From Myxococcus sp. RHSTA-1-4 (GTDB lineage: Bacteria > Myxococcota > Myxococcia > Myxococcales > Myxococcaceae): 64,000 bases of DNA. Below, piece after piece: positions 1-64,000 of this stretch. The stretch spans positions 62,001-126,000 of the forward strand of contig NZ_JAIQDG010000019.1 in assembly GCF_020037125.1 (NCBI RefSeq). Reading direction: 5' to 3'. A program made the translations under genes and the position numbers. The notes beneath the pieces were generated by a model that saw only the letters and a list, made by a program, of their open reading frames with translations, searched no databases and was not told where the DNA came from. Numbering within the stretch: the first letter of the stretch is position 1; the number at the start of each line of letters is the position of its first letter.

Positions 1-371
1 CGTTCGCCCTGCCGGACCTGCGCGGCCGGTATCCCATGCAGCCCGGCCAGGGCCCGGGCCTGTCCCCCCGAACCCTGGGTGAGCAGGGCGGCAGCGAGAC
101 GGTGACGCTGCTCTCCACGCAGATTCCGGCGCACAACCACACCCTCAGCGTGAGCAGCCAGAACGGCGACACGGAGACGCCCATCGGCACCGTGCTGGCG
201 GCGGACTCGACGGCGACGGTCCTCAATTACCGCGCCGCGCCCATCGACGGGACCATGAACCCCGCGGCCATCGGCCTCACCGGCGGCAACCAGCCTCACA
301 ACAACATGCCGCCCTTCACCTGCGTCAACTTCATCATCGCGCTGGAAGGCATCTACCCCTCGCGCAACTGA
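1..371 (+). CDS. Phage tail collar / microcystin-dependent protein-like (3' part)
   Basis: The gene enters from outside the window; the open frame runs from base 3 and shows 122 residues up to the TGA at 369-371. The visible part has the signature of tail-collar (Collar/MdpB) proteins: PDLRGR near the start, GQGPGLSPR, GEQGGSETVTL, IPAHNHTL, and the family ending NNMPPFTCVNFIIALEGIYPSRN-like (position 300-368). Family members are cell-surface or tail-fibre-like proteins of unknown role in non-phage bacteria. No phage genes sit beside it, so I read it as a chromosomal microcystin-dependent-protein homologue rather than a prophage part. The N-terminus is not visible. Confidence 0.8.
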   Translation, partial: FALPDLRGRYPMQPGQGPGLSPRTLGEQGGSETVTLLSTQIPAHNHTLSVSSQNGDTETPIGTVLAADSTATVLNYRAAPIDGTMNPAAIGLTGGNQPHNNMPPFTCVNFIIALEGIYPSRN

Positions 372-396
372 AGCACCGCGCTGTCCCCTGAAGCAC

Positions 397-433
397 GGCG
401 CGCCTCGCTCCATCCTGGGAAGCGGGGCGCGCC
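397..433 (+). terminator. Strong hairpin after the collar gene
   Basis: A 13-bp stem (GGCGCGCCTCGCT paired with AGCGGGGCGCGCC, one mismatch) with an 11-nt loop lies 26 bases after the collar stop. No T-tract follows, as is common in GC-rich genomes. The rest of the stretch 372-708 shows no credible gene. Confidence 0.5.
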
Positions 434-708
434 GGACGTCCCATCCGCCATCGCGAACCACGGCAGCGAAGCGAGCCGATTCACCGCCGCGTCCCGCGTT
501 CACCGCTGAACGAGCCCCCTGCCCCTCCGGGCGACACGCCGTCGTGCATCCCGCCCTCCAAGCCGCGCCACATGACCGGCGACGCGGCGCGGGAGGGCGC
601 ATCCCCACAGGTCAGTGGAGACCCTGCACGCGCGGGGGGCTGGCCCTCTCGTCCGGCAGGGCGCACTCGGATGAAGGGTACGACGGTCGAACAGGCGTGG
701 AGGGCACA

Positions 709-1803
709 GTGGCCCCTGAGCGCGACGGAGCGGGACAGCGTTCGCAGGTGACGCTGAGGACGGCGTTCACCGTGTGTTTCGCGGTGCTCGGGGTGGCGGT
801 GCTGGTGGCGCTGGTGGTGCGCACGCGGGTGGCGCTCACGCTGACGGGCATCGCGGCGCTGCTGGCCCTGGCGCTGGAGCATGCGGTGTCCCGGCTGGAG
901 CGCGGGGGACTGCCGCGGATGGCGGCCATCGCGGTGGTGATGACCGGGCTGCTGGCGGTGCTGGTGACGCTGGCGCTGCTGGTGGTGCCCGCCGCGGCGG
1001 CGCAGGTGGACGCGATGGTGCTCCAGTGGCCACAGCTCTGGGAGGAGCTGCGCGGCTCGCGCCCGTTCCGGACGCTGGACGAGCGGCTCCACAGCCTGGG
1101 GTGGACGCGCCGGCTGGAGGAGGCCACGCCGCGGCTCGCCGCGGGGAAGCTGCCGGAATTGGTGGTGCTCGCCATCGGCGGAGCGGTGGGACTGGCCGGC
1201 GGAGCGCTCACCGTGTTCTTCCTGGTGGGCTTCATGCTGGCGTTCGGCGGCGGACTGCTGCGGCGGCTGCTGGACCTGGCGCGGCCGGAGCACCGCCTGC
1301 GCTACGTGCGCGTGCTGCGCAACGTGTACCGGGCCACCGGCGGCTACCTGGCCGGGCTCACGCTCATCTGCACCATCAACGCCACGCTCACCACCACCGT
1401 GCTGGCGCTGATGGGCGTGCCGTACTTCCTGCCGCTCGGCCTCGCCAGCGGCTTCTCCAGCATGGTGCCCTACGCGGGGCCGGTGGTCGCCGGTGGCTTC
1501 ATCACCCTGCTGACGTGGGCCACGGGGGGCATGTGGCTGGCGCTGGGGGTGCTCGCGTACTTCGTGCTGTACGGGCAGGTGGAGGGCAACGTGCTGGCGC
1601 CGCTCGTCTTCCGGCGCACGGTGCACGTCAACCCGCTCATCATCCTGCTGGCGGTGCTCTTCTGCGCGGAACTGGCGGGTGTGGTGGGCGCGATGGTGGC
1701 GGTGCCCGTGGCGGCCTCCGCGCAAATCATCACCCACGAACTGCTGCTGCTCCGCCAGGAGCGCCGCGCCGCCATGCGCCGCGCGCCTCCCGGAGCCGCG
1801 TGA
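709..1803 (+). CDS. AI-2E family transporter (permease)
   Basis: A 364-aa polytopic membrane protein of the AI-2E transporter family (TqsA/PerM-like), which includes autoinducer exporters and ion or solute permeases. Several hydrophobic segments are clear: residues about 10-65 (two to three helices), 90-115, then a soluble helical stretch, and a C-terminal bundle from about residue 150. Family-typical pieces include the glycine-rich GFSSMVPYAGPVVAGGF region and YGQVEGNVLAPLVF followed by HVNPLIILLAV. I chose the GTG at 709 because GGAGGG lies 4 bases upstream; the open frame continues to 544 but that extension is non-hydrophobic and unlike the family. Substrate cannot be inferred. Confidence 0.85.
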   Translation: MAPERDGAGQRSQVTLRTAFTVCFAVLGVAVLVALVVRTRVALTLTGIAALLALALEHAVSRLERGGLPRMAAIAVVMTGLLAVLVTLALLVVPAAAAQVDAMVLQWPQLWEELRGSRPFRTLDERLHSLGWTRRLEEATPRLAAGKLPELVVLAIGGAVGLAGGALTVFFLVGFMLAFGGGLLRRLLDLARPEHRLRYVRVLRNVYRATGGYLAGLTLICTINATLTTTVLALMGVPYFLPLGLASGFSSMVPYAGPVVAGGFITLLTWATGGMWLALGVLAYFVLYGQVEGNVLAPLVFRRTVHVNPLIILLAVLFCAELAGVVGAMVAVPVAASAQIITHELLLLRQERRAAMRRAPPGAA

Positions 1804-1816
1804 CGCGAGCGGACGC

Positions 1817-3166
1817 TCAGCCCGCCGACACCTCGCGCAGCGACGCCTCCACCCCTTCGAGCAGCTCCGTCAGCGCGTCGTCGGGGATGTTGAGCGCGGG
1901 GGCGATGTACACGGTGTCGCCCAGGGGCCGGAGGTACAGCCCCCGGCGCCGGGCCGCCTCGTACACGCGCCAGCCGCCGCGCGCGAGGTAGCCGCCGCCG
2001 CCCAGGTCCACCGCGCCCACCATGCCCAGCGCGCGCGGGCGCACCAGCCCCGGAATCGTTTCAGCCATCCGCTCGAAGGCGGCGCGGATGCGCGGGGCCT
2101 TGCGAGCCACCTGCCCCAGCACGTCCTCGTCGCGGTAGACGGCGAGCACCTCGCGCGCCACCGCCGCGCCCAGCGGATTGCCGCAGTACGAGTGCCCGTA
2201 ATAGAGCGCCCGCCGCGGCGCGCCGAGGAAGCCGGCGAAGACGCGCTCCGAGGCGAGCGTGGCGCCGAAGGGCAGCAGCCCGCCGGAGAGCGCCTTGGCG
2301 AGACACAGCAGGTCCGGCACCACGCCGGCCAGGTCCACCGCGAAGCGCGCGCCGGTGCGGCCCAGGCCGGTGAAGACCTCGTCGGCGATGAGGAAGGTGT
2401 CCACCGCGCGGGTGGCCTCGCGCACCGCGCGCACGAAGTCCGGCGCGTACATCAACATGCCCGCCGCCCCTTGCAGCACGGGCTCCAGGATGACGCCGGC
2501 GATTTCGTCCGGGTGCTCGCGCAGCGCGGCCTGGACCTGCTCGAAGGCGCGCTCCCAGCCGCCCTCCTCCGCCGGGGACGGCACGTGCACCACGTCGAAG
2601 AGGAGCGGGCCGAACACCTCGCGGAACAGCGGGACGCCGCCCACGCTGGTGGCGCCAATCGTCTCGCCGTGGAAGGCCCCGGACAGGGTGATGAAGCGCG
2701 TGCGGCGCGAGCGCCCGTTCTGCGCCCAGTACTGGGCGGCCATCTTGATGGCCACCTCCACCGCCGTGCTGCCGTTGTCGGAGTAGAAGACGCGCGACAG
2801 CCGCTCGGCCGCGGGCAGCGAGGCCCGGTCCGAGCCGGGGGCGATGGCGGCCAGTTCCGAAGCGAGCGCCGCGGCGGGCGCATGGGTGATGCCCGCCAGC
2901 GACACGTGCGGAAGGCTCCCGGCCTGCTCCACGAGCGCGCGGACGAGCCGTGGGTGGCGGTGGCCCAGCGTGGACACCCACCAGGAGCCGTTGGCGTCGA
3001 GGTACCGGGCGCCGTCCACGTCGTACAGGTACGGGCCCTCGGAGCGCGCCACGACGAGCGGGTCCGTCCCGGCGATGTAGGCCTCCATGGCCGTATAGGG
3101 GTGCCAGACGTGCCCCTTGTCCAACCTGACGATGTCCGCCCGCTCCACGCTCGTACTCCGGGTCAT
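1817..3166 (-). CDS. bioA: Adenosylmethionine--8-amino-7-oxononanoate aminotransferase
   Basis: A 449-aa class-III PLP aminotransferase that converts 8-amino-7-oxononanoate to 7,8-diaminononanoate in biotin synthesis, with SAM as amino donor. Markers: WHPYTAM near the N-terminus (BioA substrate region), GSTAVEVAIKMA, SGAFHGETIG, the cofactor Asp in FLIADEVFTGLGRTG (about residue 262) and the Schiff-base Lys in LAKALSGG (about residue 291). Full length for the family. An ATG at 3196 would add ten residues (MAASWRGKHP); I prefer 3166 because the upstream gap to the divergent desaturase is otherwise almost nil. No bioF, bioD or bioB lies nearby, so biotin genes are dispersed. It is divergent from the desaturase; biotin supplies acetyl-CoA carboxylase, so a shared lipid-linked control is possible but not shown. 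Confidence 0.93.
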   Translation of the reverse strand: MTRSTSVERADIVRLDKGHVWHPYTAMEAYIAGTDPLVVARSEGPYLYDVDGARYLDANGSWWVSTLGHRHPRLVRALVEQAGSLPHVSLAGITHAPAAALASELAAIAPGSDRASLPAAERLSRVFYSDNGSTAVEVAIKMAAQYWAQNGRSRRTRFITLSGAFHGETIGATSVGGVPLFREVFGPLLFDVVHVPSPAEEGGWERAFEQVQAALREHPDEIAGVILEPVLQGAAGMLMYAPDFVRAVREATRAVDTFLIADEVFTGLGRTGARFAVDLAGVVPDLLCLAKALSGGLLPFGATLASERVFAGFLGAPRRALYYGHSYCGNPLGAAVAREVLAVYRDEDVLGQVARKAPRIRAAFERMAETIPGLVRPRALGMVGAVDLGGGGYLARGGWRVYEAARRRGLYLRPLGDTVYIAPALNIPDDALTELLEGVEASLREVSAG

Positions 3167-3223
3167 GGGATGTTTGCCGCGCCATGACGCAGCCATGACA
3201 TGGGGGGTGTTTACCCCCGCATC

Positions 3224-4006
3224 ATGGTCGTCATCGCCTTCTTCATCTCACACTGGCTGCTCTGTGTGTTCTTCCAGAGCTTCTTCCAGCACCGCTACGC
3301 CGCGCACCGCATGTACACCATGGGCCCCCGCACGGAGCGGGTGATGCACCTGCTCACGTACCTGGTGCAGGGCTCCTCGTACCTGTCGCCCCGCGCGTAC
3401 GCCATCCTCCACCGCGAGCACCACGCGTTCTCCGACACGGAGAAGGACCCGCACTCGCCGCACTTCTTCAAGGACGTGGCGCGGATGATGTGGCACACCA
3501 AGAAGCGCTACGAGGACTACGCCGCCGGGCGCGGCCAGCCCGAGGCCCGCTTCCTGGGTGGCTACCCGGAGTGGCCGCTGGTGGACGACACGCTGCGCAC
3601 GTCGTGGCTGGCCACGCTGGGCTGGGTAGGCCTGTACACGGCCTTCTACGTGGCCTTCGCCACGTCGCCCTGGCAGTTCCTGCTGCTGCCCATCCACTTC
3701 CTGATGGGCCCGGTGCACGGCGCCATCGTCAACTGGTGCGGCCACAAGTACGGCTACCGGAACTTCAACAGCAGCGACAAGTCGCGCAACACGCTGCCGG
3801 TGGAGTTCGTCTGCATGGGCGAGCTCTTCCAGAACAACCACCACAAGTACGGCAGCAGCCCGAACTTCGCCGCACGCAAGTTCGAGGTGGACCCCACGTG
3901 GCAGGTGATGCGCGTCATGGCGAAGCTGGGCATCATCCGCATCGCCACACCGCAGCGCGCCGTCTGGCCGGAGCCGCGCGAGGCCAGCGCCGCCCGGGCC
4001 GCCTGA
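3224..4006 (+). CDS. Membrane fatty acid / acyl-CoA desaturase
   Basis: A 260-aa membrane di-iron desaturase. Three histidine clusters are visible: HRYAAH at residues 23-28, HREHH about residue 65, and NNHHKYG near residue 207, with an extra HKYGYRNF. Hydrophobic segments lie at residues 1-20, about 120-140 and about 145-165. Proteins of this family introduce double bonds into acyl chains in the inner membrane. The ATG at 3200 is an alternative start (eight more residues); neither has a clear Shine-Dalgarno. It is divergent from bioA with a very short intergenic region that contains the small inverted repeat GGGGGTGTTTACCCCC (3201-3217), a possible operator or simple hairpin. Confidence 0.85.
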   Translation: MVVIAFFISHWLLCVFFQSFFQHRYAAHRMYTMGPRTERVMHLLTYLVQGSSYLSPRAYAILHREHHAFSDTEKDPHSPHFFKDVARMMWHTKKRYEDYAAGRGQPEARFLGGYPEWPLVDDTLRTSWLATLGWVGLYTAFYVAFATSPWQFLLLPIHFLMGPVHGAIVNWCGHKYGYRNFNSSDKSRNTLPVEFVCMGELFQNNHHKYGSSPNFAARKFEVDPTWQVMRVMAKLGIIRIATPQRAVWPEPREASAARAA

Positions 4007-4014
4007 CGTAGGCA

Positions 4015-4058
4015 CGGGTAGAACGCTCAGGCGTGATGCGCGCCGGGCGCTCTACCCG
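4015..4058. terminator. Bidirectional hairpin between convergent genes
   Basis: CGGGTAGA (4015-4022) pairs with TCTACCCG (4051-4058), with an extra CGC/GCG inside. It sits between the desaturase stop and the convergent SMI1 gene stop, which it overlaps by a few bases, so it could end transcription from both sides. Confidence 0.5.
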
Positions 4059-4555
4059 TCCCGGGGACGCGTCGAGCCGGGAATCGGGTGCTCTTCATCG
4101 TCCAGCCAGAAGAAGTGGTCATTGCTGGCGAGCGCCCGCTCCAGGAACTCGCTGAACGAGGCGGCAATCTGCCGGACCTGGAGCGGGTACGTCTCATGCC
4201 AGGCGTCGAACAGCGGATAGCGACCGTCCAGTTGCCGCGCCGCATCCAGGAGCACGTAGTCGGAATCCTGGCAGTACACGAGCGTGTACCAGGATGCGGC
4301 TCCCCCCGAGTCGTCGTCCCGGCCTCGCATGGCGACCCGTGCACGCTGGATTTCCGCGAGCGACAGAATGCGGTAATTCGCCTCTGGCCGGGGGCGGAAC
4401 AACTCCGCGCCGTCACAATGCAGGTAGAACGCGCGCAGGTCGGGGTCGAGCCGCCAACCCACACGCGATTCGAAGGCCTCGACCTGTGCGGGCGTTGCTG
4501 GCGCTTTCGGAAAATGGGCCCGTGAGAGTTCCGACAGGAGCGATTGCATCGTCAT
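4052..4555 (-). CDS. SMI1/KNR4-type immunity protein
   Basis: A 167-aa cytoplasmic protein resembling the SMI1/KNR4 (SUKH) superfamily, the commonest immunity fold in bacterial polymorphic toxin systems. Visible family features: an N-terminal helix ending in AQVEAFESRVGWRLDPDLRAFY, CDGAELF, YRILSLAEI, and a C-terminal FSEFLERAL helix. The ATG at 4553-4555 overlaps the stop of the upstream toxin-like ORF (ATGA), so it is translationally coupled to it; a second ATG lies 6 bases further on. By context its job is to neutralise that nuclease-like domain. The family call is by pattern, not alignment. Confidence 0.75.
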   Translation of the reverse strand: MTMQSLLSELSRAHFPKAPATPAQVEAFESRVGWRLDPDLRAFYLHCDGAELFRPRPEANYRILSLAEIQRARVAMRGRDDDSGGAASWYTLVYCQDSDYVLLDAARQLDGRYPLFDAWHETYPLQVRQIAASFSEFLERALASNDHFFWLDDEEHPIPGSTRPRDG

Positions 4556-4854
4556 GGCGAATCCACGTAGGGCCTGTCGGGCCCCACGGACCTCCACTGC
4601 GCGCCACCGCCGTAGCACGCTGGATATGCCTCATTGATGACCTTGTGCACCTCGGGAGGGACCGGCAGGACGTTGCCCCGCGATGTCGGGTGACCACCGT
4701 GCCACAGGTCGAAGATGTGGTGCCCCGGCCAGTAGTCGCCGCCACTCTGTGGCCAGGCCCCGAACTCGTCGCCCCACGCGTTGCGAAAGCCTTCGCGTGC
4801 ATTCTTCCAGGTCTGTCGCCTCGCCGCCCCGTCACTGAGCAAGATGCCAGACAT
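4552..4854 (-). CDS. Orphan toxin C-terminal domain (HNH-like), no secretion signal
   Basis: A 100-aa ORF directly upstream of, and overlapping by 4 nt, an SMI1/KNR4 gene. It contains WPGHHIFDLWHGG (residues about 42-54), NVLPVPPEVH and a C-terminal VGPDRPYVD tail, which resembles the nuclease-like C-termini of myxobacterial TIGR02269-type lipoprotein toxins; the GHH could be a metal/catalytic site of an HNH-like nuclease (inference). There is no signal peptide, lipobox or Shine-Dalgarno, and an in-frame TGA lies immediately before the ATG. It therefore looks like the tip of a once longer toxin left with its immunity gene, or a toxin cassette awaiting recombination. Confidence 0.5.
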   Translation of the reverse strand: MSGILLSDGAARRQTWKNAREGFRNAWGDEFGAWPQSGGDYWPGHHIFDLWHGGHPTSRGNVLPVPPEVHKVINEAYPACYGGGAQWRSVGPDRPYVDSP

Positions 4855-4994
4855 TCAAAACAGGATAGACGAACCAATCCGGAAGGTGAACCCCGCGCGC
4901 TCTCGGCACTCCGCGCACGGCCACTGCCCCCCCGCCAGCCCCCCACGCAGGCAACCCACGGCGAGCGCACGCGGCTCGCGTTAAATATGCCCCC

Positions 4995-6182
4995 GTGCCC
5001 GCCGACACCTCGCTCCGCCTCCGCGTCCTCGATGCAGTGACAGACGTCCCGGCCGCCGCCTGGGACGCGCTCTCCGGCCCCGGTGCGCCGCCCTTCGTGC
5101 GCCATGCGTGGCTGGCGGCCATGGAGGAGAGCGGCAGCGCCACCGAGGAGACGGGCTGGGCGCCGCACCACCTGACGCTCTGGCGTGGCCAGAAGCTGGT
5201 GGCCGCCGCGCCCGCCTACCGCAAGTTCCACAGCATGGGCGAATACATCTACGACTTCGGCTGGGCGGATGCCGCCGCCCGGCTCGGCGTGGAGTACTAC
5301 CCGAAGCTCGTCCTCGGCGGGCCCCTGTCCCCCGCCACCGTCCCGCGCTTCCTCATCGCCCCGGGCGAGGACGTGCCCGCCCTGCGCCGCGCGCTGCTCA
5401 CCGCCGCCGCCGAGAGCGCCCGCGAGTCCGGCTGCTCCTCCGTCCACGTCCTCTACCCCACCGACGACGAGGCCGACTTCCTCGAGGCCCAGGGGCTGGC
5501 GCGCCGCATCACCCTCCAGTTCCACTGGAAGAACCCCGGCTACGCCAGCTACGACGACTACCTGGCCCGCTTCGACTCCAAGCGCCGCCACCAGCTCAAG
5601 CGCGAGCGCGGCGCCGCGGCCACCCAGGGCATCTCCCTGCGCACCGTGCGCGGCGAGGAGCTCACCCCCGCCCACGCGAAGCGCGCCTACGGCTTCTACA
5701 CCTCCACCTGCGAGCGCCACGCCTGGGGTCAAATCCAGCTCACCCCCGGCTTCTTCGCCCGCGTCTTCCGGACGCTGCCGGACACGGTGGAGTTGGTGGA
5801 GGCGGTGCGAGGCCCGCGCGTCATCGCCGGGGCCTTCAACCTGGCCACCCCGGAGCGCCTCTACGGCCGCTACTGGGGCTCCTTCGAGGAGCACCCCTTC
5901 CTCCACTTCCACGTCTGCCTCTACCACTCCGTGGAGGACTGCATCCGGAGCGGCCGCAAGGTGTTCGAGCCCGGCGCCGGCGGCGAGCACAAGGTGTCCC
6001 GAGGCTTCGAGCCCACCGCCGTGCACAGCGCCCACCTCATCTTCAATCCCACCCTGGACGCCGCCGTCCGGGGCTTCCTGCGCCGGGAGCACGCGCGGCT
6101 GGCCCCCGCCGTGGAGGAGGCGGAGCGCATCTGCGGCCTGAAGCCCTGGCCCCCGGCCGGCAGTCCCGCCACCGGCACCTGA
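4995..6182 (+). CDS. FemAB/GNAT-like peptidogalycan-type acyltransferase (DUF482-like)
   Basis: A 395-aa protein of the DUF482/peptidogalycan biosynthesis family, related to Fem-type GNAT acyltransferases. Supporting blocks: YDFGWADAAARLGVEYYPKL, FHWKNPGYASYDDYL, the basic RFDSKRRHQLKRER motif, GFYTSTCERHAWG, and GRYWGSFEEHPFLHFHVCLY. These order and spacing features match the family along the full length. The natural substrate is unknown; transfer of an amino acid or acyl group to a cell-envelope component is plausible. Start is GTG at 4995, just after an AT-rich TTAAATATG box, with little room for a leader. Monocistronic, with a hairpin after it. Confidence 0.7.
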   Translation: MPADTSLRLRVLDAVTDVPAAAWDALSGPGAPPFVRHAWLAAMEESGSATEETGWAPHHLTLWRGQKLVAAAPAYRKFHSMGEYIYDFGWADAAARLGVEYYPKLVLGGPLSPATVPRFLIAPGEDVPALRRALLTAAAESARESGCSSVHVLYPTDDEADFLEAQGLARRITLQFHWKNPGYASYDDYLARFDSKRRHQLKRERGAAATQGISLRTVRGEELTPAHAKRAYGFYTSTCERHAWGQIQLTPGFFARVFRTLPDTVELVEAVRGPRVIAGAFNLATPERLYGRYWGSFEEHPFLHFHVCLYHSVEDCIRSGRKVFEPGAGGEHKVSRGFEPTAVHSAHLIFNPTLDAAVRGFLRREHARLAPAVEEAERICGLKPWPPAGSPATGT

Positions 6183-6205
6183 GTCGCCCTCCAGGGCCAC
6201 CCGCC

Positions 6206-6230
6206 CCCACCGGACTGTCAGCCCGGTGGG
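6206..6230 (+). terminator. Hairpin after the DUF482-like gene
   Basis: CCCACCGG pairs with CCGGTGGG around a 9-nt loop, 24 bases past the stop codon. No T-tract. Confidence 0.45.
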
Positions 6231-6286
6231 CCCTCCCCGCTTCTGGAAGTTGTGAAACAGGGGCGACCCCGTAGAGTGTCCTCGCT

Positions 6287-6973
6287 ATGAAAGCTCCGGA
6301 AACGGACGAAGACTTCATCCAGTGGTACGAAGACTGCTGGGCGGACCGCGACGAGGTCGAGTACCCCAAGATGTTCGGCGCCATCGACGAAGGCGTCTTC
6401 ACGCTCGACCAGACGGACGCCATCCAGGCCTGGATGGAAAGTGAACTGGCGCAGGTGAAGGAGCCGGACCCGAACTGGGGGCCCATGGGCGTGCGCGTGG
6501 CGCCGCCGAGCGCGGACTACCCGTACTGGACCTATGTCACCAGCGGCCTGTCCAACCCCTTCACCGTGGCGCCCGGCGAGGAGTTCCCCGACGACGCGCC
6601 CAGCGGGCTGGGCTACGAGATGGTCATCCACACGCCCGAGGAGGCGAAGTGGCCGGTGTTCCGGCTGCTGGACATGATGGCCTACAACCTCGTGTGCATG
6701 CGCGCCTTCGCCATGGGCCACCGCTACCCGGTGGAGGGCACGCTGGACGGCGGCGACTCCAAGCTGTCCGGCTTCCTCTTCGTGAGGGACCCGTCCCGCC
6801 CGGACCACTTCGTGCTGCCCAGCGGAAAGGTGCAGCTGCTCACGCTGGTGGGTGCCACGAAGAACGAGATGGCCTTCGCCCGCTCCAACGGCATGGACAA
6901 GCTGATGGCGAAGCTCGTCGCGGCGGGCACCGGCTACATCACCCACCCGGACCGCGACGAAGTGAAGCTGTAG
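6287..6973 (+). CDS. Suppressor-of-fused (SUFU) domain protein
   Basis: A 228-aa cytoplasmic protein matching the bacterial SUFU domain: WTYVTSGLSNPF (about residues 79-90), a GLGYEMVIHTPEE strand pair, WPVFRLLDMMAYNLV and a C-terminal LLTLVGATKNEM. Bacterial SUFU proteins are mostly uncharacterised and often occur near polymorphic toxins as immunity proteins; no toxin is adjacent here, so I make no functional claim. The ORF starts with ATG at 6287; the divergent-looking hairpin at 6206-6230 lies upstream. It is convergent with the histidine kinase gene and ends on the base next to it (stop 6971-6973, kinase stop from 6974). Confidence 0.7.
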   Translation: MKAPETDEDFIQWYEDCWADRDEVEYPKMFGAIDEGVFTLDQTDAIQAWMESELAQVKEPDPNWGPMGVRVAPPSADYPYWTYVTSGLSNPFTVAPGEEFPDDAPSGLGYEMVIHTPEEAKWPVFRLLDMMAYNLVCMRAFAMGHRYPVEGTLDGGDSKLSGFLFVRDPSRPDHFVLPSGKVQLLTLVGATKNEMAFARSNGMDKLMAKLVAAGTGYITHPDRDEVKL

Positions 6974-9004
6974 TCACTTCCCTTCCACTTCGCGCGCCGG
7001 AGGCCTGGGAGCCCCGGCGCGCGGAGGCGCTCCCTCCACCAGCGCGCGCAGGGTGCCCGGCTCGAAGGGCTTCTCGATGCGCGGCAGCGGCACGGACTGG
7101 AGGAAGGAACGGGCGCGCTCGGTGAAGCCGCCGCCCGTCATGAAGACGAAGCGCGAGAGCAAATCCCGCTGGCGGCGGGCCAGCTCCTCGTACACGTCCA
7201 TCCCCGTCAAATCCCCCATCATCAGGTCGCAGAAGACGAGGTCGAAGGCGTCGTCGCGCGACAGCAGCTCCAGCGCCTCGCGTCCGCTGTGGACGCTCAC
7301 CACCTCGTGCCGGCGGCCCAGCACGCGGTGCAGCACCGAGGTGAGCTGCGGCTCGTCGTCCACCACCAGCACCCGCCTGCGCGTGGCCGGGTCCTCCACC
7401 GCCTCGGGCGAGGCGGGCAGCGCGGCGGCGTCCGTGGTGGGCAGCCGCACGCGGAAGGTGCTGCCCCCGCCGGGCGTGCTGGTGGCCGTCAGCTCCCCGC
7501 GCATGCTGCGCACCAGCCCCAGCGCGGTGGACAGCCCCAGCCCGGTGCCCTCGCCCACGGCGCGGGTGGTGAAGAACGGCTCGAAGGCGCGCTCCAGCAC
7601 CTCCGGCGTCATGCCGTGGCCGGTGTCCGTCACCTCCACCACCACCCACGGCCCGTCCGTCCGGGTGGAGAGGATGACGCGGTGGCGCGCGGCGTCTCCC
7701 TCCGGGATGGCGTACGCGGCGTTGACGAGCAGTTGGAGGAACACCTGCCCCAGCTTCGCCTCGTGCGCCATGACGGTGGGCACCCCGCCGTAGTGCCGCT
7801 CCACCTGGGCCCGGTAGCGCAGGTGGGGCATGGCCATGGACAGGCCGAACTCCAGCGCCGCGTGCACGTCCACCGGGGACAGGTGCGGCTCGTCCGCGCG
7901 GGCGAACGTCTGCAAGTCCCGGACGGTGACGCGGATGCGCTCCGCGCCCTCGCGCGCCTCGCGCAGGGCCTCCAGCGCCTCGCGCAGGGCCTCGCCGTCC
8001 CCCGGGTGGCTGGCGAGGTGCTCGAGCTGTTCCACCGCGAACTGGATGTTGCCGGTGACGTAGGACAGCGGGTTGTTGATTTCGTGCCCCACGCCCGCCG
8101 CGAGCTGCCCGGCCATGGCCAGCTTCTCCGACTGCACCAGCCGCTCGCGCGCGGCCACCAGCTCCTGGGTGCGCGCGGCCACCAGGGCCTCCGCCTCCAG
8201 GCGGCCGGAGTGCTCGCGCTCCAGCAGCATGTCGCGCTCGGCCTCGGCGCGCTTCTTGTCGGTGATGTCGCTGGCGAAGACGGACAGGTTGCCGTTGCTG
8301 CACCAGGCGTGCACCTCGTGCCAGCGCGCCTGGGAGGTGCGCACCTCGAAGGTGGAGGCCATGCCCTCGGCGGCCACGCGGCGCAGCTCGCGCTCCAGCA
8401 CGGTGCCCTGCAGCTCCGGGCACGCCTCCCACAGCACGCGGCGGAAGAGCTTCTCCTGCGGGCGCCCGCTGATGGCGACGGCCTGGTGGTTGACGTAGGT
8501 GACGCGCCAGTCCGCGTCCAGCGTCATGAAGGCGTCCGGGGTGCCCTCCAGCACGTCCCGCACCCAGTCCAGCGTGTCGCGGACGCCCTCCTCCACGCGC
8601 AGGGCGCTGGTGACGTCACGCAGGCGCAGGAGCACCCCGTCACGCAGCGGCACCGCGGTGCCGTGCAGCCATGCTTCCCCTTCCGGGAAGTCGTCCGCGG
8701 TGGGGCGCCCCGTCTCCACCACCTGCCGCAGCACGCCCACGCGGCCAGCCAGTCCGGCCTCCGCGGAGACCTCCTTCAACCGCCGCCCGCGCAGCGCCTC
8801 GGGCGTGCGGCCCAGCGCGCGCGCCGCGGCGGGGTTGGCCCACAGCCACTCGAAGTCGGTGATGGCACCGCCCGTGTCGCGCACGGCGCGCAGCACCATG
8901 CAGCCCTCGGGCTGCTGGCGCTCCACTTCCTCCAGTGCGGTCAACAGCACGTCTGCTCCGGGAGTCGGGAGCGCCGGCCGCGGGAATGTGTCCGTCTCCG
9001 ACAT
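6974..9004 (-). CDS. PAS-containing hybrid sensor histidine kinase with C-terminal receiver
   Basis: A 676-aa cytosolic hybrid kinase. Domain order: PAS-like region about residues 20-135, second PAS about 140-250, coiled coil about 250-300, HisKA with phospho-His in GHEINNPLSYV (H about 307), HATPase with DTGHGM and GEGTGLGLS (about 460-500), then a receiver domain with VLVVDDEPQ, phosphoacceptor Asp in FCDLMM (about 593) and Lys in RIEKPF. No membrane segment, so it senses an internal signal. The start ATG at 9004 has AGGAG about 12 bases upstream; the frame stays open to 9082 but the extension is arginine-rich and lacks a good site. No separate partner regulator is adjacent, so the attached receiver probably feeds another phosphorelay. 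Confidence 0.9.
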   Translation of the reverse strand: MSETDTFPRPALPTPGADVLLTALEEVERQQPEGCMVLRAVRDTGGAITDFEWLWANPAAARALGRTPEALRGRRLKEVSAEAGLAGRVGVLRQVVETGRPTADDFPEGEAWLHGTAVPLRDGVLLRLRDVTSALRVEEGVRDTLDWVRDVLEGTPDAFMTLDADWRVTYVNHQAVAISGRPQEKLFRRVLWEACPELQGTVLERELRRVAAEGMASTFEVRTSQARWHEVHAWCSNGNLSVFASDITDKKRAEAERDMLLEREHSGRLEAEALVAARTQELVAARERLVQSEKLAMAGQLAAGVGHEINNPLSYVTGNIQFAVEQLEHLASHPGDGEALREALEALREAREGAERIRVTVRDLQTFARADEPHLSPVDVHAALEFGLSMAMPHLRYRAQVERHYGGVPTVMAHEAKLGQVFLQLLVNAAYAIPEGDAARHRVILSTRTDGPWVVVEVTDTGHGMTPEVLERAFEPFFTTRAVGEGTGLGLSTALGLVRSMRGELTATSTPGGGSTFRVRLPTTDAAALPASPEAVEDPATRRRVLVVDDEPQLTSVLHRVLGRRHEVVSVHSGREALELLSRDDAFDLVFCDLMMGDLTGMDVYEELARRQRDLLSRFVFMTGGGFTERARSFLQSVPLPRIEKPFEPGTLRALVEGAPPRAGAPRPPAREVEGK

Positions 9005-9166
9005 GCGCCGTCCACTCCTGACCGCGCGGGGCGCGGGAGGGGTCCGCGTCCGGAAACAGCCGGAGTCCCCGTATGTCGCCATGAACGGGCGACATTCTCA
9101 AGGCGGGGATGCGGGGGCGCGGTGGGTACTACCTGACAGGTGTGTGGGCCACCATCGCGTCTCCCA

Positions 9167-9184
9167 CCACGCTCCCGAGCGTGG
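9167..9184. promoter_or_regulatory. Tight inverted repeat in a divergent intergenic region
   Basis: CCACGCTC-CC-GAGCGTGG is a perfect 8-bp dyad midway between the divergently transcribed histidine kinase (start 9004) and epimerase (start 9263). Its short 2-bp centre fits a dimeric operator better than a terminator. No known regulator is assigned. Confidence 0.25.
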
Positions 9185-9262
9185 CCGGTGTTGGACTCCA
9201 TGACGCCGTGCTGGGGTGGCGGCGACACTGCCCCCGCCGCGGACTAGGTTGTGGCCTCCGAC

Positions 9263-10339
9263 ATGACGCCCACGCTCATCACCGCTCTCGCGTTCGAGCC
9301 GCTGCACCTGCCCCTCACCGAGCCCTTCGCCATCGCCACCGGGGCGCAGCACGCCGCGGAGAACGTGCTGGTGCGCCTGACGCTGGCGGACGGCACGCAA
9401 GGCCTGGGCGAGGCGGCGCCCTTCACCGCCGTCAGTGGCGAGACGCAGCACAGCACCCTGGCCGCGCTGGAGTCGGTGCGCGCGGGGCTGCTGGGCAGGG
9501 ACGTGCGCGCGTGGCGCCCGCTGTCGGAGTGGCTGGGGGACTCGCTGGCGCTGGCGCCCGCCGCGCGGGCCGGGGTGGAGATGGCGATGCTGGACGCGCT
9601 GGCCCGGCACCACCGCGTGCCGCTGTACGTCCTGCTGGGCGGGGCGGGGACGGTGCTGGAAATCGACATGACGGTGACGGCGGGCGACGTGGCGCACGCG
9701 CGCGAGTCCGCGAAGGCCATCCTCTCGCGAGGCATCTCCACGCTGAAGGTGAAGGTGGGGGCGCTGTCGCCGGACCAGGACGCGGCGCGGATGGTGGCCA
9801 TCCACGACGTGGCGCCCCGGGCCCGGCTCTTCGCGGACGCCAACGGCGGCTATGACGTGGCGGAGTCGCTGGCGTTCCTGAAGGAGCTGGAGCGGGCGGA
9901 CGTGCCGCTGTCGCTCTTCGAGCAGCCGGTGCCCGCGTCGGACGTGGCGGGCATGGCGGAGGTGTCGCGGCGCTCGAAGGTGCCGGTGTGCGCGGACGAG
10001 TCGGCGCGCTCGGCGAAGGACGTGCTGCGGCTCATCCGGGAGAACGCGGCGCACGGCATCAACATCAAGACGATGAAGTGCGGCGTGGTGGAAGCGCTGA
10101 CCATGTGGAGCCTCGCACGGGCGGCGGGCATGGAGCTGATGGTGGGCGGCATGGTGGAGAGCGTGCTGGCCATGAGCGCCTCCGCGCACCTGGCCGCGGG
10201 CCTGGGCGGCTTCACCTATGCGGACCTGGACACGCCGCTGTTCATCGCCAGCCACCCGTTCAAGGGCGGCGCACGGTACGAGGGCTCGCGGCTCGACTTC
10301 GACCCGGACGCACCGGGCCACGGCGTCACGCTGGCCTGA
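9263..10339 (+). CDS. Dipeptide epimerase (L-Ala-D/L-Glu epimerase-like, enolase superfamily)
   Basis: A 358-aa enolase-superfamily enzyme of the muconate-lactonising/dipeptide epimerase group. Catalytic pattern: KVK at residues 162-164 (general base), metal ligands D192 (ADANGGY), E220 (LFEQPV) and D245 (CADES), and second base K269 in INIKTMKCG. The INIK-M-K arrangement is that of Ala-Glu-type dipeptide epimerases, which act on murein peptides. I start at ATG 9263; a GTG at 9251 would add four residues. A 49-bp piece of this gene (9941-9989) recurs at 14796-14844. Confidence 0.85.
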   Translation: MTPTLITALAFEPLHLPLTEPFAIATGAQHAAENVLVRLTLADGTQGLGEAAPFTAVSGETQHSTLAALESVRAGLLGRDVRAWRPLSEWLGDSLALAPAARAGVEMAMLDALARHHRVPLYVLLGGAGTVLEIDMTVTAGDVAHARESAKAILSRGISTLKVKVGALSPDQDAARMVAIHDVAPRARLFADANGGYDVAESLAFLKELERADVPLSLFEQPVPASDVAGMAEVSRRSKVPVCADESARSAKDVLRLIRENAAHGINIKTMKCGVVEALTMWSLARAAGMELMVGGMVESVLAMSASAHLAAGLGGFTYADLDTPLFIASHPFKGGARYEGSRLDFDPDAPGHGVTLA

Positions 10340-10342
10340 CCG

Positions 10343-11149
10343 TCATGGCAGGACACCCTCGGTCACCGCGAGCCACAGCGCCTCGGAGAGCACATCCAGG
10401 GTGACGCCGGTATCGGTGCGCTGGGTGGTGGGTGAGGTGGACTGCCCCCTGGAGAAGGCCCTCAGGAACATCGGGAGCGGGCGGCGTCCGAGCCGCACCA
10501 GGCGCTCATCGTAGCAGGCCTGGGGTGCCTTCTCCTTCAACAGCGTCGCGAGCAGGAGCGTGTTCTGGAAGCGCCCCACTGCCTTGCTGGGGCCCAGGCC
10601 CGAAAAGTCCACCGAGCGCTCGTGCAGCGAGATGCGCTGGCCGCCCTTGCCGAAGACGTGGATGACCTGCTCGGTCTCCTCGTCCACCGCGGAGTCCCAG
10701 TTCCGGATGACCTCGCTGTGGGCGGTGATGCTGCCATCCAGGGCCATGCCGACCGTGGTCACCACCTTCCTGTGGATGAGCTCCTTCTCCGTGCGCGTCG
10801 ACACCGCGCCCCGCAGGATGGCGCCCACCTCGCTCCAGGCCAGCTCGACGGGCGCCCCGGCGCGCGGCAAAACGGAGAATGCCGCCGGGCCAAGGGTGAA
10901 GGTACGAGCCACCGTGCGCTGCTCGTCAGAGGGAGGAGGCATCCACGGCGCGACGACGCCGAGCCCGGCTCGGCGCAGCCTCTCCACCGCGGCGGCCGCC
11001 TCGTCGGGAGCAAGGAGCGCCAGGGGCGTGGGGGGCGCCAGGACGAGGCGCATCCGCCCCTCCTGGGGCGTGATGCCTGCGAGCTCTGCAACCTCCGTGG
11101 CCGCGGCATCCACGGACGTGCAGGGATGAACGAGAACCAGGAGCCTCAT
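10343..11149 (-). CDS. Hypothetical protein, 268 aa
   Basis: I do not recognise a family. The first 65 residues (starting MRLLVLVHPC) contain an alternating helix pattern ending VERLRRAGLGVV and could be a small alpha/beta domain; the centre has a strand-rich FTLGPAAFSVLP stretch followed by basic helices, and the C-terminal third includes a long helix GRFQNTLLLATLLKE. No signal peptide and no membrane segment, so cytoplasmic. It is convergent with the epimerase (3-bp gap). Codon use and GC skew look native, so it is probably a real lineage-specific gene. Confidence 0.6.
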   Translation of the reverse strand: MRLLVLVHPCTSVDAAATEVAELAGITPQEGRMRLVLAPPTPLALLAPDEAAAAVERLRRAGLGVVAPWMPPPSDEQRTVARTFTLGPAAFSVLPRAGAPVELAWSEVGAILRGAVSTRTEKELIHRKVVTTVGMALDGSITAHSEVIRNWDSAVDEETEQVIHVFGKGGQRISLHERSVDFSGLGPSKAVGRFQNTLLLATLLKEKAPQACYDERLVRLGRRPLPMFLRAFSRGQSTSPTTQRTDTGVTLDVLSEALWLAVTEGVLP

Positions 11150-11197
11150 CCGCGCGAATCTACCCGGGTCTCACGCCCTGACGCCTCCGGGGGTGCA

Positions 11198-11296
11198 CTA
11201 CCTCGCCGCCCCGCCCTCCAGGTGCGCCTTCAGGAGCTCCAGGCCGCGGGTGATGTTGTGCCGGATGAGGACTTCCGGTTGGACATTGATGCCCAT
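11198..11296 (-). CDS. Very small ORF or 3' gene remnant (32 aa)
   Basis: An ATG at 11296 preceded by GGGAG (6 nt) opens a 32-residue frame reading MGINVQPEVLIRHNITRGLE and ending LLKAHLEGGAAR. The composition is protein-like, but the upstream frame has no start, so it may be the surviving C-terminus of a decayed gene. It lies next to the duplicated kinase block, in a stretch (11150-11413) otherwise without genes. Confidence 0.25.
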   Translation of the reverse strand: MGINVQPEVLIRHNITRGLELLKAHLEGGAAR

Positions 11297-11413
11297 GACT
11301 GCTCCCGTGAGGCGGCGTGACGCGTTCGTTGCAGCCCCCGTCTTCAGCTACTGCCGGGCGAATGGCTCGATGCCATCGACGTGGAGCCGCACCTCCAGCG
11401 GCTGGCTCTTCCT

Positions 11414-12908
11414 GGACAAGAACAACCTGTGCCGCTGACTCCGCCAACTGTGTCAGTGAGCCGCTTCAGCGTCGGCAGCGTGCTCCGCTGGACTCGAGGT
11501 GGGCGGGCGCGCGGGTGGGATGACAGGCATATAGCAACTGCCCTTATACACGTAGCCGTCTTCGCCGCAGTCCTTCAGCTCCACGGTCAGCTTGATCCAG
11601 CAACCTCCGTTGATGGGCACCTGCGGCTTCCTGGGACAGCGGCCGTTGGCATCTGGCCGCCTCTGCCCCGGGAAGGGTCTGGGTGGCAGGTCCACGGCGA
11701 TGTGTAGCCCCTGCGAAGGGTCCCGAGTGATAGGCGCCGGAGCCGTCAGCACCGAGTCCCCGACGGCGACGGTGCCACCATCCCTGGCCTCTTCGGGCGC
11801 AGAAGCCTGCACCGTCCCGGTAGCTTCTCCGGGATGCGCGCTCCGCATCCACCCGGCTCCCAGAGCCAGTGCTCCCGCCAGGCTGGCGGCCGTGAACCAT
11901 GCGCGCCTGGAGCGCCCCATTGCTCGATGGGAAATGGGCCTGGGCGCGGCCCTGGCCTCCACGGGCCGAGACACCTCCCGGACGAAGAGGGGCACATCCG
12001 CTTCCGGCCCCGCCTCGCGCGCGGCGTGCTCCAGCGCCTCGGCCATCTCGCGCGCACTTCCGCGTGCCTCGGGGCTCACGGAGAGCATCCGGGACGTCAG
12101 GACACTCAACTCCTCGCAGCAGCGGGCGTTGACCGCTCGCACCAACGGGGGCGGGGCTCCCTCGTCGCGGGACGTTGGGTCCACCGGGGCAGGGTACTCG
12201 CCCGTCATGAGCCGGAACGCGGTGACACCCAGCGCGAAGACATCATCCGCCGGCCCGGGGGCGTAGGGCACGATGGGCTCGCGCATGGGCAGTTGCACCG
12301 AGCGCCACGCCTCCGGCGAACGGTAGGGCGGCGTCCCGGGCGGAAACGGCGGCTGCGTCAGCGTGGCGGCGCCAATGAAGTGCCCGGAGCTGAAGTCGGT
12401 GAGGAAGACCCGGCCGTCCGCCTCTCTGACGAGCGTGTTGTCACCCTTCACGTCGCGGTGAACGCCGCCCGCTGAATGCGTCGCCGCCAGGGCCCGCGCG
12501 AGGCTGGCGAGGGCGTGGAGCACCTGCCGCGAGGTGGGCTCGCGCTCCAGCGCCCAGTCATACAGCGAAACGCCGTCCACCAGTTCCATCACGAGGTACG
12601 GGAACTGCTGCCAGACGCCATGGTCCACGAGCCGTGGGACATGGGGATGACGGAGGCGGGAGAGCAGCTCCACCTCCCGCGCGAAGCGCTCGTTGCGAGG
12701 GTGCAGGGCCAGCTTGAGGGCCACGAAGCCGCGGGGGGCCTCCGCGCCGATGGCCCGGTAGACGGCCCCGTGGGCCCCCAGCCCGCGCCGCTCCAGCACG
12801 CGCCACGGCCCCACCCTCGTCCCCGGGGGAAGGCGCGCCGGATTCAGGTGGCCAGGCTGCATGCGTGCCTCGCGAGGAGATGCGCGGTCCATTCCGCTCG
12901 CCGGCAGG
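11414..12908. repeat. Duplicated kinase block, copy A
   Basis: About 1.5 kb that is near-identical to 14847-16342, from the shared edge TGGACAAGAACAACCTGTGC through the kinase gene and past its start codon to the bases CCGCTCGCC. The two copies are direct repeats, about 3.43 kb apart. Confidence 0.9.
11453..12862 (-). CDS. Membrane-anchored Ser/Thr protein kinase, copy A
   Basis: A 469-aa Hanks-type kinase. N-terminal kinase domain: glycine loop GLGAHGAVYRA, catalytic Lys in FVALKLAL, HRDVKGDN loop, then LTDFSSGHF where the usual DFG glycine is Ser, and YRSPEAW (APE-like). One membrane helix at about residues 320-340 precedes a Pro-rich linker and a cysteine-containing C-terminal tail (NGRCP, INGGCWIK, DCGEDGYVYKGSCY) typical of myxobacterial kinases and presumably periplasmic. 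The start ATG at 12862 has CGAGG 6 bases upstream; an ATG at 12892 would add ten residues. Its paralogue at 14887-16296 has the same length. Monocistronic. Confidence 0.9.
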   Translation of the reverse strand: MQPGHLNPARLPPGTRVGPWRVLERRGLGAHGAVYRAIGAEAPRGFVALKLALHPRNERFAREVELLSRLRHPHVPRLVDHGVWQQFPYLVMELVDGVSLYDWALEREPTSRQVLHALASLARALAATHSAGGVHRDVKGDNTLVREADGRVFLTDFSSGHFIGAATLTQPPFPPGTPPYRSPEAWRSVQLPMREPIVPYAPGPADDVFALGVTAFRLMTGEYPAPVDPTSRDEGAPPPLVRAVNARCCEELSVLTSRMLSVSPEARGSAREMAEALEHAAREAGPEADVPLFVREVSRPVEARAAPRPISHRAMGRSRRAWFTAASLAGALALGAGWMRSAHPGEATGTVQASAPEEARDGGTVAVGDSVLTAPAPITRDPSQGLHIAVDLPPRPFPGQRRPDANGRCPRKPQVPINGGCWIKLTVELKDCGEDGYVYKGSCYMPVIPPARPPTSSPAEHAADAEAAH

Positions 12909-13090
12909 CTACTGGAAGCGAAGGAGCGGCAGGGGCCGGCGGTGCACCGCGCGATGCGATTCCATGCACCGCCGGAGCCGGAGGCCATGCCGGTGAAGCG
13001 TGAGCTTCGTTGCTCCGGCCTGGCGCAACTCCCTTCGGCTCCACCGCATGGAGAGGAAACCGGGAGACGCCCATCGCCGCGGACGGCTCC

Positions 13091-13240
13091 CTACTGCACA
13101 GCGCAGAACTTGTTGATTTCCAGCGAGGTGCCCGGCTCGACGTAGAAGACGGCGTTGTTGCTGGTCTCGCGCCGGAGAGTGACGGGGCCGGTCGGGGTCC
13201 CGTCATAGTGCCAGAGCAGGTCCTTGAGCTGGAACTTCAT
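13091..13240 (-). CDS. Small hypothetical protein (49 aa) with strong ribosome binding site
   Basis: The ATG at 13240 is preceded by AAGGAGGAGG, the best Shine-Dalgarno in this neighbourhood. The product starts MKFQLKDLLWHYDGTPTGPV and ends EINKFCAVQ; no family recognised. The frame is open further upstream to 13396 but that part is antisense to the adjacent remnant. Could be a small regulator or another vestige. Confidence 0.4.
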   Translation of the reverse strand: MKFQLKDLLWHYDGTPTGPVTLRRETSNNAVFYVEPGTSLEINKFCAVQ

Positions 13241-13320
13241 GGCCTGCACCTCCTCCTTGAGGCTGCTCCGCCTCCCGCCGGACGAGGACTTCGTGCTCTT
13301 CACGTACCTGGGGAAGCAGG

Positions 13321-14306
13321 GTGGTGGTGGTGCGTCCATCCTTTGAAACACACCTGATTGCAGGCTGGGGCGGACGGCCGGGCGAGGACGGTGCATGGGG
13401 CGCGGTGGCGGGCGTGGGCGCGGATGCGCTGACGCCTGAGCTGGACATGAAGCTGCGGCTGGAGGTGCGGCGGCAGCACGCCGGCTTCCGGCAGGGCGTC
13501 TTCGGCCCGGACTACGAGCTGGCGCGCCTCCGGGCGGCGGGCCCTGACGGCGTGCCGCTGGCGGATGCGCCCTTCCCGGACGGATTCTCCGCCTACAGTG
13601 AGGCGGAGGTGGGTTGGGACGCAGTCAGCTATGGCGGTCTCCAGAAGCACCTGAGGCTGTCGATGGGCGCCGAGGCCTTCACCTCGGGCCGCTTCGACGT
13701 GGACGGGCGCGTCGCGATGCAGCTCTTCCAGCGCGACGTCGAGCTGGCCGTGAAGGGTCGAGGAGCGTCCGCGCGCCTCCGGCTCCACTCCGCTGGCCGT
13801 GGCAGGTCCCGAAGTGGGGGAGCGGCTGCATCGTCGCCAGGGGCCGCGTGACGACGCGACGGGGGCGGGCCCTGGCACCAAGGCGGGGGCGGTTGACGGC
13901 GGGCAGCAGAGCGCCACACAGGTTCGTCAGGAGATGCTCGCGGCCGTGGAGGACGTGAAGGGCTCCACGGACAACGTCGCCAGCGCGCTCGCCAAGCTGG
14001 CGGCCCGTCCACCCACCCCCTTCGGCACCTGGGACTGACCGGAGTCAGAGGCGTCTTCACCGGCAACCTCGCTTATGGCTCCAGCCAACTGTCCTGGCTG
14101 CACGGTGCGCTCGGGAGCACCAAGGCACTGGTCGCTACCGCCGAGGCAGTCTCGGACTCGGAGATGGAGCTGGGCATCCTCCGCTGGACGATGCAGAGAC
14201 CGCCGCGGGGCGGATGTTGACGCGAAGCGAGATCCTGAAAGTCGCCGCGCACCGCATGCGGAGCTATGGCATCCCGATGAACTTCTCCCGTTGGAGAGGG
14301 CGATGA
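13321..14306 (+). pseudogene. Frameshifted remnant of a large surface protein / toxin
   Basis: Protein-like sequence continues across this stretch but in changing frames. Frame 1 (about 13350-13770) reads a strand-rich, outer-membrane-like segment with GFRQGVFGPDYELARLRAAG and FDVDGRVAMQLFQRDVELAV. After a break, frame 2 gives QSATQVRQEMLAAVEDVKGS and AKLAARPPTPFGTW; near 14030 it moves to frame 1 (GVFTGNLAYGSSQLSWLHGA, ending MELGILR), and near 14180 to frame 0 (LDDAETAAGRMLTRSEILKV ... MNFSRWRGR, stop 14304-14306). At least three frame changes make it a pseudogene, unless sequencing errors are responsible. Its last codons overlap the next gene as ATGA, the arrangement of toxin/immunity pairs in this window. 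Confidence 0.6.
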
Positions 14307-14773
14307 CCGAGAAGAATACCTGGCGAGACAACTGGAAGGCCCGACTGTATGAACGCGTCCGCGAGCGTGGTTATGACTCGCTCGCCGCCTTCGCGAATGC
14401 CCGCCCCACTGCCTCACTGATTGCATTGGCCGAGGAACTCGGCGAGGACGATGTGAACGCGGTGCAGGTGTTCAGCGGGTTGGTGGCGGAGGCAGAGCGA
14501 AGCCATCAAGTCACACGCTTGGTGCGCGGGCAGCTCGTGCGCGAACTGTCCGACAATCTCCCTGACGGTTGGCCGGCAGTTCTGGACGACGCAAATCGTT
14601 TCGCCGTCGCCATGGCGTTCTCCTCGTGGCTTAGCTTCACCCCAGAAACCCATGAGGAGCGCGCCAGGCGGGTCATGGCAACGCTCCTCGCAACGCCGCC
14701 TCCGCCCGGCTGGCGCCCGCAAGGCCCCGAAGACGAGCTGCTCCGCACGCTGCTACCTGACGAAGAAGCCTGA
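14303..14773 (+). CDS. Putative immunity protein coupled to a decayed toxin
   Basis: A 156-aa soluble protein with ATG at 14303 (GGAGAGGG just upstream) overlapping the TGA of the preceding remnant. It begins MTEKNTWRDNWKARLYERVR and is mainly helical (FANARPTASLIALAEELGED; SHQVTRLVRGQLVRELSDNL), ending LLRTLLPDEEA. I do not recognise a named domain. Position, size, acidity and the 4-nt overlap make an immunity or chaperone role for the upstream toxin likely. The gene itself is intact while its partner is broken, as expected for immunity genes kept as protection. Confidence 0.55.
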   Translation: MTEKNTWRDNWKARLYERVRERGYDSLAAFANARPTASLIALAEELGEDDVNAVQVFSGLVAEAERSHQVTRLVRGQLVRELSDNLPDGWPAVLDDANRFAVAMAFSSWLSFTPETHEERARRVMATLLATPPPPGWRPQGPEDELLRTLLPDEEA

Positions 14774-14795
14774 CCGGCAACGACGGCCCGCTGCT

Positions 14796-14844
14796 GACCT
14801 GGCGGGCATGGCGGAGGTGGCGCGGCGCTCGAAGGTGCCGGTGT
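14796..14844 (+). repeat. 49-bp fragment of the dipeptide epimerase gene
   Basis: Bases 14796-14844 match 9941-9989 in the epimerase gene at 47 of 49 positions (residues ASDVAGMAEVSRRSKVPV region). The match stops exactly where the duplicated kinase block begins (14847), so it marks a recombination junction. Confidence 0.85.
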
Positions 14845-14846
14845 CG

Positions 14847-16342
14847 TGGACAAGAACAACCTGTGCCGCTGGCTCCGCCGGCTGTGTCAGTGAGCCGCTT
14901 CAGCGTCGGCAGCGTGCTCCGCGGGACTCGAGGTGGGCGGGCGCGCGGGTGGGATGACGGGCATATAGCAACTGCCCTCGTACACGTAGCCGTACTCGCC
15001 ACAGTCCTTCTGCTCCACGCTCAGCTTGATCCAACAGCCTCCGTTGATGGGCACCTGCGGCTTCTTGGGGCAGCGGCCGTTGGCATCCGGCCGCCGCTGC
15101 CCCGGAAAGGGTCTGGGTGGCAGGTCCACGGCGATGGTGGACCACGCGAAGGGCGCCCGGCTGAGAGGCACCGGCGCCGTCAGCACCGAGTCTCCGACGG
15201 CGACGGTGCCGCCATCCCTGGTCTCCTCCGGCGCTGAAGCCTGCACCGTCTCAGCCTCCTCTCCGGGATGCGTGCCCAGCATCCACCCGGCTCCCAGCGC
15301 GAGCGCGCTTCCGAGGCTGGCCGCCGTGAGCCAGGACCACATGGAGCGTCGAGGAGCTCGACGCGGGACGTGCCGGGGAGCGGCCCGGCCCTCCACGGGC
15401 CGAGACACCTCCCGGACGAAGAGGGGCACATCCGCTTCCGGCCCCGCCTCGCGCACGGCGTGCTCCAGCGCCTCGGCCATCTCGCGCGCACTTCCGCGTG
15501 CCTCGGGGCTCACGGAGAGCATCCGGGACGTCAGGACACTCAACTCCTCGCAGCAGCGGGCGTTGACCGCTCGCACCAACGGGGGCGGGGCTCCCTCGTC
15601 GCGGGACGTTGGGTCCACCGGAGCAGGGTACTCGCCCGTCACGAGCCGGAACGCGGTGACGCCCAGCGCGAAGACATCATCCGCCGGCCCGGGGGCGTAG
15701 GGCACGATGGGCTCGCGCATGGGCAGCTGCACGGAGCGCCAGGCCTCCGGCGAACGGTAGGGCGGCGTCCCGGGCGGAAACGGTGGCTGCGTCAGCGTGG
15801 CGGCGCCAATGAAGTGCCCGGAGCTGAAGTCGGTGAGGAAGACCCGGCCGTCCGCCACTCTGACGAGCGTGTTGTCACCTTTGACGTCCCTGTGAACGCC
15901 GCCCGCTGAATGTGTCGCCTCCAGGGCCCGCGCGAGGCTGGCGAGGGCGTGAAGCACCTGCCGCGAGGTGGGCACGTGCTCCAACGCCCAGTCATACAGC
16001 GACGCGCCGTCCACCAGCTCCATCGCGAGATACGGATACTGTTGCCAGACGCCATGGTCCACGAGCCGTGGGACATGGGGATGACGGAGGCGGGAGAGCA
16101 GCTCCACCTCGCGCGCGAAGCGCTCGTTGCGAGGGTGCAGGGCCAGCTTGAGGGCCACGAAGCCGCGGGGGGCCTCCGCGCCGATGGCCCGGTAGACGGC
16201 CCCGTGGGCCCCCAGCCCGCGCCGCTCCAGCACGCGCCACGGCCCCACCCTCGTCCCCGGGGGAAGGCGCGCCGGATTCAGGTGGCCAGGCTGCATGCGT
16301 GCCTCGCGAGGAGATGCGCGGTCCATTCCGCTCGCCAGCAGA
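14847..16342. repeat. Duplicated kinase block, copy B
   Basis: Direct repeat of 11414-12908. The kinase domain portion is nearly identical between copies; differences cluster in the transmembrane/juxtamembrane segment (about 15120-15400). The left edge abuts the epimerase fragment and the right edge lies just before the mannosyltransferase stop. Confidence 0.9.
14887..16296 (-). CDS. Membrane-anchored Ser/Thr protein kinase, copy B
   Basis: A 469-aa paralogue of the kinase at 11453-12862 with the same start context (ATG 16296, CGAGG upstream) and the same layout: kinase domain with GLGAHGAVYRA, HRDVKGDN and DFSSG, one membrane helix, Pro-rich linker, cysteine-containing tail (NGRCPKKP, DCGEYGYVYEGSCY). 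Substitutions are few in the catalytic domain (for example FPYLV to YPYLA) but many around the membrane helix, suggesting that the two may keep catalytic specificity but differ in input or anchoring. The catalytic Lys, HRD Asp and DF-Asp are all present, so it should be active. The open frame extends upstream into the mannosyltransferase region but the copy A comparison sets the start. Confidence 0.9.
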   Translation of the reverse strand: MQPGHLNPARLPPGTRVGPWRVLERRGLGAHGAVYRAIGAEAPRGFVALKLALHPRNERFAREVELLSRLRHPHVPRLVDHGVWQQYPYLAMELVDGASLYDWALEHVPTSRQVLHALASLARALEATHSAGGVHRDVKGDNTLVRVADGRVFLTDFSSGHFIGAATLTQPPFPPGTPPYRSPEAWRSVQLPMREPIVPYAPGPADDVFALGVTAFRLVTGEYPAPVDPTSRDEGAPPPLVRAVNARCCEELSVLTSRMLSVSPEARGSAREMAEALEHAVREAGPEADVPLFVREVSRPVEGRAAPRHVPRRAPRRSMWSWLTAASLGSALALGAGWMLGTHPGEEAETVQASAPEETRDGGTVAVGDSVLTAPVPLSRAPFAWSTIAVDLPPRPFPGQRRPDANGRCPKKPQVPINGGCWIKLSVEQKDCGEYGYVYEGSCYMPVIPPARPPTSSPAEHAADAEAAH

Positions 16343-16354
16343 CTTGAAGTGGTC

Positions 16355-17452
16355 TCAATACGCCCACTCGCCCAGGCCATAGTGCCGCGCGGTGGCCACA
16401 TTGAGCAGGAACAGGCCCAGCACCGCGGCGAACTGGAGCCAGCGTGGGCGCTTCGCGCAGCCGTCCCCGAGGAAGAAGAGCAGGGGGAAGATTGGCGCCA
16501 CGAACCGGAAGGTGTTGACGAACTCCCCCTGGAGCAGCTGAACCAGCAGGCAGAGGAGCGCGTAGAGCCCCAGCGCGGGCTGCCGGCGCGCGAGCAACAC
16601 GGCGCCGATGAGGAAGCCCCACCAGGCGACGTACCAGAGCACATTGTAGGGGTCGGTGCTCTGCCAGGGGTTTCCGAACACGAGCGTCTTCAGCGCCCCA
16701 CCGGCCGAGGCCACGTGCGCCCAGTTCTCCTGGGCCTTCATGAAGGCGAAGGGAGTGCCCGCGACCACATACTGGAACGTGAGGAAGCCCAGAATCCCGA
16801 GCGCGCCGAGGCCTCCCGCGATGAGCAACGCACGGACCCGGCGTGCCGGCGCCGTCTCCACCCAGGCCGCCAGCAGCGCCGACATTCCCACCACGAAGAC
16901 CCCCTGGTTGCGCGTCAGCGCGCACAGCGCGGCGAAGACGCCGCCCCACACCGGCCGCCGCGTCCCGCTGAAGAAGAACGAGAGGAACGACAGCAGCAGG
17001 AACAGCGACTCCGTGTGGTGCGAGTGGAAGACGTAGCTCACGGGCGAGAAGAGGAGGAAGAGCCAGCCCAGGCGGGACTTCGGCGTCAGCCCCTCTGGAG
17101 CATCCTCCCGCTGCGAAGCACGAAAACAGAAGAAGAGGAAGCCGGCGAACAACACGGTGGAGAACACCGCGCCCAGCCATTGAACCTCGGTGATGCCCAG
17201 GAGCTTCGCGAGGAACCCGACGGTGAGTGGATACGCCGGGTAGAAGGCGAAGAGTCCTCCACTGTAGCCGTCGCGCGCGATGGCCGTGTAGTAGGCCGCG
17301 TCCCAGTAGGACAGGATGTGCCCGAGCGACTGATGGCGCCGGAAGGCAATCCACCGCCAGATGGTCAGGTGCATGAACACCATGGCGACGGCACAGAAGG
17401 CGACGAAGCGGGCGCTTCCGGGGCGTGTCAGGTCGGTCAAGGAGGGGCGCAC
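16355..17452 (-). CDS. PIG-V/Gpi18-like membrane mannosyltransferase
   Basis: An about 365-aa polytopic protein related to GPI mannosyltransferase 2 (PIG-V/Gpi18) of the GT-C fold. Evidence: the luminal-loop motif SYWDAAYYTAIARDGYSGG followed by FAFYPAYPLTVG, then at least eight hydrophobic helices, and HSHHTESLFLLLSF. GT-C enzymes take sugar from polyprenyl phosphate and act on the outer face of the inner membrane. The real start is uncertain: the GTG at 17452 lies 18 residues before the first helix but lacks a good Shine-Dalgarno, and the frame is open to 17863. It ends close to the second kinase copy and is read the same way. Confidence 0.75.
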   Translation of the reverse strand: MRPSLTDLTRPGSARFVAFCAVAMVFMHLTIWRWIAFRRHQSLGHILSYWDAAYYTAIARDGYSGGLFAFYPAYPLTVGFLAKLLGITEVQWLGAVFSTVLFAGFLFFCFRASQREDAPEGLTPKSRLGWLFLLFSPVSYVFHSHHTESLFLLLSFLSFFFSGTRRPVWGGVFAALCALTRNQGVFVVGMSALLAAWVETAPARRVRALLIAGGLGALGILGFLTFQYVVAGTPFAFMKAQENWAHVASAGGALKTLVFGNPWQSTDPYNVLWYVAWWGFLIGAVLLARRQPALGLYALLCLLVQLLQGEFVNTFRFVAPIFPLLFFLGDGCAKRPRWLQFAAVLGLFLLNVATARHYGLGEWAY

Positions 17453-17719
17453 GGATGTCGACGTAGCCAGCGGGGGCTCCTGGTGGGAGGCGAGCGGCCC
17501 TGATTCCCACCCGGAGCAAACCCCTGTCAACGAGTACCCGACGCCGCGAAAGCTCCCGCCGGTGGGCGAAGCCCCGATGCTGCGCGCGCTCGTGTCACCG
17601 GCCGCGCCGGCCGAGGACGCCGTGCCCCGCCACGCCGTGACGGCGCGCTGAGTCACGGCGAAATCACCTGCGCCTCCCGGGAGCGCTCCCATCGGCTTTC
17701 CGGGTGGTACGCTGCGCCC

Positions 17720-18088
17720 ATGACCCTGGCCGTCTGCGTCCAATGCGGCGAGTCGAAGGTGGGCGCGTTCACCCCCTGCGCCCGCTGTGGTCTCGACCCC
17801 GCCGCCCACGGCACCGACCGGGAGTTGCAGGCGAAGAGCCTGCTCCTCACCGACCGGTTCCATCCGGGGGGAGCGCTGGAAGCCCTCGGCCGGAAGCTCC
17901 GCGCCGGCGAGCTGGTGTCCTTCGACGCCGAGCAGCTCGCCCAGCTCGTGGAGGAGCTGAAGACACAGAAGCTGCCCATCGTCTCGAAGACGCCGGCCGG
18001 GTGCTCCATCATCGGCTGGGCGCTGATGGGGTTGATGGTCACGCTCGCCGTGGGCCTGCTGTGGATGTGGCGGTCCGGCGGCCCTTGA
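17720..18088 (+). CDS. Small zinc-ribbon membrane protein (122 aa)
   Basis: The N-terminus carries a four-cysteine ribbon, CVQCGESK followed by CARCGLDP (Cys at about residues 6, 9, 20, 23), suitable for binding zinc. A charged helical middle (LVSFDAEQLAQLVEELKTQK) leads to one C-terminal membrane helix (about residues 96-116). Cytosolic ribbon with a tail anchor is a common layout in myxobacteria; function unknown. It is convergent with the S41 protease gene and stops 1 base before it. Confidence 0.65.
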   Translation: MTLAVCVQCGESKVGAFTPCARCGLDPAAHGTDRELQAKSLLLTDRFHPGGALEALGRKLRAGELVSFDAEQLAQLVEELKTQKLPIVSKTPAGCSIIGWALMGLMVTLAVGLLWMWRSGGP

Positions 18089-18089
18089 G

Positions 18090-19316
18090 TCAGCGGCGGC
18101 CCACCGCGGAGGCGGCCACGTCGAGCGCCTTGTCGAGCTGTGGGTCCTTCCCCGCCGCGTAGGGCAGTACGTCCGGCACCTCCACGTCCACCGGCACCCC
18201 GGTACCTTCGAGCCGCACGCCCTCCACCTCCACGTCCGAGACGGCGAGGTAGAGCAGGTCGCCGTTGGACAGGCGCAGGGGCGCGCCCGCGAGCACGGCG
18301 CCCGCGGTGCGCTGGCCCACCAGCGTGGCCCGTTTGTGCTTCTTGAAGGCGAAGGCGACCATCTCCTTGCCGCTGCGGGAGTTGCCGTTGACGAGCAGCA
18401 CCACCGGCTTGCGCCACGTGGTGGAGCGGGTGTTGCGCCGGCCCTCGCGGTCGATGCTGGTGAAGAACGGCACCAGCGGGTTGAAGAGGTCGAGGAAGTC
18501 GGTGTTGCAGCCGCCCCAGCCGTCGCGGAAGTCGATGACCAGCGCCTCGGCGCTCGCGAAGGTGTCCGTCAGGGTTTCGTGGAGGAGCTCCTGGTGCTCG
18601 GGGCCGGCGCACGAGTAGAGGTGCTGGTACGCCACACGACGGCCGCCGTGCTCGATGATGCGGGAGCTGCCGCGCTGGACCTCCAGCCACTCGGCCTTGG
18701 GGTTCACCTTGCGCGGGGTGACGGTGAGGGTGAGTGGCGCGGCGCCGCGGGCGCGCTCGACGGCGAGGCGCGTGGGCCTGCCGTCACGGCCGTCGAAGGC
18801 GGTTCCGGGGCGGAAGGGCTTTCCCTCGACGGAGACGAGCCTGTCCCCCCGGAGCACCCCGGCCCGAGCGGCGGGGCCGCCCGCGAAGACGTGGCGGACG
18901 AAGAAGCCCTCGGGGGTCTCCAGGAGGTCGGCGCCGATGCTGGTGTGCTCGACGCGGGAGAGCTTGAAGAACTGCTGGAAGATGGCGGACAGGGCGGCGT
19001 GGCCCACGCTGCCTCGCGGGTAGAAGGCGGTATGTGAGGCGCCCAGCTCCGCGAGGGCGTCGTTGGTGCGCCGGGCGAAGTCCTCCGCGCTGGAGGCGGC
19101 GGCGCCGTAGCCCTGGTGCTTCACGGCCCAGGCCTCGGCCTTCTTCGCATCGAGGAAGCGGGTGCGGACGTGGTTCACCACCTCGTTACCGGCCTTCGCG
19201 TAGGGGCCCGGGGCGGCGCCATGAACCACGCTGGCGAACAGGAGGCAGGCCAGGGCCCACCCTCGCGAGCCCCCCTGAATCCGCGCCGGCCTTGCCCTCA
19301 TGTGCTGGTGCCTCAT
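18090..19316 (-). CDS. S41 family peptidase (PDZ, C-terminal-processing type)
   Basis: A 408-aa secreted serine protease. Start ATG at 19316 with GGAGG 5 bases upstream; signal peptide residues about 1-33 ending VVHGAAPG. A helical prodomain is followed by a PDZ domain (ETPEGFFVRHVFAGGPAARA, GDRLVSVEGKPF; about residues 135-215) and the S41 catalytic core: ALVIDFRDGWGGC, then NGNSRSGKEMVAFAFKKHK with the nucleophile Ser and the Lys that follows, and LVGQRTAGAVL. These proteases trim C-terminal tails or degrade misfolded envelope proteins. No lipobox. Likely periplasmic. Confidence 0.85.
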   Translation of the reverse strand: MRHQHMRARPARIQGGSRGWALACLLFASVVHGAAPGPYAKAGNEVVNHVRTRFLDAKKAEAWAVKHQGYGAAASSAEDFARRTNDALAELGASHTAFYPRGSVGHAALSAIFQQFFKLSRVEHTSIGADLLETPEGFFVRHVFAGGPAARAGVLRGDRLVSVEGKPFRPGTAFDGRDGRPTRLAVERARGAAPLTLTVTPRKVNPKAEWLEVQRGSSRIIEHGGRRVAYQHLYSCAGPEHQELLHETLTDTFASAEALVIDFRDGWGGCNTDFLDLFNPLVPFFTSIDREGRRNTRSTTWRKPVVLLVNGNSRSGKEMVAFAFKKHKRATLVGQRTAGAVLAGAPLRLSNGDLLYLAVSDVEVEGVRLEGTGVPVDVEVPDVLPYAAGKDPQLDKALDVAASAVGRR

Positions 19317-19496
19317 CAGACCTCCGGGATTCGGATGCCGACAGCCACTGGACGGTACAGATGTATCAGCTCGCCAGCGGGATGGCTTTCCTGGGAGGAC
19401 TCGCTGGAGTGGGGTAGAACCCACGTCACCCACTGTTGCCCCATCGCCGCGGGTGCGTACGGGCATGTCTCCGTGGGCACTCGCCAGTGAACGCGC

Positions 19497-20681
19497 ATGA
19501 TCCACAAGCTGACCCTGCGGAACTTCAAAGGCATCGAGTCGGCGGAGCTCGCCTTGGAGCGGCTCACGGTCTTCGTAGGCCCTAACGCCTCCGGGAAGAC
19601 AAGCATCCTGCAGGCCCTGGCCCTGCTCTCTCAAATGGCCAATCCGGACCTGCCCCGTGCCGGGGTCCTCGGTAGCTTCGGTGGATTGTCCGCCGTGCTC
19701 AAGCGCGGAACTGAAGGCTCGGAAGCATTCATCCTGGCGGAAGGGAGCTGGAGAGGTGACCCCGGGTACCTGCAAGTCGATTTCAACCCGGAGGACAAGC
19801 GCCCTGTCGGAATCGAAGTTACAGGCGAATGGAAGTACGAGCCGTTCGAAGTTGTTGACCCTCCCCCCGTGCCCTTCTCCCTCGGCACGAGATACGCGAA
19901 AGCCGACCGCAGCGCGTTGCCGGATGTTCTTCGCGACTGGGAAAACAACATCTTGCTGCGCCTGGAGCCTCGCAAGCTAGCGGAGCCCTCCTATGCTGAA
20001 TCGGTCGAGCCACGGGTGCATTCAGATGGGTCAGGAGTGGCATCGGTCCTGGCCCAGATGGCGCTGAACCGCCCGGACAACTTCGCGGAGCTTCTCTCCG
20101 CCCTGCGAGCCATCATTCCCCAGATGGTGCGCGTCAGACTCTCCCTGGCCGAAGTGACACGCCAGGAGATAGAGACCATCCGTATTGACGAGCAACCCAT
20201 CACGCGAACCGTGAACCGGACATATTCCGGCCACCGCGTCCTCTTCGATCTGCTCGGCGCCAGTGATGTCCCAAGCGAAGGAGCAAGCGAGGGTACGCTG
20301 CTCGTGCTGGGGTTGCTGGCGGTCCTCTTCAGTACTCCCAGGCCGAAGCTCGTCCTTCTCGACGACCTGGACCGCGGCCTGCATCCGAAGGCGCAGAAAG
20401 ACCTCGTCGCCCAGCTCCGCAAGCTGCTGGAGCGGGACCCCGAGCTGCAGATCATCGCCACCAGCCACTCCCCGTACCTCGTCGACCACCTCGACCCCAA
20501 AGAGGTCCGCCTCTCCACGGTGCTCCCCGACGGAACCATCCGCTTCGCCGAGCTGATGCAGCACCCGGACTTCGAGCGCTGGAAGGAGGTCATGCGCCCT
20601 GGCGAGTTCTGGAGCACCGTGGGCGAGGGATGGGTGGGCTCGGCACAGGAGAAGCCACAGCAGGAGAAGCCACAAGAATGA
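19497..20681 (+). CDS. OLD/RecF-like AAA ATPase (candidate defence ATPase)
   Basis: A 394-aa SMC/ABC-type ATPase beginning MIHKLTLRNFKGIESAELAL. Walker A GPNASGKT at residues 28-35, a signature-like GASEGTLLVLGLLAVL segment about 260-275, Walker B LVLLDDLDRGLHP (about 284-296, with Asp in the usual Glu place) and a switch His in IIATSHSPYLVDHL. Such AAA_15/AAA_21 ATPases are the sensor half of several two-gene antiphage modules (for example PARIS AriA) and of OLD nucleases. It overlaps the next gene by ATGA. GC in its third positions is lower in the first half than in neighbours (for example 19800-20230), which hints at horizontal transfer. Confidence 0.85.
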   Translation: MIHKLTLRNFKGIESAELALERLTVFVGPNASGKTSILQALALLSQMANPDLPRAGVLGSFGGLSAVLKRGTEGSEAFILAEGSWRGDPGYLQVDFNPEDKRPVGIEVTGEWKYEPFEVVDPPPVPFSLGTRYAKADRSALPDVLRDWENNILLRLEPRKLAEPSYAESVEPRVHSDGSGVASVLAQMALNRPDNFAELLSALRAIIPQMVRVRLSLAEVTRQEIETIRIDEQPITRTVNRTYSGHRVLFDLLGASDVPSEGASEGTLLVLGLLAVLFSTPRPKLVLLDDLDRGLHPKAQKDLVAQLRKLLERDPELQIIATSHSPYLVDHLDPKEVRLSTVLPDGTIRFAELMQHPDFERWKEVMRPGEFWSTVGEGWVGSAQEKPQQEKPQE

Positions 20682-21430
20682 ACACGGCTTCGCACTCTAT
20701 CGTCATCGTCTGTGAGGGCCCTGGCGACCACCGAACCGTCCCCGCCATCGCGGACCGGGTGCTCTCCGAATCCGTCGAGTGGATGCTCCCGGAGATGCTC
20801 GGAGCATATCGGCAGTGGCGAGGCCTGAAGCACAATCAACCCTTCCTCGCGTGGAAGCAGGTCCACACCCTCGCCAGCGAGGCGGGCATCCGGCTCAACG
20901 GCTTCTTCAATGGGGAACCGGGCGCGCCCGACGCGTTCGCCGCACGCCGGGCGCTGGCGCTCCTGAAGGTCGCGGGGGAAGACCCCATCGACGCCGTCAT
21001 CCTCGTTCGCGACAGTGACAACGACAAAGAGCGCCTGAACGGGCTGAAGCAGGCGCGCGACGAAGTCGGCAATCCGAATCCCCCCATCATCATCGGCGTC
21101 GCACACACGAAGCGCGAGTGCTGGGTCCTCGCGGGGTTCACTCCGATGGACAAGGCAGAGCAGGCGCGGCTCGGTGCACTGAAGCAGGAGCTGGGCTTCG
21201 ACCCTTGCCTCCATGCCGACGAGCTGACGGCCCAGCAGGACGGGGCGAAACGGGACGCGAAGCGCGTCCTCTCCCAACTCACGGGCAACAGCGTCGACCG
21301 GGAGTCCACCTGCTGGAAGGAATGTTCGTTCCACCAGCTTGAAGCGCGGGGGCAGAAGACCGGCCTGGCGGCCTTCATCCAGGAGCTTCGTACAAAGCTG
21401 GTCCCGCTGTGGACCGGGCGCACGGGCTGA
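20678..21430 (+). CDS. TOPRIM-like / DUF4276-like partner of the AAA ATPase
   Basis: A 250-aa protein coupled to the upstream ATPase by an ATGA overlap. The pattern is TOPRIM-like: E13 in IVIVCEGPGD, then the DxD of VILVRDSDND (D112, D114), followed by a basic helix ERLNGLKQAR and the HTKRECWVLAGF segment that resembles DUF4276 proteins. TOPRIM domains in such pairs act as nucleases or effectors switched by the ATPase. No HNH or helicase gene is adjacent, so this is not Gabija or Septu. It could be a PARIS-like, OLD-like split, or untyped two-gene system. Domain assignment is by motif reading only. Confidence 0.65.
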   Translation: MNTASHSIVIVCEGPGDHRTVPAIADRVLSESVEWMLPEMLGAYRQWRGLKHNQPFLAWKQVHTLASEAGIRLNGFFNGEPGAPDAFAARRALALLKVAGEDPIDAVILVRDSDNDKERLNGLKQARDEVGNPNPPIIIGVAHTKRECWVLAGFTPMDKAEQARLGALKQELGFDPCLHADELTAQQDGAKRDAKRVLSQLTGNSVDRESTCWKECSFHQLEARGQKTGLAAFIQELRTKLVPLWTGRTG

Positions 21431-21498
21431 AAGCGCGCCCATCCCCTCTTCAAACTTCTTCATGGAACCGGAGGGTCCGGCCCGTGACTGTCGAGGTT

Positions 21499-21540
21499 AC
21501 CAGCCCCCGCCGCCTTCGAGCGGAGTCCCCGGGGGCTGGT
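21499..21540 (+). terminator. Hairpin closing the ATPase/TOPRIM operon
   Basis: ACCAGCCCCCG (21499-21509) pairs perfectly with CGGGGGCTGGT (21530-21540), with a small inner CCGC/GCGG hairpin, followed by TAA-rich bases. It separates the cassette from the LuxR gene. Confidence 0.6.
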
Positions 21541-21555
21541 TAAGGAAGAGGTCCC

Positions 21556-22203
21556 GTGCTGGACGCGCCGAACGCCCCCATCCGCCTCGCCCTCGTCGCC
21601 GAGGATCCGCTCGCCCGGGGCGCGCTCTCCCGCGCGCTGGGCGACCAGGGAGGCGAGCTGCTCGTGGTGGCCTCCGGCACGCAGGTGGAGCTGGAGTCCA
21701 CGCAGGGCGAGGTACCGGACGTGGTGCTGTGGGACACGGGCCTGCGCCTGCCCGACGCGGACACGCGCGTGGAAGCCCCCGACCTGGGCGCTCCGGTGCT
21801 CGCGCTGGTGGCGGACGAGGCCGCGGGCGAGGTGGCGCTGACGGCGGGGGCGCGCGGGCTGCTCTTCCGGGACGTGGGCCCGGGCCCCCTGGCCGCCGCG
21901 CTGCTGGCCGTGGCGCGGGGACTCACCGTGTTCGACCCGGCGCTCACGGAGGTCCGCGCCGCGCCTCGGGGCACCCCGTCCGCGGTGACTGGCACGGCCG
22001 GACCGGACTCACTGACACCGCGCGAGCGTGAGGTGCTGGCCCTGCTGGCCGAGGGCCTGTCGAACAAGGCCATCGCGGACCGGCTCTCCATCAGCGAGCA
22101 CACGGCCAAGTTCCACGTCAACGCGGTGCTCGCCAAGCTGGGCGTCCAGCGCCGCACCGAGGCCGTCGTCCGCGCGGCGCGGATGGGCCTGGTCACGCTC
22201 TGA
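21556..22203 (+). CDS. LuxR/NarL-type response regulator with atypical receiver
   Basis: A 215-aa regulator. N-terminal receiver (residues 1-120): acidic pair in LVAEDPLARG, phosphoacceptor Asp in DVVLWDTGL (about residue 58), but the conserved Lys near the end is replaced (GLLFRDVGP). The C-terminal GerE helix-turn-helix begins at LTPREREVLALLAEGLSNKA and continues LSISEHTAKFHV, NAVLAKLG, a full DNA-binding domain. Start GTG at 21556 with AGGAAGAGG upstream. The missing Lys suggests non-standard or phosphorylation-independent signalling. Target genes are not evident; the closest upstream gene is the defence-like pair, separated by a hairpin. Confidence 0.85.
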   Translation: MLDAPNAPIRLALVAEDPLARGALSRALGDQGGELLVVASGTQVELESTQGEVPDVVLWDTGLRLPDADTRVEAPDLGAPVLALVADEAAGEVALTAGARGLLFRDVGPGPLAAALLAVARGLTVFDPALTEVRAAPRGTPSAVTGTAGPDSLTPREREVLALLAEGLSNKAIADRLSISEHTAKFHVNAVLAKLGVQRRTEAVVRAARMGLVTL

Positions 22204-22226
22204 GCAACGACGAGCCGCGATGAACC

Positions 22227-22604
22227 TCAGGTCTTCGCCGCCCGCTTCTGTGTGACGAACTCCTCGACGAAGTCGAGGAACTTCAGGACCGCGCGCTCAT
22301 GGTCCCCTCCACAGTCCTGGAGGAACTTGACGTGCCAGCCCTCACCGGGGAACTCGCCCTTCACGTCCCGGAGCCATGTCTCGAACTCCTGCCACTCCGG
22401 GTCGGAACCGCCGTTGAATACGTTGTGTGCGAGCCACCCGTGAATGAAGGAGACCAGCGAGTCCACCCGGTCGCCTCCCGCCACGTACCAAAGCCCGCGC
22501 CCCTTCAATAGCTGCTGCCGAGACCACCTGAGCACGTCGAGCAGCGACACGCTCCGCCCACGCAGCTCCTCGGGAAGTGGCTCTTCCTTCACGACCTTCT
22601 TCAT
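22227..22604 (-). CDS. Putative immunity protein for the papain-fold toxin
   Basis: A 125-aa helical protein, beginning MKKVVKEEPLPEELRGRSVS, with aromatic-rich helices (SLVSFIHGWLAHNVFNGG; EWQEFETWLRDVKGEFPG) and ending EFVTQKRAAKT. No named domain recognised. Its ATG (22602-22604) overlaps the stop of the upstream papain-fold toxin gene as ATGA. Order, coupling, size and lack of a signal peptide support a cytoplasmic immunity role (inference). It is convergent with the LuxR gene. Confidence 0.55.
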   Translation of the reverse strand: MKKVVKEEPLPEELRGRSVSLLDVLRWSRQQLLKGRGLWYVAGGDRVDSLVSFIHGWLAHNVFNGGSDPEWQEFETWLRDVKGEFPGEGWHVKFLQDCGGDHERAVLKFLDFVEEFVTQKRAAKT

Positions 22605-23242
22605 AGGCTGTCCACCACCTCCACCAGGATCTTCATGCCGGGATAGGGAACCAGCCGCCGGAGATATTCCTCTTCGGGAAGGCCCGCGAGTCCCGTGTAA
22701 GCATCGATGATTCTTCCCTGCAGCCTCACCGCGACGTGAAGCCCATTCGTCGCAACCTGATGACTCTTCACCAGGACCCCATTCACGATTTCATCAAATC
22801 CCAGGATCTTCCGATGCTCACCGACGAGTGTCACCCGGTAGAACTCAGAACGCTGACCGAGCCTGGACAGGCCCTCATGGATGGCCTTCGCGACTTCGAC
22901 GCATTGCCCCGCCTGCCGCTTCCCAGCATCGAAAGCGCGCTGGAAACGGGACAGCCACTCCGGAACATTCTCCAACCCTTTGAGCGCCATCCACTGGGTG
23001 ACGACGCAGTTCAGATCTCCGGAGAGAAGGCAGGCCTTGAGCCTCGCCCGAACAGAATCATCTCCAGGAGCGGGCGGAGACTTGAGGACCGTCGCATTCA
23101 GCGTGGCGGTCGGCGCAGACCAGGCGACGAGAGATTCCTCGTGCTGTTCGAAGCCAACAGCCGGGTGTGCTTGCCCGCCTGCCTCGGCGGGCACCAAGGC
23201 CCAAGCCAGCCACACCGCGACCATGACGTGCCATCGGCGCAT
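22601..23242 (-). CDS. Secreted papain-fold toxin candidate
   Basis: A 213-aa protein with an N-terminal signal peptide (residues 1-25, MRRWHVMVAVWLAWALVPAE then AGGQA; no lipobox). The C-terminal half has the order of a papain-like catalytic triad: Cys114 in AGQCVEVAKA, His169 in NGLHVAVRL and Asp180 in RIIDAYTG, as in papain-fold toxin domains of polymorphic toxins. A middle helical segment with two Cys (71, 79) may be a delivery or maturation region. Start ATG at 23242 has GGGGGAG upstream. It overlaps its downstream partner by 4 nt. Likely substrate: a protein or amide in a competitor or in a non-kin sibling. Confidence 0.6.
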   Translation of the reverse strand: MRRWHVMVAVWLAWALVPAEAGGQAHPAVGFEQHEESLVAWSAPTATLNATVLKSPPAPGDDSVRARLKACLLSGDLNCVVTQWMALKGLENVPEWLSRFQRAFDAGKRQAGQCVEVAKAIHEGLSRLGQRSEFYRVTLVGEHRKILGFDEIVNGVLVKSHQVATNGLHVAVRLQGRIIDAYTGLAGLPEEEYLRRLVPYPGMKILVEVVDSL

Positions 23243-23370
23243 GCACTCCCCCCGCTTCGGCTCTGGCCCAGTGTAGCCGACCGTCGGTGCGGCAAGGGCC
23301 CCCATGAGGGACCGGACGCACGCCCCGCCCTGTCCCCTCCTCTACGCCCGGGTGCTACGCTCCCCCGCGC

Positions 23371-24906
23371 ATGGCCAATCAGGACTGGGTGACGCGCCTG
23401 CTGTCCGGGCGCGCTTCGGCGGACAAGGGGCTCAACGTCCACCTCTCGGAGCGCGACGGTGGCAGCCTCCACGACAAGATGCGGCAGGCGTACTGGTGGA
23501 TCACCAACAACGCCGTCATCTGCCCCTACTACGACCTCGAGTTCGGACAGTCCGCCTCCCTCAAGACGCCCGCCGGTGACGAGGTCCACCTCCCCGAGGA
23601 CACCAGCTACAGCTCCTTCGTCCTCATCCCCCTGCTCACCCTCTTCACCTGCCGCCGCGCCCTGCTCGTCGGCGGGCCCGGGCGCGGCAAGACGACCTCC
23701 GCCATCCTCATGGCCCTCCTCTCCGGCATGGCCCGGGACGAGGTCCACCGAGGCATCCAGCGCGGCCACCCCCAGCTCTCCATCGCCGACCTGCTCGGCG
23801 CGCCCCTGCCCTCCGACATGCTCAAGGCGGAGGACCTCTCCGCCGTCAAGGTGAGCTGGCGCAAGTGGATTGGCCAGCGCGTCAAAATCATCGACGAGTA
23901 CAACCGCATCCCCACCAAGACGCAGTCCGCCCTCCTCTCCCTCATGGCCGAGGGCTACGCGGAGATGATGGACCAGTACGTCTACGCGGGCCGCTCGTCC
24001 TGGTTCCTCACCGCCAATGACGACCAGGGCGGCGGCACCTTCCAGGTCATCGAGGCCCTCAAGGACCGCATCGACGTCGTCGTGCGCGCCGTGCCCTTCA
24101 ACTCGGGCTTCATGGACCAGCTCCTCCAGCGCCTGGAGGCGGACAAGTCCCCCGAGGAGCTGCTCCCGAAGGAAATCGTCTTCACCCCCGGCGAGCTGGA
24201 GCGCGCCTATGCCTCCATCCTGGAGGTGGAGGTGCCGAAGGAGGTGCTGGAGCGCATCGCCTTCTTCCTCGGGCAGCTCGACTTCTGCCGCATGGCCTCG
24301 CCGCGCTTCGAATTCAAGCACAAGGACACGCTGAAGCTCGCCGCGCAGTCGGTGGCCGCCGTGTGCAACGAGCAGTGCCCGCTCGACAAGAAGGTGCACC
24401 TGTGCACGCAGACGGAGAACGGCGTCAGCGTGCGCGCCTACCAGACCATCCTCCACTTCGCGAAGGCGCTGGCCTTCTTCCGCGGGCACTCCGCCGTGGA
24501 GCTGGAGGACTTCCGGCAGATTGCCCCCTGGGTGCTGCACGAGAAGCTGGTGCCCAACACGCGCAGCGCCTTCTTCGAGGCGAAGGGCCACCGCGTGCTC
24601 CTCCAGGACCGCGTGGCGTGGATTCGCAACATGTTCGACATGGCCATGGCCCGCTTCGACACGCACCAGCCCATCCGCCGCAAGGTGAGCGCCCTGCGCA
24701 ACGAGCTGGACAAGGGCCTGGCCGGCGTGGACCTGCGCACCACCGAGAAGCGCCTCGCCGCCGTCACGGTGCTGATGAACGACCTCCTCACGAAGCAGGA
24801 GCTGTCCGGCCCCGTCTACGAGGACCTCATCCACCTCAAGTCCATGTACAGCCGCTACCGCAACTACGCGACGTGGCTGAAAGAGAACCCGGGCGGGCGG
24901 CCATGA
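23371..24906 (+). CDS. MoxR-type AAA+ ATPase
   Basis: A 511-aa AAA+ protein, first gene of a five-gene overlapping operon. Walker A GGPGRGKTT at residues 101-109, Walker B IIDEYNRIP at about 173-181, sensor-1 Asn in WFLTANDDQGGG, arginine finger region LKDRIDVVVRAVPF, and a long C-terminal helical lid. A 95-residue N-terminal part precedes the ATPase core, more than usual for MoxR. MoxR ATPases act as chaperone-like activators with VWA-domain partners; the third gene of the operon encodes such a partner. Overlaps the next gene by ATGA. Confidence 0.85.
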   Translation: MANQDWVTRLLSGRASADKGLNVHLSERDGGSLHDKMRQAYWWITNNAVICPYYDLEFGQSASLKTPAGDEVHLPEDTSYSSFVLIPLLTLFTCRRALLVGGPGRGKTTSAILMALLSGMARDEVHRGIQRGHPQLSIADLLGAPLPSDMLKAEDLSAVKVSWRKWIGQRVKIIDEYNRIPTKTQSALLSLMAEGYAEMMDQYVYAGRSSWFLTANDDQGGGTFQVIEALKDRIDVVVRAVPFNSGFMDQLLQRLEADKSPEELLPKEIVFTPGELERAYASILEVEVPKEVLERIAFFLGQLDFCRMASPRFEFKHKDTLKLAAQSVAAVCNEQCPLDKKVHLCTQTENGVSVRAYQTILHFAKALAFFRGHSAVELEDFRQIAPWVLHEKLVPNTRSAFFEAKGHRVLLQDRVAWIRNMFDMAMARFDTHQPIRRKVSALRNELDKGLAGVDLRTTEKRLAAVTVLMNDLLTKQELSGPVYEDLIHLKSMYSRYRNYATWLKENPGGRP

Positions 24907-25730
24907 GCGGCTTCGTGGAGGAGCTGGAGGCGAACGCCCGGGGCCGCTTCGTGCGGTGGGACTCGGCCCTGTGGCGCGAGCTGCTCGACGGCCCCGTCGC
25001 GAAGCTGGGACAGGCGCTGGCCGCGTCGGGCGCCAACCCCGCGCGCGGCGAGGAGCTGCTGCGCACCTACCTGCGCCTGGGCGCCGAGGCCATCGGCCTG
25101 GGCTACCTCTACCCCGCGAGCGCCGGCCGTCGGAACTTCTTCACCCTCGCGTGGTCGGACCTGCTGCCCCGGATGCTCGCGGAGGTGCGAGAGGACGAGC
25201 GCGCCGGAGTGCTCGCCCAGCTGTGGAACCTGGGTGAGAACCTGGAGTCCGCGCCGCCCTGGGTGCAGCGCATCTTCTGCCGCGTGGGCGAGGGCCTCGC
25301 GTCGCTCTCCGGCATCGAGTCGCGGCTGCGTGAGACGGCCGCCCTGGCCATGGAGCCGCCGAAGGAGAAGCTGGGCAACAAGACGCAGCCCTTCCTGGTG
25401 CACATGGGGGCCGAGGACAGCCGCTTCCTGCCCGGGGCCATGCACTTCCTGGCCCCCACCGTGCTGTGCATCCACGACCGGCACCGCACGGCCGTGGGCG
25501 GGCGCGAGGCGGCCACGCAGGGCCTCTGGCTGGCGGACACGCCCATGCCCCTGGGCGCCATGGGCTGCCGCGAGACGCCGGAAGTCACCCAGGAGATGAC
25601 GCCGTCCCTCACCTGGCTGACGTGGAACGACCCGCGCGTGGATGACTGGTACGCCACGACCGTCAACGACTGGCGCGCCGCAGGCACGCTGCACACCTCG
25701 CAGTTCGTGGTGGTGCTCGCCCCGGCATGA
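24903..25730 (+). CDS. Unknown protein of the MoxR/VWA operon (275 aa)
   Basis: Not recognised. The N-terminal 150 residues are helical (PVAKLGQALAASGANPARGE; LLPRMLAEVREDERAGVLAQ), the C-terminal half is strand-rich with many Trp and His (CIHDRHRTAVGG, TWLTWNDPRVDDWYATTV) and looks like a compact beta domain. No signal peptide or membrane helix. It is coupled on both sides (ATGA at 24903 and again at 25727), so it is made in fixed proportion to the ATPase and the VWA protein and is probably a third subunit or substrate adaptor. Confidence 0.6.
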   Translation: MSGFVEELEANARGRFVRWDSALWRELLDGPVAKLGQALAASGANPARGEELLRTYLRLGAEAIGLGYLYPASAGRRNFFTLAWSDLLPRMLAEVREDERAGVLAQLWNLGENLESAPPWVQRIFCRVGEGLASLSGIESRLRETAALAMEPPKEKLGNKTQPFLVHMGAEDSRFLPGAMHFLAPTVLCIHDRHRTAVGGREAATQGLWLADTPMPLGAMGCRETPEVTQEMTPSLTWLTWNDPRVDDWYATTVNDWRAAGTLHTSQFVVVLAPA

Positions 25731-27385
25731 GCCCGCCGCGCTTCACTCCCGGGCACGTCGACGCGTGCTGGCGCGACGCGCTGGCGCTGTGGGACGTGCG
25801 CGTCCAGCTCAGCCCGCCCGAGCCCCACGTGCCCTTCGCTCCGGGCGAGGAGCACGCCAGCGAGCCGCTCGCGTACATCGACCTGGCGAAGCGGCAGGTC
25901 TTCGTCCACTTCGAGCTGCTCGACTCCATGGGCGCGGCCGGCAGCCTCACCGCCGTGCTGGCACACGAGATTGGCCACCATGCGCGCTTCCCGCACACGC
26001 TGGGCTGGGACGCGGAGCTGCGGGTGCAGGAGCAACGGCTCATCCCCGGGCTGAAGCAGTCCCTCACCAACCTCTTCTATGACCTGCAGGTGAACGAGGT
26101 GGTGGGCCGCACGCACGCGGCGGAGCTGGCGGAGGTGTACCGCGGCTTCCAGCGCGTCCGGCCCGGAGAGACGTCGCCGCTGTTCTTCTTCTACCTCGCC
26201 ATCTACGAGGAGCTGTGGGGCCTGGCCGCGGGGGCGCTGGCGCCCGCCACGCAGGAAGCGCCGATGGAGGAGCGCTTCCCCGGCATCCGCGCCGAGGCGC
26301 GCATGTTCGCGCAGACCTTCTACGCGCTCCCAACACCGCGCCTCCAGTTCCTCTACTTCTGCGCCACCTTCATCCGCTTCATCGACAAGCCCGAGGACAC
26401 CACGTACTGCCTGCCATTGGGCGGCGACGTGTCGCTGCCGGACGTGGACGACCTGGACTCGGCCATCCACGGCTCGGGGCACTGGGACGACGCGCTCGCG
26501 GAGGCGGAGGAGCGCGGCTGGCTGAGCGGCGCTTCCGGCGAGGGCAAGCGTGACGCGCTGGACACCCTCCACCGCGTCACGCACCACCTGCCCGGCAGCG
26601 GGAGCGGAAAGCTCCGGCGGGCCCTGGTGAGCCGGCACTACCGCCGGCTGGTGGACCAGCACATCCTGAGGCTGCCCTCCGCGCCGTCGAAGCCGGAGCC
26701 CTACCTGCGCACCACCCCCGAGGCGTGGGAGTACGGAGACGACCCGTCCGCCATCGACTGGACCTTGACGGTGCTCTCCCAGGGCCACCTGGCGGCGGTG
26801 GCGCCGCTGCGCCGGGAGCTGGAGGCGGACCTGCCTCCGCCCTCGGAGCTGGGCGTGCCGTCCGTCGAAATCTACCTGGACACCAGCGGCTCCATGCCCA
26901 ACCCCGAGGCCCAGCTCAACTCGATGACGCTGGCGGCCCAGGTGCTGTCCGCCTCCGCGATTCGCAAGAAGGCGACGGTGAAGGGCGTCATCTACTCGCA
27001 CCGCGACCCCGTGGTGTCGCCGTGGATGTACGACGAGGAGACGGCACGCGACTTCCTGCTGCACTACATCGGCGGAGGGACGCAGTACCCCTTCGACCTG
27101 CTGGAGTCGCTGTCGCGCGAGCGGCCGGACGCGATGCGGGTCATCATCTCCGACAGCGACTTCCTGGCGAACGTGTCCGAGGGTGACGCCATGGACCTGC
27201 TGGTGGAGGCGGCGCGGCGCTCCCGCGCGCTGGTGGCCTTCCTGGCCCTGCCGGACGAGCACATGGCGCGCAAGGTGCTCAAGCCCGTGCTCGGGGAGCG
27301 GCGCTTCCGTCTCGTGGTGGTGAAGTGGCTGTCGGACTTCGGTCCCGCCGCCGCCGCCCTGTCCCAGGCCTTGCTGGAGAACTGA
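25727..27385 (+). CDS. HExxH metallopeptidase-like + VWA protein (DUF2201-type)
   Basis: A 552-aa protein with two recognisable parts. The N-terminus has HEIGHH at residues 80-85 (zincin-like HExxH with extra His), preceded by VFVHFELLD and followed by helices with conserved-looking acids (WDAELRVQEQRL). The C-terminus (from about residue 375) is a VWA domain with intact MIDAS DTSGS (385-389), a Thr in IGGGTQYPF and Asp in IISDSDF. The combination matches DUF2201 proteins (putative metallopeptidase plus VWA-like). Partners of MoxR ATPases carry such VWA domains. Whether it cleaves proteins is unknown. Confidence 0.75.
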   Translation: MSPPRFTPGHVDACWRDALALWDVRVQLSPPEPHVPFAPGEEHASEPLAYIDLAKRQVFVHFELLDSMGAAGSLTAVLAHEIGHHARFPHTLGWDAELRVQEQRLIPGLKQSLTNLFYDLQVNEVVGRTHAAELAEVYRGFQRVRPGETSPLFFFYLAIYEELWGLAAGALAPATQEAPMEERFPGIRAEARMFAQTFYALPTPRLQFLYFCATFIRFIDKPEDTTYCLPLGGDVSLPDVDDLDSAIHGSGHWDDALAEAEERGWLSGASGEGKRDALDTLHRVTHHLPGSGSGKLRRALVSRHYRRLVDQHILRLPSAPSKPEPYLRTTPEAWEYGDDPSAIDWTLTVLSQGHLAAVAPLRRELEADLPPPSELGVPSVEIYLDTSGSMPNPEAQLNSMTLAAQVLSASAIRKKATVKGVIYSHRDPVVSPWMYDEETARDFLLHYIGGGTQYPFDLLESLSRERPDAMRVIISDSDFLANVSEGDAMDLLVEAARRSRALVAFLALPDEHMARKVLKPVLGERRFRLVVVKWLSDFGPAAAALSQALLEN

Positions 27386-27948
27386 TGCGCTTCGACATTC
27401 CCACCCTTCGCAAGCAGCTCGCGGCGGCCCCCATCGTCTCGCCGTTCTCGCACGAGCTGGCCGTGGCCATCATCTGCGACACGTTCCGGCTGGCGAACGT
27501 GCGCCCGCCCTCGCGGCAGGACTGGGCCTCCCTGGAGAAGCGCGCCAACCACCCGCTCTGGAAGGAGCAGGTGGTCATGCTCGCCCACCTGCTGGCGGGC
27601 TCCTCGCTTCGGGATGACTCGGCGAAGGCGCTGCGGAAGAACGCCGATGCCACCACCGTCCTCCAGCACTTCTTCGATGAAGTCGCCCCGCTGTCGGCGG
27701 AGATGGTGCGCTCCAACGCCTTCCGGCAGGAGGAGTTCCTGCGCAAGTGGGTGCGCGCGCTGGACGGCGAGGTGCTGAACGAGTCCGCGAAGGAGTCCGC
27801 GAAGCGCCTGGAGCAGCTCGACTACCGCAAGGCGCAGCAGGAGATGAAGCGGGCGGAGGAGGCGCGCAGGAAGGAAGCCCAGCGCCGTGAGGAGCTGTTG
27901 CGCGAGGCGCAGCAGCGCGAGGCGGAAGCGCGAGGGTGGCGCGAGTGA
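27385..27948 (+). CDS. Coiled-coil protein of the MoxR/VWA operon (187 aa)
   Basis: A 187-aa soluble protein starting at the TGATG junction with the VWA gene. The first 130 residues are helical (RFDIPTLRKQLAAAPIVSPF; LWKEQVVMLAHLLAGSS); the last 55 form a highly charged coiled coil rich in Glu, Arg, Gln and Ala (KAQQEMKRAEEARRKEAQRR). No known family recognised. It ends in GTGA overlapping the next start. The coiled coil suggests an assembly or scaffold role in the complex. Confidence 0.6.
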   Translation: MRFDIPTLRKQLAAAPIVSPFSHELAVAIICDTFRLANVRPPSRQDWASLEKRANHPLWKEQVVMLAHLLAGSSLRDDSAKALRKNADATTVLQHFFDEVAPLSAEMVRSNAFRQEEFLRKWVRALDGEVLNESAKESAKRLEQLDYRKAQQEMKRAEEARRKEAQRREELLREAQQREAEARGWRE

Positions 27949-29264
27949 CGGAGGCCTTCCCCGCGAACCTGCGGGTCGCCCCCCGCGCCCACATCCGCCG
28001 GGACACGTCCACCCAGCGCCCCCACCTCCCGTGGGCCGAGTCCATCGCCCGGGGCCTCGCGCACCTCGCCTCGCTCACGGACGAGGCCGAGGCCCGCGCG
28101 CTGCTCGACGCCCGCCTGAAGGCGCTGCGCGGCGCGCTGCTCGCCTCGCCCTACTACGTCCGCCAGTTCCAGGAAGCGGGGCTGCACCCGGGAGACCTCC
28201 AGCGGCTCGAGGATTTGGGCCACTTCCCGCTGCTGGAGCGCGCGACGCTGGCGCGGCACTGGGACGCGGTGCCCACGCTGCCGGCCGAGCATGACGAGTG
28301 CGTGGTGGTGAAGAGCTCCGGCTCCACGGGCGACCCGGTGCGCGTGGTGCGCGACAGGCGGGACTGCCTGCACATGTGGGCGGTGCTCCGGTTCCTCGTG
28401 TCGCGCGCGGGCGCCGTGCTGCCGCCACGCCCCCGGGTGGTGCTGCTGGACGCGCTGCCGGGCGGGCTGGAGTACTCCGTGCGGCTGCCCATCTTCCATG
28501 ACGGCGCGCTGCACCGCGTCTCCGTGCTGCGTGGAGACGCGCGCGAGCGCCTGTGCCGCGTACGCCCCTCGGTCCTCTTCTCCGACCCGGAGGGCCTGCG
28601 CTGGCTGGTGGAGCAGCGCGAGGCTCCCACGCCCCGGCTGGTGCTCACCTCCGCGCAGCACCTTCCGTCGGAGCTGCGCGCGGCGCTGGCGGCCAAGGTG
28701 CCCGCGCCCGTCCTCAACTACTACGCGACGACGGAGACGGGCCCGCTCGCGTGGGAGTGCCTGCGCGACGAGGCCCGGGGCCGCTTCCACGTCTTCGCTC
28801 CGGACGTGTGGCTGGAGCCGGGGCTGGACGAGGTGGTGGTGACGCGGCTGCGCCCCAGCGTGCTGCCGCTGTTGCGCTACCGCCCGGGGGACGCGGGCAC
28901 GGTGCGGCGGGACGCGTGCGCGTGTGGCTTCCACGGCTGGACGCTGGAGGGCTTCGGCGGGCGCGGCGCGTGCCACTTCCTCACGCCCTCGGGCCGCACG
29001 GTGGACGCGTGGGCGCTGGCCTGGGTGTTCAAGCACCACGCGCTGCGCGCCTTCCGGCTGACGCAGGTGGAGCGCTCGCGCTTCGAGCTGGAGGTGGCCG
29101 GCGCGGCGGAGGCCGACGTGGGCCCGCTGTGCGAGCGCCTCGCCGCCGCGCTCCGCAACCTGGGGTGGACCGAGCCTCGGCTGGACGTGCGCTCCGTGGA
29201 GCCCTCGGCGCTCGCCACCCGTGCGAAGCCCCAGCCCTTCCGCTCCCTTCCCTTCGCGCGCTGA
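27945..29264 (+). CDS. PaaK-like adenylate-forming enzyme (phenylacetate-CoA ligase family)
   Basis: A 439-aa ANL-superfamily enzyme. Core motifs: ATP-binding loop VVKSSGSTGDPVRVVRD (about residues 117-133), the aromatic TE motif NYYATTETGPLAWEC, hinge-region LLRYRPGDAG and the CACGFHGWTLEGFGGR segment typical of PaaK and coenzyme F390 synthetase-like proteins. It activates a carboxylate as an acyl-AMP, with or without CoA transfer. I start at GTG 27945 because it overlaps the previous stop as GTGA; GTG 27936 is possible. It ends the MoxR operon, yet could equally serve the biosynthetic cluster that begins 280 bp further on. Confidence 0.8.
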   Translation: MTEAFPANLRVAPRAHIRRDTSTQRPHLPWAESIARGLAHLASLTDEAEARALLDARLKALRGALLASPYYVRQFQEAGLHPGDLQRLEDLGHFPLLERATLARHWDAVPTLPAEHDECVVVKSSGSTGDPVRVVRDRRDCLHMWAVLRFLVSRAGAVLPPRPRVVLLDALPGGLEYSVRLPIFHDGALHRVSVLRGDARERLCRVRPSVLFSDPEGLRWLVEQREAPTPRLVLTSAQHLPSELRAALAAKVPAPVLNYYATTETGPLAWECLRDEARGRFHVFAPDVWLEPGLDEVVVTRLRPSVLPLLRYRPGDAGTVRRDACACGFHGWTLEGFGGRGACHFLTPSGRTVDAWALAWVFKHHALRAFRLTQVERSRFELEVAGAAEADVGPLCERLAAALRNLGWTEPRLDVRSVEPSALATRAKPQPFRSLPFAR

Positions 29265-29343
29265 CGGGCCTCCCTCCGTCCAATCCTGTCCTTCGACGGG
29301 GAGCTGGCGCACCACTTCCCGCGGTCAGTCCGGCCGCATCCGT

Positions 29344-29453
29344 GGAACGGAATCTCCATTCCGGGACTCTGCCAGGTCCTCGCCGCTCAAGGCTCCCTCC
29401 TCCCCTCCATGTCGCGCCCCGGGCAGCCATGTCTGGAATGGAGGCTCCGTTCC
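29344..29453. repeat. Two units of the palindrome-core 92-bp repeat
   Basis: GGAACGGAATCTCCATTCC at 29344-29362 and GGAATGGAGGCTCCGTTCC at 29435-29453, 91 bp apart, in reverse orientation to the array at 39224-39802 (the flank GCCCCGGGCAGCCATG is the complement of the array flank). They occupy the gap 29265-29545, which holds no gene. Confidence 0.85.
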
Positions 29454-29545
29454 GAGCAGGCCCGCCAGCTCCTCGCCGGTCGCGGACGGCAGTCGCGCCG
29501 CCTGACCGCCGGACAAGCACAAAAGTCGCGCCGCCCGCGTGGGCT

Positions 29546-30343
29546 TCAGCCCCATCCGCGGACTCCGCGCGGGAGCTGCGCGTGGGGCTGCCAATCACCG
29601 CTGGCGCCCAGGCAGTAGCGGCAGGTGGCCAGCGGCGTGTCCTTCTCCAGGTAGCCGAGCATCCGCTCCAGCAGGTCCGGCGCGTCCAGCGGCACGCCGT
29701 CCACGTCGGCCAGCGCGGGCATCTCCGGGTACGTGGGCCCGAGCACCGTGGCCACGTGGGGCGGACGGGTGCACGTGTAGAAGCGGCCAGCATGGACGAG
29801 GTGGCAGCGGACCTTGAGCCAGCAGCGCTCATGGATGGAGCGCACGGCGGAGTCCGAGGTGTGCGGCGCGTCCGGCGTGAGCTGCTGGAAGGCGTCGATG
29901 GACTTCACCGTGAGGTGGACGCCGTGCTGCTCGCAGCGCTCGGTGATGCGGGTAATGGAGCGCTCCGGCAGCGGCGCGGAGGAGTAGACGGACAGCGTCA
30001 TCCTGTCGAGCCGCTCGTACACGGCGTCGGGAGCGCTCTGCGCGAGGAAGCCGTTGGTGGTGACGGAGACCTGCTCGGAGATGCCGGAGGCGCGCACCGC
30101 GTCCAGCACGGCGGGGAGGTCCGGATGGAGGAAGGGCTCACCGCCCGTGAGCTTGAAGACGCTGGGGCGGAGGACGCGGGCCAGCTTGCGCAGGTCCTCG
30201 CCGAGCGCGGCCGGGCTGACGGCCCAGGTGGGCAGGTGGGGAGACAGCGGGCAGCACTGCACGCAGCGCAGGTTGCAGTGCGTGGTGACGTGCGCCTCCA
30301 GGGACCAGGTGAGGATTCGGCCGTCGTGAAGCTCGTAGCGCAC
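29546..30343 (-). CDS. Radical SAM protein, PqqE/SPASM-like
   Basis: A 265-aa radical SAM enzyme. The cluster motif CNLRCVQC (C23, C27, C30) is followed by KLTGGEPFLHP (SAM-binding GGEP) and VSVTTNGFL. The C-terminus has spaced cysteines (ERCWLKVRC, FYTCTRPP, CRYCLG) resembling a shortened auxiliary-cluster (SPASM/twitch) region. Start GTG at 30343, divergent from the asparagine-synthetase-like gene with only 54 bp between, where an ACTATAG box lies. Such enzymes modify peptides or small molecules. Together with its neighbours it suggests a small biosynthetic cluster. Confidence 0.8.
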   Translation of the reverse strand: MRYELHDGRILTWSLEAHVTTHCNLRCVQCCPLSPHLPTWAVSPAALGEDLRKLARVLRPSVFKLTGGEPFLHPDLPAVLDAVRASGISEQVSVTTNGFLAQSAPDAVYERLDRMTLSVYSSAPLPERSITRITERCEQHGVHLTVKSIDAFQQLTPDAPHTSDSAVRSIHERCWLKVRCHLVHAGRFYTCTRPPHVATVLGPTYPEMPALADVDGVPLDAPDLLERMLGYLEKDTPLATCRYCLGASGDWQPHAQLPRGVRGWG

Positions 30344-30397
30344 GCGCGGGACTATAGCGGGGTTGCCCGGGCCCCCCGCGCTTGTCACAGTCACCGC

Positions 30398-31693
30398 GTG
30401 TTTCACGCCCCTGGCGGCCCGCTCGCCACCCTGCCCCACTACCAGCCACGAGACGCACCTCCCGTGGAGTCCGTGTGGAGGCTCGCGCCGGAAGGGCTGG
30501 ACGCGTGGGCCGTCGCCGCGTTCCTGCGGCACGCGCTGCCGCCGGGGGAGAGCCTGTTCCGGAACGTGGGGCGGGCGCTGGTGACGCCGCCTCGCGTCCG
30601 GCGTCAGGAGGTGCCGGTCGAGTCACCCGTCGAGGAGGAGCGGCTCACGGAGCAGCTCCTGTCCGCCCTCTCCGTCACGGTGGCCGGACACATCGCCTCG
30701 GGAGCACTCGACGTGAGCCTGAGTGGCGGCGTGGACAGCGCGACCCTCTGTGCCCAGGCCGCGCGACATGCACCGGGACGGGTCCGCGCCTGGACGATGG
30801 ATGTCCACTTCGCCGATGCGGCGGAGCGGCGGAACGCGAGGACGGTGGCTCGGGCCGCGGGAGTGGAGCTGGTGGACGTGCCCGTCCCCGACGCCGTGCT
30901 GCCGGACCTCTTCGAGCCCGCCGTCCTCAGCAATGAAACCCCGCTCATCAACGCCCGCGCCGTGGCGAGCTTCGCCTTCTACGCGGAGGCCCGGAAACGA
31001 GGGGCCTCGGTGCTGCTGAGCGGCGCGGGCGCGGACGAGGTGCTCATGGGCAATCCGGAGGCGCTCACCGGCGCGAAGGCCCGAGTGGAAGAGGACCGGC
31101 GCCTCGCCCGCGAGGTGCTGCGTCCCTCCGCTGTGGACAACTTGGGGACGACTTCCACCGTGGAGATGCCCTGGGCGCTGGAATCGAGCGAAGCGTCCGA
31201 GGAGGTCCGCTACGCCGCCTGGGTCCTGCGCGAGCTGGTTCTTCCCCCGGAGCTGAGAGGCGCGCGGGCCCATGGCCTCACCGTGCGCACGCCCTACCTG
31301 GACGCGGGCTTCGCGGACGTCGCACTGGCACTGCCCGAGTCCACGCTCGTGCGTGACGGCGCCGGCAAGTGGCTCTTCCGGCATGCCGTGCGCTCGCTCG
31401 TCCCCGACGAGGTCCGCCTCTCGCGCAAGACGCCGCGCTACGCGCACACCGCCCTCTCCAGCCCCGTCCGGGCCCGCTGGCTGGAGCTGTACCACGCCTG
31501 GCTCACACCTTCTCGGCTGGAGCCCCTGCGAGTCATCGACCCCGCCGCGGCGCTCGTGTTGCTGGAGCGCTACACGCGTCTATCCCCCGACGCTCCCGAG
31601 GCCAGTGGACTGGATCGGCTGTTGATGCGGCTCGTCTCCCTCGCCATGCTTCAGGCGCACTGCCGCTCCCACACCCCATGTCCCGAATCCTGA
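30398..31693 (+). CDS. Asparagine-synthetase-like ATP-dependent amide-forming enzyme
   Basis: A 431-aa protein with the synthetase half of AsnB: PP-loop SGGVDS at residues 109-114, LLSGAGADEVLMGNPEAL, and VRTPYLDAGFADVALALP near the C-terminus. The N-terminal glutaminase domain is mostly missing; residues 1-105 keep only the tail of it (FLRHALPPGESLFRNVGRAL) and no N-terminal catalytic Cys. This makes ammonia from glutamine unlikely and points to an intramolecular or acceptor-amine reaction, as in beta-lactam synthetases or lasso-peptide cyclases. Start GTG 30398. Overlaps the glycosyltransferase start by 16 nt. Confidence 0.75.
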   Translation: MFHAPGGPLATLPHYQPRDAPPVESVWRLAPEGLDAWAVAAFLRHALPPGESLFRNVGRALVTPPRVRRQEVPVESPVEEERLTEQLLSALSVTVAGHIASGALDVSLSGGVDSATLCAQAARHAPGRVRAWTMDVHFADAAERRNARTVARAAGVELVDVPVPDAVLPDLFEPAVLSNETPLINARAVASFAFYAEARKRGASVLLSGAGADEVLMGNPEALTGAKARVEEDRRLAREVLRPSAVDNLGTTSTVEMPWALESSEASEEVRYAAWVLRELVLPPELRGARAHGLTVRTPYLDAGFADVALALPESTLVRDGAGKWLFRHAVRSLVPDEVRLSRKTPRYAHTALSSPVRARWLELYHAWLTPSRLEPLRVIDPAAALVLLERYTRLSPDAPEASGLDRLLMRLVSLAMLQAHCRSHTPCPES

Positions 31694-32871
31694 TTGCCAC
31701 CTCGCCCGAGAAGGGCCACCTCAACCCCATGACGGGCGTCGCACAGTGGCTGCGCCGCATGGGACACACCGTGGGCTGGCTGTGCATCCCCGAGCCCGCG
31801 CCCCAGCTCGCCCGGCTCGGCGTGGAGGTGCTCCATCTCCCCCAGCCCGAGGCCCCCGCCCCCACCATCGAGACGAGCGGCGAGGCCCTGGCGCGCCTCG
31901 TCCTCGACGAGGTGGCCCTGGGGAAGTGGATTCGCGGCCTGCTGCTCGACGCGGTGCCCGCGCTGCTCGGCCCGGTGCGCGAGGGGGTACAGCGCTTCCG
32001 CCCGGACGTCATGGCGCTGGACGGGATGCAGTACGCCGCCGTGCTGGCGGCCCATGAGGCGCGCATCCCCTGGGCGGGGGTGTCCTCCGCCCTCTCGCTG
32101 CTGGAGCCGATGGACGACTACGGCCTGCGCCGCAACGTGCGCGCGCTGGCCGCGGACCGCCAGGCGCTGTTCGCCCGGCACGGCTTCGACGCGCGCTTCC
32201 GCAACTGCGAGTGCCTCTCGCCGCATCTCAACATCATCTTCGCCACCGAGGCCTTCCTGGGCCCCGACGCCGGAATCCCTCCCGCCACGCGCCTCGTGGG
32301 GCCCTCGACACCGCCCGAGGCGCGCGGAGACGAGGTGGACTTCCCATGGGAGCGCCTGGGCACGAAGCCCGTGGTGTACGTGTCCTTCGGCAGCCAGATT
32401 TCATGGCAGCCCGAGCTGTTCCGCACCATCGCCGAGGCCGCCGCCCCGCTCGGCGTCACGGTGGTGCTCAGCGCGGGCGAGCTGGCCGGCACCGGCTTCG
32501 CGCGCTCGCTGCCCGGGGACGTGGTCGCCGTGCCGTACGTGCCGCAGCGGCAGCTCCTGGCGCGCGCCTCCGCGTTCGTCTCGCATGGCGGTGCCAACTC
32601 GGTGATGGAGGCGATGACGGCGGGCGTGCCCATGCTGCTGCTGCCCGTCTGCAACGACCAGCCCATCCAGGCGCACTTCCTCACGAAGTCCGGCGCCGGG
32701 CTCGCGCTGGAGCCTCGCACCCTCACCGTGGACGCGTGCCGAGCCGCGCTCCGCCAGCTCCTGGAGCCCGGCACGCCGCTGCGCGAGCGGGTGGCCTCCA
32801 TCTCCGCCTCCTACCGCGCCCGCGACGGCGCGAAGGAAGCCGCGGGGCTCATCGCCGGGCTCGCGGCATGA
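31678..32871 (+). CDS. MGT/UGT-type glycosyltransferase (GT1, natural-product type)
   Basis: A 397-aa GT-B glycosyltransferase beginning MSRILIATSPEKGHLNPMTG, the usual acceptor-side start of macrolide-type enzymes with the catalytic His in GHLNP. The donor-binding C-terminal domain shows VYVSFGSQISWQPELF, VPYVPQRQLLARASAFVSHG and HGGANSVMEAMTAGVPMLLL with NDQPIQA, the GT1 signature for UDP- or TDP-sugars. Overlaps the upstream gene by 16 nt and the downstream one by ATGA, so all three are co-translated. Likely decorates the product made by the adjacent enzymes. Confidence 0.88.
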   Translation: MSRILIATSPEKGHLNPMTGVAQWLRRMGHTVGWLCIPEPAPQLARLGVEVLHLPQPEAPAPTIETSGEALARLVLDEVALGKWIRGLLLDAVPALLGPVREGVQRFRPDVMALDGMQYAAVLAAHEARIPWAGVSSALSLLEPMDDYGLRRNVRALAADRQALFARHGFDARFRNCECLSPHLNIIFATEAFLGPDAGIPPATRLVGPSTPPEARGDEVDFPWERLGTKPVVYVSFGSQISWQPELFRTIAEAAAPLGVTVVLSAGELAGTGFARSLPGDVVAVPYVPQRQLLARASAFVSHGGANSVMEAMTAGVPMLLLPVCNDQPIQAHFLTKSGAGLALEPRTLTVDACRAALRQLLEPGTPLRERVASISASYRARDGAKEAAGLIAGLAA

Positions 32872-33764
32872 GCATGGGCGCGCACGGCTGGACGCTCCGG
32901 CGCCACGTCCCTCCGGGAATCACGCCCCTGGAGGTGTGGAACCTCCCGGTGCTGGGGCACGAGCTGTGGGAGCTGCTAGGCACGTCCCGCGTGGAGGAGG
33001 CCCGTCGAGCGGGAGTCCCCGAGTCGATGCTCGCCTTCCACCTGCTCCCCGTGCTCGCGGGCGCGCTGGCGGAGCTGGTGCCCCGGCACGACGTGGACGC
33101 GGTGTGGCTCTGTGGCGGACTGGCGTGTCTGGAGGGCTTCGAGGCCCTGGTGGAAGAGGCCTCGGCCGCGCTCGCGTGTCCCGTGTACGTGGCGGAGGAC
33201 CCGCGCTTCGCGCCCGTGCGCGCGGGCCTGCGGCTGCTGGACGCCCCTGATGCGACACAGCCGCGCGTCCAGGAGCCATCGCGGCCCGTCCACCCCGTGG
33301 CGCTCGACGTGGGCCAGACGAGCATCAAGTGCGCGAGCCCCCAGGCCCTGCGCGTCTTCGAGCGGGACACGGCCGCGCTCCCGCTGCTCTTCATCGGCAT
33401 GCCGCGTCCGGAGGACGGGCATCACATTCCGGCGGCGGTGCGCTTCATCGCCGGAGCGCTGCGGGCCTTCGCCGGTCAGGAGGCTCCGGACGCGCTGTGC
33501 CTCGCGCTGCCTTGTCCGCTGGACGAGGCACTCAGGCCTGGAGGCTGCACCTACGGATGGGAGGGGCACACGCCGCTGGTGGCGGACCTCCTCCGTGAGG
33601 CGGCGCTACCGGCCCCGGCTCGAGGTGGCACGGTGCTGGTGCTCAACGACGCGGAGCTGGCCGCGGAAGCCGCGCGCGGCGATGCGCGGCTCGCGGACAG
33701 CCGGCGCGTGCTGTGCCTGACGCTCGGCTTTGGCCCGGGCGGCGCCTTGCTCGCGCGCGACTGA
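32868..33764 (+). CDS. ASKHA/ROK-like protein with apparently swapped halves
   Basis: A 298-aa protein. The phosphate-1 motif expected near the N-terminus of ROK-type sugar kinases, LDVGQTSIKCA, starts at about residue 146, followed by DALCLALPCPLDEAL and a phosphate-2-like LGFGPGGALL at the very C-terminus. The first 125 residues instead resemble the end of such kinases: VDAVWLCGGLACLEGFEALV (adenosine-type GG motif) and a strand-helix tail. So the order seems permuted, or an unrelated domain is fused to half a kinase. ATGA overlap with the glycosyltransferase. A sugar or product kinase/regulator role is guesswork. Confidence 0.55.
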   Translation: MSMGAHGWTLRRHVPPGITPLEVWNLPVLGHELWELLGTSRVEEARRAGVPESMLAFHLLPVLAGALAELVPRHDVDAVWLCGGLACLEGFEALVEEASAALACPVYVAEDPRFAPVRAGLRLLDAPDATQPRVQEPSRPVHPVALDVGQTSIKCASPQALRVFERDTAALPLLFIGMPRPEDGHHIPAAVRFIAGALRAFAGQEAPDALCLALPCPLDEALRPGGCTYGWEGHTPLVADLLREAALPAPARGGTVLVLNDAELAAEAARGDARLADSRRVLCLTLGFGPGGALLARD

Positions 33765-33828
33765 GAGGAGCCAGGCGCCGGTGCGGGTCCGGCTCCTACG
33801 GGTTCGGGCCAGGAGGGCGCGCCGGGCG

Positions 33829-34365
33829 TCAGTGCAGGTCCAGCTCCTTCTTCTGCCCGGCGTCGGGGCGCTGCTTCGTCACCAGGGCCTTGGCGGTGCT
33901 GAAGAGCACCTTGAGCTTGCCGCCCGCGGGGTGGACGTACTCGGCATGCTCCGGGATGAAGCGCAGCAGGGCGATGTCCCCCTCGTCGGGCCCCTTGGGG
34001 AACCATGGCTTCCAGTTCGCCTCCCACAAGTCGTGGATGACCCTCCGGTCCCGGACGATTTCCACCACGCCCGACACGGAGAGATACGTGGAGCTGTTCT
34101 CGCTCGCATGGAAGGCGAGCGAGCAATGCGGGTCCGTTTCCAGGTCCTGCACCTTCTGCGTGTCCGCCCAGGTGGCGAACCAGATTTCGGAGCCGGTCCT
34201 GCGCTTCTTCGACAGGGCCATGGGCCGCGTGTGGAAGTGCCCGTCCGCGCCGCGCGTGGTGAGGAGCGCCACGTCGTAGCCCTTGAGCAGGGACTCGAAC
34301 TCCTGGCGGTCCCCCAGGGCGACGCCCTGGGCGGGCTGGGTCATGTTCTCGGGAGTCTGTTGCAT
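33829..34365 (-). CDS. Pyridoxamine 5'-phosphate oxidase-like (general stress 26-type)
   Basis: A 178-aa split-barrel flavin-binding protein. Typical parts: VALLTTRGADGHFHTRPMAL, IWFATWADTQKVQDLETDPH, CSLAFHASENSSTYLSVSG, and LWEANWKPWFPKGPDEGDIA near the C-terminus, which together match general-stress-protein-26 relatives that bind FMN or F420. Start ATG at 34365 with GAGAGGTGA upstream. Monocistronic, convergent with the ROK-like gene; a weak AGGAGCC/GGCTCCT hairpin lies between them (33766-33797). Confidence 0.85.
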   Translation of the reverse strand: MQQTPENMTQPAQGVALGDRQEFESLLKGYDVALLTTRGADGHFHTRPMALSKKRRTGSEIWFATWADTQKVQDLETDPHCSLAFHASENSSTYLSVSGVVEIVRDRRVIHDLWEANWKPWFPKGPDEGDIALLRFIPEHAEYVHPAGGKLKVLFSTAKALVTKQRPDAGQKKELDLH

Positions 34366-34530
34366 GGGCTCACCTCTCGTTCGGATTCGGGATGGACTTT
34401 CGCGAAGGTGGGACGACCTCGGGACAAGCTAGGAATGTCCTGGCGTCATGTGAGCCTCCAGGCGGGAGGCGAGCGAATCGCCCGTCAGGCTGGCCGGTAT
34501 GCCGGCCCGGCTCTTGCTCAGCCCGCACGC

Positions 34531-36009
34531 ATGAGCCTCCGTGCCTGTCTCATCGCCCTGGCCAGCCTGGCCCTGGCCTGTACCGCGCACCCTGCGTCCG
34601 CCACGGCGCCGGTCGCCGAAACCACCCCGCGCGGCGAGCCCCGCTATGTCGTGGGTCTGCTCCCCCTGCATCCCACGACACCCGAGGCCGCCGAGGAGGC
34701 CCGCGCCCAGCAAGCGCGCATCCTCGCCGCGCTCACCGGGCTCATCCGTGAAGCCCCCATGAGCGTGGTGCACCCCACCGTGGCATCGCCGGCCACGCCG
34801 GAGGAAGCGCGGGCACGCACCGAGGAGGCGAAGGTGAACGCGCTCGTCTGGGGTGACGTGGCGCTGGAGGGTGGGAAGCTCACCGTGAAGCTGAGCAGCT
34901 TCGAGTCGACGGTGGGCGCGCCCTCGGGCTTCTGGCCCATGGAGTACACGCTGGCGGACCCGAAGGGCCGCGAACTGCTGGAGCTGGACGCCCTGCGCAT
35001 CGGGCAGGCACTGATGCAGGAGTCCCTGCTGCCGATGATGATGCGCTACCAGCCTGGGAATGTGCGCGCGATGCTGGAGGCGCTGGTGTCGAAGCACCCG
35101 CGGGACTGGGTGGGGCTGAACCGGGACATCATCGAGCGGCGCTGGGGCATGTTGGGCCGGCTGACGCGCGATGGGGCGCTGGCCGAGAAGGGCTACCGTG
35201 GCGCGCTGGCGGAGGTAACCGCGTGGCGGGCGAACCATGCCGCGACGCCGGGTAGCGATGCGAAGGAGGCCTTCTACAGCGTGGGCCTCGCGAGAGGCTT
35301 CCTCCTGCAAGGCAGGCCGCGAGAGGCGGTGGAGGTGCTCGAGCCCCTCGTGAAGCGGATGCCCGGGGACGTGGAATCCCGGCTGGTGCTCGCCCGAGCG
35401 CACCTGGCGATGGGAGACACGAGCCCGGCGGCGGCGTTGCTGCGGCCGCTGGCGGATGAGGGGAAGAACACGGCGGCCACGCGCATGTACGTGGCGGCGG
35501 TGGTGCGGACGGACAGCGGCCTGGAGCTGACGCAGCGGGTGTTGAACCTGCTCGTGGAGAAGAACGCGGATGACGCCATGGTTCGGCTGGTGCACTCCCT
35601 GTGCTCCCCAGGGGCGGCGCGGGTGACGGAGCTGAAGGCCTTCATCGCATCGCACGCCGCGGGAGACTGGCCGCTGCCGGTGGCGCGATACCTCGTGGGC
35701 GAGCTGGACGAGCAGGCGCTGTGGGCGGCGACGAAGGACGCGGACTCGCACACGGAGCGCATCCGCCGCATCCAGGCGCACTACTACCTGGGCGAGGCGG
35801 CACTGTCGGGGCGCCTGCCAGGGCACGAGGGCCGCGAGGATACGCGGGAGGCGCGGCGGCACTTCGAGGCCGCCATCGGCACCCACGCCTTCCACCATCC
35901 CACGTACGACCTGGCGGACTTCCAGCTCGAGCAGCTCCGCCGGGGCCTGGTGGCTGGAACGCACCGAGAGCCTCCTCCAAACGGAGAGGCGACCTGGCCA
36001 AACGGGTAG
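34531..36009 (+). CDS. TPR-type lipoprotein (492 aa)
   Basis: Signal peptide with lipobox SLALAC (Cys17), so anchored in the outer membrane or periplasmic face. Residues 30-150 form an alpha/beta domain (YVVGLLPLHPTTPEAAEEAR; VNALVWGDVALEGGKLTVKL) reminiscent of TolB-N-like nucleotide-free sensors; residues about 170-450 are helix-turn-helix tetratricopeptide-like repeats (FLLQGRPREAVEVLEPLVKR; LVLARAHLAMGDTSPAAALL). No enzyme motif. Likely a protein-protein adaptor. Start ATG 34531; the frame is open far upstream but without a signal. Confidence 0.65.
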   Translation: MSLRACLIALASLALACTAHPASATAPVAETTPRGEPRYVVGLLPLHPTTPEAAEEARAQQARILAALTGLIREAPMSVVHPTVASPATPEEARARTEEAKVNALVWGDVALEGGKLTVKLSSFESTVGAPSGFWPMEYTLADPKGRELLELDALRIGQALMQESLLPMMMRYQPGNVRAMLEALVSKHPRDWVGLNRDIIERRWGMLGRLTRDGALAEKGYRGALAEVTAWRANHAATPGSDAKEAFYSVGLARGFLLQGRPREAVEVLEPLVKRMPGDVESRLVLARAHLAMGDTSPAAALLRPLADEGKNTAATRMYVAAVVRTDSGLELTQRVLNLLVEKNADDAMVRLVHSLCSPGAARVTELKAFIASHAAGDWPLPVARYLVGELDEQALWAATKDADSHTERIRRIQAHYYLGEAALSGRLPGHEGREDTREARRHFEAAIGTHAFHHPTYDLADFQLEQLRRGLVAGTHREPPPNGEATWPNG

Positions 36010-36083
36010 GTCCGCGTCCTGCCCGGTCCGCCGATGTGGCGCCTTTTCGAGGCCTTTACCTTCAGCCTCGAAAGGAACCCGCC

Positions 36084-36980
36084 ATGTCCACCGACCTCCA
36101 GTCGCTCTCCCAGTCCCTCGCTTCCGTCGTCGAGCGCACCGCCCCCTCCATCGTCCGCGTCGAGGCCCGCCGCCGTCGCGGCGCCACGGGCATCGTCTGG
36201 AGCGCCGAGGGCCACATCGTCACCACCAGCCACGCCGTCGAGCACGAGGGCCACATCCAGGTCGGCCTCTCCGACGGCCGCTCCGTCTCCGCCGAGCTCA
36301 TCGGCAGGGACCCGAGCACGGACCTCGCCCTCCTCAAGGCCGACGTGTCCGGCCTCACACCGCTCCCGCCCGCGCCGCTCGATGACGTGAAGGTGGGCCA
36401 CCTCGTCGTCACCGTCGCCCGCCCGGGGCGCACCGCTCGCGCCACGCTCGGCATGGTGAGCACCCACGGCGAGGGCTGGCGCACCCACGCCGGTGGCCGC
36501 GTGGACCGCTACCTGGAGACGGACGCCGACCTGCCGCCCGGCTTCTCCGGCGGCGCGCTGGTGGACACGCAGGGCCGCCTCGTCGGCATGCTCACCGCCG
36601 CCTTCTCCCGCACCGCCGCCGTCGTCATCCCCGGCGACACTCTCACCCGGGTGACGGCCACGCTCAAGGAGCACGGCGGTGTCCGCAGGGGCTATCTCGG
36701 CGTGGGCGCCTACCCGGTGCGCGTGCCCCAGCACCTGGTGGACCGCGCCGGCAGCGAGGCGGGGCTCATCTTCCTCTCCGTGGACCCGGACGGCCCCGCG
36801 CAGAAGGCGGGGCTGTTGCTCGGGGACGTACTGGTGAGCCTGGGCGGCCAGCCGCTGCACCGCGTGGAGGACCTGCTCGGCTACCTGGGGGACGAGAAGG
36901 TGGGCACCACCGTCCAGGCCCGTGTGCTTCGCGCCGGTGAGGTGCGCGAGGTGCCCATCACCGTCGGCAAGCGCTCGTGA
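36084..36980 (+). CDS. HtrA-like trypsin/PDZ serine protease, first paralogue
   Basis: A 298-aa S1C-family protein: catalytic triad His50 (VTTSHAVEH), Asp80 (DPSTDLALLK), Ser155 (PPGFSGGALV), then a PDZ domain (about residues 210-295; YLGVGAYPVRVPQHL, GPAQKAGLLLGDVLVSLGGQ). GNSGG is replaced by GFSGG. There is no signal peptide, unlike DegP/DegQ, so the protein should be cytoplasmic. The start ATG 36084 has AAAGGAA upstream. It is followed by a second, similar gene 16 bp later; the pair probably forms one operon and perhaps a mixed oligomer. Confidence 0.85.
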   Translation: MSTDLQSLSQSLASVVERTAPSIVRVEARRRRGATGIVWSAEGHIVTTSHAVEHEGHIQVGLSDGRSVSAELIGRDPSTDLALLKADVSGLTPLPPAPLDDVKVGHLVVTVARPGRTARATLGMVSTHGEGWRTHAGGRVDRYLETDADLPPGFSGGALVDTQGRLVGMLTAAFSRTAAVVIPGDTLTRVTATLKEHGGVRRGYLGVGAYPVRVPQHLVDRAGSEAGLIFLSVDPDGPAQKAGLLLGDVLVSLGGQPLHRVEDLLGYLGDEKVGTTVQARVLRAGEVREVPITVGKRS

Positions 36981-36996
36981 AGGAAGGGAGGACGCG

Positions 36997-37911
36997 ATGA
37001 AACTCCTGCAACAGCTCTCGGATGACCTCGAATCCCTCGTGGAGCGCGCCGCGCCCGCCGTCGTAGGCGTGGAGCACTCGCGGGGCCATGGCACCGGCCT
37101 CTTCCTCACACCAGACGGCTACGTCCTCACCAACCGCCATGTGGTGACACGCAGCCGCCGAGTCACCGTCCAACTCTCCAACGGCGAGGAACTCCGAGGC
37201 GAAGTGGTGGGCGGTGATGCCCCCACGGACCTCGCGGTGGTCCGCGCCGAGGGCACGGACTTCCCCACCCTCCCCCTGGCCGAGCCGAAGGCGGTACGCG
37301 TGGGCCAGCTCGTGATGGCCATTGGCAACCCGTTCCGGCTGGAGCAGTCCGTGTCCATGGGCGTGGTGAGCGCCATCAACCGCAGCATCACCCTGCCCAA
37401 CGGCGTCGTCCTGGAGGGCATGCTCCAGACGGATGCCGCCATCAACCCGGGCAACTCGGGTGGGCCACTCATCAACACGCGCGGAGAGGTGGTGGGGCTC
37501 AACACGCTGGTGCTGCCATTCGCGCAGGGCATCGGCTTCGCGGTGGGCGCCAGCACGGCGGCCTGGGTGGCCGGACTGCTCATCCAGCGAGGCAAGGTGG
37601 AGCGCCGTTTCCTCGGCATCGCCGCCATGGCGGTGAACCTCGACACTCGGCTGGCCCAGGACACCGGCCAGCCGCGCGCGGTGAAGGTGCTCAAGGTGCA
37701 GGACGGAACACCGGCGCATGACGCCGGGCTCCAGGTGGATGACCTGCTGCTCGCCATCAACCGCAAGACGGTGGGCAGCGTCGATGACCTCCAGCGCCTC
37801 ATGGCCCTGGCCGCGGACGAGGAAGTCACGCTGGACGTGCTGCGCAAGGGAGGCGGGCGCAAGAAGCTCTCCGCGCGCACCCGCCCCCGCGCCGAGCCCG
37901 TGGCCGCGTGA
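36997..37911 (+). CDS. HtrA-like trypsin/PDZ serine protease, second paralogue
   Basis: A 304-aa S1C protease with the canonical triad: His48 (LTNRHVV), Asp78 (DAPTDLAVV), Ser154 (INPGNSGGPL), and a C-terminal PDZ (about 215-295). Like its neighbour it lacks a signal peptide (MKLLQQLSDDLESLVERAAP). GGAAGGGAGG upstream of ATG 36997 is a strong ribosome site. Closer to classical HtrA than the first paralogue. Probably an internal protein-quality protease or a non-secreted PDZ scaffold. Confidence 0.88.
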   Translation: MKLLQQLSDDLESLVERAAPAVVGVEHSRGHGTGLFLTPDGYVLTNRHVVTRSRRVTVQLSNGEELRGEVVGGDAPTDLAVVRAEGTDFPTLPLAEPKAVRVGQLVMAIGNPFRLEQSVSMGVVSAINRSITLPNGVVLEGMLQTDAAINPGNSGGPLINTRGEVVGLNTLVLPFAQGIGFAVGASTAAWVAGLLIQRGKVERRFLGIAAMAVNLDTRLAQDTGQPRAVKVLKVQDGTPAHDAGLQVDDLLLAINRKTVGSVDDLQRLMALAADEEVTLDVLRKGGGRKKLSARTRPRAEPVAA

Positions 37912-38299
37912 GCAGGTGTGACGGTGGCTCCCGCCCATCCATGGGGCCACCGTCACGCGCGGGATGCCCCGCGGCGAATCCTCATTCCTGAGGCAGCAGG
38001 GACTCGCCCGAGACAAGATGCCGCCCGGCGGCGCCTGAGCCATGGCTGTGAATCGCAGGAGGCGCGAACGGGGCGGCCCTCGATGAAGGCCTTGGCGTTG
38101 CATGTGCCATGAGGAACACCCACCCGCGTGCGCAGCCGCCCGAGAGCCAGGGCGCTCGCCCCTCGCATCCCTCCATTGAGGCCCCGGGCACCTGCCTCTC
38201 GGAGGCCAGGCGGCGCGACTGACAGGTGGCACAGCCAGGCGCTCGCGTTGCCAGGAAGCGCATGGGGGCGCGGCGTGCGTTGAGACCGCGCTCTCTTCT
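37912..38299. other. Region without a supportable gene
   Basis: GC-rich intergenic DNA between the second HtrA gene and the 3' end of the TetR-like gene. The TetR reading frame stays open through all of it on the minus strand, but the translation is low-complexity and arginine/proline-rich, so I see no coding signal. No clear hairpin. Confidence 0.4.
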
Positions 38300-39087
38300 C
38301 GGGGGGCATGGCCCGACACCACCCCGTTGGACACGGGCACTTCGGGCGATGCAGCTCCGGTGGCCAACGAGGGGCCGCCAGTGCTCTCGGCCTCGATGTG
38401 CGCCGCTCCAGGCTCGGACGTGCTGGCGTCTTCGAGCCCGGAGTCTCCAGTCCTCGCTGCCCCCGGAGGAGGCGTGCCCGTGCCTCGGGAAGGCGAGTCC
38501 TCCTCCGCCGCCAGCGCCTTCCAGAGGGCCCGGCCCGCGGCGTTGACGTCCTCTACGACCAGCGACGCCTCTTCTCTTCGGGCCAGCGCGCGAACCAGCT
38601 CCGCAAGCGCTCCCCAGATGAGCCCCTCACCCACCCGGACGCTGCCCGGCGCCAGCGCCCCCTCGTGCTCCCCCCGCGCCAGGACCTCGCGCACCAGCGC
38701 CCGCGCCTCGCTCCCGAAGGCCTGCGGCTCGAGCGAGTCCTCGTGCCAGTGCATGAAGGCGAAGTGGAAGCACTCCGGCCTCCGCGTCGCGAACCAGGCC
38801 AGCTGCTGCCAGAAGTCCTCGAAGTCCTCGCGGAAGCCGCCGTCCTCCGACGAGCTCGGCTCCATCTCGAAGACGATGCGCGCGATGCGGCACAGCTCGC
38901 TGTCGGCCCACTGGCGCACCCGGTGGGCGAAGGCGCCCTTGCTTCCGTAGCGCCGGTAGAAGCTGCCCACCGACAGGTTCGCGGCCCTCGCCATCTCCTC
39001 GGCCCGTACGTTGCCGTAGCCCCGCAGTGCCATCACCGCCGCCGAGTCCCGCATGCTCATGAGGTACAGCTGCTCCGCCGTCCACAT
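38300..39087 (-). CDS. TetR/AcrR-type transcriptional regulator (3' end undefined)
   Basis: The N-terminus is a TetR DNA-binding domain: YLMSMRDSAAVMALRGYGNV, RAEEMARAANLSVGSFYRRY and GSKGAFAHRVRQW, the helix-turn-helix lying at about residues 28-50. A ligand-domain-like helical region follows (FWQQLAWFATRRPECFHFAF, about 85-105) up to ARRE..LWKALAAEE near residue 190. After that the frame becomes Pro/Ser/Gly-rich and remains open down to 36958, antisense to the protease genes. I therefore set an approximate end; a frameshift near 38300-38500 or a long disordered tail are both possible. Start ATG 39087 has GGAGG upstream. Confidence 0.6.
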
Positions 39088-39223
39088 CCCCATTCCCCTC
39101 CCGCCCCTGAGACGACGCTCCGCTGAAAAGAGCGTTCCTCCCGCGGCATTCTGTCTACTCCAGGGGTCTGACATGGCGGGGAGGCTGGGGCCCGCCACCG
39201 GTGAAGGACCTGGCGGGTCATGC

Positions 39224-39802
39224 GGAACGGAAGCTCCATTCCGCGCGTGGCGGCCCGGAGGAGCTGACACAGCGGAGAGGCGGGGCCCATGAGGGGTGAT
39301 CGACTGGCAGGCCCGGTGGAATGGAAGTTCCATTCCGCGCATGGCGGCCCGGGGCTGGCGTAGCGGAGAGGCCGGGTCCATGAGAGGTGAATGCCCGGCG
39401 GGCGGCGCGGAACCGAGGCTCCATTCCATGCATGGCAGCCCGGGAGCTGGCACGGCGTGGAGGCTGGGTCCATGCGAGGTGAGTGCCCGGCGGGCGGCGC
39501 GGAACCGAGGCTCCATTCCATGCATGGCAGCCCGGGAGCTGGCACGGCGGGGAGGCTGGGTCCATGAGAGGTGAGTGCCTGGCGGGCGGCGGGGAACCGA
39601 GGCTCCATTCCACGCATGGCAGCCCGGGAGCTGGCACGGCGGGGAGGCTGGGTCCATGAGAGGTGAGTGCCTGGCGGACGGCGCGGAACCGAAGCTCCAT
39701 TCCAGAACTGGGCGACTCGGGGGCTGAACATGCCGACGGGGGGAGGCAGGGCCGATGAGCGGAGAAGTCCTGGTGGGCCACGCGGAACGGAAGCTCCATT
39801 CC
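39224..39802. repeat. Seven-unit tandem array, about 92 bp per unit, palindromic 19-bp core
   Basis: Cores at 39224, 39318, 39409, 39501, 39593, 39685 and 39784 (each 19 bp; spacing 94, 91, 92, 92, 92, 99). The core is GGAACSGARGCTCCATTCC; the second unit, GGAATGGAAGTTCCATTCC, is a perfect odd palindrome. Between cores the DNA is also conserved (CATGGCAGCCCGGGAGCTGG, then GGAGGCTGGGTCCATGAGAG), strongest in units 3 to 6. The period is not a multiple of three and no frame is kept, so it is non-coding. The conserved inter-core DNA rules out a CRISPR. The array lies upstream of the TetR gene and fills the gap 39094-39830. Confidence 0.9.
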
Positions 39803-39994
39803 GGGCATGGGCGGCCCGGGGACAGGAGCCGGGGCTTCGCGGCTCCTCAATCTCCGGGCATTCGAACCTGCCCGAGTTGCCGTTGCTGCGACCGTGTGGC
39901 CGAGGCGGCTCCGCGACAGGGCGCATCCGCGTCTTGAATCAGTACGAGCCACCGAGCGGAGTCCGCCCTTGCGCGTCAGGAACCGTCCCTCGGC

Positions 39995-40270
39995 TCAGGA
40001 TGTTGCCGTCCTGGACACACGACTGCAGGACCACACAAAGAACGCGTCTCCGGGCTGTGTCCTCTGCTGAAGGTACGCACGCCTCCAGAACTCCGGCGTC
40101 GTCGCAGACGAATCGGTGGGGAGAGCGGCCCTGTAGAACCGGTGCTCGATGATGAGAGGACCTTCGCTCTCGGCGCAGGAACCGAGGGAGCTCGGGGTCC
40201 GAGATGCGCGCACCCTCGATGCGCCATCCGTCCGTGTACCTGCTCCTCGCGGTTGGCCGGACTGATCTGC
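39995..40270 (-). pseudogene. Frameshifted remnant of an unknown gene
   Basis: On the minus strand, one frame (about 40270-40170) reads RYTDGWRIEGARISDPELPR and then the protein-like sequence continues in another frame as GPLIIEHRFYRAALPTDSSA, TPEFWRRAYLQQRTQPGDAF, FVWSCSRV to a stop at 39995. The join is consistent with a one-base shift near 40165. No family recognised. The DNA around it (40271-40494) holds further scraps without a supportable gene. Confidence 0.4.
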
Positions 40271-40494
40271 CCCCGCTCCTCACGGCCGCCCGCTGAGCCA
40301 GTCCATCCTGGAAGCCACCAAGGCCCGCCTCGCCGCCGCCGCGGGCTTCACCTGCCTGGGGCTGCTGGGCCCATGTAGCCACCTCAGCCACTTCGTGCAC
40401 TGCGGCGGCTCGAAGCATGACCGTCCTCGTGCACACCTTCGAAGTCAACAGGTCCCTGCGCTGAGCGGACCGCCCCGGAGCGCGAAGAGGACGG

Positions 40495-40785
40495 CTACAC
40501 CCGCGCCTCGTCGTGGTGGGGCCGCCCCTCCAGGAAGAGCTCGTCCTCGTAGCACCACACCCAGTCCTCGCCCGGCTCGAAGGACTGGACGACGGGATGG
40601 TGCGTGTGCCGGAAGTGCTTCGTCGCGTGCTTGTTCCGCGACGAGTCGCAGCACCCCACGTGGCCGCACGTCAGGCAGCGCCGCAGGTGCACCCACTCAT
40701 CCCCCATGGCGAGGCACTCCTCGCAGCCGTCCGTCCTGGGCTCGGGGTTCCCTGCCTGCTCCACGTGGTCGCACGCCTCGGCCAT
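40495..40785 (-). CDS. UBP-type zinc finger protein
   Basis: A 96-aa stand-alone ZnF-UBP domain: MAEACDHVEQAG at the start, DGCEECLAMGDEWVHLRRCL, TCGHVGCCDSSRNKHATKHF and HTHHPVVQSFEPGEDWVWCY. All the zinc-binding Cys/His expected for the domain are present (C and H at the N-terminus, CEEC, CLTCGHVGCCD, H..H..H). In eukaryotes the fold binds the free C-terminus of ubiquitin; bacterial versions are common in actinobacteria and myxobacteria with unknown ligand. Start ATG 40785 with GGAGG upstream. Divergent from the MFS gene. Confidence 0.88.
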   Translation of the reverse strand: MAEACDHVEQAGNPEPRTDGCEECLAMGDEWVHLRRCLTCGHVGCCDSSRNKHATKHFRHTHHPVVQSFEPGEDWVWCYEDELFLEGRPHHDEARV

Positions 40786-40971
40786 GGTCCACCTCCACGA
40801 AGGCAAGTGCCTCCTCCACACCGTAGGCATGACGGGAGCGCGCTTCAGTAGGTGAGAGGGCACGAGCAGCCGGGCCCGTGCCGCCACGGTGGCGCGGGAG
40901 AAGTTGTCGCGTCCGCCCCCGGCCATGCCGACCCTGGCGCTGCGCTGGGGCAGGGCCCACGCTTGAGCCAT

Positions 40972-42456
40972 ATGGCCACCACCGTCAGTGCTCCCGCCGC
41001 CTCCGTGGCCTATGCCAGTCCGCGAGGCCGGGGAGTGCTGCTCGCCAGCATCCTCGGCAGCGGCATGGCCTTCCTCGACGGCACCGCCGTCAACGTGGCC
41101 CTGCCCGCCATCGGCCGCGAGCTGGAAACAGGCCTGTCCGGCCTTCAGTGGGCAGTGGACGCGTACCTCCTCACGCTTGGCTCGCTGGTGCTGACGGGAG
41201 GCGCGCTGGGCGACGCCTGGGGACAGCGCCGCGTCTTCCTCCTGGGACTGGTGGCCTTCGCCTTCACCTCCGTGCTGTGCGGCCTGGCGCCGAGTGCCTG
41301 GACGCTCGCCCTCTTCCGCGCCGCGCAGGGAATGGGCGCCGCGTTGCTGGTGCCCGCGAGCCTCGCGCTGCTGCGGACCTCGTTCCCCGAGGCGGACCGC
41401 CAGCGCGCCGTGTCCACCTGGGCCGGACTGTCCGGCGTCACCACCGCCGTGGGTCCGCTGCTCGGCGGATGGCTGGTGGATGCCGTCTCGTGGCGCATCG
41501 TCTTCTTCCTCAACGTGCCGGTGGGCGCGCTCGCCGTGTGGGTTGCCTTGCGCCACGTGCCGGCCTCGGCTCCGAAGGGGGACACGCGCGGGCTCGACCT
41601 CGCGGGCGCGGTGACGGCCGCGCTCGGGCTGGGCGGCGTCATCTACGCGCTCATCGAGGGCCCCGCGCATGGCTGGAATGCTCCCGCCATCCTCGCGGTC
41701 ACCGGAGGCGCCGCGCTTCTGGCCGCCTTCGTCTTCCTGGAGGCCCGCGAGCGCCATCCCATGCTGCCGCTCACGCTCTTCCGCTCCCCCATCTTCTCCG
41801 GCGCCAACCTCACGACGCTCGTCGTGTACTTCGCGCTCGGCGGCGCCACCTTCCTCGTGGTGCTCGCGCTTCAGCAGCAGCTTGGATACTCCGCGCTCGG
41901 AGCCGGGGCCGCGCTCCTGCCCATCACCCTGTTGCTGCTCCTGCTGTCCCCCGCCGTGGGCCGGCTCGCGGGGCGCATCGGCGCGCGTCCACTGATGACG
42001 GCGGGGCCGCTGCTGGCGGGTGTCGGGCTGGCGCTCCTCACGCGCCTGCAGCGGGACGGAGACTACGTGGGCACCGTGCTGCCCGGCGTCACCGTGCTTG
42101 GACTGGGACTGGCCCTCACCGTGGGTCCGCTGACCGCCGTGGTGCTCGGCGCGGTGGAGGACCCTTACGCGGGCATCGCCTCGGGCGTGAACAACGCCGT
42201 GGCCCGCATCGCGGGCCTGCTGGCGGTGGCGCTCCTGCCGCTGCTGGGCGGACTGGCCGGAGACTCCGGCGCGGACTTCCTCGCCGGCACGCGCCGCGCG
42301 CTCTGGGTGTCCGCGGGGCTGTGCGCCGTGGGTGCCCTGTGCTCGCTGCTCACCATTCCGCGCGAGGCCGGACGCGCCCGGCAAGCCCCCCCGCCGAAGG
42401 GCTCACGACGCGGGACGGTCCGGATGCTCTCACGGCCTCGGGAGCAGGGCGCATAG
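40972..42456 (+). CDS. MFS drug exporter, DHA2 (EmrB/QacA) family
   Basis: A 494-aa major facilitator with 14 predicted helices. Motifs: DGTAVNVALPAIGREL (DHA2 D1 region of helix 1), GALGDAWGQRRVFLLGLVAF (motif A), RAAQGMGAALLVPASLALL (motif B-like) and GPLLGGWLVDAVSWRIVFFL with NVPVGAL (motif C). It exports drugs or metabolites by proton antiport. Start ATG 40972. A UBP zinc-finger gene is divergent from it. The end overlaps a small convergent gene by 27 bp. Confidence 0.92.
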   Translation: MATTVSAPAASVAYASPRGRGVLLASILGSGMAFLDGTAVNVALPAIGRELETGLSGLQWAVDAYLLTLGSLVLTGGALGDAWGQRRVFLLGLVAFAFTSVLCGLAPSAWTLALFRAAQGMGAALLVPASLALLRTSFPEADRQRAVSTWAGLSGVTTAVGPLLGGWLVDAVSWRIVFFLNVPVGALAVWVALRHVPASAPKGDTRGLDLAGAVTAALGLGGVIYALIEGPAHGWNAPAILAVTGGAALLAAFVFLEARERHPMLPLTLFRSPIFSGANLTTLVVYFALGGATFLVVLALQQQLGYSALGAGAALLPITLLLLLLSPAVGRLAGRIGARPLMTAGPLLAGVGLALLTRLQRDGDYVGTVLPGVTVLGLGLALTVGPLTAVVLGAVEDPYAGIASGVNNAVARIAGLLAVALLPLLGGLAGDSGADFLAGTRRALWVSAGLCAVGALCSLLTIPREAGRARQAPPPKGSRRGTVRMLSRPREQGA

Positions 42457-42597
42457 GTGTCGACCGGCTTCAGGCCCCGGCCTCACGGCCACGACAACCG
42501 GTGACACCTCCTCCTGCCCGCCAGCCACCAGGGGCATCGCGAGGAAGAGCAACCCCAGGACGAGGCAGGAGCGCGCGGCGCGGGACAGCGGGGACAT
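42430..42597 (-). CDS. Small secreted peptide (55 aa)
   Basis: ATG 42597 with GGAGG 5 bases upstream. The product begins MSPLSRAARSCLVLGLLFLA, a full signal peptide ending around MPLVAGGQ, leaving a mature peptide of about 28 residues (EEVSPVVVAV, RPGPEAGRHLCALLPRP). One mature Cys. No family recognised. It overlaps the 3' end of the MFS gene by 27 bp in convergent orientation. Confidence 0.5.
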   Translation of the reverse strand: MSPLSRAARSCLVLGLLFLAMPLVAGGQEEVSPVVVAVRPGPEAGRHLCALLPRP

Positions 42598-42687
42598 GGG
42601 ACCTCCGGCGGGCGAGGGAGAGACGCCGCTCGGATGTCCGGAGGACTTCCGCGTCGCGCGACGTCCCGCGCGCTCCGGCCCATCCAT

Positions 42688-42927
42688 TCAGCGGTGGCGC
42701 TCGTCCTTGTCACTCAGCGGGGGCGACTTCCGCGCGGGCTCGGTGCCCTCCTGGGCGCCATAGCCGCCAATCCCCTTCTGATGGATGCGGTCCTCGCCCG
42801 TGTCCTCGTCCGTCACGTCACGGCGCTCGCCCCCCTCCTGGTGCCGGGCCTCGCGCCGGAGCTCCTCGGCGCTCTTCGTGTCCGTCCGCTCGTCGCTCTT
42901 CCCCGGCTTGCCCTTGTTCTCGGCCAT
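42688..42927 (-). CDS. Small hydrophilic protein (79 aa)
   Basis: Starts MAENKGKPGKSDERTDTKSA with GAAGGA upstream of the ATG at 42927. Over half of the residues are charged (ELRREARHQEGGERRDVTDE), with no hydrophobic core, which predicts an intrinsically disordered protein resembling small stress-associated or KGG-like proteins. No named family. Stands alone between the secreted peptide gene and the GNAT gene, same strand. Confidence 0.55.
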   Translation of the reverse strand: MAENKGKPGKSDERTDTKSAEELRREARHQEGGERRDVTDEDTGEDRIHQKGIGGYGAQEGTEPARKSPPLSDKDERHR

Positions 42928-43029
42928 CGTCCTTCTTCCTGGGGGCAAAGGTCCGAACGCGTCGTGTATCGGACAAGGCACCGGCCGGCGCTCCACTGCC
43001 CGCCCCCTGCGCCGGGAGGCGGACCGGAG

Positions 43030-43503
43030 TCAGGCCCGGTCCACCTTCCACTCCAGGGCGGAGGGCTCTGGCGCGAAGCCCACCTTCTCGTAGAGCGGCC
43101 GGCCGTCTTCCGAGGCATGCAGCCACAGCTTCCCCATGCCCGCCTCGCGAGCGAAGGCCATCAACTCCGCGAGCAGCGCCCGTGCGAGCCCCTGTCCCCG
43201 CCAGGCGGGCGCCGTGTACATGTTGAGGACGTAGCCCTCCAGGCCGCTCAGGTGGTTCGCCGCCGGAGGTCGCTCGAAGGGAACCAGGCCGCTGCACGCC
43301 ACCGCCTCGCCCCGCGCGTAGGCGAGCCACACATGGAACCGTCCTTCCGGCAACGCCGTCAGCAGGTGCCGCCGCGCGGACTCCTCCCACTGCGCCGCGT
43401 TCGCCTCGGTCAGCCCGCCGAACTGACGCATCAGCTCCCGCCGCAACCGGATGACGTCGTCGACATCGTCCACGCCCGCCTTGTGGATGCTCCACGTACC
43501 CAT
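43030..43503 (-). CDS. GNAT family N-acetyltransferase
   Basis: A 157-aa GNAT enzyme. The acetyl-CoA loop is TAPAWRGQGLARALLAELMA (RGQGLA, about residues 102-107), preceded by the strand EGYVLNMY and followed by LWLHASEDGRPLYEKVGF, the typical motif-B ending. An N-terminal RLRRELMRQFGG helix pairs with substrate. Substrate unknown. Start ATG 43503. Separated from the redoxin gene by a hairpin. Confidence 0.9.
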   Translation of the reverse strand: MGTWSIHKAGVDDVDDVIRLRRELMRQFGGLTEANAAQWEESARRHLLTALPEGRFHVWLAYARGEAVACSGLVPFERPPAANHLSGLEGYVLNMYTAPAWRGQGLARALLAELMAFAREAGMGKLWLHASEDGRPLYEKVGFAPEPSALEWKVDRA

Positions 43504-43526
43504 CGTCCCTCCTCGAGAAAGCAGGA

Positions 43527-43555
43527 GGCCCCCGTCCAGTTGCTGGACGAGGGCC
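43527..43555 (-). terminator. Terminator of the redoxin/DsbD unit
   Basis: GGCCCTCGTCCAG pairs with CTGGACGGGGGCC (one mismatch, 3-nt loop); on the minus strand it is followed by TCCTGCTTTCTC. It lies 31 bases after the redoxin stop. Confidence 0.65.
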
Positions 43556-43585
43556 CCGGAACATCATCCCACGCTCCGCGCGGGA

Positions 43586-44170
43586 CTAACTGCTCTTGTA
43601 CTTCACCGAGCAGCCGTACGGCGTGGTGGTGGCGGCCGGCACCGGCTTGCCGGTGAGCAGCGCGTCCACCGCCGTCTTCACGTGGTTGACCTTCTTGTCG
43701 TTCTTCCCGCGCGGGTCGTCGTCGATGGCGCCCGCGTAGCGCACCACGCCCTGCTCGTCGATGACGTACATGTGCGGCGTCGTCTTGGCGCCGTAGGCCT
43801 TGCCCACCGTGCCGGGCGCGTCCTGCAGCACCGGGTAGGTGAAGCCTTCCGCCTTCTTCCAGGCCGCGGACTTCTCCGGCGTGTTGTGCGCCGTGGAGTC
43901 CACCGCCAGCCACACCACCTTCTTCGCGTCGAAGCCCTTGAGGGTGGTGGCCATCGTGTCGGCCTCGTAGTGCCGCTTCACGAAGGGGCACTCGGGGTTG
44001 GTCCACTCGAGGACCACCACCTTGCCCTTGTACTGCGCCAGCGAGTGCTCCTTGCCCGTCTCGTCCTTCAGCGTGAAGGCCGGCGCGGGCTTGCCCACCT
44101 CGGCGTCGGCGAGGGCGGGGGCGCCCACGAACAGCGTGCCGAGCGCGAGGGCGGTGAAGACCTGCTTCAT
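43586..44170 (-). CDS. Secreted redoxin-domain (thioredoxin-like) protein
   Basis: A 194-aa AhpC/TSA-like protein with signal peptide (MKQVFTALALGTLFVGAPAL, cleavage after ALA). The thioredoxin fold is clear: VGKPAPAFTLKDETGKEHSL, KVVVLEWTNPECPFVKRHYE with a single peroxidatic-type Cys (CPF), then the cis-Pro loop in AKTTPHMYVIDEQG. A second Cys occurs near the C-terminus (YGCSVKYKSS). Periplasmic reductase or peroxidase. It lies 34 bp downstream of the DsbD-like gene, in the same direction, and probably receives electrons from it. Confidence 0.88.
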   Translation of the reverse strand: MKQVFTALALGTLFVGAPALADAEVGKPAPAFTLKDETGKEHSLAQYKGKVVVLEWTNPECPFVKRHYEADTMATTLKGFDAKKVVWLAVDSTAHNTPEKSAAWKKAEGFTYPVLQDAPGTVGKAYGAKTTPHMYVIDEQGVVRYAGAIDDDPRGKNDKKVNHVKTAVDALLTGKPVPAATTTPYGCSVKYKSS

Positions 44171-44204
44171 GGCATTCCTCCTGGGGTTCGACTGCATCCG
44201 CGGC

Positions 44205-46520
44205 TCAAGGCCGCATGGGTCCGGCGGCACAGAGGATGCTCGAGCCGTCCTTGCGTCGCGCGGGCGAGCACTCCGCCGCGCGCTTCACCGCGTTCACCAC
44301 CGTTTCCGCGGTGAGCAACTCGGGCAGCACCTCCGGCTTCTCCGGGGCGCCGGGGCTCAGCACCAGGTACATGGGCACGCCCGCGCGGCCATGCTCGGCC
44401 AGCTTGGCGGTGATGCGCGCGTCGCGGCGCGTCCAGTCCGCCACGAAGAAGGCGACGTGGTTCTCGGCGAAGGCGGCCCGCACCTCCTCGCGAGCCAGCA
44501 CGGTGCGCTCGTTGAACTTGCAGGTGAGGCACCAGTCCGCCGTGAAGTCGATGAACACCGGCTGACCGGCCGCCAGCGCCGCGTCCACCGCCGCCGCGTC
44601 CCACGGCTGCGCCTGCGCCACCGTGGACGCCCGCGCCGTGGGGGCCGCCGCCTCGTCGAAGCGCAGCGCCACCCCGCCCGTGGCCACCAGCACCAGCACC
44701 GCCACCGCCGCGGTGCCCAGCCGGCGCCCGCCGTCCTGCGCCTGGGACTGGCCATACAGCCACGCGCCCAGCCCCACCGCGACGAGGAAGGCCAGAAGCC
44801 GCGCCATGCCGTCCACGCCGGCCAGCCCGCCCATCACCCACACCAGCCACACCGTGGTGCCCAGCAGCGCGAAGCCCAGCACCTGCTTGAAGCGCTCCAT
44901 CCACGCGCCCGGCTTCGGCAGCTTCTTCGCCAGCCCCGGCACCAGCACCAGCACGCAGAAGGGCAGCGCCAGGCCCAGGCCCAGCGCGACGAAGATGGCC
45001 AGCACCGTGACGGGGCCCGCCGCGAAGGCGAAGCCCACCGCCGTGCCCAGCATCGGCGCCGAGCAGGGCGTGGCCAGCACCACCGCGAGCACACCCTCGC
45101 CCGCGCTGTGCAGCAGCCCGTGGCTCTGGTCCACCTTGCCCGCCAGCGTGGTGCCGTCCAGGCCCACGTTGAAGACACCGAAGAGGTTGAGCGCGAAGGC
45201 CACCAGCACCGCGCTCACCGCCGCGACGAAGAGCGGCTCCTGGAACTGGAAGCCCCAGCCCACGCTGGCCCCGCCCGCGCGCACCGCGAGCACCGCGCCC
45301 GCCAGCAGGAGCAGGCTGCCGATGATGCCGCCCGCGTACGCCGCGGCGTGCGCGCCCACGCGGCCGTGCTCCTGCTGCACCATGCGCGTGAAGCCGTACG
45401 CCTTCAGCGCCAGCACGGGGAACACGCACGGCATCAGGTTGAGCAGCGCGCCCCCGAGGAACGCGAACAGCAGCGCCAGGCCCAGGCCCACGGGCGACTC
45501 CGCGGGGACGGCGGACGGGGGCACCGCCGCGGCCACCGGCTTCACCGCCGCGATGCTGTCCTTCACCGACGGCATCTTCGCCGCCACGGGCTTCCCGGCC
45601 CCGGCGGCGGCCACCATGGGCGCCAGCGGCACGTCCACCGCCAGGGGCTGGTAGCCCGAGGCCTTCGTGCCCAGGCGCAGCACGCCGGTGAGGCGCGGCG
45701 CGGCCCCCGGCACGTCCGGCTCCGCCGTGCCCTTCAGCGTGAAGCGGCCCGGGCCCGCCGAGGCGAGCGTCACCCGCTCCACACCGGAGATGCGCTCGGC
45801 GGTGAAGAAGTCATCCTCCAGCGCGGGCAGCGGCGCGCCGCCGGGGCCCGTCACGGTGAGGGTGCCGGTGAACTCCTGGCCCGCGGTGAGCTGCTGCGTG
45901 TCCAGCGCGAGCTTCACCGTGTGGCCGGTGTCCGCCACCGGGCGGGGCACCTTCGCGTGGGACGCGTCGAAGGCGCTCGCGGCGTCCGCGTCCAGCACCG
46001 TCTCGGGGCCCAGCGGCACATTCCGGGTGAGCATCAGCTCGGCGGGGATGCAGTGCACCTCGCACACCAGCGCCTCCACCGCGGCGGAGAGCTGCAGCGC
46101 GCCGGTGGCGTTCTCCGCGGCGCGCGCCTGGGCGAAGAGGAGCACCTCGCCGTCATAACCGTGGGTGACGATGAAGCCGTCCGGCGTGCGGAAGGTGTGC
46201 GGGAAGGGCCACTGCAGCGGCCCCACGGTGGAGCCCGGCGTGTCCCAGGCGATTTCCGTCTCCAGGCCGGAGTCGCCGGGGTTCTTCCAGTAGATGTGCC
46301 AGCCCGGGTCCATCCGGAAGCGGACGCCCACGCGGAACGGGTCGCCCGGCTTCACCTGGGTGGCGTCCACGAGCAGCGCCGCCTCCACGCGAGGGTCGCC
46401 CTCATCGGGCGCGCTCGAGCCCACCGCGGTCGAGGGCAGCTCCGCCCACGCCACCGCGGCCAGCAGGAACACGCCGACACCGCCCACCGCTCCGAGCCTC
46501 TTCCGCTGCTGACGCTTCAT
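44205..46520 (-). CDS. Thiol:disulfide interchange protein DsbD-like
   Basis: A 771-aa protein with signal peptide (MKRQQRKRLGAVGGVGVFLL), an N-terminal DsbC-binding-like beta domain (DPGWHIYWKNPGDSGLETEI; CEVHCIPAELML, the Cys pair of the alpha domain), a Pro/Ala linker, an eight-helix membrane core starting LLFAFLGGALLNLMPCVFPV (Cys) and with VVLATPCSAPMLGTAVGF (second Cys), and a C-terminal thioredoxin domain with FTADWCLTCKFNE (CLTC). It moves reducing power from cytoplasmic thioredoxin to periplasmic partners such as the adjacent redoxin. Full-length and complete. Confidence 0.93.
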   Translation of the reverse strand: MKRQQRKRLGAVGGVGVFLLAAVAWAELPSTAVGSSAPDEGDPRVEAALLVDATQVKPGDPFRVGVRFRMDPGWHIYWKNPGDSGLETEIAWDTPGSTVGPLQWPFPHTFRTPDGFIVTHGYDGEVLLFAQARAAENATGALQLSAAVEALVCEVHCIPAELMLTRNVPLGPETVLDADAASAFDASHAKVPRPVADTGHTVKLALDTQQLTAGQEFTGTLTVTGPGGAPLPALEDDFFTAERISGVERVTLASAGPGRFTLKGTAEPDVPGAAPRLTGVLRLGTKASGYQPLAVDVPLAPMVAAAGAGKPVAAKMPSVKDSIAAVKPVAAAVPPSAVPAESPVGLGLALLFAFLGGALLNLMPCVFPVLALKAYGFTRMVQQEHGRVGAHAAAYAGGIIGSLLLLAGAVLAVRAGGASVGWGFQFQEPLFVAAVSAVLVAFALNLFGVFNVGLDGTTLAGKVDQSHGLLHSAGEGVLAVVLATPCSAPMLGTAVGFAFAAGPVTVLAIFVALGLGLALPFCVLVLVPGLAKKLPKPGAWMERFKQVLGFALLGTTVWLVWVMGGLAGVDGMARLLAFLVAVGLGAWLYGQSQAQDGGRRLGTAAVAVLVLVATGGVALRFDEAAAPTARASTVAQAQPWDAAAVDAALAAGQPVFIDFTADWCLTCKFNERTVLAREEVRAAFAENHVAFFVADWTRRDARITAKLAEHGRAGVPMYLVLSPGAPEKPEVLPELLTAETVVNAVKRAAECSPARRKDGSSILCAAGPMRP

Positions 46521-46710
46521 GCGCCTCCCGTTAACCCACCCCGGGCCGGCCCGCCAGCGACGGACGGGGGTCTCCGACACCCATCAACCCTCCAGGCGGG
46601 CGGGCATTCCCCGCCGCCGGGCCGGCTGCTGTCTTCCCTACGTCACGGAAGTCCAGGAGGTTACGGGAAGCCGGGCTGCTGGGGCGAGGAGGGCAGACGG
46701 GCGGGCGGCG

Positions 46711-47961
46711 CTAGTCCTCGGTCTTCCAGGGCACCAGCGCGGGGGCGGCGGGGCCCACGCGGCTCATGGTGATACGGGAAACCTCGGAGTGGGCGCGGCG
46801 CATCAGCAGCGCGGGGTGCTGCTGGTTGGCGCGGCGCTCCATGAGGCGGCGCAGGTCGGCCAGCCGCTCCACGTGGCGCTGCGGAGGCACCTCGGGCGCG
46901 CCGAGCCGGGCGAGCCTGTAGAGCGCCATGTCGGCGGACTCCAGCGCCCGCTCGGCCGACTCCTGGTGACGGCGGCCCAGGGCCTTCCATGCCGCGGCCT
47001 CGGCGGCCACCAGCTCCAGCTCCGCGGACACGGCGCGCACGTAGCGGCCCTGGTCGCTGTCGGGGAGGATGCGCGTCACCGGCACGGTGATGCGGCGTGT
47101 GTCACCATTCTCCGTGTACGAGGCGGACACGCCCAGGTTCCACTCGGCCGAGCCCAGCAGGCCGGAGAAGAGGACGCGGCGGGGGAAGGCCTGGGACACG
47201 GCGCCGAGCGACGCGCTCATGGCGTCACCCTCCACGCGCGCGGGGTAGCGGTGGCGGCAGCGCAGGTCGGCGAAGCCCGAGGGCAGCACGTGGACGCGCG
47301 CGTCGGACACCACCTCGCCGAACAGCTCCGCGCCGAGCTGGCCCACGGCCATGGGCAGCCCCTCGGGGTCGTCCACGTGGACGAAGCCGGTGCCGGACGG
47401 ACTGGTGAGGGCCTCGAGGATGTCGGGCAGGTAGTGCCGGCCGAGGCCCAGCGCGTGCAGCATGACGCCGGACTCGGCCACGCGGGCGCCGAGCCTCTTG
47501 AAGTCCGGGAGCTGGGACGGGCCCACCGAGGGCTCGCCGTCGGTGAGCATCAGCACCTGGGGCCGGGCGCCGGGGACGAGGACGCGGCGGGCGGCCTCCG
47601 AGGCGCGCTCGACGGCCTCGTGCAGAGCGGTGCCCTCGCCGGCCTCCAGGCGTGACAGCACCTTGAGGAGCTGGGCCTTGGCGCCAGGCTCCATGGCGCG
47701 CATGGGGAGCACCTGCTCGGGCTCTGCGTCGAAGGTGAGCAGGCCCAGGTAGTCCCGGGGGCTGGCGCGCTCCACGAGGGCCTGGGCGGCCTGGATGGCG
47801 GCCAGCAGGGGCACGCCGCGCATGGACGCGCTGCGGTCCAGGGCGAGGTTGATGGCCACGGGAGTGCGGGGCGCGTCGGCGTCCGCCTCCAGGGTGACGA
47901 GGAGGAGCACCTCACGGCCGTGCTCGGCGTCGCGCTCCACTGCCCAGGCCGTCTGATTCAT
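46711..47961 (-). CDS. VWA domain protein (416 aa)
   Basis: The N-terminus has a VWA domain: INLALDRSASMRGVPLLAAI (MIDAS DRSAS), LTFDAEPEQVLP, AGEGTALHEAVERAS (Thr) and VLMLTDGEPSVGPS (Asp). The rest is strand-rich, then a long helical tail (residues about 310-395). No signal peptide. Similar proteins occur in myxobacteria next to MoxR or kinase genes and may serve as metal-dependent binding scaffolds. Separated from the DsbD gene by 190 bp of the same polarity. Confidence 0.82.
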   Translation of the reverse strand: MNQTAWAVERDAEHGREVLLLVTLEADADAPRTPVAINLALDRSASMRGVPLLAAIQAAQALVERASPRDYLGLLTFDAEPEQVLPMRAMEPGAKAQLLKVLSRLEAGEGTALHEAVERASEAARRVLVPGARPQVLMLTDGEPSVGPSQLPDFKRLGARVAESGVMLHALGLGRHYLPDILEALTSPSGTGFVHVDDPEGLPMAVGQLGAELFGEVVSDARVHVLPSGFADLRCRHRYPARVEGDAMSASLGAVSQAFPRRVLFSGLLGSAEWNLGVSASYTENGDTRRITVPVTRILPDSDQGRYVRAVSAELELVAAEAAAWKALGRRHQESAERALESADMALYRLARLGAPEVPPQRHVERLADLRRLMERRANQQHPALLMRRAHSEVSRITMSRVGPAAPALVPWKTED

Positions 47962-48264
47962 CCGAACTCCCCCGTGCGCTCACGAGGCATTGTGCCGCGA
48001 ATCTCTCTGCGAGGGATGACGCCCCTCGCCGCCAGAAGTCTCATGGGCCACAACGCCCGGGAGCGGGGGCTCCCACGGGAAGGCTTCAGCGTCAGAGGAT
48101 GTCGGGAGTCGGGCTTTCCGGCAAGGGGCCCGGGTCTGGCGTTCGCGCCCGGGTGCTCACCTTGAAGGGAGCCACCGCTCGGGCTTCATACGCTCGGTCC
48201 TACTCGCCGCACGACGTACGTCTGGAATGCCCCCGCGCATCCATGGGCCGCGGGGGCCCCGCCT
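47962..48264. other. Intergenic region, nothing recognised
   Basis: About 300 bp between the VWA start and a small acidic ORF. Short frames on both strands lack ribosome sites and protein-like composition. It presumably holds the VWA promoter (minus strand). Confidence 0.4.
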
Positions 48265-48429
48265 TCACTCGGCCGCGTGCCAACCGCCCCACGCTTCCTC
48301 GCCGTAGCCCCAACGGGTGCTCACGGAACCTTCCGCCTGGCTCACGCCATCCGACTCGTTGTCATCCCCCCGGTCCACATAGGGGAGGCCCTCATCGTCC
48401 ATGTACGTGGTGTCATCGTGCTGAACCAT
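48265..48429 (-). CDS. Small acidic protein (54 aa)
   Basis: ATG 48429 preceded by AGAGGAG. The product starts MVQHDDTTYMDDEGLPYVDR and ends YGEEAWGGWHAAE; it is very acidic (about a quarter Asp/Glu), with no hydrophobic segment. No family recognised. Might be an acidic regulator or a DNA-mimic type peptide, but this is only composition. Free-standing. Confidence 0.45.
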   Translation of the reverse strand: MVQHDDTTYMDDEGLPYVDRGDDNESDGVSQAEGSVSTRWGYGEEAWGGWHAAE

Positions 48430-48904
48430 GCTCGGCTCCTCTGGTGCGCGCTCCGTCTGGCGAAGGTGGACGGCCTGTTGATGGCTCGCCTCCCCGTGGG
48501 CGCCCCTCTTTCGGTCGACTCGGGCCCACCCCATGTGGTGCCCGACCACTCAAGCGTTGACCGATTTACCGAAGATTCTGGCCATGTCGCTTCGCGTTGT
48601 AAAGCCCTTGGGGCATCAAAGTTTCGGGCGCCTCCCCCGCCGTATGCCCGCCCGCCTGCCCAGAGCCAATCAGCCCTGTAAATACGGACACTTGAAACCG
48701 TCACCCGTCGGACAATGGCGGCGACAATCGTACAGGGTAGGGCCGCCCCTTCACCGGCGGAAGCTCTACACGATTGACGGACCCCTCATTTTCAAGCCCG
48801 TGCCTGGAAGGGGTTCACATCAGTAAATGCGTGCGCAGGTCGGTCCCCCTCCAGCGGACCTCCACTTCGTGCTTCAGTGCCGGACACGCGCCGCCGCACA
48901 GCGC

Positions 48905-48932
48905 TTGATTCGCGAATCACCCCTGTTAGGGT
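48905..48932 (+). promoter_or_regulatory. Putative sigma-70-type promoter of the Fe-S oxidoreductase gene
   Basis: TTGATT (48905-48910) and TAGGGT (48927-48932) with 16-bp spacing, 78 bases before the start at 49011. The -10 resembles the AAGGGT of the Myxococcus vegA promoter. The rest of the gap 48430-49010 contains no gene that I can support. Confidence 0.35.
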
Positions 48933-49010
48933 TGACCAGAACTCGAGATTTGCCGCGCCGCGGCAACCGGGCCTTCGTCGCCGCGCGCCCCCAGAGGTCC
49001 CCAGAGTCCC

Positions 49011-51218
49011 ATGAGTCCCATCATCACCGGCCTATTGCTCGCCGTCGCCATCCCCATCTTCGTGATGACCATGTCCGGTCGTATCGGCGTGCTCCTCGCG
49101 ATGAAGAAGGAGAACCGGCTCGACCACATCCCCGAGCGCATCAAGCGGCTCGTGCTCTTCGGCCTCGGCCAGAAGCGCATGGTGGATCCGGAGGAGTTCA
49201 CCCCGGGCCTGATGCACGTCTTCATCTACGCCGCCTTCATGGTGCTGGCGCTGCGGACCCTCATGCTCTTCGCCATGGGCTTCTCGTCCACGGCGCTGGA
49301 GGTGCTGACCGACCTGGGCGCCCCCTTCTGGGCGGACCAGGCGGCGCTGCTCGGCCTCTACAAGGTCTACCTGCTGGCCAAGGACGTGGTGGCCGCGCTC
49401 GCCCTGCTGGGCTGCGCCTACTTCGTCTGGACGCGCTGGAAGGTGAAGCCGGACCGCATGACGGTCTCCTGGGAGGCCTACCTCATCCTGGGCTTCATCT
49501 CCGGCCTGATGATTACCGAGTTCCTCTTCGGCGGCAGCCACATGGTGGCCGCGAACGCCGCGGCGGCGAAGATGGGTGCCACGCAGGTGCCGCAGGCCGC
49601 GTCGGCGCTCGTCTGGTGGGAGCCCGTCACCAGCGCGGTGGGCCTGGCGATGATGCCGCTCGGTGAGTCGGCCGCTCACATGGTGGGCGCGGCCGGCTTC
49701 TGGATTCACCTCGGCATCATCCTGACGTTCCTGAACTTCCTCCCCGTGGGGAAGCACTTCCACATCATCACCGGCCTGCCCAACGTCTTCTTCCAGCGCA
49801 CCCACTCCACCGGCAAGCTGCCCACGCCGAACCTGGAGAAGGAGGAGTTCGGCGCCGCCACGGTGAAGGACCTCACCTGGAAGCAGGGCCTGGACCTGTA
49901 CTCCTGCACCGAGTGCGGCCGCTGCCAGACGCACTGCCCCACGTACATCACCGGCAAGCCGCTCACGCACAAGGGCGTCAACCAGGACCTGAAGCACTGG
50001 ATCTGGGACCACGAGCAGTGGGTGGAGGAGGGCTTCGGCCCCGGCAGGACGAAGGAGCCGCTGCCCGAAATCGTCGGCACGGCGCTGAAGGCGGAGACGG
50101 TGTGGGCGTGCACGAGCTGCGGCTGGTGCGAGCAGGCCTGCCCGGTGTTCATCGAGAACGTGCCGCGCCTCATCGACATGCGCCGCTACCAGGTGCAGGT
50201 GAAGGCGGAGTTCCCGCCGGAAATCCAGCGCGTGTTCGAGGGCATCGAGCGCCAGGGCAACCCCTGGGGCCTGGGCCAGGACCGGCGCGACGAGTGGGCC
50301 GAGGACCTGGCGCTGCCGACGTGGGGCGACGGCGGCGGCCCGTACGAGTACCTCTTCTTCGTGGGCTGCGCGGGCAGCTACGACGACAAGCAGAAGAAGG
50401 TCAGCCGCGCGCTGGTGAAAATCATGCGCGAGGCGGGCGTGTCCTTCGCCACGCTGTCCAAGCAGGAGATGTGCAACGGCGACTCCGCGCGCCGCATGGG
50501 CAACGAGTACCTCTTCCAGTCGATGGCCAGGACGAACGTCGAGACGTGGAACTCGATGGGCGTGAAGGCGGTCATCACCCAGTGCCCGCACTGCTTCAAC
50601 ACCATCAAGAACGAGTACCCGGAGTTCGGCGGTGAGTACCGCGTCATCAACCACACGCAGCTCATCAACGAGCTGCTGAAGGAGAAGCGCATCAAGCTCT
50701 CCCAGGTGATGAACACGAAGCTCACGTACCACGACCCCTGCTACCTGGGCCGGCACAACGGCGTGTACGACGCGCCGCGCGAGGTGCTCAACGCCATCCC
50801 CGGGCTGGAGGTGGTGGAGATGCAGCGCAGCAAGCGCGAGGGCTTCTGCTGCGGCGCGGGTGGCGGGCGCATGTGGATGGAGGAGCACATCGGCACGCGC
50901 ATCAACCACAACCGCCTGAACGAGGCGGCGCTGACGCTGAAGCACGCCGAGGACCCGTCCACGCCGTACCCCGATGCCACGGACAAGAAGAAGCCGGGCA
51001 TGGTGGGCGACTACAAGGACAAGGGCGGCACCGGCGTGGTGGCGGTGGCGTGCCCGTTCTGCTCGACGATGCTCAAGGACGCGGTCAACGACACCGGCCG
51101 CGAGGAGAACATCAAGGTCAGGGACATCACCGAGCTGGTGGCCGACGCGATGGTGGAGACCCGCACCGGCGCGGGCACCGTGACGCCCGGCGTGTCGGTG
51201 AGCGCCAAGCCGGAGTGA
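49011..51218 (+). CDS. Membrane Fe-S oxidoreductase (HdrD/GlpC-like, ETF:quinone type)
   Basis: A 735-aa protein. The N-terminal 260 residues form about six helices (IITGLLLAVAIPIFVMTMSG; HVFIYAAFMVLALRTLMLFA), likely a haem b or quinone-binding anchor. Then two 4Fe-4S motifs: CTECGRCQTHCPTY (about residue 302) and CTSCGWCEQACPVF (about 370), and two CCG-type cysteine domains (GCAGSYDDKQ...CPHCF; YHDPCYLGRHNG...GFCCGAGGG, CPFCSTM). This layout fits membrane-bound Fe-S oxidoreductases that pass electrons from electron-transfer flavoprotein or lactate-type donors to menaquinone. No etf genes are in the window. Confidence 0.87.
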   Translation: MSPIITGLLLAVAIPIFVMTMSGRIGVLLAMKKENRLDHIPERIKRLVLFGLGQKRMVDPEEFTPGLMHVFIYAAFMVLALRTLMLFAMGFSSTALEVLTDLGAPFWADQAALLGLYKVYLLAKDVVAALALLGCAYFVWTRWKVKPDRMTVSWEAYLILGFISGLMITEFLFGGSHMVAANAAAAKMGATQVPQAASALVWWEPVTSAVGLAMMPLGESAAHMVGAAGFWIHLGIILTFLNFLPVGKHFHIITGLPNVFFQRTHSTGKLPTPNLEKEEFGAATVKDLTWKQGLDLYSCTECGRCQTHCPTYITGKPLTHKGVNQDLKHWIWDHEQWVEEGFGPGRTKEPLPEIVGTALKAETVWACTSCGWCEQACPVFIENVPRLIDMRRYQVQVKAEFPPEIQRVFEGIERQGNPWGLGQDRRDEWAEDLALPTWGDGGGPYEYLFFVGCAGSYDDKQKKVSRALVKIMREAGVSFATLSKQEMCNGDSARRMGNEYLFQSMARTNVETWNSMGVKAVITQCPHCFNTIKNEYPEFGGEYRVINHTQLINELLKEKRIKLSQVMNTKLTYHDPCYLGRHNGVYDAPREVLNAIPGLEVVEMQRSKREGFCCGAGGGRMWMEEHIGTRINHNRLNEAALTLKHAEDPSTPYPDATDKKKPGMVGDYKDKGGTGVVAVACPFCSTMLKDAVNDTGREENIKVRDITELVADAMVETRTGAGTVTPGVSVSAKPE

Positions 51219-51272
51219 GCCAGGCCGGTGGCGGGGCCGGGCTCATGAAAGCCCGCCCGTCACCGTGAGACG

Positions 51273-51311
51273 AAGGCCCGGAGGCTTCCACCGCGAAGCC
51301 CCGGGCCTTTG
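51273..51311 (+). terminator. Rho-independent-like terminator
   Basis: AAGGCCCGG(A)GGCTTC pairs with GAAGCC(C)CGGGCCTT, closed by CCACCGC, and followed by TTGTCATT. Symmetric enough to serve the convergent ankyrin gene as well. Confidence 0.75.
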
Positions 51312-51329
51312 TCATTCCGGAGGACGGGC

Positions 51330-51800
51330 TCAGCGCTTGTGGGGCTTCTCCGAGCGGAGGGCCCGCTCCAGCCGCCTCGTGGGCCCGTCATCACCCAGCT
51401 TGCCGGCCACGTACGCGCCCGCGGAGGCGAGCTTGCGGCGCAGGTCGTCCGGCGGCGGCACGTCGGGCTCGGTGCGCAGGTCGGTGATGCCCACGCCGGA
51501 CAGCAGCGTGCGCGCCAGGTCGCGCTCGTCGTCCCTGGCGTGGGGGAGCAGCAGCTTGCAGACCTCGGCGTGCCCGTGGGCGGCGGCCATGATGAGCGCG
51601 GGCTCGCCGAGGCTGTCCGTCAGCTCGGGGTCCGCACCCGCCTCCAGCAGCAGGCGCACGATGTCGGCCCGGCCCGCGCGGGCGGCGGCCATCAGCGGCG
51701 TGCGCCCCTCCGCGTCGAACGGGTTGGGGTCCGCCCCGGCGGCGAGCTTGGACTTCACGGCCTCGCGGTCACCCGCGAGCACTGCATCGAACAGGGACAT
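51330..51800 (-). CDS. Ankyrin-repeat protein
   Basis: A 156-aa cytoplasmic protein with three ankyrin repeats over residues 1-95: FDAVLAGDREAVKSKLAAGA, EGRTPLMAAARAGRADIVRL and LLEAGADPELTDSLGEPALI followed by MAAAHGHAEVCKLLLPHA. The C-terminal 60 residues are helical and basic. A protein-binding adaptor; partner unknown. ATG 51800 with GGAGG upstream. Convergent with the Fe-S oxidoreductase gene. Confidence 0.88.
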   Translation of the reverse strand: MSLFDAVLAGDREAVKSKLAAGADPNPFDAEGRTPLMAAARAGRADIVRLLLEAGADPELTDSLGEPALIMAAAHGHAEVCKLLLPHARDDERDLARTLLSGVGITDLRTEPDVPPPDDLRRKLASAGAYVAGKLGDDGPTRRLERALRSEKPHKR

Positions 51801-51949
51801 CACCCACCTCCGCCGGGGCAGCATCGCGCCTCGCGAGCCCGGACGCCAGCGGCCCCCCTCCACCGGAGGCAGCGCGGCCAGCCAGGCGAGCCTCGCTCCG
51901 CGCGGGCCCTGACGCACATGCGGCGCACGGGCCCGCGCCGCCTCACGGC

Positions 51950-52924
51950 CTACATCGGCCCGTAGGAAGGCTCCGCGGCGCTGGGCACCGAGAGCGACAC
52001 CGAGCTCGTCGCGCCACCGGTGTCGACACTGGCGCGGTAGATGCCCGGGTCGCCGCCGCTCGCGTCCGCGAGGAGGAAGCCGAGCTGATTGGAGCGCGTC
52101 CAGCTCGGCCATGTCTCCTGCACGCGCGCGTCCGTGAGGTCCGTCACCCGCCGCCCCACGGCCACGTTGCCGGCGGTGAGGCCCGCCACGTAGATGCGGA
52201 CGCTGCCGGAGGACAGGCGCCCGTCGAAGGCCACCTGCGAGCCGCTCGGGGACACCGCCACACGGTTCTCCACCGCCAGCACCTCGTTGCCCAGCGAGCT
52301 GTAGATGATGGTCGACCCGTCGAGCGGCACGCGCGCAATCCGGTCGAGCTGCCGCAGGCCGCTGCCCGCGGGCGCGAGCACCGCGCTCCCGTTGGGGAGG
52401 AAGGACGGCGCGCCGTAGGAGATGGTCGTGTTGGGCGTGAGCTCCTGGAAGCCGCTGCCGTCCGTGTTCACCCGCCCCAGCGAGGTGACGGAGCTGTTGG
52501 CCGTCGAGTAGACGAAGACGACGCTGCGGCCGTCGGGGCTGAAGGTCGGCGTGCGGAAGTTGGTGCAGCCGCGCGGGCACGCCGCGTCTCCCGAGGTGAA
52601 CAGCGTGGCCGCGGGCCCACCCGTGGTGGGCACCGTCTGCAAGGAGGTGGTGGTCCCGGTGCGCTGGACGAAGACCACGCTGCGCGCGTCGCGCGACACG
52701 GAAGGCCAGTACACGCCGCCCACCGTCGTCAGCCGCTGCGGGCTGTTGGGGTCCCCCTCGTCGTCCACCACGAAGACGTTGCGGTCGTCCTCGCGCACGA
52801 AGGCGAAGCCCCGGGTGAAGAGGACGTCACCGATGGTGCCGCCACCGCCGTCATCCAGGGGCTCACACGCCCCCAGCAAGCCCACCGCCAGCACTCCGCC
52901 GAGGAACCGCCGCATGCCCTTCAT
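51950..52924 (-). CDS. TolB/PD40-type beta-propeller lipoprotein
   Basis: A 324-aa lipoprotein: signal MKGMRRFLGGVLAVGLLGAC with lipobox LGAC (Cys20). The mature part is built of WD40-like PD40 repeats with the recurring pattern WPSVSRDARSVVFVQRTG, TPTFSPDGRSVVFVYSTA and VAVSPSGSQVAFDGRLSS, giving roughly five to six propeller blades. Myxobacterial proteins of this kind are surface-exposed binding scaffolds. I start at ATG 52924; the frame extends to 53011 without a signal. Confidence 0.82.
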   Translation of the reverse strand: MKGMRRFLGGVLAVGLLGACEPLDDGGGGTIGDVLFTRGFAFVREDDRNVFVVDDEGDPNSPQRLTTVGGVYWPSVSRDARSVVFVQRTGTTTSLQTVPTTGGPAATLFTSGDAACPRGCTNFRTPTFSPDGRSVVFVYSTANSSVTSLGRVNTDGSGFQELTPNTTISYGAPSFLPNGSAVLAPAGSGLRQLDRIARVPLDGSTIIYSSLGNEVLAVENRVAVSPSGSQVAFDGRLSSGSVRIYVAGLTAGNVAVGRRVTDLTDARVQETWPSWTRSNQLGFLLADASGGDPGIYRASVDTGGATSSVSLSVPSAAEPSYGPM

Positions 52925-53024
52925 CGCTGTCGCTCCGCTTTCCGGCCTGTTCGAGTGCCCCGTACTACAGGGCGCGCCGGGTCGGACGTCAACGCGTCGC
53001 GGGAGATTCAATGTCCGCGGCGGG

Positions 53025-53552
53025 TCAGCGGTTGAGCTTCTGCAGCTCGTTGCGGCACATATTGCACAGCGAAAGCTGCTTGCGGTCGCAGTCCTGGGGC
53101 GTCTGGGCGAAGAACATGACGCACCGGGGGTCCTCGCAGTAGGACAGCCCGAGCAGGTGCCCGGCCTGGTGCACCACCTCCGACTGGATGCGGCGCCGCA
53201 GGTGGTCGCCGTCCGCGCCCTGGCGCAGGCGGAAGAGGCTCACCACCGCCGTGTGGGACTCACGGTCCGCCTCGCCGAAGACGAAGGGCGAGTCGGGGAC
53301 GAAGAGGTCCACGTCGGTGATGCCCATCACGGCCGTCTGCCCGGGCTCCAGCATCGGAGTGAGCCGCCGCATGATGGCGTTGCAGTGGTACTGCCCCCGG
53401 TCCTTGTTGAAGGCGTAGGCCGGAGAGGGAAGGGCCGTCTTCGACACCACCGCCTGGACGCCCATGTGCGTCGCCAGCGGATCCTGCAAGTCCCTCAGGA
53501 GGGAGGCCGGTGGGCTACCCACGGAGACCAGCAGGAGCGTCTTCTGCGGCAT
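53025..53552 (-). CDS. Archaemetzincin-like protein with altered catalytic site
   Basis: A 175-aa archaemetzincin relative. The family zinc motif HExxHxxGxxHC appears as HQAGHLLGLSYC: the catalytic Glu is Gln (codon CAG) and the third zinc His is Tyr (TAC). The structural zinc part is kept: CEDPRCVMFFAQ and, near the C-terminus, LCNMCRNEL. The N-terminal half shows the family strand-helix order (VMGITDVDLFVPDSPFVFGE). It is thus probably not an active peptidase, or acts differently. Start ATG 53552; 53570 is possible. No signal peptide. Confidence 0.82.
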   Translation of the reverse strand: MPQKTLLLVSVGSPPASLLRDLQDPLATHMGVQAVVSKTALPSPAYAFNKDRGQYHCNAIMRRLTPMLEPGQTAVMGITDVDLFVPDSPFVFGEADRESHTAVVSLFRLRQGADGDHLRRRIQSEVVHQAGHLLGLSYCEDPRCVMFFAQTPQDCDRKQLSLCNMCRNELQKLNR

Positions 53553-53615
53553 CGGGCCACCGTCCTTCATGCACGCGGACGGACGCGCTTGCTACCGCGT
53601 CCCCCCGGAGCGGAT

Positions 53616-53689
53616 TGGCTGGGGCGCAAGGATTCGAACCTTGATAATCAGAGTCAAAGTCTGATGTCCTGCCATTAGACGACGCCCCA
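53616..53689 (-). tRNA. tRNA-Gln (TTG anticodon)
   Basis: A 74-nt cloverleaf on the minus strand. Acceptor TGGGGCG pairs with CGCCCCA, anticodon loop CTTTGAC (anticodon TTG, decoding CAA), T-arm with GGTTCGAATCC, and an encoded CCA at the 3' end (53616-53618). No integrase or direct repeat is visible at its 3' side within the window. Confidence 0.95.
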
Positions 53690-53914
53690 GCAGGTTCGCA
53701 CGTGTGCTTCTGGTGTCCGATTCTACGGCATCCGGACGGGCTCGGGAACCCACCCTGACATGGAAGTCGAACGCTGTCCGCCATCGGACCCGCTCCGGCC
53801 GGGGCTTCCGGGCGTGGATCTGCCCGGGAAGCCCCAGAACCCGGGCCCGGCGTCGCTCTCCGCTTGAACCTGGAGTGAAAACGCCCGGCCAGCAGCCGAG
53901 CGCCCCGGTGGGAG

Positions 53915-53942
53915 GGCGCCGTGCCGCCCCGGGCACGGCGCC
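53915..53942 (-). terminator. Perfect hairpin after the rtcB-like gene
   Basis: GGCGCCGTGCC pairs with GGCACGGCGCC around the 6-nt loop, 29 bases beyond the stop of the minus-strand RtcB gene. No T-tract. Confidence 0.5.
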
Positions 53943-53970
53943 GGTGGGGTGCCCCGGGCGGCGCCCTCGC

Positions 53971-55128
53971 TCAGCCCTTGAGGACGGCGATGGGGGTGAG
54001 GCGCCGGAGGGGGGTGACGAGGTCGGCCTCGTCCTCCAGTACCTCGGTGATGTCCCGGTAGGCGGCCGGGGCCTCCTCGACCAGGGACGAGGCCCGGCCC
54101 CGGTCGTACACCACCCGGCGCAGTGCGTGCTCCAGCGCGGCCGGGCGGATGCGGGCACGGGCCTCGCTCCGCGTGAGGACGCGCCCCGCCCCGTGTGAGC
54201 AGGAGCGGAAGGCGCGCGGCTCGCCCCGGCCCTCCACCACGTAGGACGCCGTGCCCATGGAGCCGGGGATGAGCCCCCGCTGCCCTGCCTCCAGGCCCAC
54301 CGCGCCCTTGCGGTGCACGAGCAGCGCGCGGCCGAAGTGCACCTCCTCGGCGACATGGTTGTGGTGCACGTCCACGGTGGACTCCGGATCCGGAGCCACG
54401 CCGAGCGCCTCGGACACCCTCTCCACCGCGCGCGCGGCGATGGCGTCGCGGTTGGCCCGGGCGAAGCGGCAGGCCCACCCGGTGTCGGCGAGGCAGGCGA
54501 TGCCCTCGGGCGCGTGCGTGCTCAGTCCGGGCAGGCTGCCCTCCCCGAGCGCCCGGGCCACGCGCAGGTGGTGGTCGGCGATGGCGGCCCCCACCCCGCG
54601 CGAGCCCGTGTGCAGCAGCAGCCAGACGTTTCCCTCCGCGTCCCGGTCCAGCTCGAGGAAGTGGTTGCCTCCGCCCAGGGTGCCCAGGTGTCGCGGCGCC
54701 AGCCGCTCCCACGCGTGGCGCAGCTTCTGGGTGGACAGGGGCGGGGACTCCAGCTCGGGTGGAAGTGGCACGCCCCGGCCCCGATGGATTGCGTCACCTA
54801 CCGGCACCTCCCGGGCCAGGCGCGCCAGCAGGGGTTCCAGCACGTCGCGGCCGAGGGGCGTCTCCGGAGTGGGGAAACGGTACGCGCTCACGCCGCAGCC
54901 CAGGTCACCGCCCAGCGCTCCGGGCACGACGTGGTGCCCGGTGGCGAAGACGGTGCCCACGGCGACGCCCGAGGACACGTGGACGTCCGGCATCGCGGCC
55001 ACATGCTCGACGGTGTAGGGCTGGGCGGCGATGTGCCGGAGCTGCTTCTCCGCGCCCGGTGGCAGCGCGCGGGCCCAGACGAGGATGGGCACGGCTCCGG
55101 GCTCCGCCGGGAGGATGCGGGGCATCAT
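53971..55128 (-). CDS. RtcB-family RNA ligase
   Basis: A 385-aa RtcB-type 3'-phosphate RNA ligase. Key motifs: MPDVHVSSGVAVGTVFAT, GGDLGCGV (the metal-binding Asp/Cys), GGGNHFLELDRD (NHFLE), HTGSRGVGAAIADHH, STVDVHHNHVAEEVH and the guanylation His region FRSCSHGAGRVLTRSEA. RtcB joins 2',3'-cyclic-phosphate or 3'-phosphate ends to 5'-OH ends in RNA repair and tRNA splicing. The length is on the short side but all motifs are present in order. Its ATG overlaps the rbfA stop (ATGA), so it is co-translated with a ribosome maturation factor. Confidence 0.9.
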   Translation of the reverse strand: MMPRILPAEPGAVPILVWARALPPGAEKQLRHIAAQPYTVEHVAAMPDVHVSSGVAVGTVFATGHHVVPGALGGDLGCGVSAYRFPTPETPLGRDVLEPLLARLAREVPVGDAIHRGRGVPLPPELESPPLSTQKLRHAWERLAPRHLGTLGGGNHFLELDRDAEGNVWLLLHTGSRGVGAAIADHHLRVARALGEGSLPGLSTHAPEGIACLADTGWACRFARANRDAIAARAVERVSEALGVAPDPESTVDVHHNHVAEEVHFGRALLVHRKGAVGLEAGQRGLIPGSMGTASYVVEGRGEPRAFRSCSHGAGRVLTRSEARARIRPAALEHALRRVVYDRGRASSLVEEAPAAYRDITEVLEDEADLVTPLRRLTPIAVLKG

Positions 55129-55562
55129 TGCTCACCCCCTTCCCCGTTGGCGCCGGGGTCTTCTGGCCTCCGCTCCGCCACGCCGATGTAGATGAAGCGG
55201 AGCTGTGGCACCCGCTTCATGTCGAGGTGCAGCGCGAGCTGTGAGCGCAGGTAGCCGCTCGCGCGTTCGAGCGCCTCCTGCACGGCGCGGGTGCCGGACG
55301 CCGCGGACTCCGGCGTCAGGGTGTAGCCGATGCGGACGAGCCGGCCATCCGGGGACAGCTCGAAGGAGGACAGCGAGACGCCCTCGAGCCGCGGGTCGGA
55401 CAGCTCGGAGCGGAAGAGCAGGGACACCTCCTGGAAGAGGGAGGACTGCACGCGCAGGTGGCGCGCGGACGGGTTGTCGGATGGAGACAGCGGGAACGAC
55501 GACTGCGAGGCCCTGTCGCGCCGGCGAGGCGCGCGGGGACGGCGATTCCTGGAAGAAGACAT
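55125..55562 (-). CDS. rbfA: Ribosome-binding factor A
   Basis: A 145-aa protein with a basic disordered N-terminus (SSSRNRRPRAPRRRDRASQS) and the KH-like RbfA fold: RHLRVQSSLFQEVSLLFRSE, DPRLEGVSLSSFELSPDGRL, VRIGYTLTPE, ALERASGYLRSQLALHLDMK and VPQLRFIYIGV. It helps 16S rRNA 5'-end maturation and 30S assembly. It is upstream of and overlaps the rtcB-like gene; in most bacteria rbfA follows infB, which is not seen here, so this may be a second or relocated copy. Confidence 0.85.
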   Translation of the reverse strand: MSSSRNRRPRAPRRRDRASQSSFPLSPSDNPSARHLRVQSSLFQEVSLLFRSELSDPRLEGVSLSSFELSPDGRLVRIGYTLTPESAASGTRAVQEALERASGYLRSQLALHLDMKRVPQLRFIYIGVAERRPEDPGANGEGGEQ

Positions 55563-56203
55563 GAGTGGACGAACGGTTCCCAGCGGGCCGCGCGTGGGCC
55601 GCGTGCATCCCGGGCTTCACGCCACGGGAGACACGGGGCACACGCCGGCTGGTTGCACGGCGGTTACGGCTCCGCGCGCACGTGCGGCACCCGGGAAGCG
55701 GAGACCCGCTCCGTCCAGCTCAGCGACAAGGCTCAGCGAGGGAGGAGGTCACACCCGGTCAGGCGCGCACGGCGTGGAGCGACCCGAGACACCGTTCAAT
55801 ACAGTCCCCATGGCACACCTCCCGCCGCGCACCCGATTCCGGCACGGACCATCGTTCGTTCACGGGCAAGGCGCCTGCGCGCCCCGCCCACGTCAACCCG
55901 GGCACGGACGCGTGGGCCCCTGGGTTCCTGACACGTGACGTCCGCCCGGCCGGGCTCACGCTCCGGACGCCCTTCCCGCCTTGCACCCCGCGGAAGTGCC
56001 GGGCGGCCCCTGGCGTGCCGCTCCCGTCACTCCATGACCGGATACCCGCCCCGCGTGGCCACCGCGCTGTCGCATCAGCCGTGACGCCGGGGCAGATGTC
56101 ATCTGGCTACCAGACACTCTTTCCACCATCTGACGTGCAGCCCCAGGTCGGATTGGCCCGCCTGCCCTCCCGGCCTACGGAACAGTCCACGGGGGGCGAG
56201 CAC
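55563..56203. other. Gene-free intergenic region
   Basis: About 640 bp between the rbfA start and the flavoprotein start, divergent. Frames exist on both strands but their translations are low-complexity. No repeat or hairpin stands out; it presumably contains the promoters of both flanking units. Confidence 0.45.
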
Positions 56204-57595
56204 ATGGCGGAAGCCTTCGATGTGGTGGTGATTGGCGCGGGGCCGACGGGAGAGAACGCGGGGGCACGCGCCGCGGCGGCCGGGCTGTCGGTGGCGCTGG
56301 TGGAGCACGAGCTGCTCGGCGGAGAGTGCTCCTACTGGGCCTGCATCCCCAGCAAGGCGCTGCTGCGCCCGGCGGAGGCGCTGTGGCTGGCGAGGATGGC
56401 GCCTGGCGCTCGCGAGGCCATCAAGGGTCCGCTGGTGGCGAGCGCGGTGCTGGAGCATCGCGACTTCATGGTGGGCAACTACCGGGACGACTCCCAGGCG
56501 AAGTGGGCCGAGAGCGCGAAGCTGACGGTGGTGCGCGGCAACGGCAGGCTCACCGGCCCGCGCAAGGTGCACGTGGAGGCCCGCGACGGCACGGTGCGTG
56601 AACTGGACGCCCGGCGCGCGGTGGTGCTGGCCACCGGCAGCCGCCCCCGCCTGCCGGACATCCCCGGACTGAAGGAGGCGAAACCCTGGGACAACCGCGA
56701 GGGCACTGGCGCGAAGGAGGTGCCGAAGCGGCTGATGGTGCTGGGAGGCGGGGCCGTGGCGGTGGAGCTGGCGCAGGCCTGGCGCTCGCTGGGCTCGGAA
56801 GTGACGGTGGCCCAGCGCGGGAAGAGTCTGCTGTCGCGCTTCGAGCCCTTCGTGGGTGAGCAGGTGGCGCAGGCGCTCCGGGACTCGGGCGTGCGGGTGC
56901 TGCTGGGCACGACGGCCGCTCGCGTACAACGCGCTGGAGGCGAGGGCGAAGTGACGGTGACGCTCACCAACGGAGAGGAGGTCCGCGCGGACGCGCTGCT
57001 GGTGGCCATGGGCCGCGAGGCGCGTACGGAGGGGCTCGGCCTGGAGACGGTGGGCCTGTCAGGCGGGAAGCCCGTGGCGGTGGACGACCAGCTCCGCGCG
57101 AAGGGCGTGGAGGGCGGCTGGCTCTACGCGTGCGGCGACGTGAATGGGCGCAACCTGCTCACGCACATGGGCAAGTACCAGGCGCGGCTGGTGGGGGACA
57201 TCATCGCGGGGAAGAAGGCGCACGCGTGGGCGGACGCGAAGGCGACGCCGCAGGTCATCTTCACCCACCCACAGGTGGCGAGCGTGGGGCTCACCGAGGC
57301 GAGGGCACGCGAGGCGAAGCTGCCGGTGCGCACGGTGCGGTACGAGATGCAGAACGTGTCCGGCACCGGGCTGCTGGGCCGGGAGCTGAAGGGCACCGCG
57401 AAGCTGGTGGTGGACGAGAAGCGCCGGGTCATCGTCGGCGCCACCTTCACCGGGCCCGAGGTGGGCGAGATGCTGCACGCGGCGACGATTGCCGTCGCGG
57501 GCGAGGTGTCGCTCGACACGCTCTGGCACGCGGTGCCGTCTTTCCCCACCATGAGCGAGGTGTGGCTGCGGCTGCTGGAGACGTACGGGCTGTAG
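56204..57595 (+). CDS. FAD-dependent pyridine nucleotide-disulfide oxidoreductase (Lpd/MerA-like)
   Basis: A 463-aa class-I disulfide oxidoreductase. FAD-binding GAGPTG (residues 11-16), redox-active pair C42 and C47 in GGECSYWACIPSKALL, NAD(P)-binding LGGGAVAVELAQAWRSLGSE, second FAD motif YACGDVNG and C-terminal dimer helix AVPSFPTMSEVW (with His-Ala-x-Pro rather than HPTxSE). It resembles dihydrolipoamide dehydrogenase or mercuric reductase relatives; the pair is spaced C-x4-C. No E2/E3 partner genes are nearby, so the substrate is unknown. GGGGGCGAG precedes ATG 56204. Confidence 0.88.
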   Translation: MAEAFDVVVIGAGPTGENAGARAAAAGLSVALVEHELLGGECSYWACIPSKALLRPAEALWLARMAPGAREAIKGPLVASAVLEHRDFMVGNYRDDSQAKWAESAKLTVVRGNGRLTGPRKVHVEARDGTVRELDARRAVVLATGSRPRLPDIPGLKEAKPWDNREGTGAKEVPKRLMVLGGGAVAVELAQAWRSLGSEVTVAQRGKSLLSRFEPFVGEQVAQALRDSGVRVLLGTTAARVQRAGGEGEVTVTLTNGEEVRADALLVAMGREARTEGLGLETVGLSGGKPVAVDDQLRAKGVEGGWLYACGDVNGRNLLTHMGKYQARLVGDIIAGKKAHAWADAKATPQVIFTHPQVASVGLTEARAREAKLPVRTVRYEMQNVSGTGLLGRELKGTAKLVVDEKRRVIVGATFTGPEVGEMLHAATIAVAGEVSLDTLWHAVPSFPTMSEVWLRLLETYGL

Positions 57596-57649
57596 CCGCG
57601 CCACCTTCTCCACGAAGGCCGCTGACCAGGACGCCAGGGTTCGCGGGAT

Positions 57650-58318
57650 ATGCGAACCCTCCGCGCGTTCTGGCTTTCGTTGCTCGCCGTGCACTGGTTG
57701 GGCTGCGCCACCGCCACGCCTTCTTCTCAGCATCGTTGGGAAGAAGCGGAGGCAGAGTGCTCCGACCCGGGAGAGGACCAGTGCGTCACCGTGCTGTGCG
57801 GGGAGACGCTCTGCGGCGTCTACCGCTGCGAGGACGTGCCCGGCGGAGTCGAGCTGGCGCGCTTCCCACCCGCGCGCCCTCCCGCGGCAGCCGCGGCGCC
57901 GGGCAGTGGGCCCCGAAGGAACTGGGGAGGAGCACAGAACCTTCCACGGGGCGCCGTCATGGTCTTCCCCAACTGGAACGGCGCGCCAGAGCGGCCCATC
58001 CTCCCTTCACTGCAGCTCACGGCCGGGCGCTGGGAGAAGCACCACATCTTCCCCCAAGCGAGAGAGCTGGCGGAGTGGTTCGAGCGCCAGGGCGTCAAGA
58101 TCCACCACTACACCCTGCCCATTCCGCGCGACCTCCACAGACGAATTCACGATGGCAACGGTCGCGGAGGAGCATGGAACAAGGCATGGAGAGACTTCAT
58201 GAAGGCGAAGCCAGACGCCAGCCCGACTGAGATCTACAAGCATGCAGGAGAGCTCATCCACCGCTTTCAGCTCATGGGCGGCCCCGTTCAGCCCTACTAT
58301 TCCCGCCAGGGAGCATGA
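57650..58318 (+). CDS. TIGR02269-type lipoprotein, SitA-like nuclease toxin candidate
   Basis: A 222-aa lipoprotein: signal MRTLRAFWLSLLAVHWLGCA with lipobox WLGC (Cys19). A cysteine-bearing middle (CVTVLCGETLCGVYRCEDVP) is followed by a Pro/Ala linker and a C-terminal domain with KHHIFPQARELAEWFERQGV, LPIPRDLHRRIHDG and AWNKAWRDFMKA. HH...H..H fits an HNH-like nuclease. The layout is that of TIGR02269 family lipoproteins and of SitA toxins, lipoproteins exchanged through TraA/TraB outer-membrane contact in M. xanthus (Sit systems). A double-CXXCG protein follows 6 bp later, as the immunity candidate. Confidence 0.72.
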   Translation: MRTLRAFWLSLLAVHWLGCATATPSSQHRWEEAEAECSDPGEDQCVTVLCGETLCGVYRCEDVPGGVELARFPPARPPAAAAAPGSGPRRNWGGAQNLPRGAVMVFPNWNGAPERPILPSLQLTAGRWEKHHIFPQARELAEWFERQGVKIHHYTLPIPRDLHRRIHDGNGRGGAWNKAWRDFMKAKPDASPTEIYKHAGELIHRFQLMGGPVQPYYSRQGA

Positions 58319-58324
58319 AGACAG

Positions 58325-59044
58325 ATGAGCCGATTCTTCTGGCTGGATGAGGACGATGCGGTCGTAGCGCAGTACGGCGGGTACATCGACGCGTCGCATA
58401 GGTGGGGACTACCGGGTGTGCGGTGCCCCACCTGCGACACAACGTGGAGCGGCACGGGCCACTGCTATCCGTGCGTTGACCTCTCGCAACTGCCAGAGCG
58501 CGACGAATTCAAGAAGCCCAGGCCCGAGCCCTTCACCGAATTTGCGCGCCTGCGCGAACTGGTGCGTCCCCTCGCGCCCCCCGGTGCAACGCTGCCCCCC
58601 GGCACGGGCTTCGGGCCACTGGTGGGCCGTGCCTCCGGAAAGCTCGCCGCGTTCGAATGGCTGATTTCAGTGGTGCTCCTGCGCCGCGATGCGCTGGAGC
58701 AGCTCCAGGCAGAGGGAGTGCGAGGATTGCTGGCTGGCCCGACTGCGCTGCGGTTCCGCCAGAAGAACCCGCCGGAGTTTCTGGAGCTCCAGATTGAGCC
58801 GCGCGGCCGGCTGCATCCGGACTGTATTCCCCCGGACGTGCCCCCTCCGTGCCCGACCTGTGGACGGTTCAGACTCACGCGACCCGACGAACCCATCCTC
58901 GACGCGGCCTCCCTGCCCACGGACCGGGACCTGTTCCGCTTGGGCAACTTCGCCACCATGGTCATCGGCACGGAGCGCTTGGTGGACGCCGTGCGCCGCC
59001 TGGAGCTGGACGGCATCACTTTCCGTGAGCTGCCCACGCGCTGA
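58325..59044 (+). CDS. Double-CXXCG motif protein (TIGR02264-like), putative immunity
   Basis: A 239-aa soluble protein with paired metal-binding cysteines: CPTCDTTWSGTGHCYPC (C34, C37, C47, C50) and CPTCGRF near residue 177. Its start MSRFFWLDEDDAVVAQYGGY and the RFPxx-like cysteine spacing match the Myxococcus double-CXXCG paralogue family. It lies directly after the lipoprotein toxin gene, in the order toxin then immunity seen for Sit-type pairs. No signal peptide, so it would act in the recipient cytoplasm. Confidence 0.75.
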   Translation: MSRFFWLDEDDAVVAQYGGYIDASHRWGLPGVRCPTCDTTWSGTGHCYPCVDLSQLPERDEFKKPRPEPFTEFARLRELVRPLAPPGATLPPGTGFGPLVGRASGKLAAFEWLISVVLLRRDALEQLQAEGVRGLLAGPTALRFRQKNPPEFLELQIEPRGRLHPDCIPPDVPPPCPTCGRFRLTRPDEPILDAASLPTDRDLFRLGNFATMVIGTERLVDAVRRLELDGITFRELPTR

Positions 59045-59104
59045 GCGGCACGGAACATCCATCGCGGAAAGGTGCTGACGTTGCCGCGCGGCGGCTGGCA
59101 TGAA

Positions 59105-60376
59105 ATGGTGCCGCCTCCCCCTCCTCCCCCCTCCTCGATGAACGTCGCCTCGCCGGGGCCCTCACTCGACGCAAGTACCTCCGACAAGTGGGCCCGCTGG
59201 TTCTGGTGGCTCGTCCTCGCCGTGCTCGCGGTGGCAGCGGTGGCCGTGGGCCAGCACCCCCGGCGCGGCGTGGACTTCCGCGTCTACCTCACCGCCGCCG
59301 AGCGCTTCCTGGAGGGCACCGACCTCTACCGCGTCTCCGACGGCACCATGCCGTTCAAGTACGCGCCCATCACCGCGCCCCTCTTCATCCCCTTCACCGT
59401 CCTCCCCGCGCGCGCCGCCGTCGCCCTGTGGAACCTGGGCTCCATCGTGGCCCTGTGGCTCGTGGCCCGCCTCACCACCCGCGCCGCACCCGGCCCCACC
59501 GAGGCCACGCCCTGGGCGTGGGGCCCCGGCCTCGCCACCTTCGCCCTCCTCCCCGCCTTCACCTTCGAGCTGTTCTACGGACAGGTCGACGCCGTCCTCC
59601 TCCTGCTCGTCGTCCTCTCCACGCTCGGCGCCGAGCGCGGCCACGTCTGGCGTCCCGGCGCCGCCTTCGCCGTCGCGGTCCTCCTCAAGCCGCCCGCCGC
59701 CCTCGTCGGACTCTTCTTCCTCTGGCGCCGCCATTGGCGCGTCATCGGCGCCACCGCCGCATTCGGCCTCGCCCTCGCGCTGCCCACCCTCGCCCGTTAT
59801 GGCTGGGACGGCACCCTCACCCAGTTCCAGCTCTGGAGCGACACGCTCGCCCGCACCACGCCGCCCTGGGCCCTGGCACCCAACGCGCAGGGCCTGCCCA
59901 CGCTGCTGCTGTCCCTCGTGCTGCCCGCGGAGTCCATTCCTCCTCCCGGGAGCATGACCGTCGCGCAGGGGCTCGCCATCGCCCTCTTCCTCGCCGCCGT
60001 GCTGTGGGCCCGGCCCGGCCCCGCGGACCTGCTCGCCCTGTGCTGCCTCGGCGTGACGCTCCTGTCACCGCTGGCCTGGCGCGCCAACTACGTGCTCGCC
60101 TGGCCCCTGGTGCGCGCCGCCTCCGAGGGCCGCCACCCGCTCAACCTCGCCCTCGTGGCGCTCATCACCCTCACCGGAGCCCTCGTCTCCGACTCGGGCC
60201 TCGGGCCCGAGCTGTCGCGCCACGTCCTGCTGCGGCGCCCCTTCGCCATCGTCTACTCCGCGCTGATGATCGCCCTGCTGTGGCAGGTACGCCGTGCCGG
60301 CGCGCCTCGCGCCGTGCTCCCGGGAGGCGCGCTGTCACACCTGCCGCGCACACTCACCGGCATGCGCGCGCCGTGA
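59105..60376 (+). CDS. GT87-type (DUF2029) membrane glycosyltransferase
   Basis: A 423-aa polytopic protein with about ten helices of the DUF2029/GT87 family (mycobacterial PimE-type, GT-C). Typical: GVDFRVYLTAAERFLEGTDL (Asp in the first loop), PFKYAPITAPLFIPFTVLPA, ELFYGQVDAVLLLLVVLSTL, SLVLP and LSPLAWRANYVLAWPL. It uses polyprenyl-phosphate sugars at the outer face of the membrane. The start is uncertain (59072 GTG, 59105 ATG, 59138 ATG). Confidence 0.8.
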   Translation: MVPPPPPPPSSMNVASPGPSLDASTSDKWARWFWWLVLAVLAVAAVAVGQHPRRGVDFRVYLTAAERFLEGTDLYRVSDGTMPFKYAPITAPLFIPFTVLPARAAVALWNLGSIVALWLVARLTTRAAPGPTEATPWAWGPGLATFALLPAFTFELFYGQVDAVLLLLVVLSTLGAERGHVWRPGAAFAVAVLLKPPAALVGLFFLWRRHWRVIGATAAFGLALALPTLARYGWDGTLTQFQLWSDTLARTTPPWALAPNAQGLPTLLLSLVLPAESIPPPGSMTVAQGLAIALFLAAVLWARPGPADLLALCCLGVTLLSPLAWRANYVLAWPLVRAASEGRHPLNLALVALITLTGALVSDSGLGPELSRHVLLRRPFAIVYSALMIALLWQVRRAGAPRAVLPGGALSHLPRTLTGMRAP

Positions 60377-60419
60377 CGCTCCCGTCACCTGCCGGGAGAC
60401 ACCGTCACGCCAACGGCCC

Positions 60420-60440
60420 GGAACTCCACGGGGGAGTTCC
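60420..60440. terminator. Hairpin before tonB
   Basis: GGAACTCC-ACGGG-GGAGTTCC, perfect 8-bp stem, in the 220-bp gap between the GT87 and TonB genes. It may be a terminator or an operator of the TonB operon. The same gap contains two copies of GTGACGCT..CCGTCA (60373 and 60510). Confidence 0.4.
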
Positions 60441-60596
60441 GTGACGTTCCTTTCTTTCGCGTGAAGCCGCCGTCACACCTGTCTCACGCGAGAGCAGCCG
60501 TCCGGGCGTCGTGACGCTTCCGTCATCTTCTTGAGGGCGAAGTGTTACGGGCCCCGGACCTCCATGACACATGGCACCGCTATATGCGCACCAGCC

Positions 60597-61370
60597 ATGT
60601 TCGAAACTTTCGACAGCGCAACCGATGTCGCCTCCGCGCGGCGGTTCGCGCTCTCCACCACGGCGTCCATTGGCGTCTTCGTGCTGATTGGCGTCGCCGC
60701 GGTGTCGGCCGCCGGCAAGGTGCGCGAGGTCATCCAGGAGAAGAAGGGCACGGACGTGGTCTTCCGCCCGCCCCCGCCTCCACCTCCCGTCGTCGAGGTG
60801 AAGCCGCAGCCTCCGCCTCCCCCGCCGAAGCCGAAGCTGGCCCCCAAGCCCGCTCCGCCCGTCGCCAACAAGGCGCCCCCTCCCGCGCCCACCACCGTGG
60901 CCCCGGCGCCCATCGTCGCGCCCACCACCGTGCCGCTCGACAAGCCTCCCGAGGCCGAGCAGGAAATCGTCGCCGCCGCGCCCATCGCCGTCGGTGGCAC
61001 CGGCACGCTCGTCCCCGGCGGCGTCGTGGGTGGCACCGGCACCGGTGAGGGCATCTCCAGCGGCGGCGGCCGCGCGGCCCCCATCAACCTCCCCGAGTCG
61101 GCCACGCCGCCCGAGCCGCTCTCCTCCAACCTCATTCCCGAGTACCCCACCGAGGCCCGCACCAAGGGCCTGGAGGGCATGGTCATCCTCAAGGGCGTGG
61201 TCGAGGTGGACGGCCGCGTCACCCAGCTCAAGGTCATGCGCGGTGACGAGCCCTTCGCCAGCGCCGCCCTCGCGGCCGTGAAGAGCTGGCGCTTCAAGCC
61301 CGCCATCGTCGAGGGCCGCCCCACCGCCGTCTACCGCATCTTCAAGGTCCCCTTCCGTCTCAAGTCCTAG
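60597..61370 (+). CDS. tonB: TonB family energy transducer
   Basis: A 257-aa TonB. One N-terminal membrane helix (LSTTASIGVFVLIGVAAVSA), a Pro-rich spacer with PPPPPP, KPQPPPPPPKPKLAPKP and many Ala/Pro (residues 55-120), a Gly-rich linker, and the C-terminal TonB domain: NLIPEYPTEARTKGLEGMVI (YP motif), GVVEVDGRVTQLKVMRGDEP and AVKSWRFKPAIVEGRP. First gene of an operon with exbB and two exbD; it transmits proton-motive force to outer-membrane receptors such as the one encoded at the window end. ATG 60597. Confidence 0.92.
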   Translation: MFETFDSATDVASARRFALSTTASIGVFVLIGVAAVSAAGKVREVIQEKKGTDVVFRPPPPPPPVVEVKPQPPPPPPKPKLAPKPAPPVANKAPPPAPTTVAPAPIVAPTTVPLDKPPEAEQEIVAAAPIAVGGTGTLVPGGVVGGTGTGEGISSGGGRAAPINLPESATPPEPLSSNLIPEYPTEARTKGLEGMVILKGVVEVDGRVTQLKVMRGDEPFASAALAAVKSWRFKPAIVEGRPTAVYRIFKVPFRLKS

Positions 61371-61404
61371 GTCTCACCCGCCCTGCCCCCAGGAGCACAC
61401 CGTC

Positions 61405-62157
61405 ATGAATTTCAATCTCAGGGACATCTACAACCACATGGGCGTGTTCGCCCTGGGTATCGCCTGGACGCTCGTCCTCTTCGCCGTCGCGTCCCTGGCC
61501 GTGTTCTTCGAGCGCCTCTTCGTCTTCTTCCGCTCCCGCTCCATCTCCAAGCACTTCGCCGGCCGCGCCGGCCAGTTCCTCGCCCAGCACCAGCATGAGG
61601 CGCTGGTGAAGGAGGCCGAGGGCACCAAGGGCAGCCACCTCGCCATGCTGCTCGGCGGCGGCATGAAGACCTACCTCGCGAAGTCCCGCGCCCCCGCCGG
61701 CAAGCTGGGCCCCGTGGAGCTCACCCGCCGCGAGCTGGTCCGCATCAACGAGCGCGTCAGCGCCGACGTGCGCCGCGGCATGTCCGTGCTCGCCACCGTG
61801 GGCTCGGTGGCTCCGTTCGTCGGTCTGCTCGGCACGGTGGTCGGCATCATCGAGGCCTTCTCCGGCATCGCCCGCGAAGGCTCCGGCGGCCTGGGCGCGG
61901 TGTCCGGCGGTATCGCCGAGGCGCTCGTCGTCACCGCGCTCGGCCTGCTCGTCGCCATCCCCGCGGTGCTGATGTTCAACTTCCTGTCCACCCGCGCGGA
62001 CGCGCTCCAGCTCTCCCTGGACGCCGCCCGGAGCGAGTTCATGGACTACCTGGAGGACCTGGTCCCTCAGAAGGCCACCGTGACGAACGGCGCCGCGGTG
62101 GCCACGGGTCCTGAGCTGGCGGCTCGCAAGGAGTCTCGCGATGTCCACCCCGCGTAG
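61405..62157 (+). CDS. exbB: MotA/TolQ/ExbB proton channel protein
   Basis: A 250-aa membrane protein: helix 1 (AWTLVLFAVASLAVFFERLF), cytoplasmic loop, then VGSVAPFVGLLGTVVGIIEA and GIAEALVVTALGLLVAIPAV, the conserved pair of helices lining the channel. Overlaps exbD by 17 nt, so they are co-translated. Forms the ExbB pentamer that uses proton flow to drive TonB. Confidence 0.92.
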   Translation: MNFNLRDIYNHMGVFALGIAWTLVLFAVASLAVFFERLFVFFRSRSISKHFAGRAGQFLAQHQHEALVKEAEGTKGSHLAMLLGGGMKTYLAKSRAPAGKLGPVELTRRELVRINERVSADVRRGMSVLATVGSVAPFVGLLGTVVGIIEAFSGIAREGSGGLGAVSGGIAEALVVTALGLLVAIPAVLMFNFLSTRADALQLSLDAARSEFMDYLEDLVPQKATVTNGAAVATGPELAARKESRDVHPA

Positions 62158-62548
62158 GGCCATCACCCCCGAGATGAACGTGACGCCGCTGGTGGACGTC
62201 GTGCTCGTCCTCCTCATCATCTTCATGGTCGTCACGCCCCAGATTGAAGCCGGCGCCAACGTGGAGCTGCCCGTCGCCACGAACCCGGACAAGGAGAACA
62301 AGGAGCTGGAGCCCACCACGGTGAGCCTCGCCTCCAACGGCGCCTTCTTCCTGGACCGCAAGGAGCTGAAGCGCGACGCGCTGATGGACGCGCTGAAGGC
62401 CCTCCACAAGGAGAAGCCGGACTCGCCCGTGGTGCTCAAGGCGGACCGCGGCGTGCGCTACTCCGAGGTGCGCGGCGTCTTCAAGGCCATGCAGGACATC
62501 GGCTTCCCCGGCATCAACCTGCAGGTCGTCGACAAGCAGAAGCGATAG
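62141..62548 (+). CDS. exbD: ExbD/TolR-type biopolymer transport protein, first
   Basis: A 135-aa protein with ITPEMNVTPLVDVVLVLLII (the proton-carrying Asp in PLVDV at about residue 16) and a periplasmic domain ending FPGINLQVVDKQKR. Starts within the exbB gene. The two adjacent ExbD genes are a common myxobacterial arrangement; they could form a mixed dimer in the ExbB channel. Confidence 0.92.
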   Translation: MSTPRRAITPEMNVTPLVDVVLVLLIIFMVVTPQIEAGANVELPVATNPDKENKELEPTTVSLASNGAFFLDRKELKRDALMDALKALHKEKPDSPVVLKADRGVRYSEVRGVFKAMQDIGFPGINLQVVDKQKR

Positions 62549-62560
62549 GAGCCGAACGCC

Positions 62561-62989
62561 ATGGCATTCGACCTCGGAGGCGCAAAGGGCGGGCTTCGCC
62601 CGTCCATGAACGTCACGCCGCTGGTGGACGTGGTGCTCGTCCTCCTCATCATCTTCATGGTCGTCACCCCGCTGCTCACCAAGCAGATGTGGATGAACGT
62701 GCCCGCGAAGGCCGACAAGCAGGAGGAGCCGCAGCCGCCTCCGCCCGACGCCCTGCCCCCCGTGGTGCTCACGGTGGACAAGGCCGGAGTGCTCCGCATC
62801 AACCGGGAGGAGGTGCCCCGCGAGCAGGTGGTGGCCCGCCTCCAGCGCATGCTCAACGCGCGCCCGGACAAGATTGTGTTCTTCGACGCCGGTGATGACG
62901 TGCCGTACGGCACCGCGATGGATGCGCTGGACCTCGCCCGTGGCGGGGACATCACCATCGGCGTGCTGCCGGACAAGCTCGCGGATTGA
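62561..62989 (+). CDS. exbD: ExbD/TolR-type biopolymer transport protein, second
   Basis: A 142-aa ExbD with an N-terminal AFDLGGAKGGLRPSMNVTPL, then VDVVLVLLIIFMVVTPLLTK (same Asp), and a C-terminal domain with ALDLARGGDITIGVLPDKL. Nearly identical in the membrane helix to the first ExbD, but with a different periplasmic domain (KADKQEEPQPPPPDALPPVV). Confidence 0.92.
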   Translation: MAFDLGGAKGGLRPSMNVTPLVDVVLVLLIIFMVVTPLLTKQMWMNVPAKADKQEEPQPPPPDALPPVVLTVDKAGVLRINREEVPREQVVARLQRMLNARPDKIVFFDAGDDVPYGTAMDALDLARGGDITIGVLPDKLAD

Positions 62990-62998
62990 AGAAGCCCC

Positions 62999-63034
62999 GC
63001 GGCGGCCCGTGACCCCGAGTTTGCGGGCCGCCGC
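62999..63034 (+). terminator. Hairpin after exbD
   Basis: GCGGCGGCCCG pairs with CGGGCCGCCGC (11-bp perfect stem, 14-nt loop) immediately past the second exbD stop, ahead of the receptor gene. No T-tract, so read-through to the receptor gene is possible. Confidence 0.55.
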
Positions 63035-63113
63035 CTGAATCGTCACAGCCCAGCCATTCAGAAGCCACGCGTGTCGCGTTCTTTACGCGCGCCGACCGCC
63101 GGCAAGGAGAGTC

Positions 63114-64000
63114 GTGTTGTCTCGCAACGGCCTTTCGCGCGCCCTCGTGGCAGCGCTCGCACTCCTCACCACGTCCGCGCTCGCCCAGGTGAGCGGCTCG
63201 GACGTCGCGGCCCCGCCCGCCGGGCAATCCGTGACGTCCCCGACCACCGCGCAGCCCTCCGAGCCGGTCGGCACGGTCGCCCCCGTCAGTGGAATGAACG
63301 TTCCTTCCACGGCTGCCGCTCCGGGCGCCTCCGCCGCGCCTCAGAGTGGAATGAACGTTCCTTCCACTGCTCCCGCCCCGGGCGCCCAGGCCGCGCCCCC
63401 GGGTGGAATGAACGTTCCTTCCACCGGTGTCGCCACCGCGCAGCAGCCCGCCTCCCCGGCGGACGGCACCACCGCGCAGCAGCCCGCGGCTCCCGTTGAC
63501 GGCGCGACGGCCCAGCAGCCCACGGCCCCCGCCGGCACCGCCACCGCGCAGCAGCCCACCGCCCCCGCCGATGGCGCCATCGCGCAGCCTGGCGACGCTG
63601 TCCCGTCCGAGGCCACCGCCTCCGAGGGCGACGCGATGTCCGACGAGGCGATGCTCGCGGAGTCCGCCGAGCCGCCCGCGGGCTTCACCGGCATCCACGG
63701 CCGGGTGGTGGACGAGGCCAACCAGGAGGGCCTCATCGAGGCCACCGTGAAGGTGGTGACGGGCGCGCAGAAGCAGGCCCTCACCGACCTGGACGGCAAC
63801 TACCGGCTGGCGCTGCCGCCCGGCAAGTACGACCTGCGCGTCTTCTATGACGTGTACCAGGGCCGCCGCATCACCGGCGTCGTGGTGACACAGGGCAAGG
63901 CCACGAAGTTGGACGTCGCCCTGAGCGCGGACGTGGGCGCGGTGCAGGAGGTCGTCGTCGAGGCCCGCGCGGACCGCCGCGCCGAGGGCGCCCTCCTCCA
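63114..64000 (+). CDS. TonB-dependent outer-membrane receptor (5' part)
   Basis: Begins VLSRNGLSRALVAALALLTT (signal peptide, cleavage near SALAQ) at GTG 63114, with AGGAG upstream, and runs out of the window. A 150-residue Pro/Ala-rich spacer carries three 19-residue repeats SGMNVPSTAAAPGASAAPQ and then TAQQP-type repeats. From about residue 185 a carboxypeptidase-regulatory-like domain starts (FTGIHGRVVDEANQEGLIEA; GNYRLALPPGKYDLRVFYDV) and continues towards a plug (GAVQEVVVEARADRRAEGAL). This N-terminal layout is typical for receptors dedicated to a TonB system, here encoded just upstream. Confidence 0.82.
   Translation, partial: MLSRNGLSRALVAALALLTTSALAQVSGSDVAAPPAGQSVTSPTTAQPSEPVGTVAPVSGMNVPSTAAAPGASAAPQSGMNVPSTAPAPGAQAAPPGGMNVPSTGVATAQQPASPADGTTAQQPAAPVDGATAQQPTAPAGTATAQQPTAPADGAIAQPGDAVPSEATASEGDAMSDEAMLAESAEPPAGFTGIHGRVVDEANQEGLIEATVKVVTGAQKQALTDLDGNYRLALPPGKYDLRVFYDVYQGRRITGVVVTQGKATKLDVALSADVGAVQEVVVEARADRRAEGALL
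63288..63461 (+). repeat. Three 57-bp direct repeats in the receptor gene
   Basis: Repeats start at 63291, 63348 and 63405, period 57 bp (19 codons). Each carries GTGGAATGAACGTTCCTTCC, a near-palindrome of 18-22 bp read as GMNVPST, followed by a variable Pro/Ala stretch. A further TAQQPA repeat region follows to about 63590. Confidence 0.9.

Follow-up and report, generated by a model that had tools for sequence, protein, structure and literature searches.

An epimerase-derived breakpoint scar in a patchwork of toxin-immunity genes beside a duplicated kinase in Myxococcus sp. RHSTA-1-4

We report that a short piece of epimerase DNA (14786..14844, + strand; core 14796-14844) found in the window, the whole 64,000-nucleotide stretch of Myxococcus sp. 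RHSTA-1-4 DNA analyzed here, is a genuine breakpoint scar, ordinary in kind, within a patchwork of toxin-immunity genes. The scar, presumably non-functional judging from its sequence, is joined to the edge of a duplicated block that contains a Ser/Thr kinase, which supports the proposal of an initial annotation that it marks a breakpoint of the kinase duplication. The kinase itself is not the joined partner: the fragment is fused to the tail of a TsiV-type immunity gene. No new element or mechanism is revealed. The junction serves as a marker of how myxobacterial immunity islands build up and wear down, leaving gene tails that abut with hardly a gap and, at this locus, a putative immunity ORF that has outlived its toxin.

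The epimerase fragment and its source

The source-like segment (9931..9989, + strand, approximately codons 228-246) lies within a dipeptide-epimerase-like gene of the enolase superfamily whose ORF is whole (9251..10339, + strand; PF13378, E 2.3e-43; PF02746, E 1.8e-14) and whose best NCBIfam model is L-Ala-D/L-Glu epimerase, at 277.7 bits, below the cut-off of 500. A repeat search within the window aligns 14786-14844 with 9931-9989 without gaps at 92% (54/59 bases). Over the core, 47 of 49 bases match 9941-9989, and the next-best 49-mer anywhere in the 64-kb window, on either strand, reaches at most 32/49. When 14760-14900 was searched against its own genome, the epimerase was matched at E 5.9e-18, which confirms that an epimerase word reappears beside the second kinase; the same search returned the flank of kinase A (E 2.0e-17), plus two weakly matching places (E 3.9e-4 and E 7.2e-4). 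The similarity may begin at 14786 and not at 14796, and its left end can be placed only to within a few bases: similarity to the DNA downstream of the SitI-like gene described below, which the fragment's left edge follows almost directly, reaches 14781 in locus L101 and 14790 in locus L100.

The word is not common, either in its own genome or in the 27 genomes of the genus that were searched. Matches to the fragment were obtained in 25 of these 27 genomes (own included; G007 and G018 gave none at that threshold), the stronger ones, kinase A's own flank aside, being epimerase orthologs, some of them aligned over more than 1000 bases, and the remaining ones being short, at E 7.3e-5 or weaker. 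Among the 27 genus genomes, this was the one place where a strong copy outside an epimerase was found. A common or dispersed repeat and a mobile element were considered and rejected on these searches, in which the strong matches, kinase A's flank aside, were epimerase orthologs.

Translated in the epimerase frame, the fragment yields 19 residues, all of which occur at their positions among 26 epimerases (own and 25 relatives), including the three that differ from the own epimerase, each present in other orthologs; two of its 19 codons occur in none of the 26. A random-substitution simulation starting from the own sequence reached this degree of compatibility with P 0.0066 under uniform and 0.0042 under transition-rich substitution when 57 bases, with homology from 14787, received 5 changes; the design is post hoc and depends on the homology of the first 10 bases (6/10 matching). 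For the 48-base core with 2 changes, P was 0.13 or 0.12; starting from the G012 sequence gave 0.00025 or 0.0001 for 8 changes, and again 0.13 or 0.12 for the core. The coding-compatible substitutions hint that the fragment stems from a second epimerase that once worked, or from a foreign allele, and not from freely decaying scrap.

TsiV-type tails and the two kinase copies at the junction

Both kinase copies are on the - strand: copy A, whose conserved part (11453..12898) belongs to an ORF at 11453-12988 (PF00069, E 3.4e-25), and copy B, with its conserved part at 14887..16332 (PF00069, E 3.3e-25). The A/B repeat starts at 11410/14844, within the final codons of a convergent TsiV-type gene (PF11876) that has decayed, and 43 bp before the end of the kinase B ORF at 14887. 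Since copy B thus begins in a TsiV tail, it is to this tail, and not to the kinase as first described, that the epimerase fragment is fused. A gap of 2 bases had also been described between fragment and kinase copy; it is absent, and fragment and repeat have the T at 14844 in common.

DNA comparison, PF11876 and tblastn all bear on the identity of the tail. Among 27 genus genomes, the query 11150-11480 matched three, namely its own, G035 (contig C6, E 8.0e-15) and G012 (C810, E 3.4e-10), and the latter two matches both span the 11410 position. In G035 the match falls on the 3' end of an open gene that faces a kinase ORF in convergent orientation, and the protein encoded by this gene (L116) is a TsiV (PF11876, E 3.5e-54). 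With this protein as tblastn query, its last 20 codons are found at 11397-11456 (E 5.6e-4), where a stop interrupts them, and its last 15 codons at 14846-14890 (E 0.001). Two remnants, each seen by DNA comparison and by tblastn, can thus be placed on the + strand: a decayed TsiV-type 3' end with an in-frame stop beside kinase A (11382..11459), and the TsiV-type remnant to which the epimerase fragment is fused, consisting of the final 15 codons plus stop (14845..14893). The tail beside kinase B is 91% identical to L116 in DNA over 53 bp. Of the nine own-genome matches to PF11876 that were listed, none is on C45; the remnants in the window are too short for the profile.

A TsiV match also faces a kinase of this family, 87-103 bp apart, at at least three further loci among the matches listed (G010:C1:7174595-7176943, G035:C6:71358-73696 and G000:C40:119547-121527), in the last of which the TsiV is split across two frames. 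From this sequence arrangement, the convergent TsiV-type gene and the Ser/Thr kinase may form a functional cassette.

Copies A and B are identical at 1387 of 1504 bases when flanks are included, at 892 of 920 in the kinase domain and at 44 of 48 in the TsiV tail. Identity is uneven: 100-bp windows vary between 72 and 100%. Two tracts, of 225 and 166 bp, are fully identical (within 12022-12902 vs 15456-16336), and other parts are at 72-87%. This patchiness suggests gene conversion or patchy recombination. The two copies are sisters in a whole-length tree of eight sequences (support 0.996), and over alignment columns of approximately 200-500 copy B is nearer to two other paralogs from the own genome than to A.

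Copy A has the longer flank on both sides. On the left it retains TsiV DNA beyond 11410; on the right, comparison with nine other kinase loci (L054-L062) shows the match extending further with A in eight, by 3-51 bp, with differences that are large at three loci only (L058, 51 bp; L059, 33 bp; L062, 32 bp), and equally far in one. Copy B therefore looks derived: it is probably a truncated copy and A the older one, which gives the likely direction of the kinase duplication. The upstream flank of copy B nearly abuts the stop codon of an ORF on the - strand (16355..17558), and the match of this ORF to G012 starts there too.

A patchwork between the epimerase and position 17701

The 7.36-kb interval from 10342 to 17700 is a patchwork that includes an orphan SitI-like gene, deleted SitB and SitA genes, the TsiV tails and a DoxX tail. 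At its left lies a 268-aa ORF (10343..11149, - strand) with no Pfam or NCBIfam family, for which the best match in 26 other genus genomes is only E 1.4e-5 over 39 bp. Between the kinases, 13321-14775 resembles locus L099 of G010 in three pieces, a locus in which SitB-like, SitA-like and SitI-like ORFs follow one another in this order. The pieces, all on the + strand, are a truncated SitB-like segment (13321..13757; 13360-13757 is 83% identical to L099 3594-3991, which lies in the latter half of that locus's SitB-like ORF), a SitA-like segment (13909..14183; 79% to L099 4443-4718) and an open SitI-like ORF of 156 aa (14303..14773; 14205-14775 is 73% to L099 5602-6172). The SitA-like protein of L099 matches DUF2380 (PF09533, E 2.3e-7), a domain linked to SitA. 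The SitI-like ORF matches no Pfam or NCBIfam family and the SitB-like ORF no NCBIfam family; position and similarity to L099 5700-6170 make the former a putative orphan immunity gene. From the SitA-like segment to the next matching segment there are approximately 20 bp here versus approximately 0.88 kb in G010, so that about 0.88 kb of SitA-like region is missing relative to L099 and a complete SitA toxin gene before SitI is absent. Since the SitI-like ORF alone is whole, 13321-14773 is a remnant, a decayed SitBAI-like cassette.

SitBAI toxin-immunity cassettes of myxobacteria have the order SitB-SitA-SitI (PMC5562445). The homologous G010 locus resembles them in this order and in its DUF2380 match, and the window differs in having lost pieces of its SitB-like and SitA-like parts, with the putative immunity ORF alone whole. 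A second comparison is with Vibrio cholerae T6SS clusters, where arrays of orphan immunity genes are attributed to sequential effector displacement, with immunity kept while effectors are lost (PMC5361080). The interval is similar to these arrays in its retained immunity ORF, lost effector parts and patchwork of gene tails, but a T6SS cluster did not turn up in it, a fragment from inside a metabolic gene is included, and the whole immunity ORF is SitI-like, with TsiV present as tails only.

To the right of copy B, the ORF at 16355..17558 appears membrane-protein-like by eye, is 88% identical to G012:C294:7438-8641 from its stop codon on, and has a weak NCBIfam match only (NF046093, E 1.5e-5, scoring 24.3 bits where the cut-off is 150). 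It is followed by the last 27 codons plus stop of a DoxX-like gene (17571..17651, + strand; DNA and tblastn) that is longer in relatives. The DNA of 17571-17658 has matches at that locus in G002 (E 4.0e-10), G012 (1.7e-8), G031 (3.1e-5) and G010 (3.7e-4), and tblastn recovers the tail at E 0.001 with the G012 protein and 0.023 with the G002 protein.

Sequence on the downstream side of the epimerase was read in 20 of the 26 other genus genomes (G001, G007, G016, G018, G036 and G037 were left out of this comparison). In 13 of the 20, only 16-171 bp separate the epimerase edge from the counterpart of 17701-17719, without a kinase; six others (G002, G010, G012, G031, G033 and G038) hold 2.0-12.8 kb between the epimerase and the 17701 counterpart, and in G035 a stretch of 16.1 kb did not extend to the far side. 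This kinase was not detected, at 70 bits or more, in the locus stretch read in any of the 20. The initial annotation had suggested looking for an ancestral order of epimerase followed by kinase; none of the 20 relatives shows it in the stretch read. With 13 of them nearly empty and lacking the kinase, and with the interval being a patchwork, an epimerase-kinase order is, on this sequence comparison, not the general ancestral one.

The site from the epimerase to 17701 (10342-17700) is a variable insertion spot. The blocks of G002, G010, G012 and G031 contain LysR-like and DoxX-like ORFs, which in G010 come after a 2003-aa ORF. Of these pairs that of G002 alone was scanned: its LysR-like protein matches PF03466 (E 1.2e-28) and its DoxX-like protein scores 22.2 bits against PF07681, below the cut-off of 23.6. 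The block of G038 carries a PAAR-like toxin gene (PF13665, E 1.3e-33). In the window, the present block may have replaced a LysR-DoxX block.

Origin of the junction

We lean, with slightly better than even confidence, towards a duplication of the epimerase-TsiV-kinase stretch in the same order and strand, followed by a loss of approximately 1.42 kb from the copy. A block with a convergent TsiV-immunity/kinase cassette would have lain downstream of the epimerase in this lineage, and a stretch from about 9931, inside the epimerase, to about 12913, through the TsiV tail and the kinase, would have been duplicated. The copy would then have lost the DNA from epimerase position 9989 to TsiV-tail position 11410, near a common GGAC(A/G)AG word, and the outcome would be the epimerase fragment, the TsiV tail and kinase B. 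Fragment and kinase B have the same strand and order as their likely sources. The spacing between fragment and source is 4855 and that between the kinase copies 3434; the difference, 1421, matches the size of the proposed deletion. The similar divergences of fragment, TsiV tail, kinase domain and whole block were counted for this scenario as well, as were the sister placement of A and B, copy A's longer flanks, the fragment's left edge following the SitI-like gene's downstream DNA almost directly, and the comparison with 96 family genomes given below, in which the own epimerase best matches the fragment and kinase A best matches B among the candidates scored. From these features we infer a single duplication event, the deletion step and their order.

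Tandem duplications remodelled by deletion at short homology are known in general bacterial genetics. The present case is like them in its copies in direct orientation, its truncated second copy and the weak short homology at the join, and unlike them in that a full-length intermediate is not seen here and the copies are 8% diverged, so that the event is not recent. The initial annotation had proposed a check of the breakpoint for microhomology: around GGAC, the epimerase and copy A agree at 7 of 10 positions in register, a weak signal that 5.0% of random position pairs reach and that does not exceed what chance allows. Searches beside copy B for remnants of 9990-11409 or 12914-14785 gave nothing convincing (best self-match E 0.012). 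The lack of convincing remnants and the 7/10 junction speak against the favoured reading. So do the uneven A/B identity, with B in part nearer to two other paralogs, and the coding-compatible fragment; these last two results weigh against a simple recent copy and would also suit a second epimerase of greater age or an allele brought in from outside. The routes originally proposed for the join, a circular intermediate or template switching, are not distinguishable here from a duplication with a later deletion.

An MMBIR-like template switch, in which a replicating end would have copied approximately 50-60 bp of the epimerase and then, after skipping 1.4 kb forward, the TsiV tail and the kinase, is in our view unlikely. 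Such a single event would never have produced a full-length second copy, and it fits two templates from one locus in the same strand and order, a skipped 1.42 kb that left no convincing remnant and an imperfect homology at the join; against it stand the frequency with which random pairs attain that microhomology and the coding-compatible substitutions (homology from 14787), which are unexpected in dead scrap.

We also give a low probability to an import in which the epimerase and TsiV-kinase cassette of an unsampled related strain would have been added at the locus and then trimmed, making the fragment and kinase B foreign alleles. The overall A/B identity is close to between-species level (94.2% between the G000 and G012 epimerases), part of B is nearer to other paralogs than to A, the three residue differences of the fragment are all found in other orthologs, and six of the 20 relatives hold blocks at the site. 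The kinase, however, went undetected in the locus stretch read in all 20 relatives, and no donor emerged from 96 genomes of the family, own included, searched at thresholds of 1e-8 (fragment) and 1e-200 (kinase B): no better match to the fragment than the own epimerase was found among the nine candidates scored per genome, and none to B better than kinase A among the three scored. A sampled donor genome was accordingly rejected for the candidates scored.

Less probable still is a reading in which a divergent second epimerase, functional at one time, came in with an immunity island from a related strain and survives as the fragment alone; the site downstream of the epimerase would then repeatedly admit kin-discrimination and T6SS cassettes by way of recombination in this housekeeping gene. 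That the similarity arose by chance, that the word is a common repeat or that the assembly is in error is very improbable: the match is far above chance level, the other strong genus matches sit in epimerase orthologs, a 59-bp repeat is shorter than usual sequencing reads, and, although the two identical A/B tracts (225 and 166 bp) might mislead an assembler working on short reads and the assembly comprises 134 contigs, any misjoin should fall within those tracts and not at 14844.

Elsewhere in the window, seven direct repeats spaced 91-99 bp apart occupy 39209-39822 (family D4; also D1 and D8), and 63259-63610 holds two short-period repeat stretches with units of 57 bp and 36 bp (D7 and D5), possibly a repetitive protein region.
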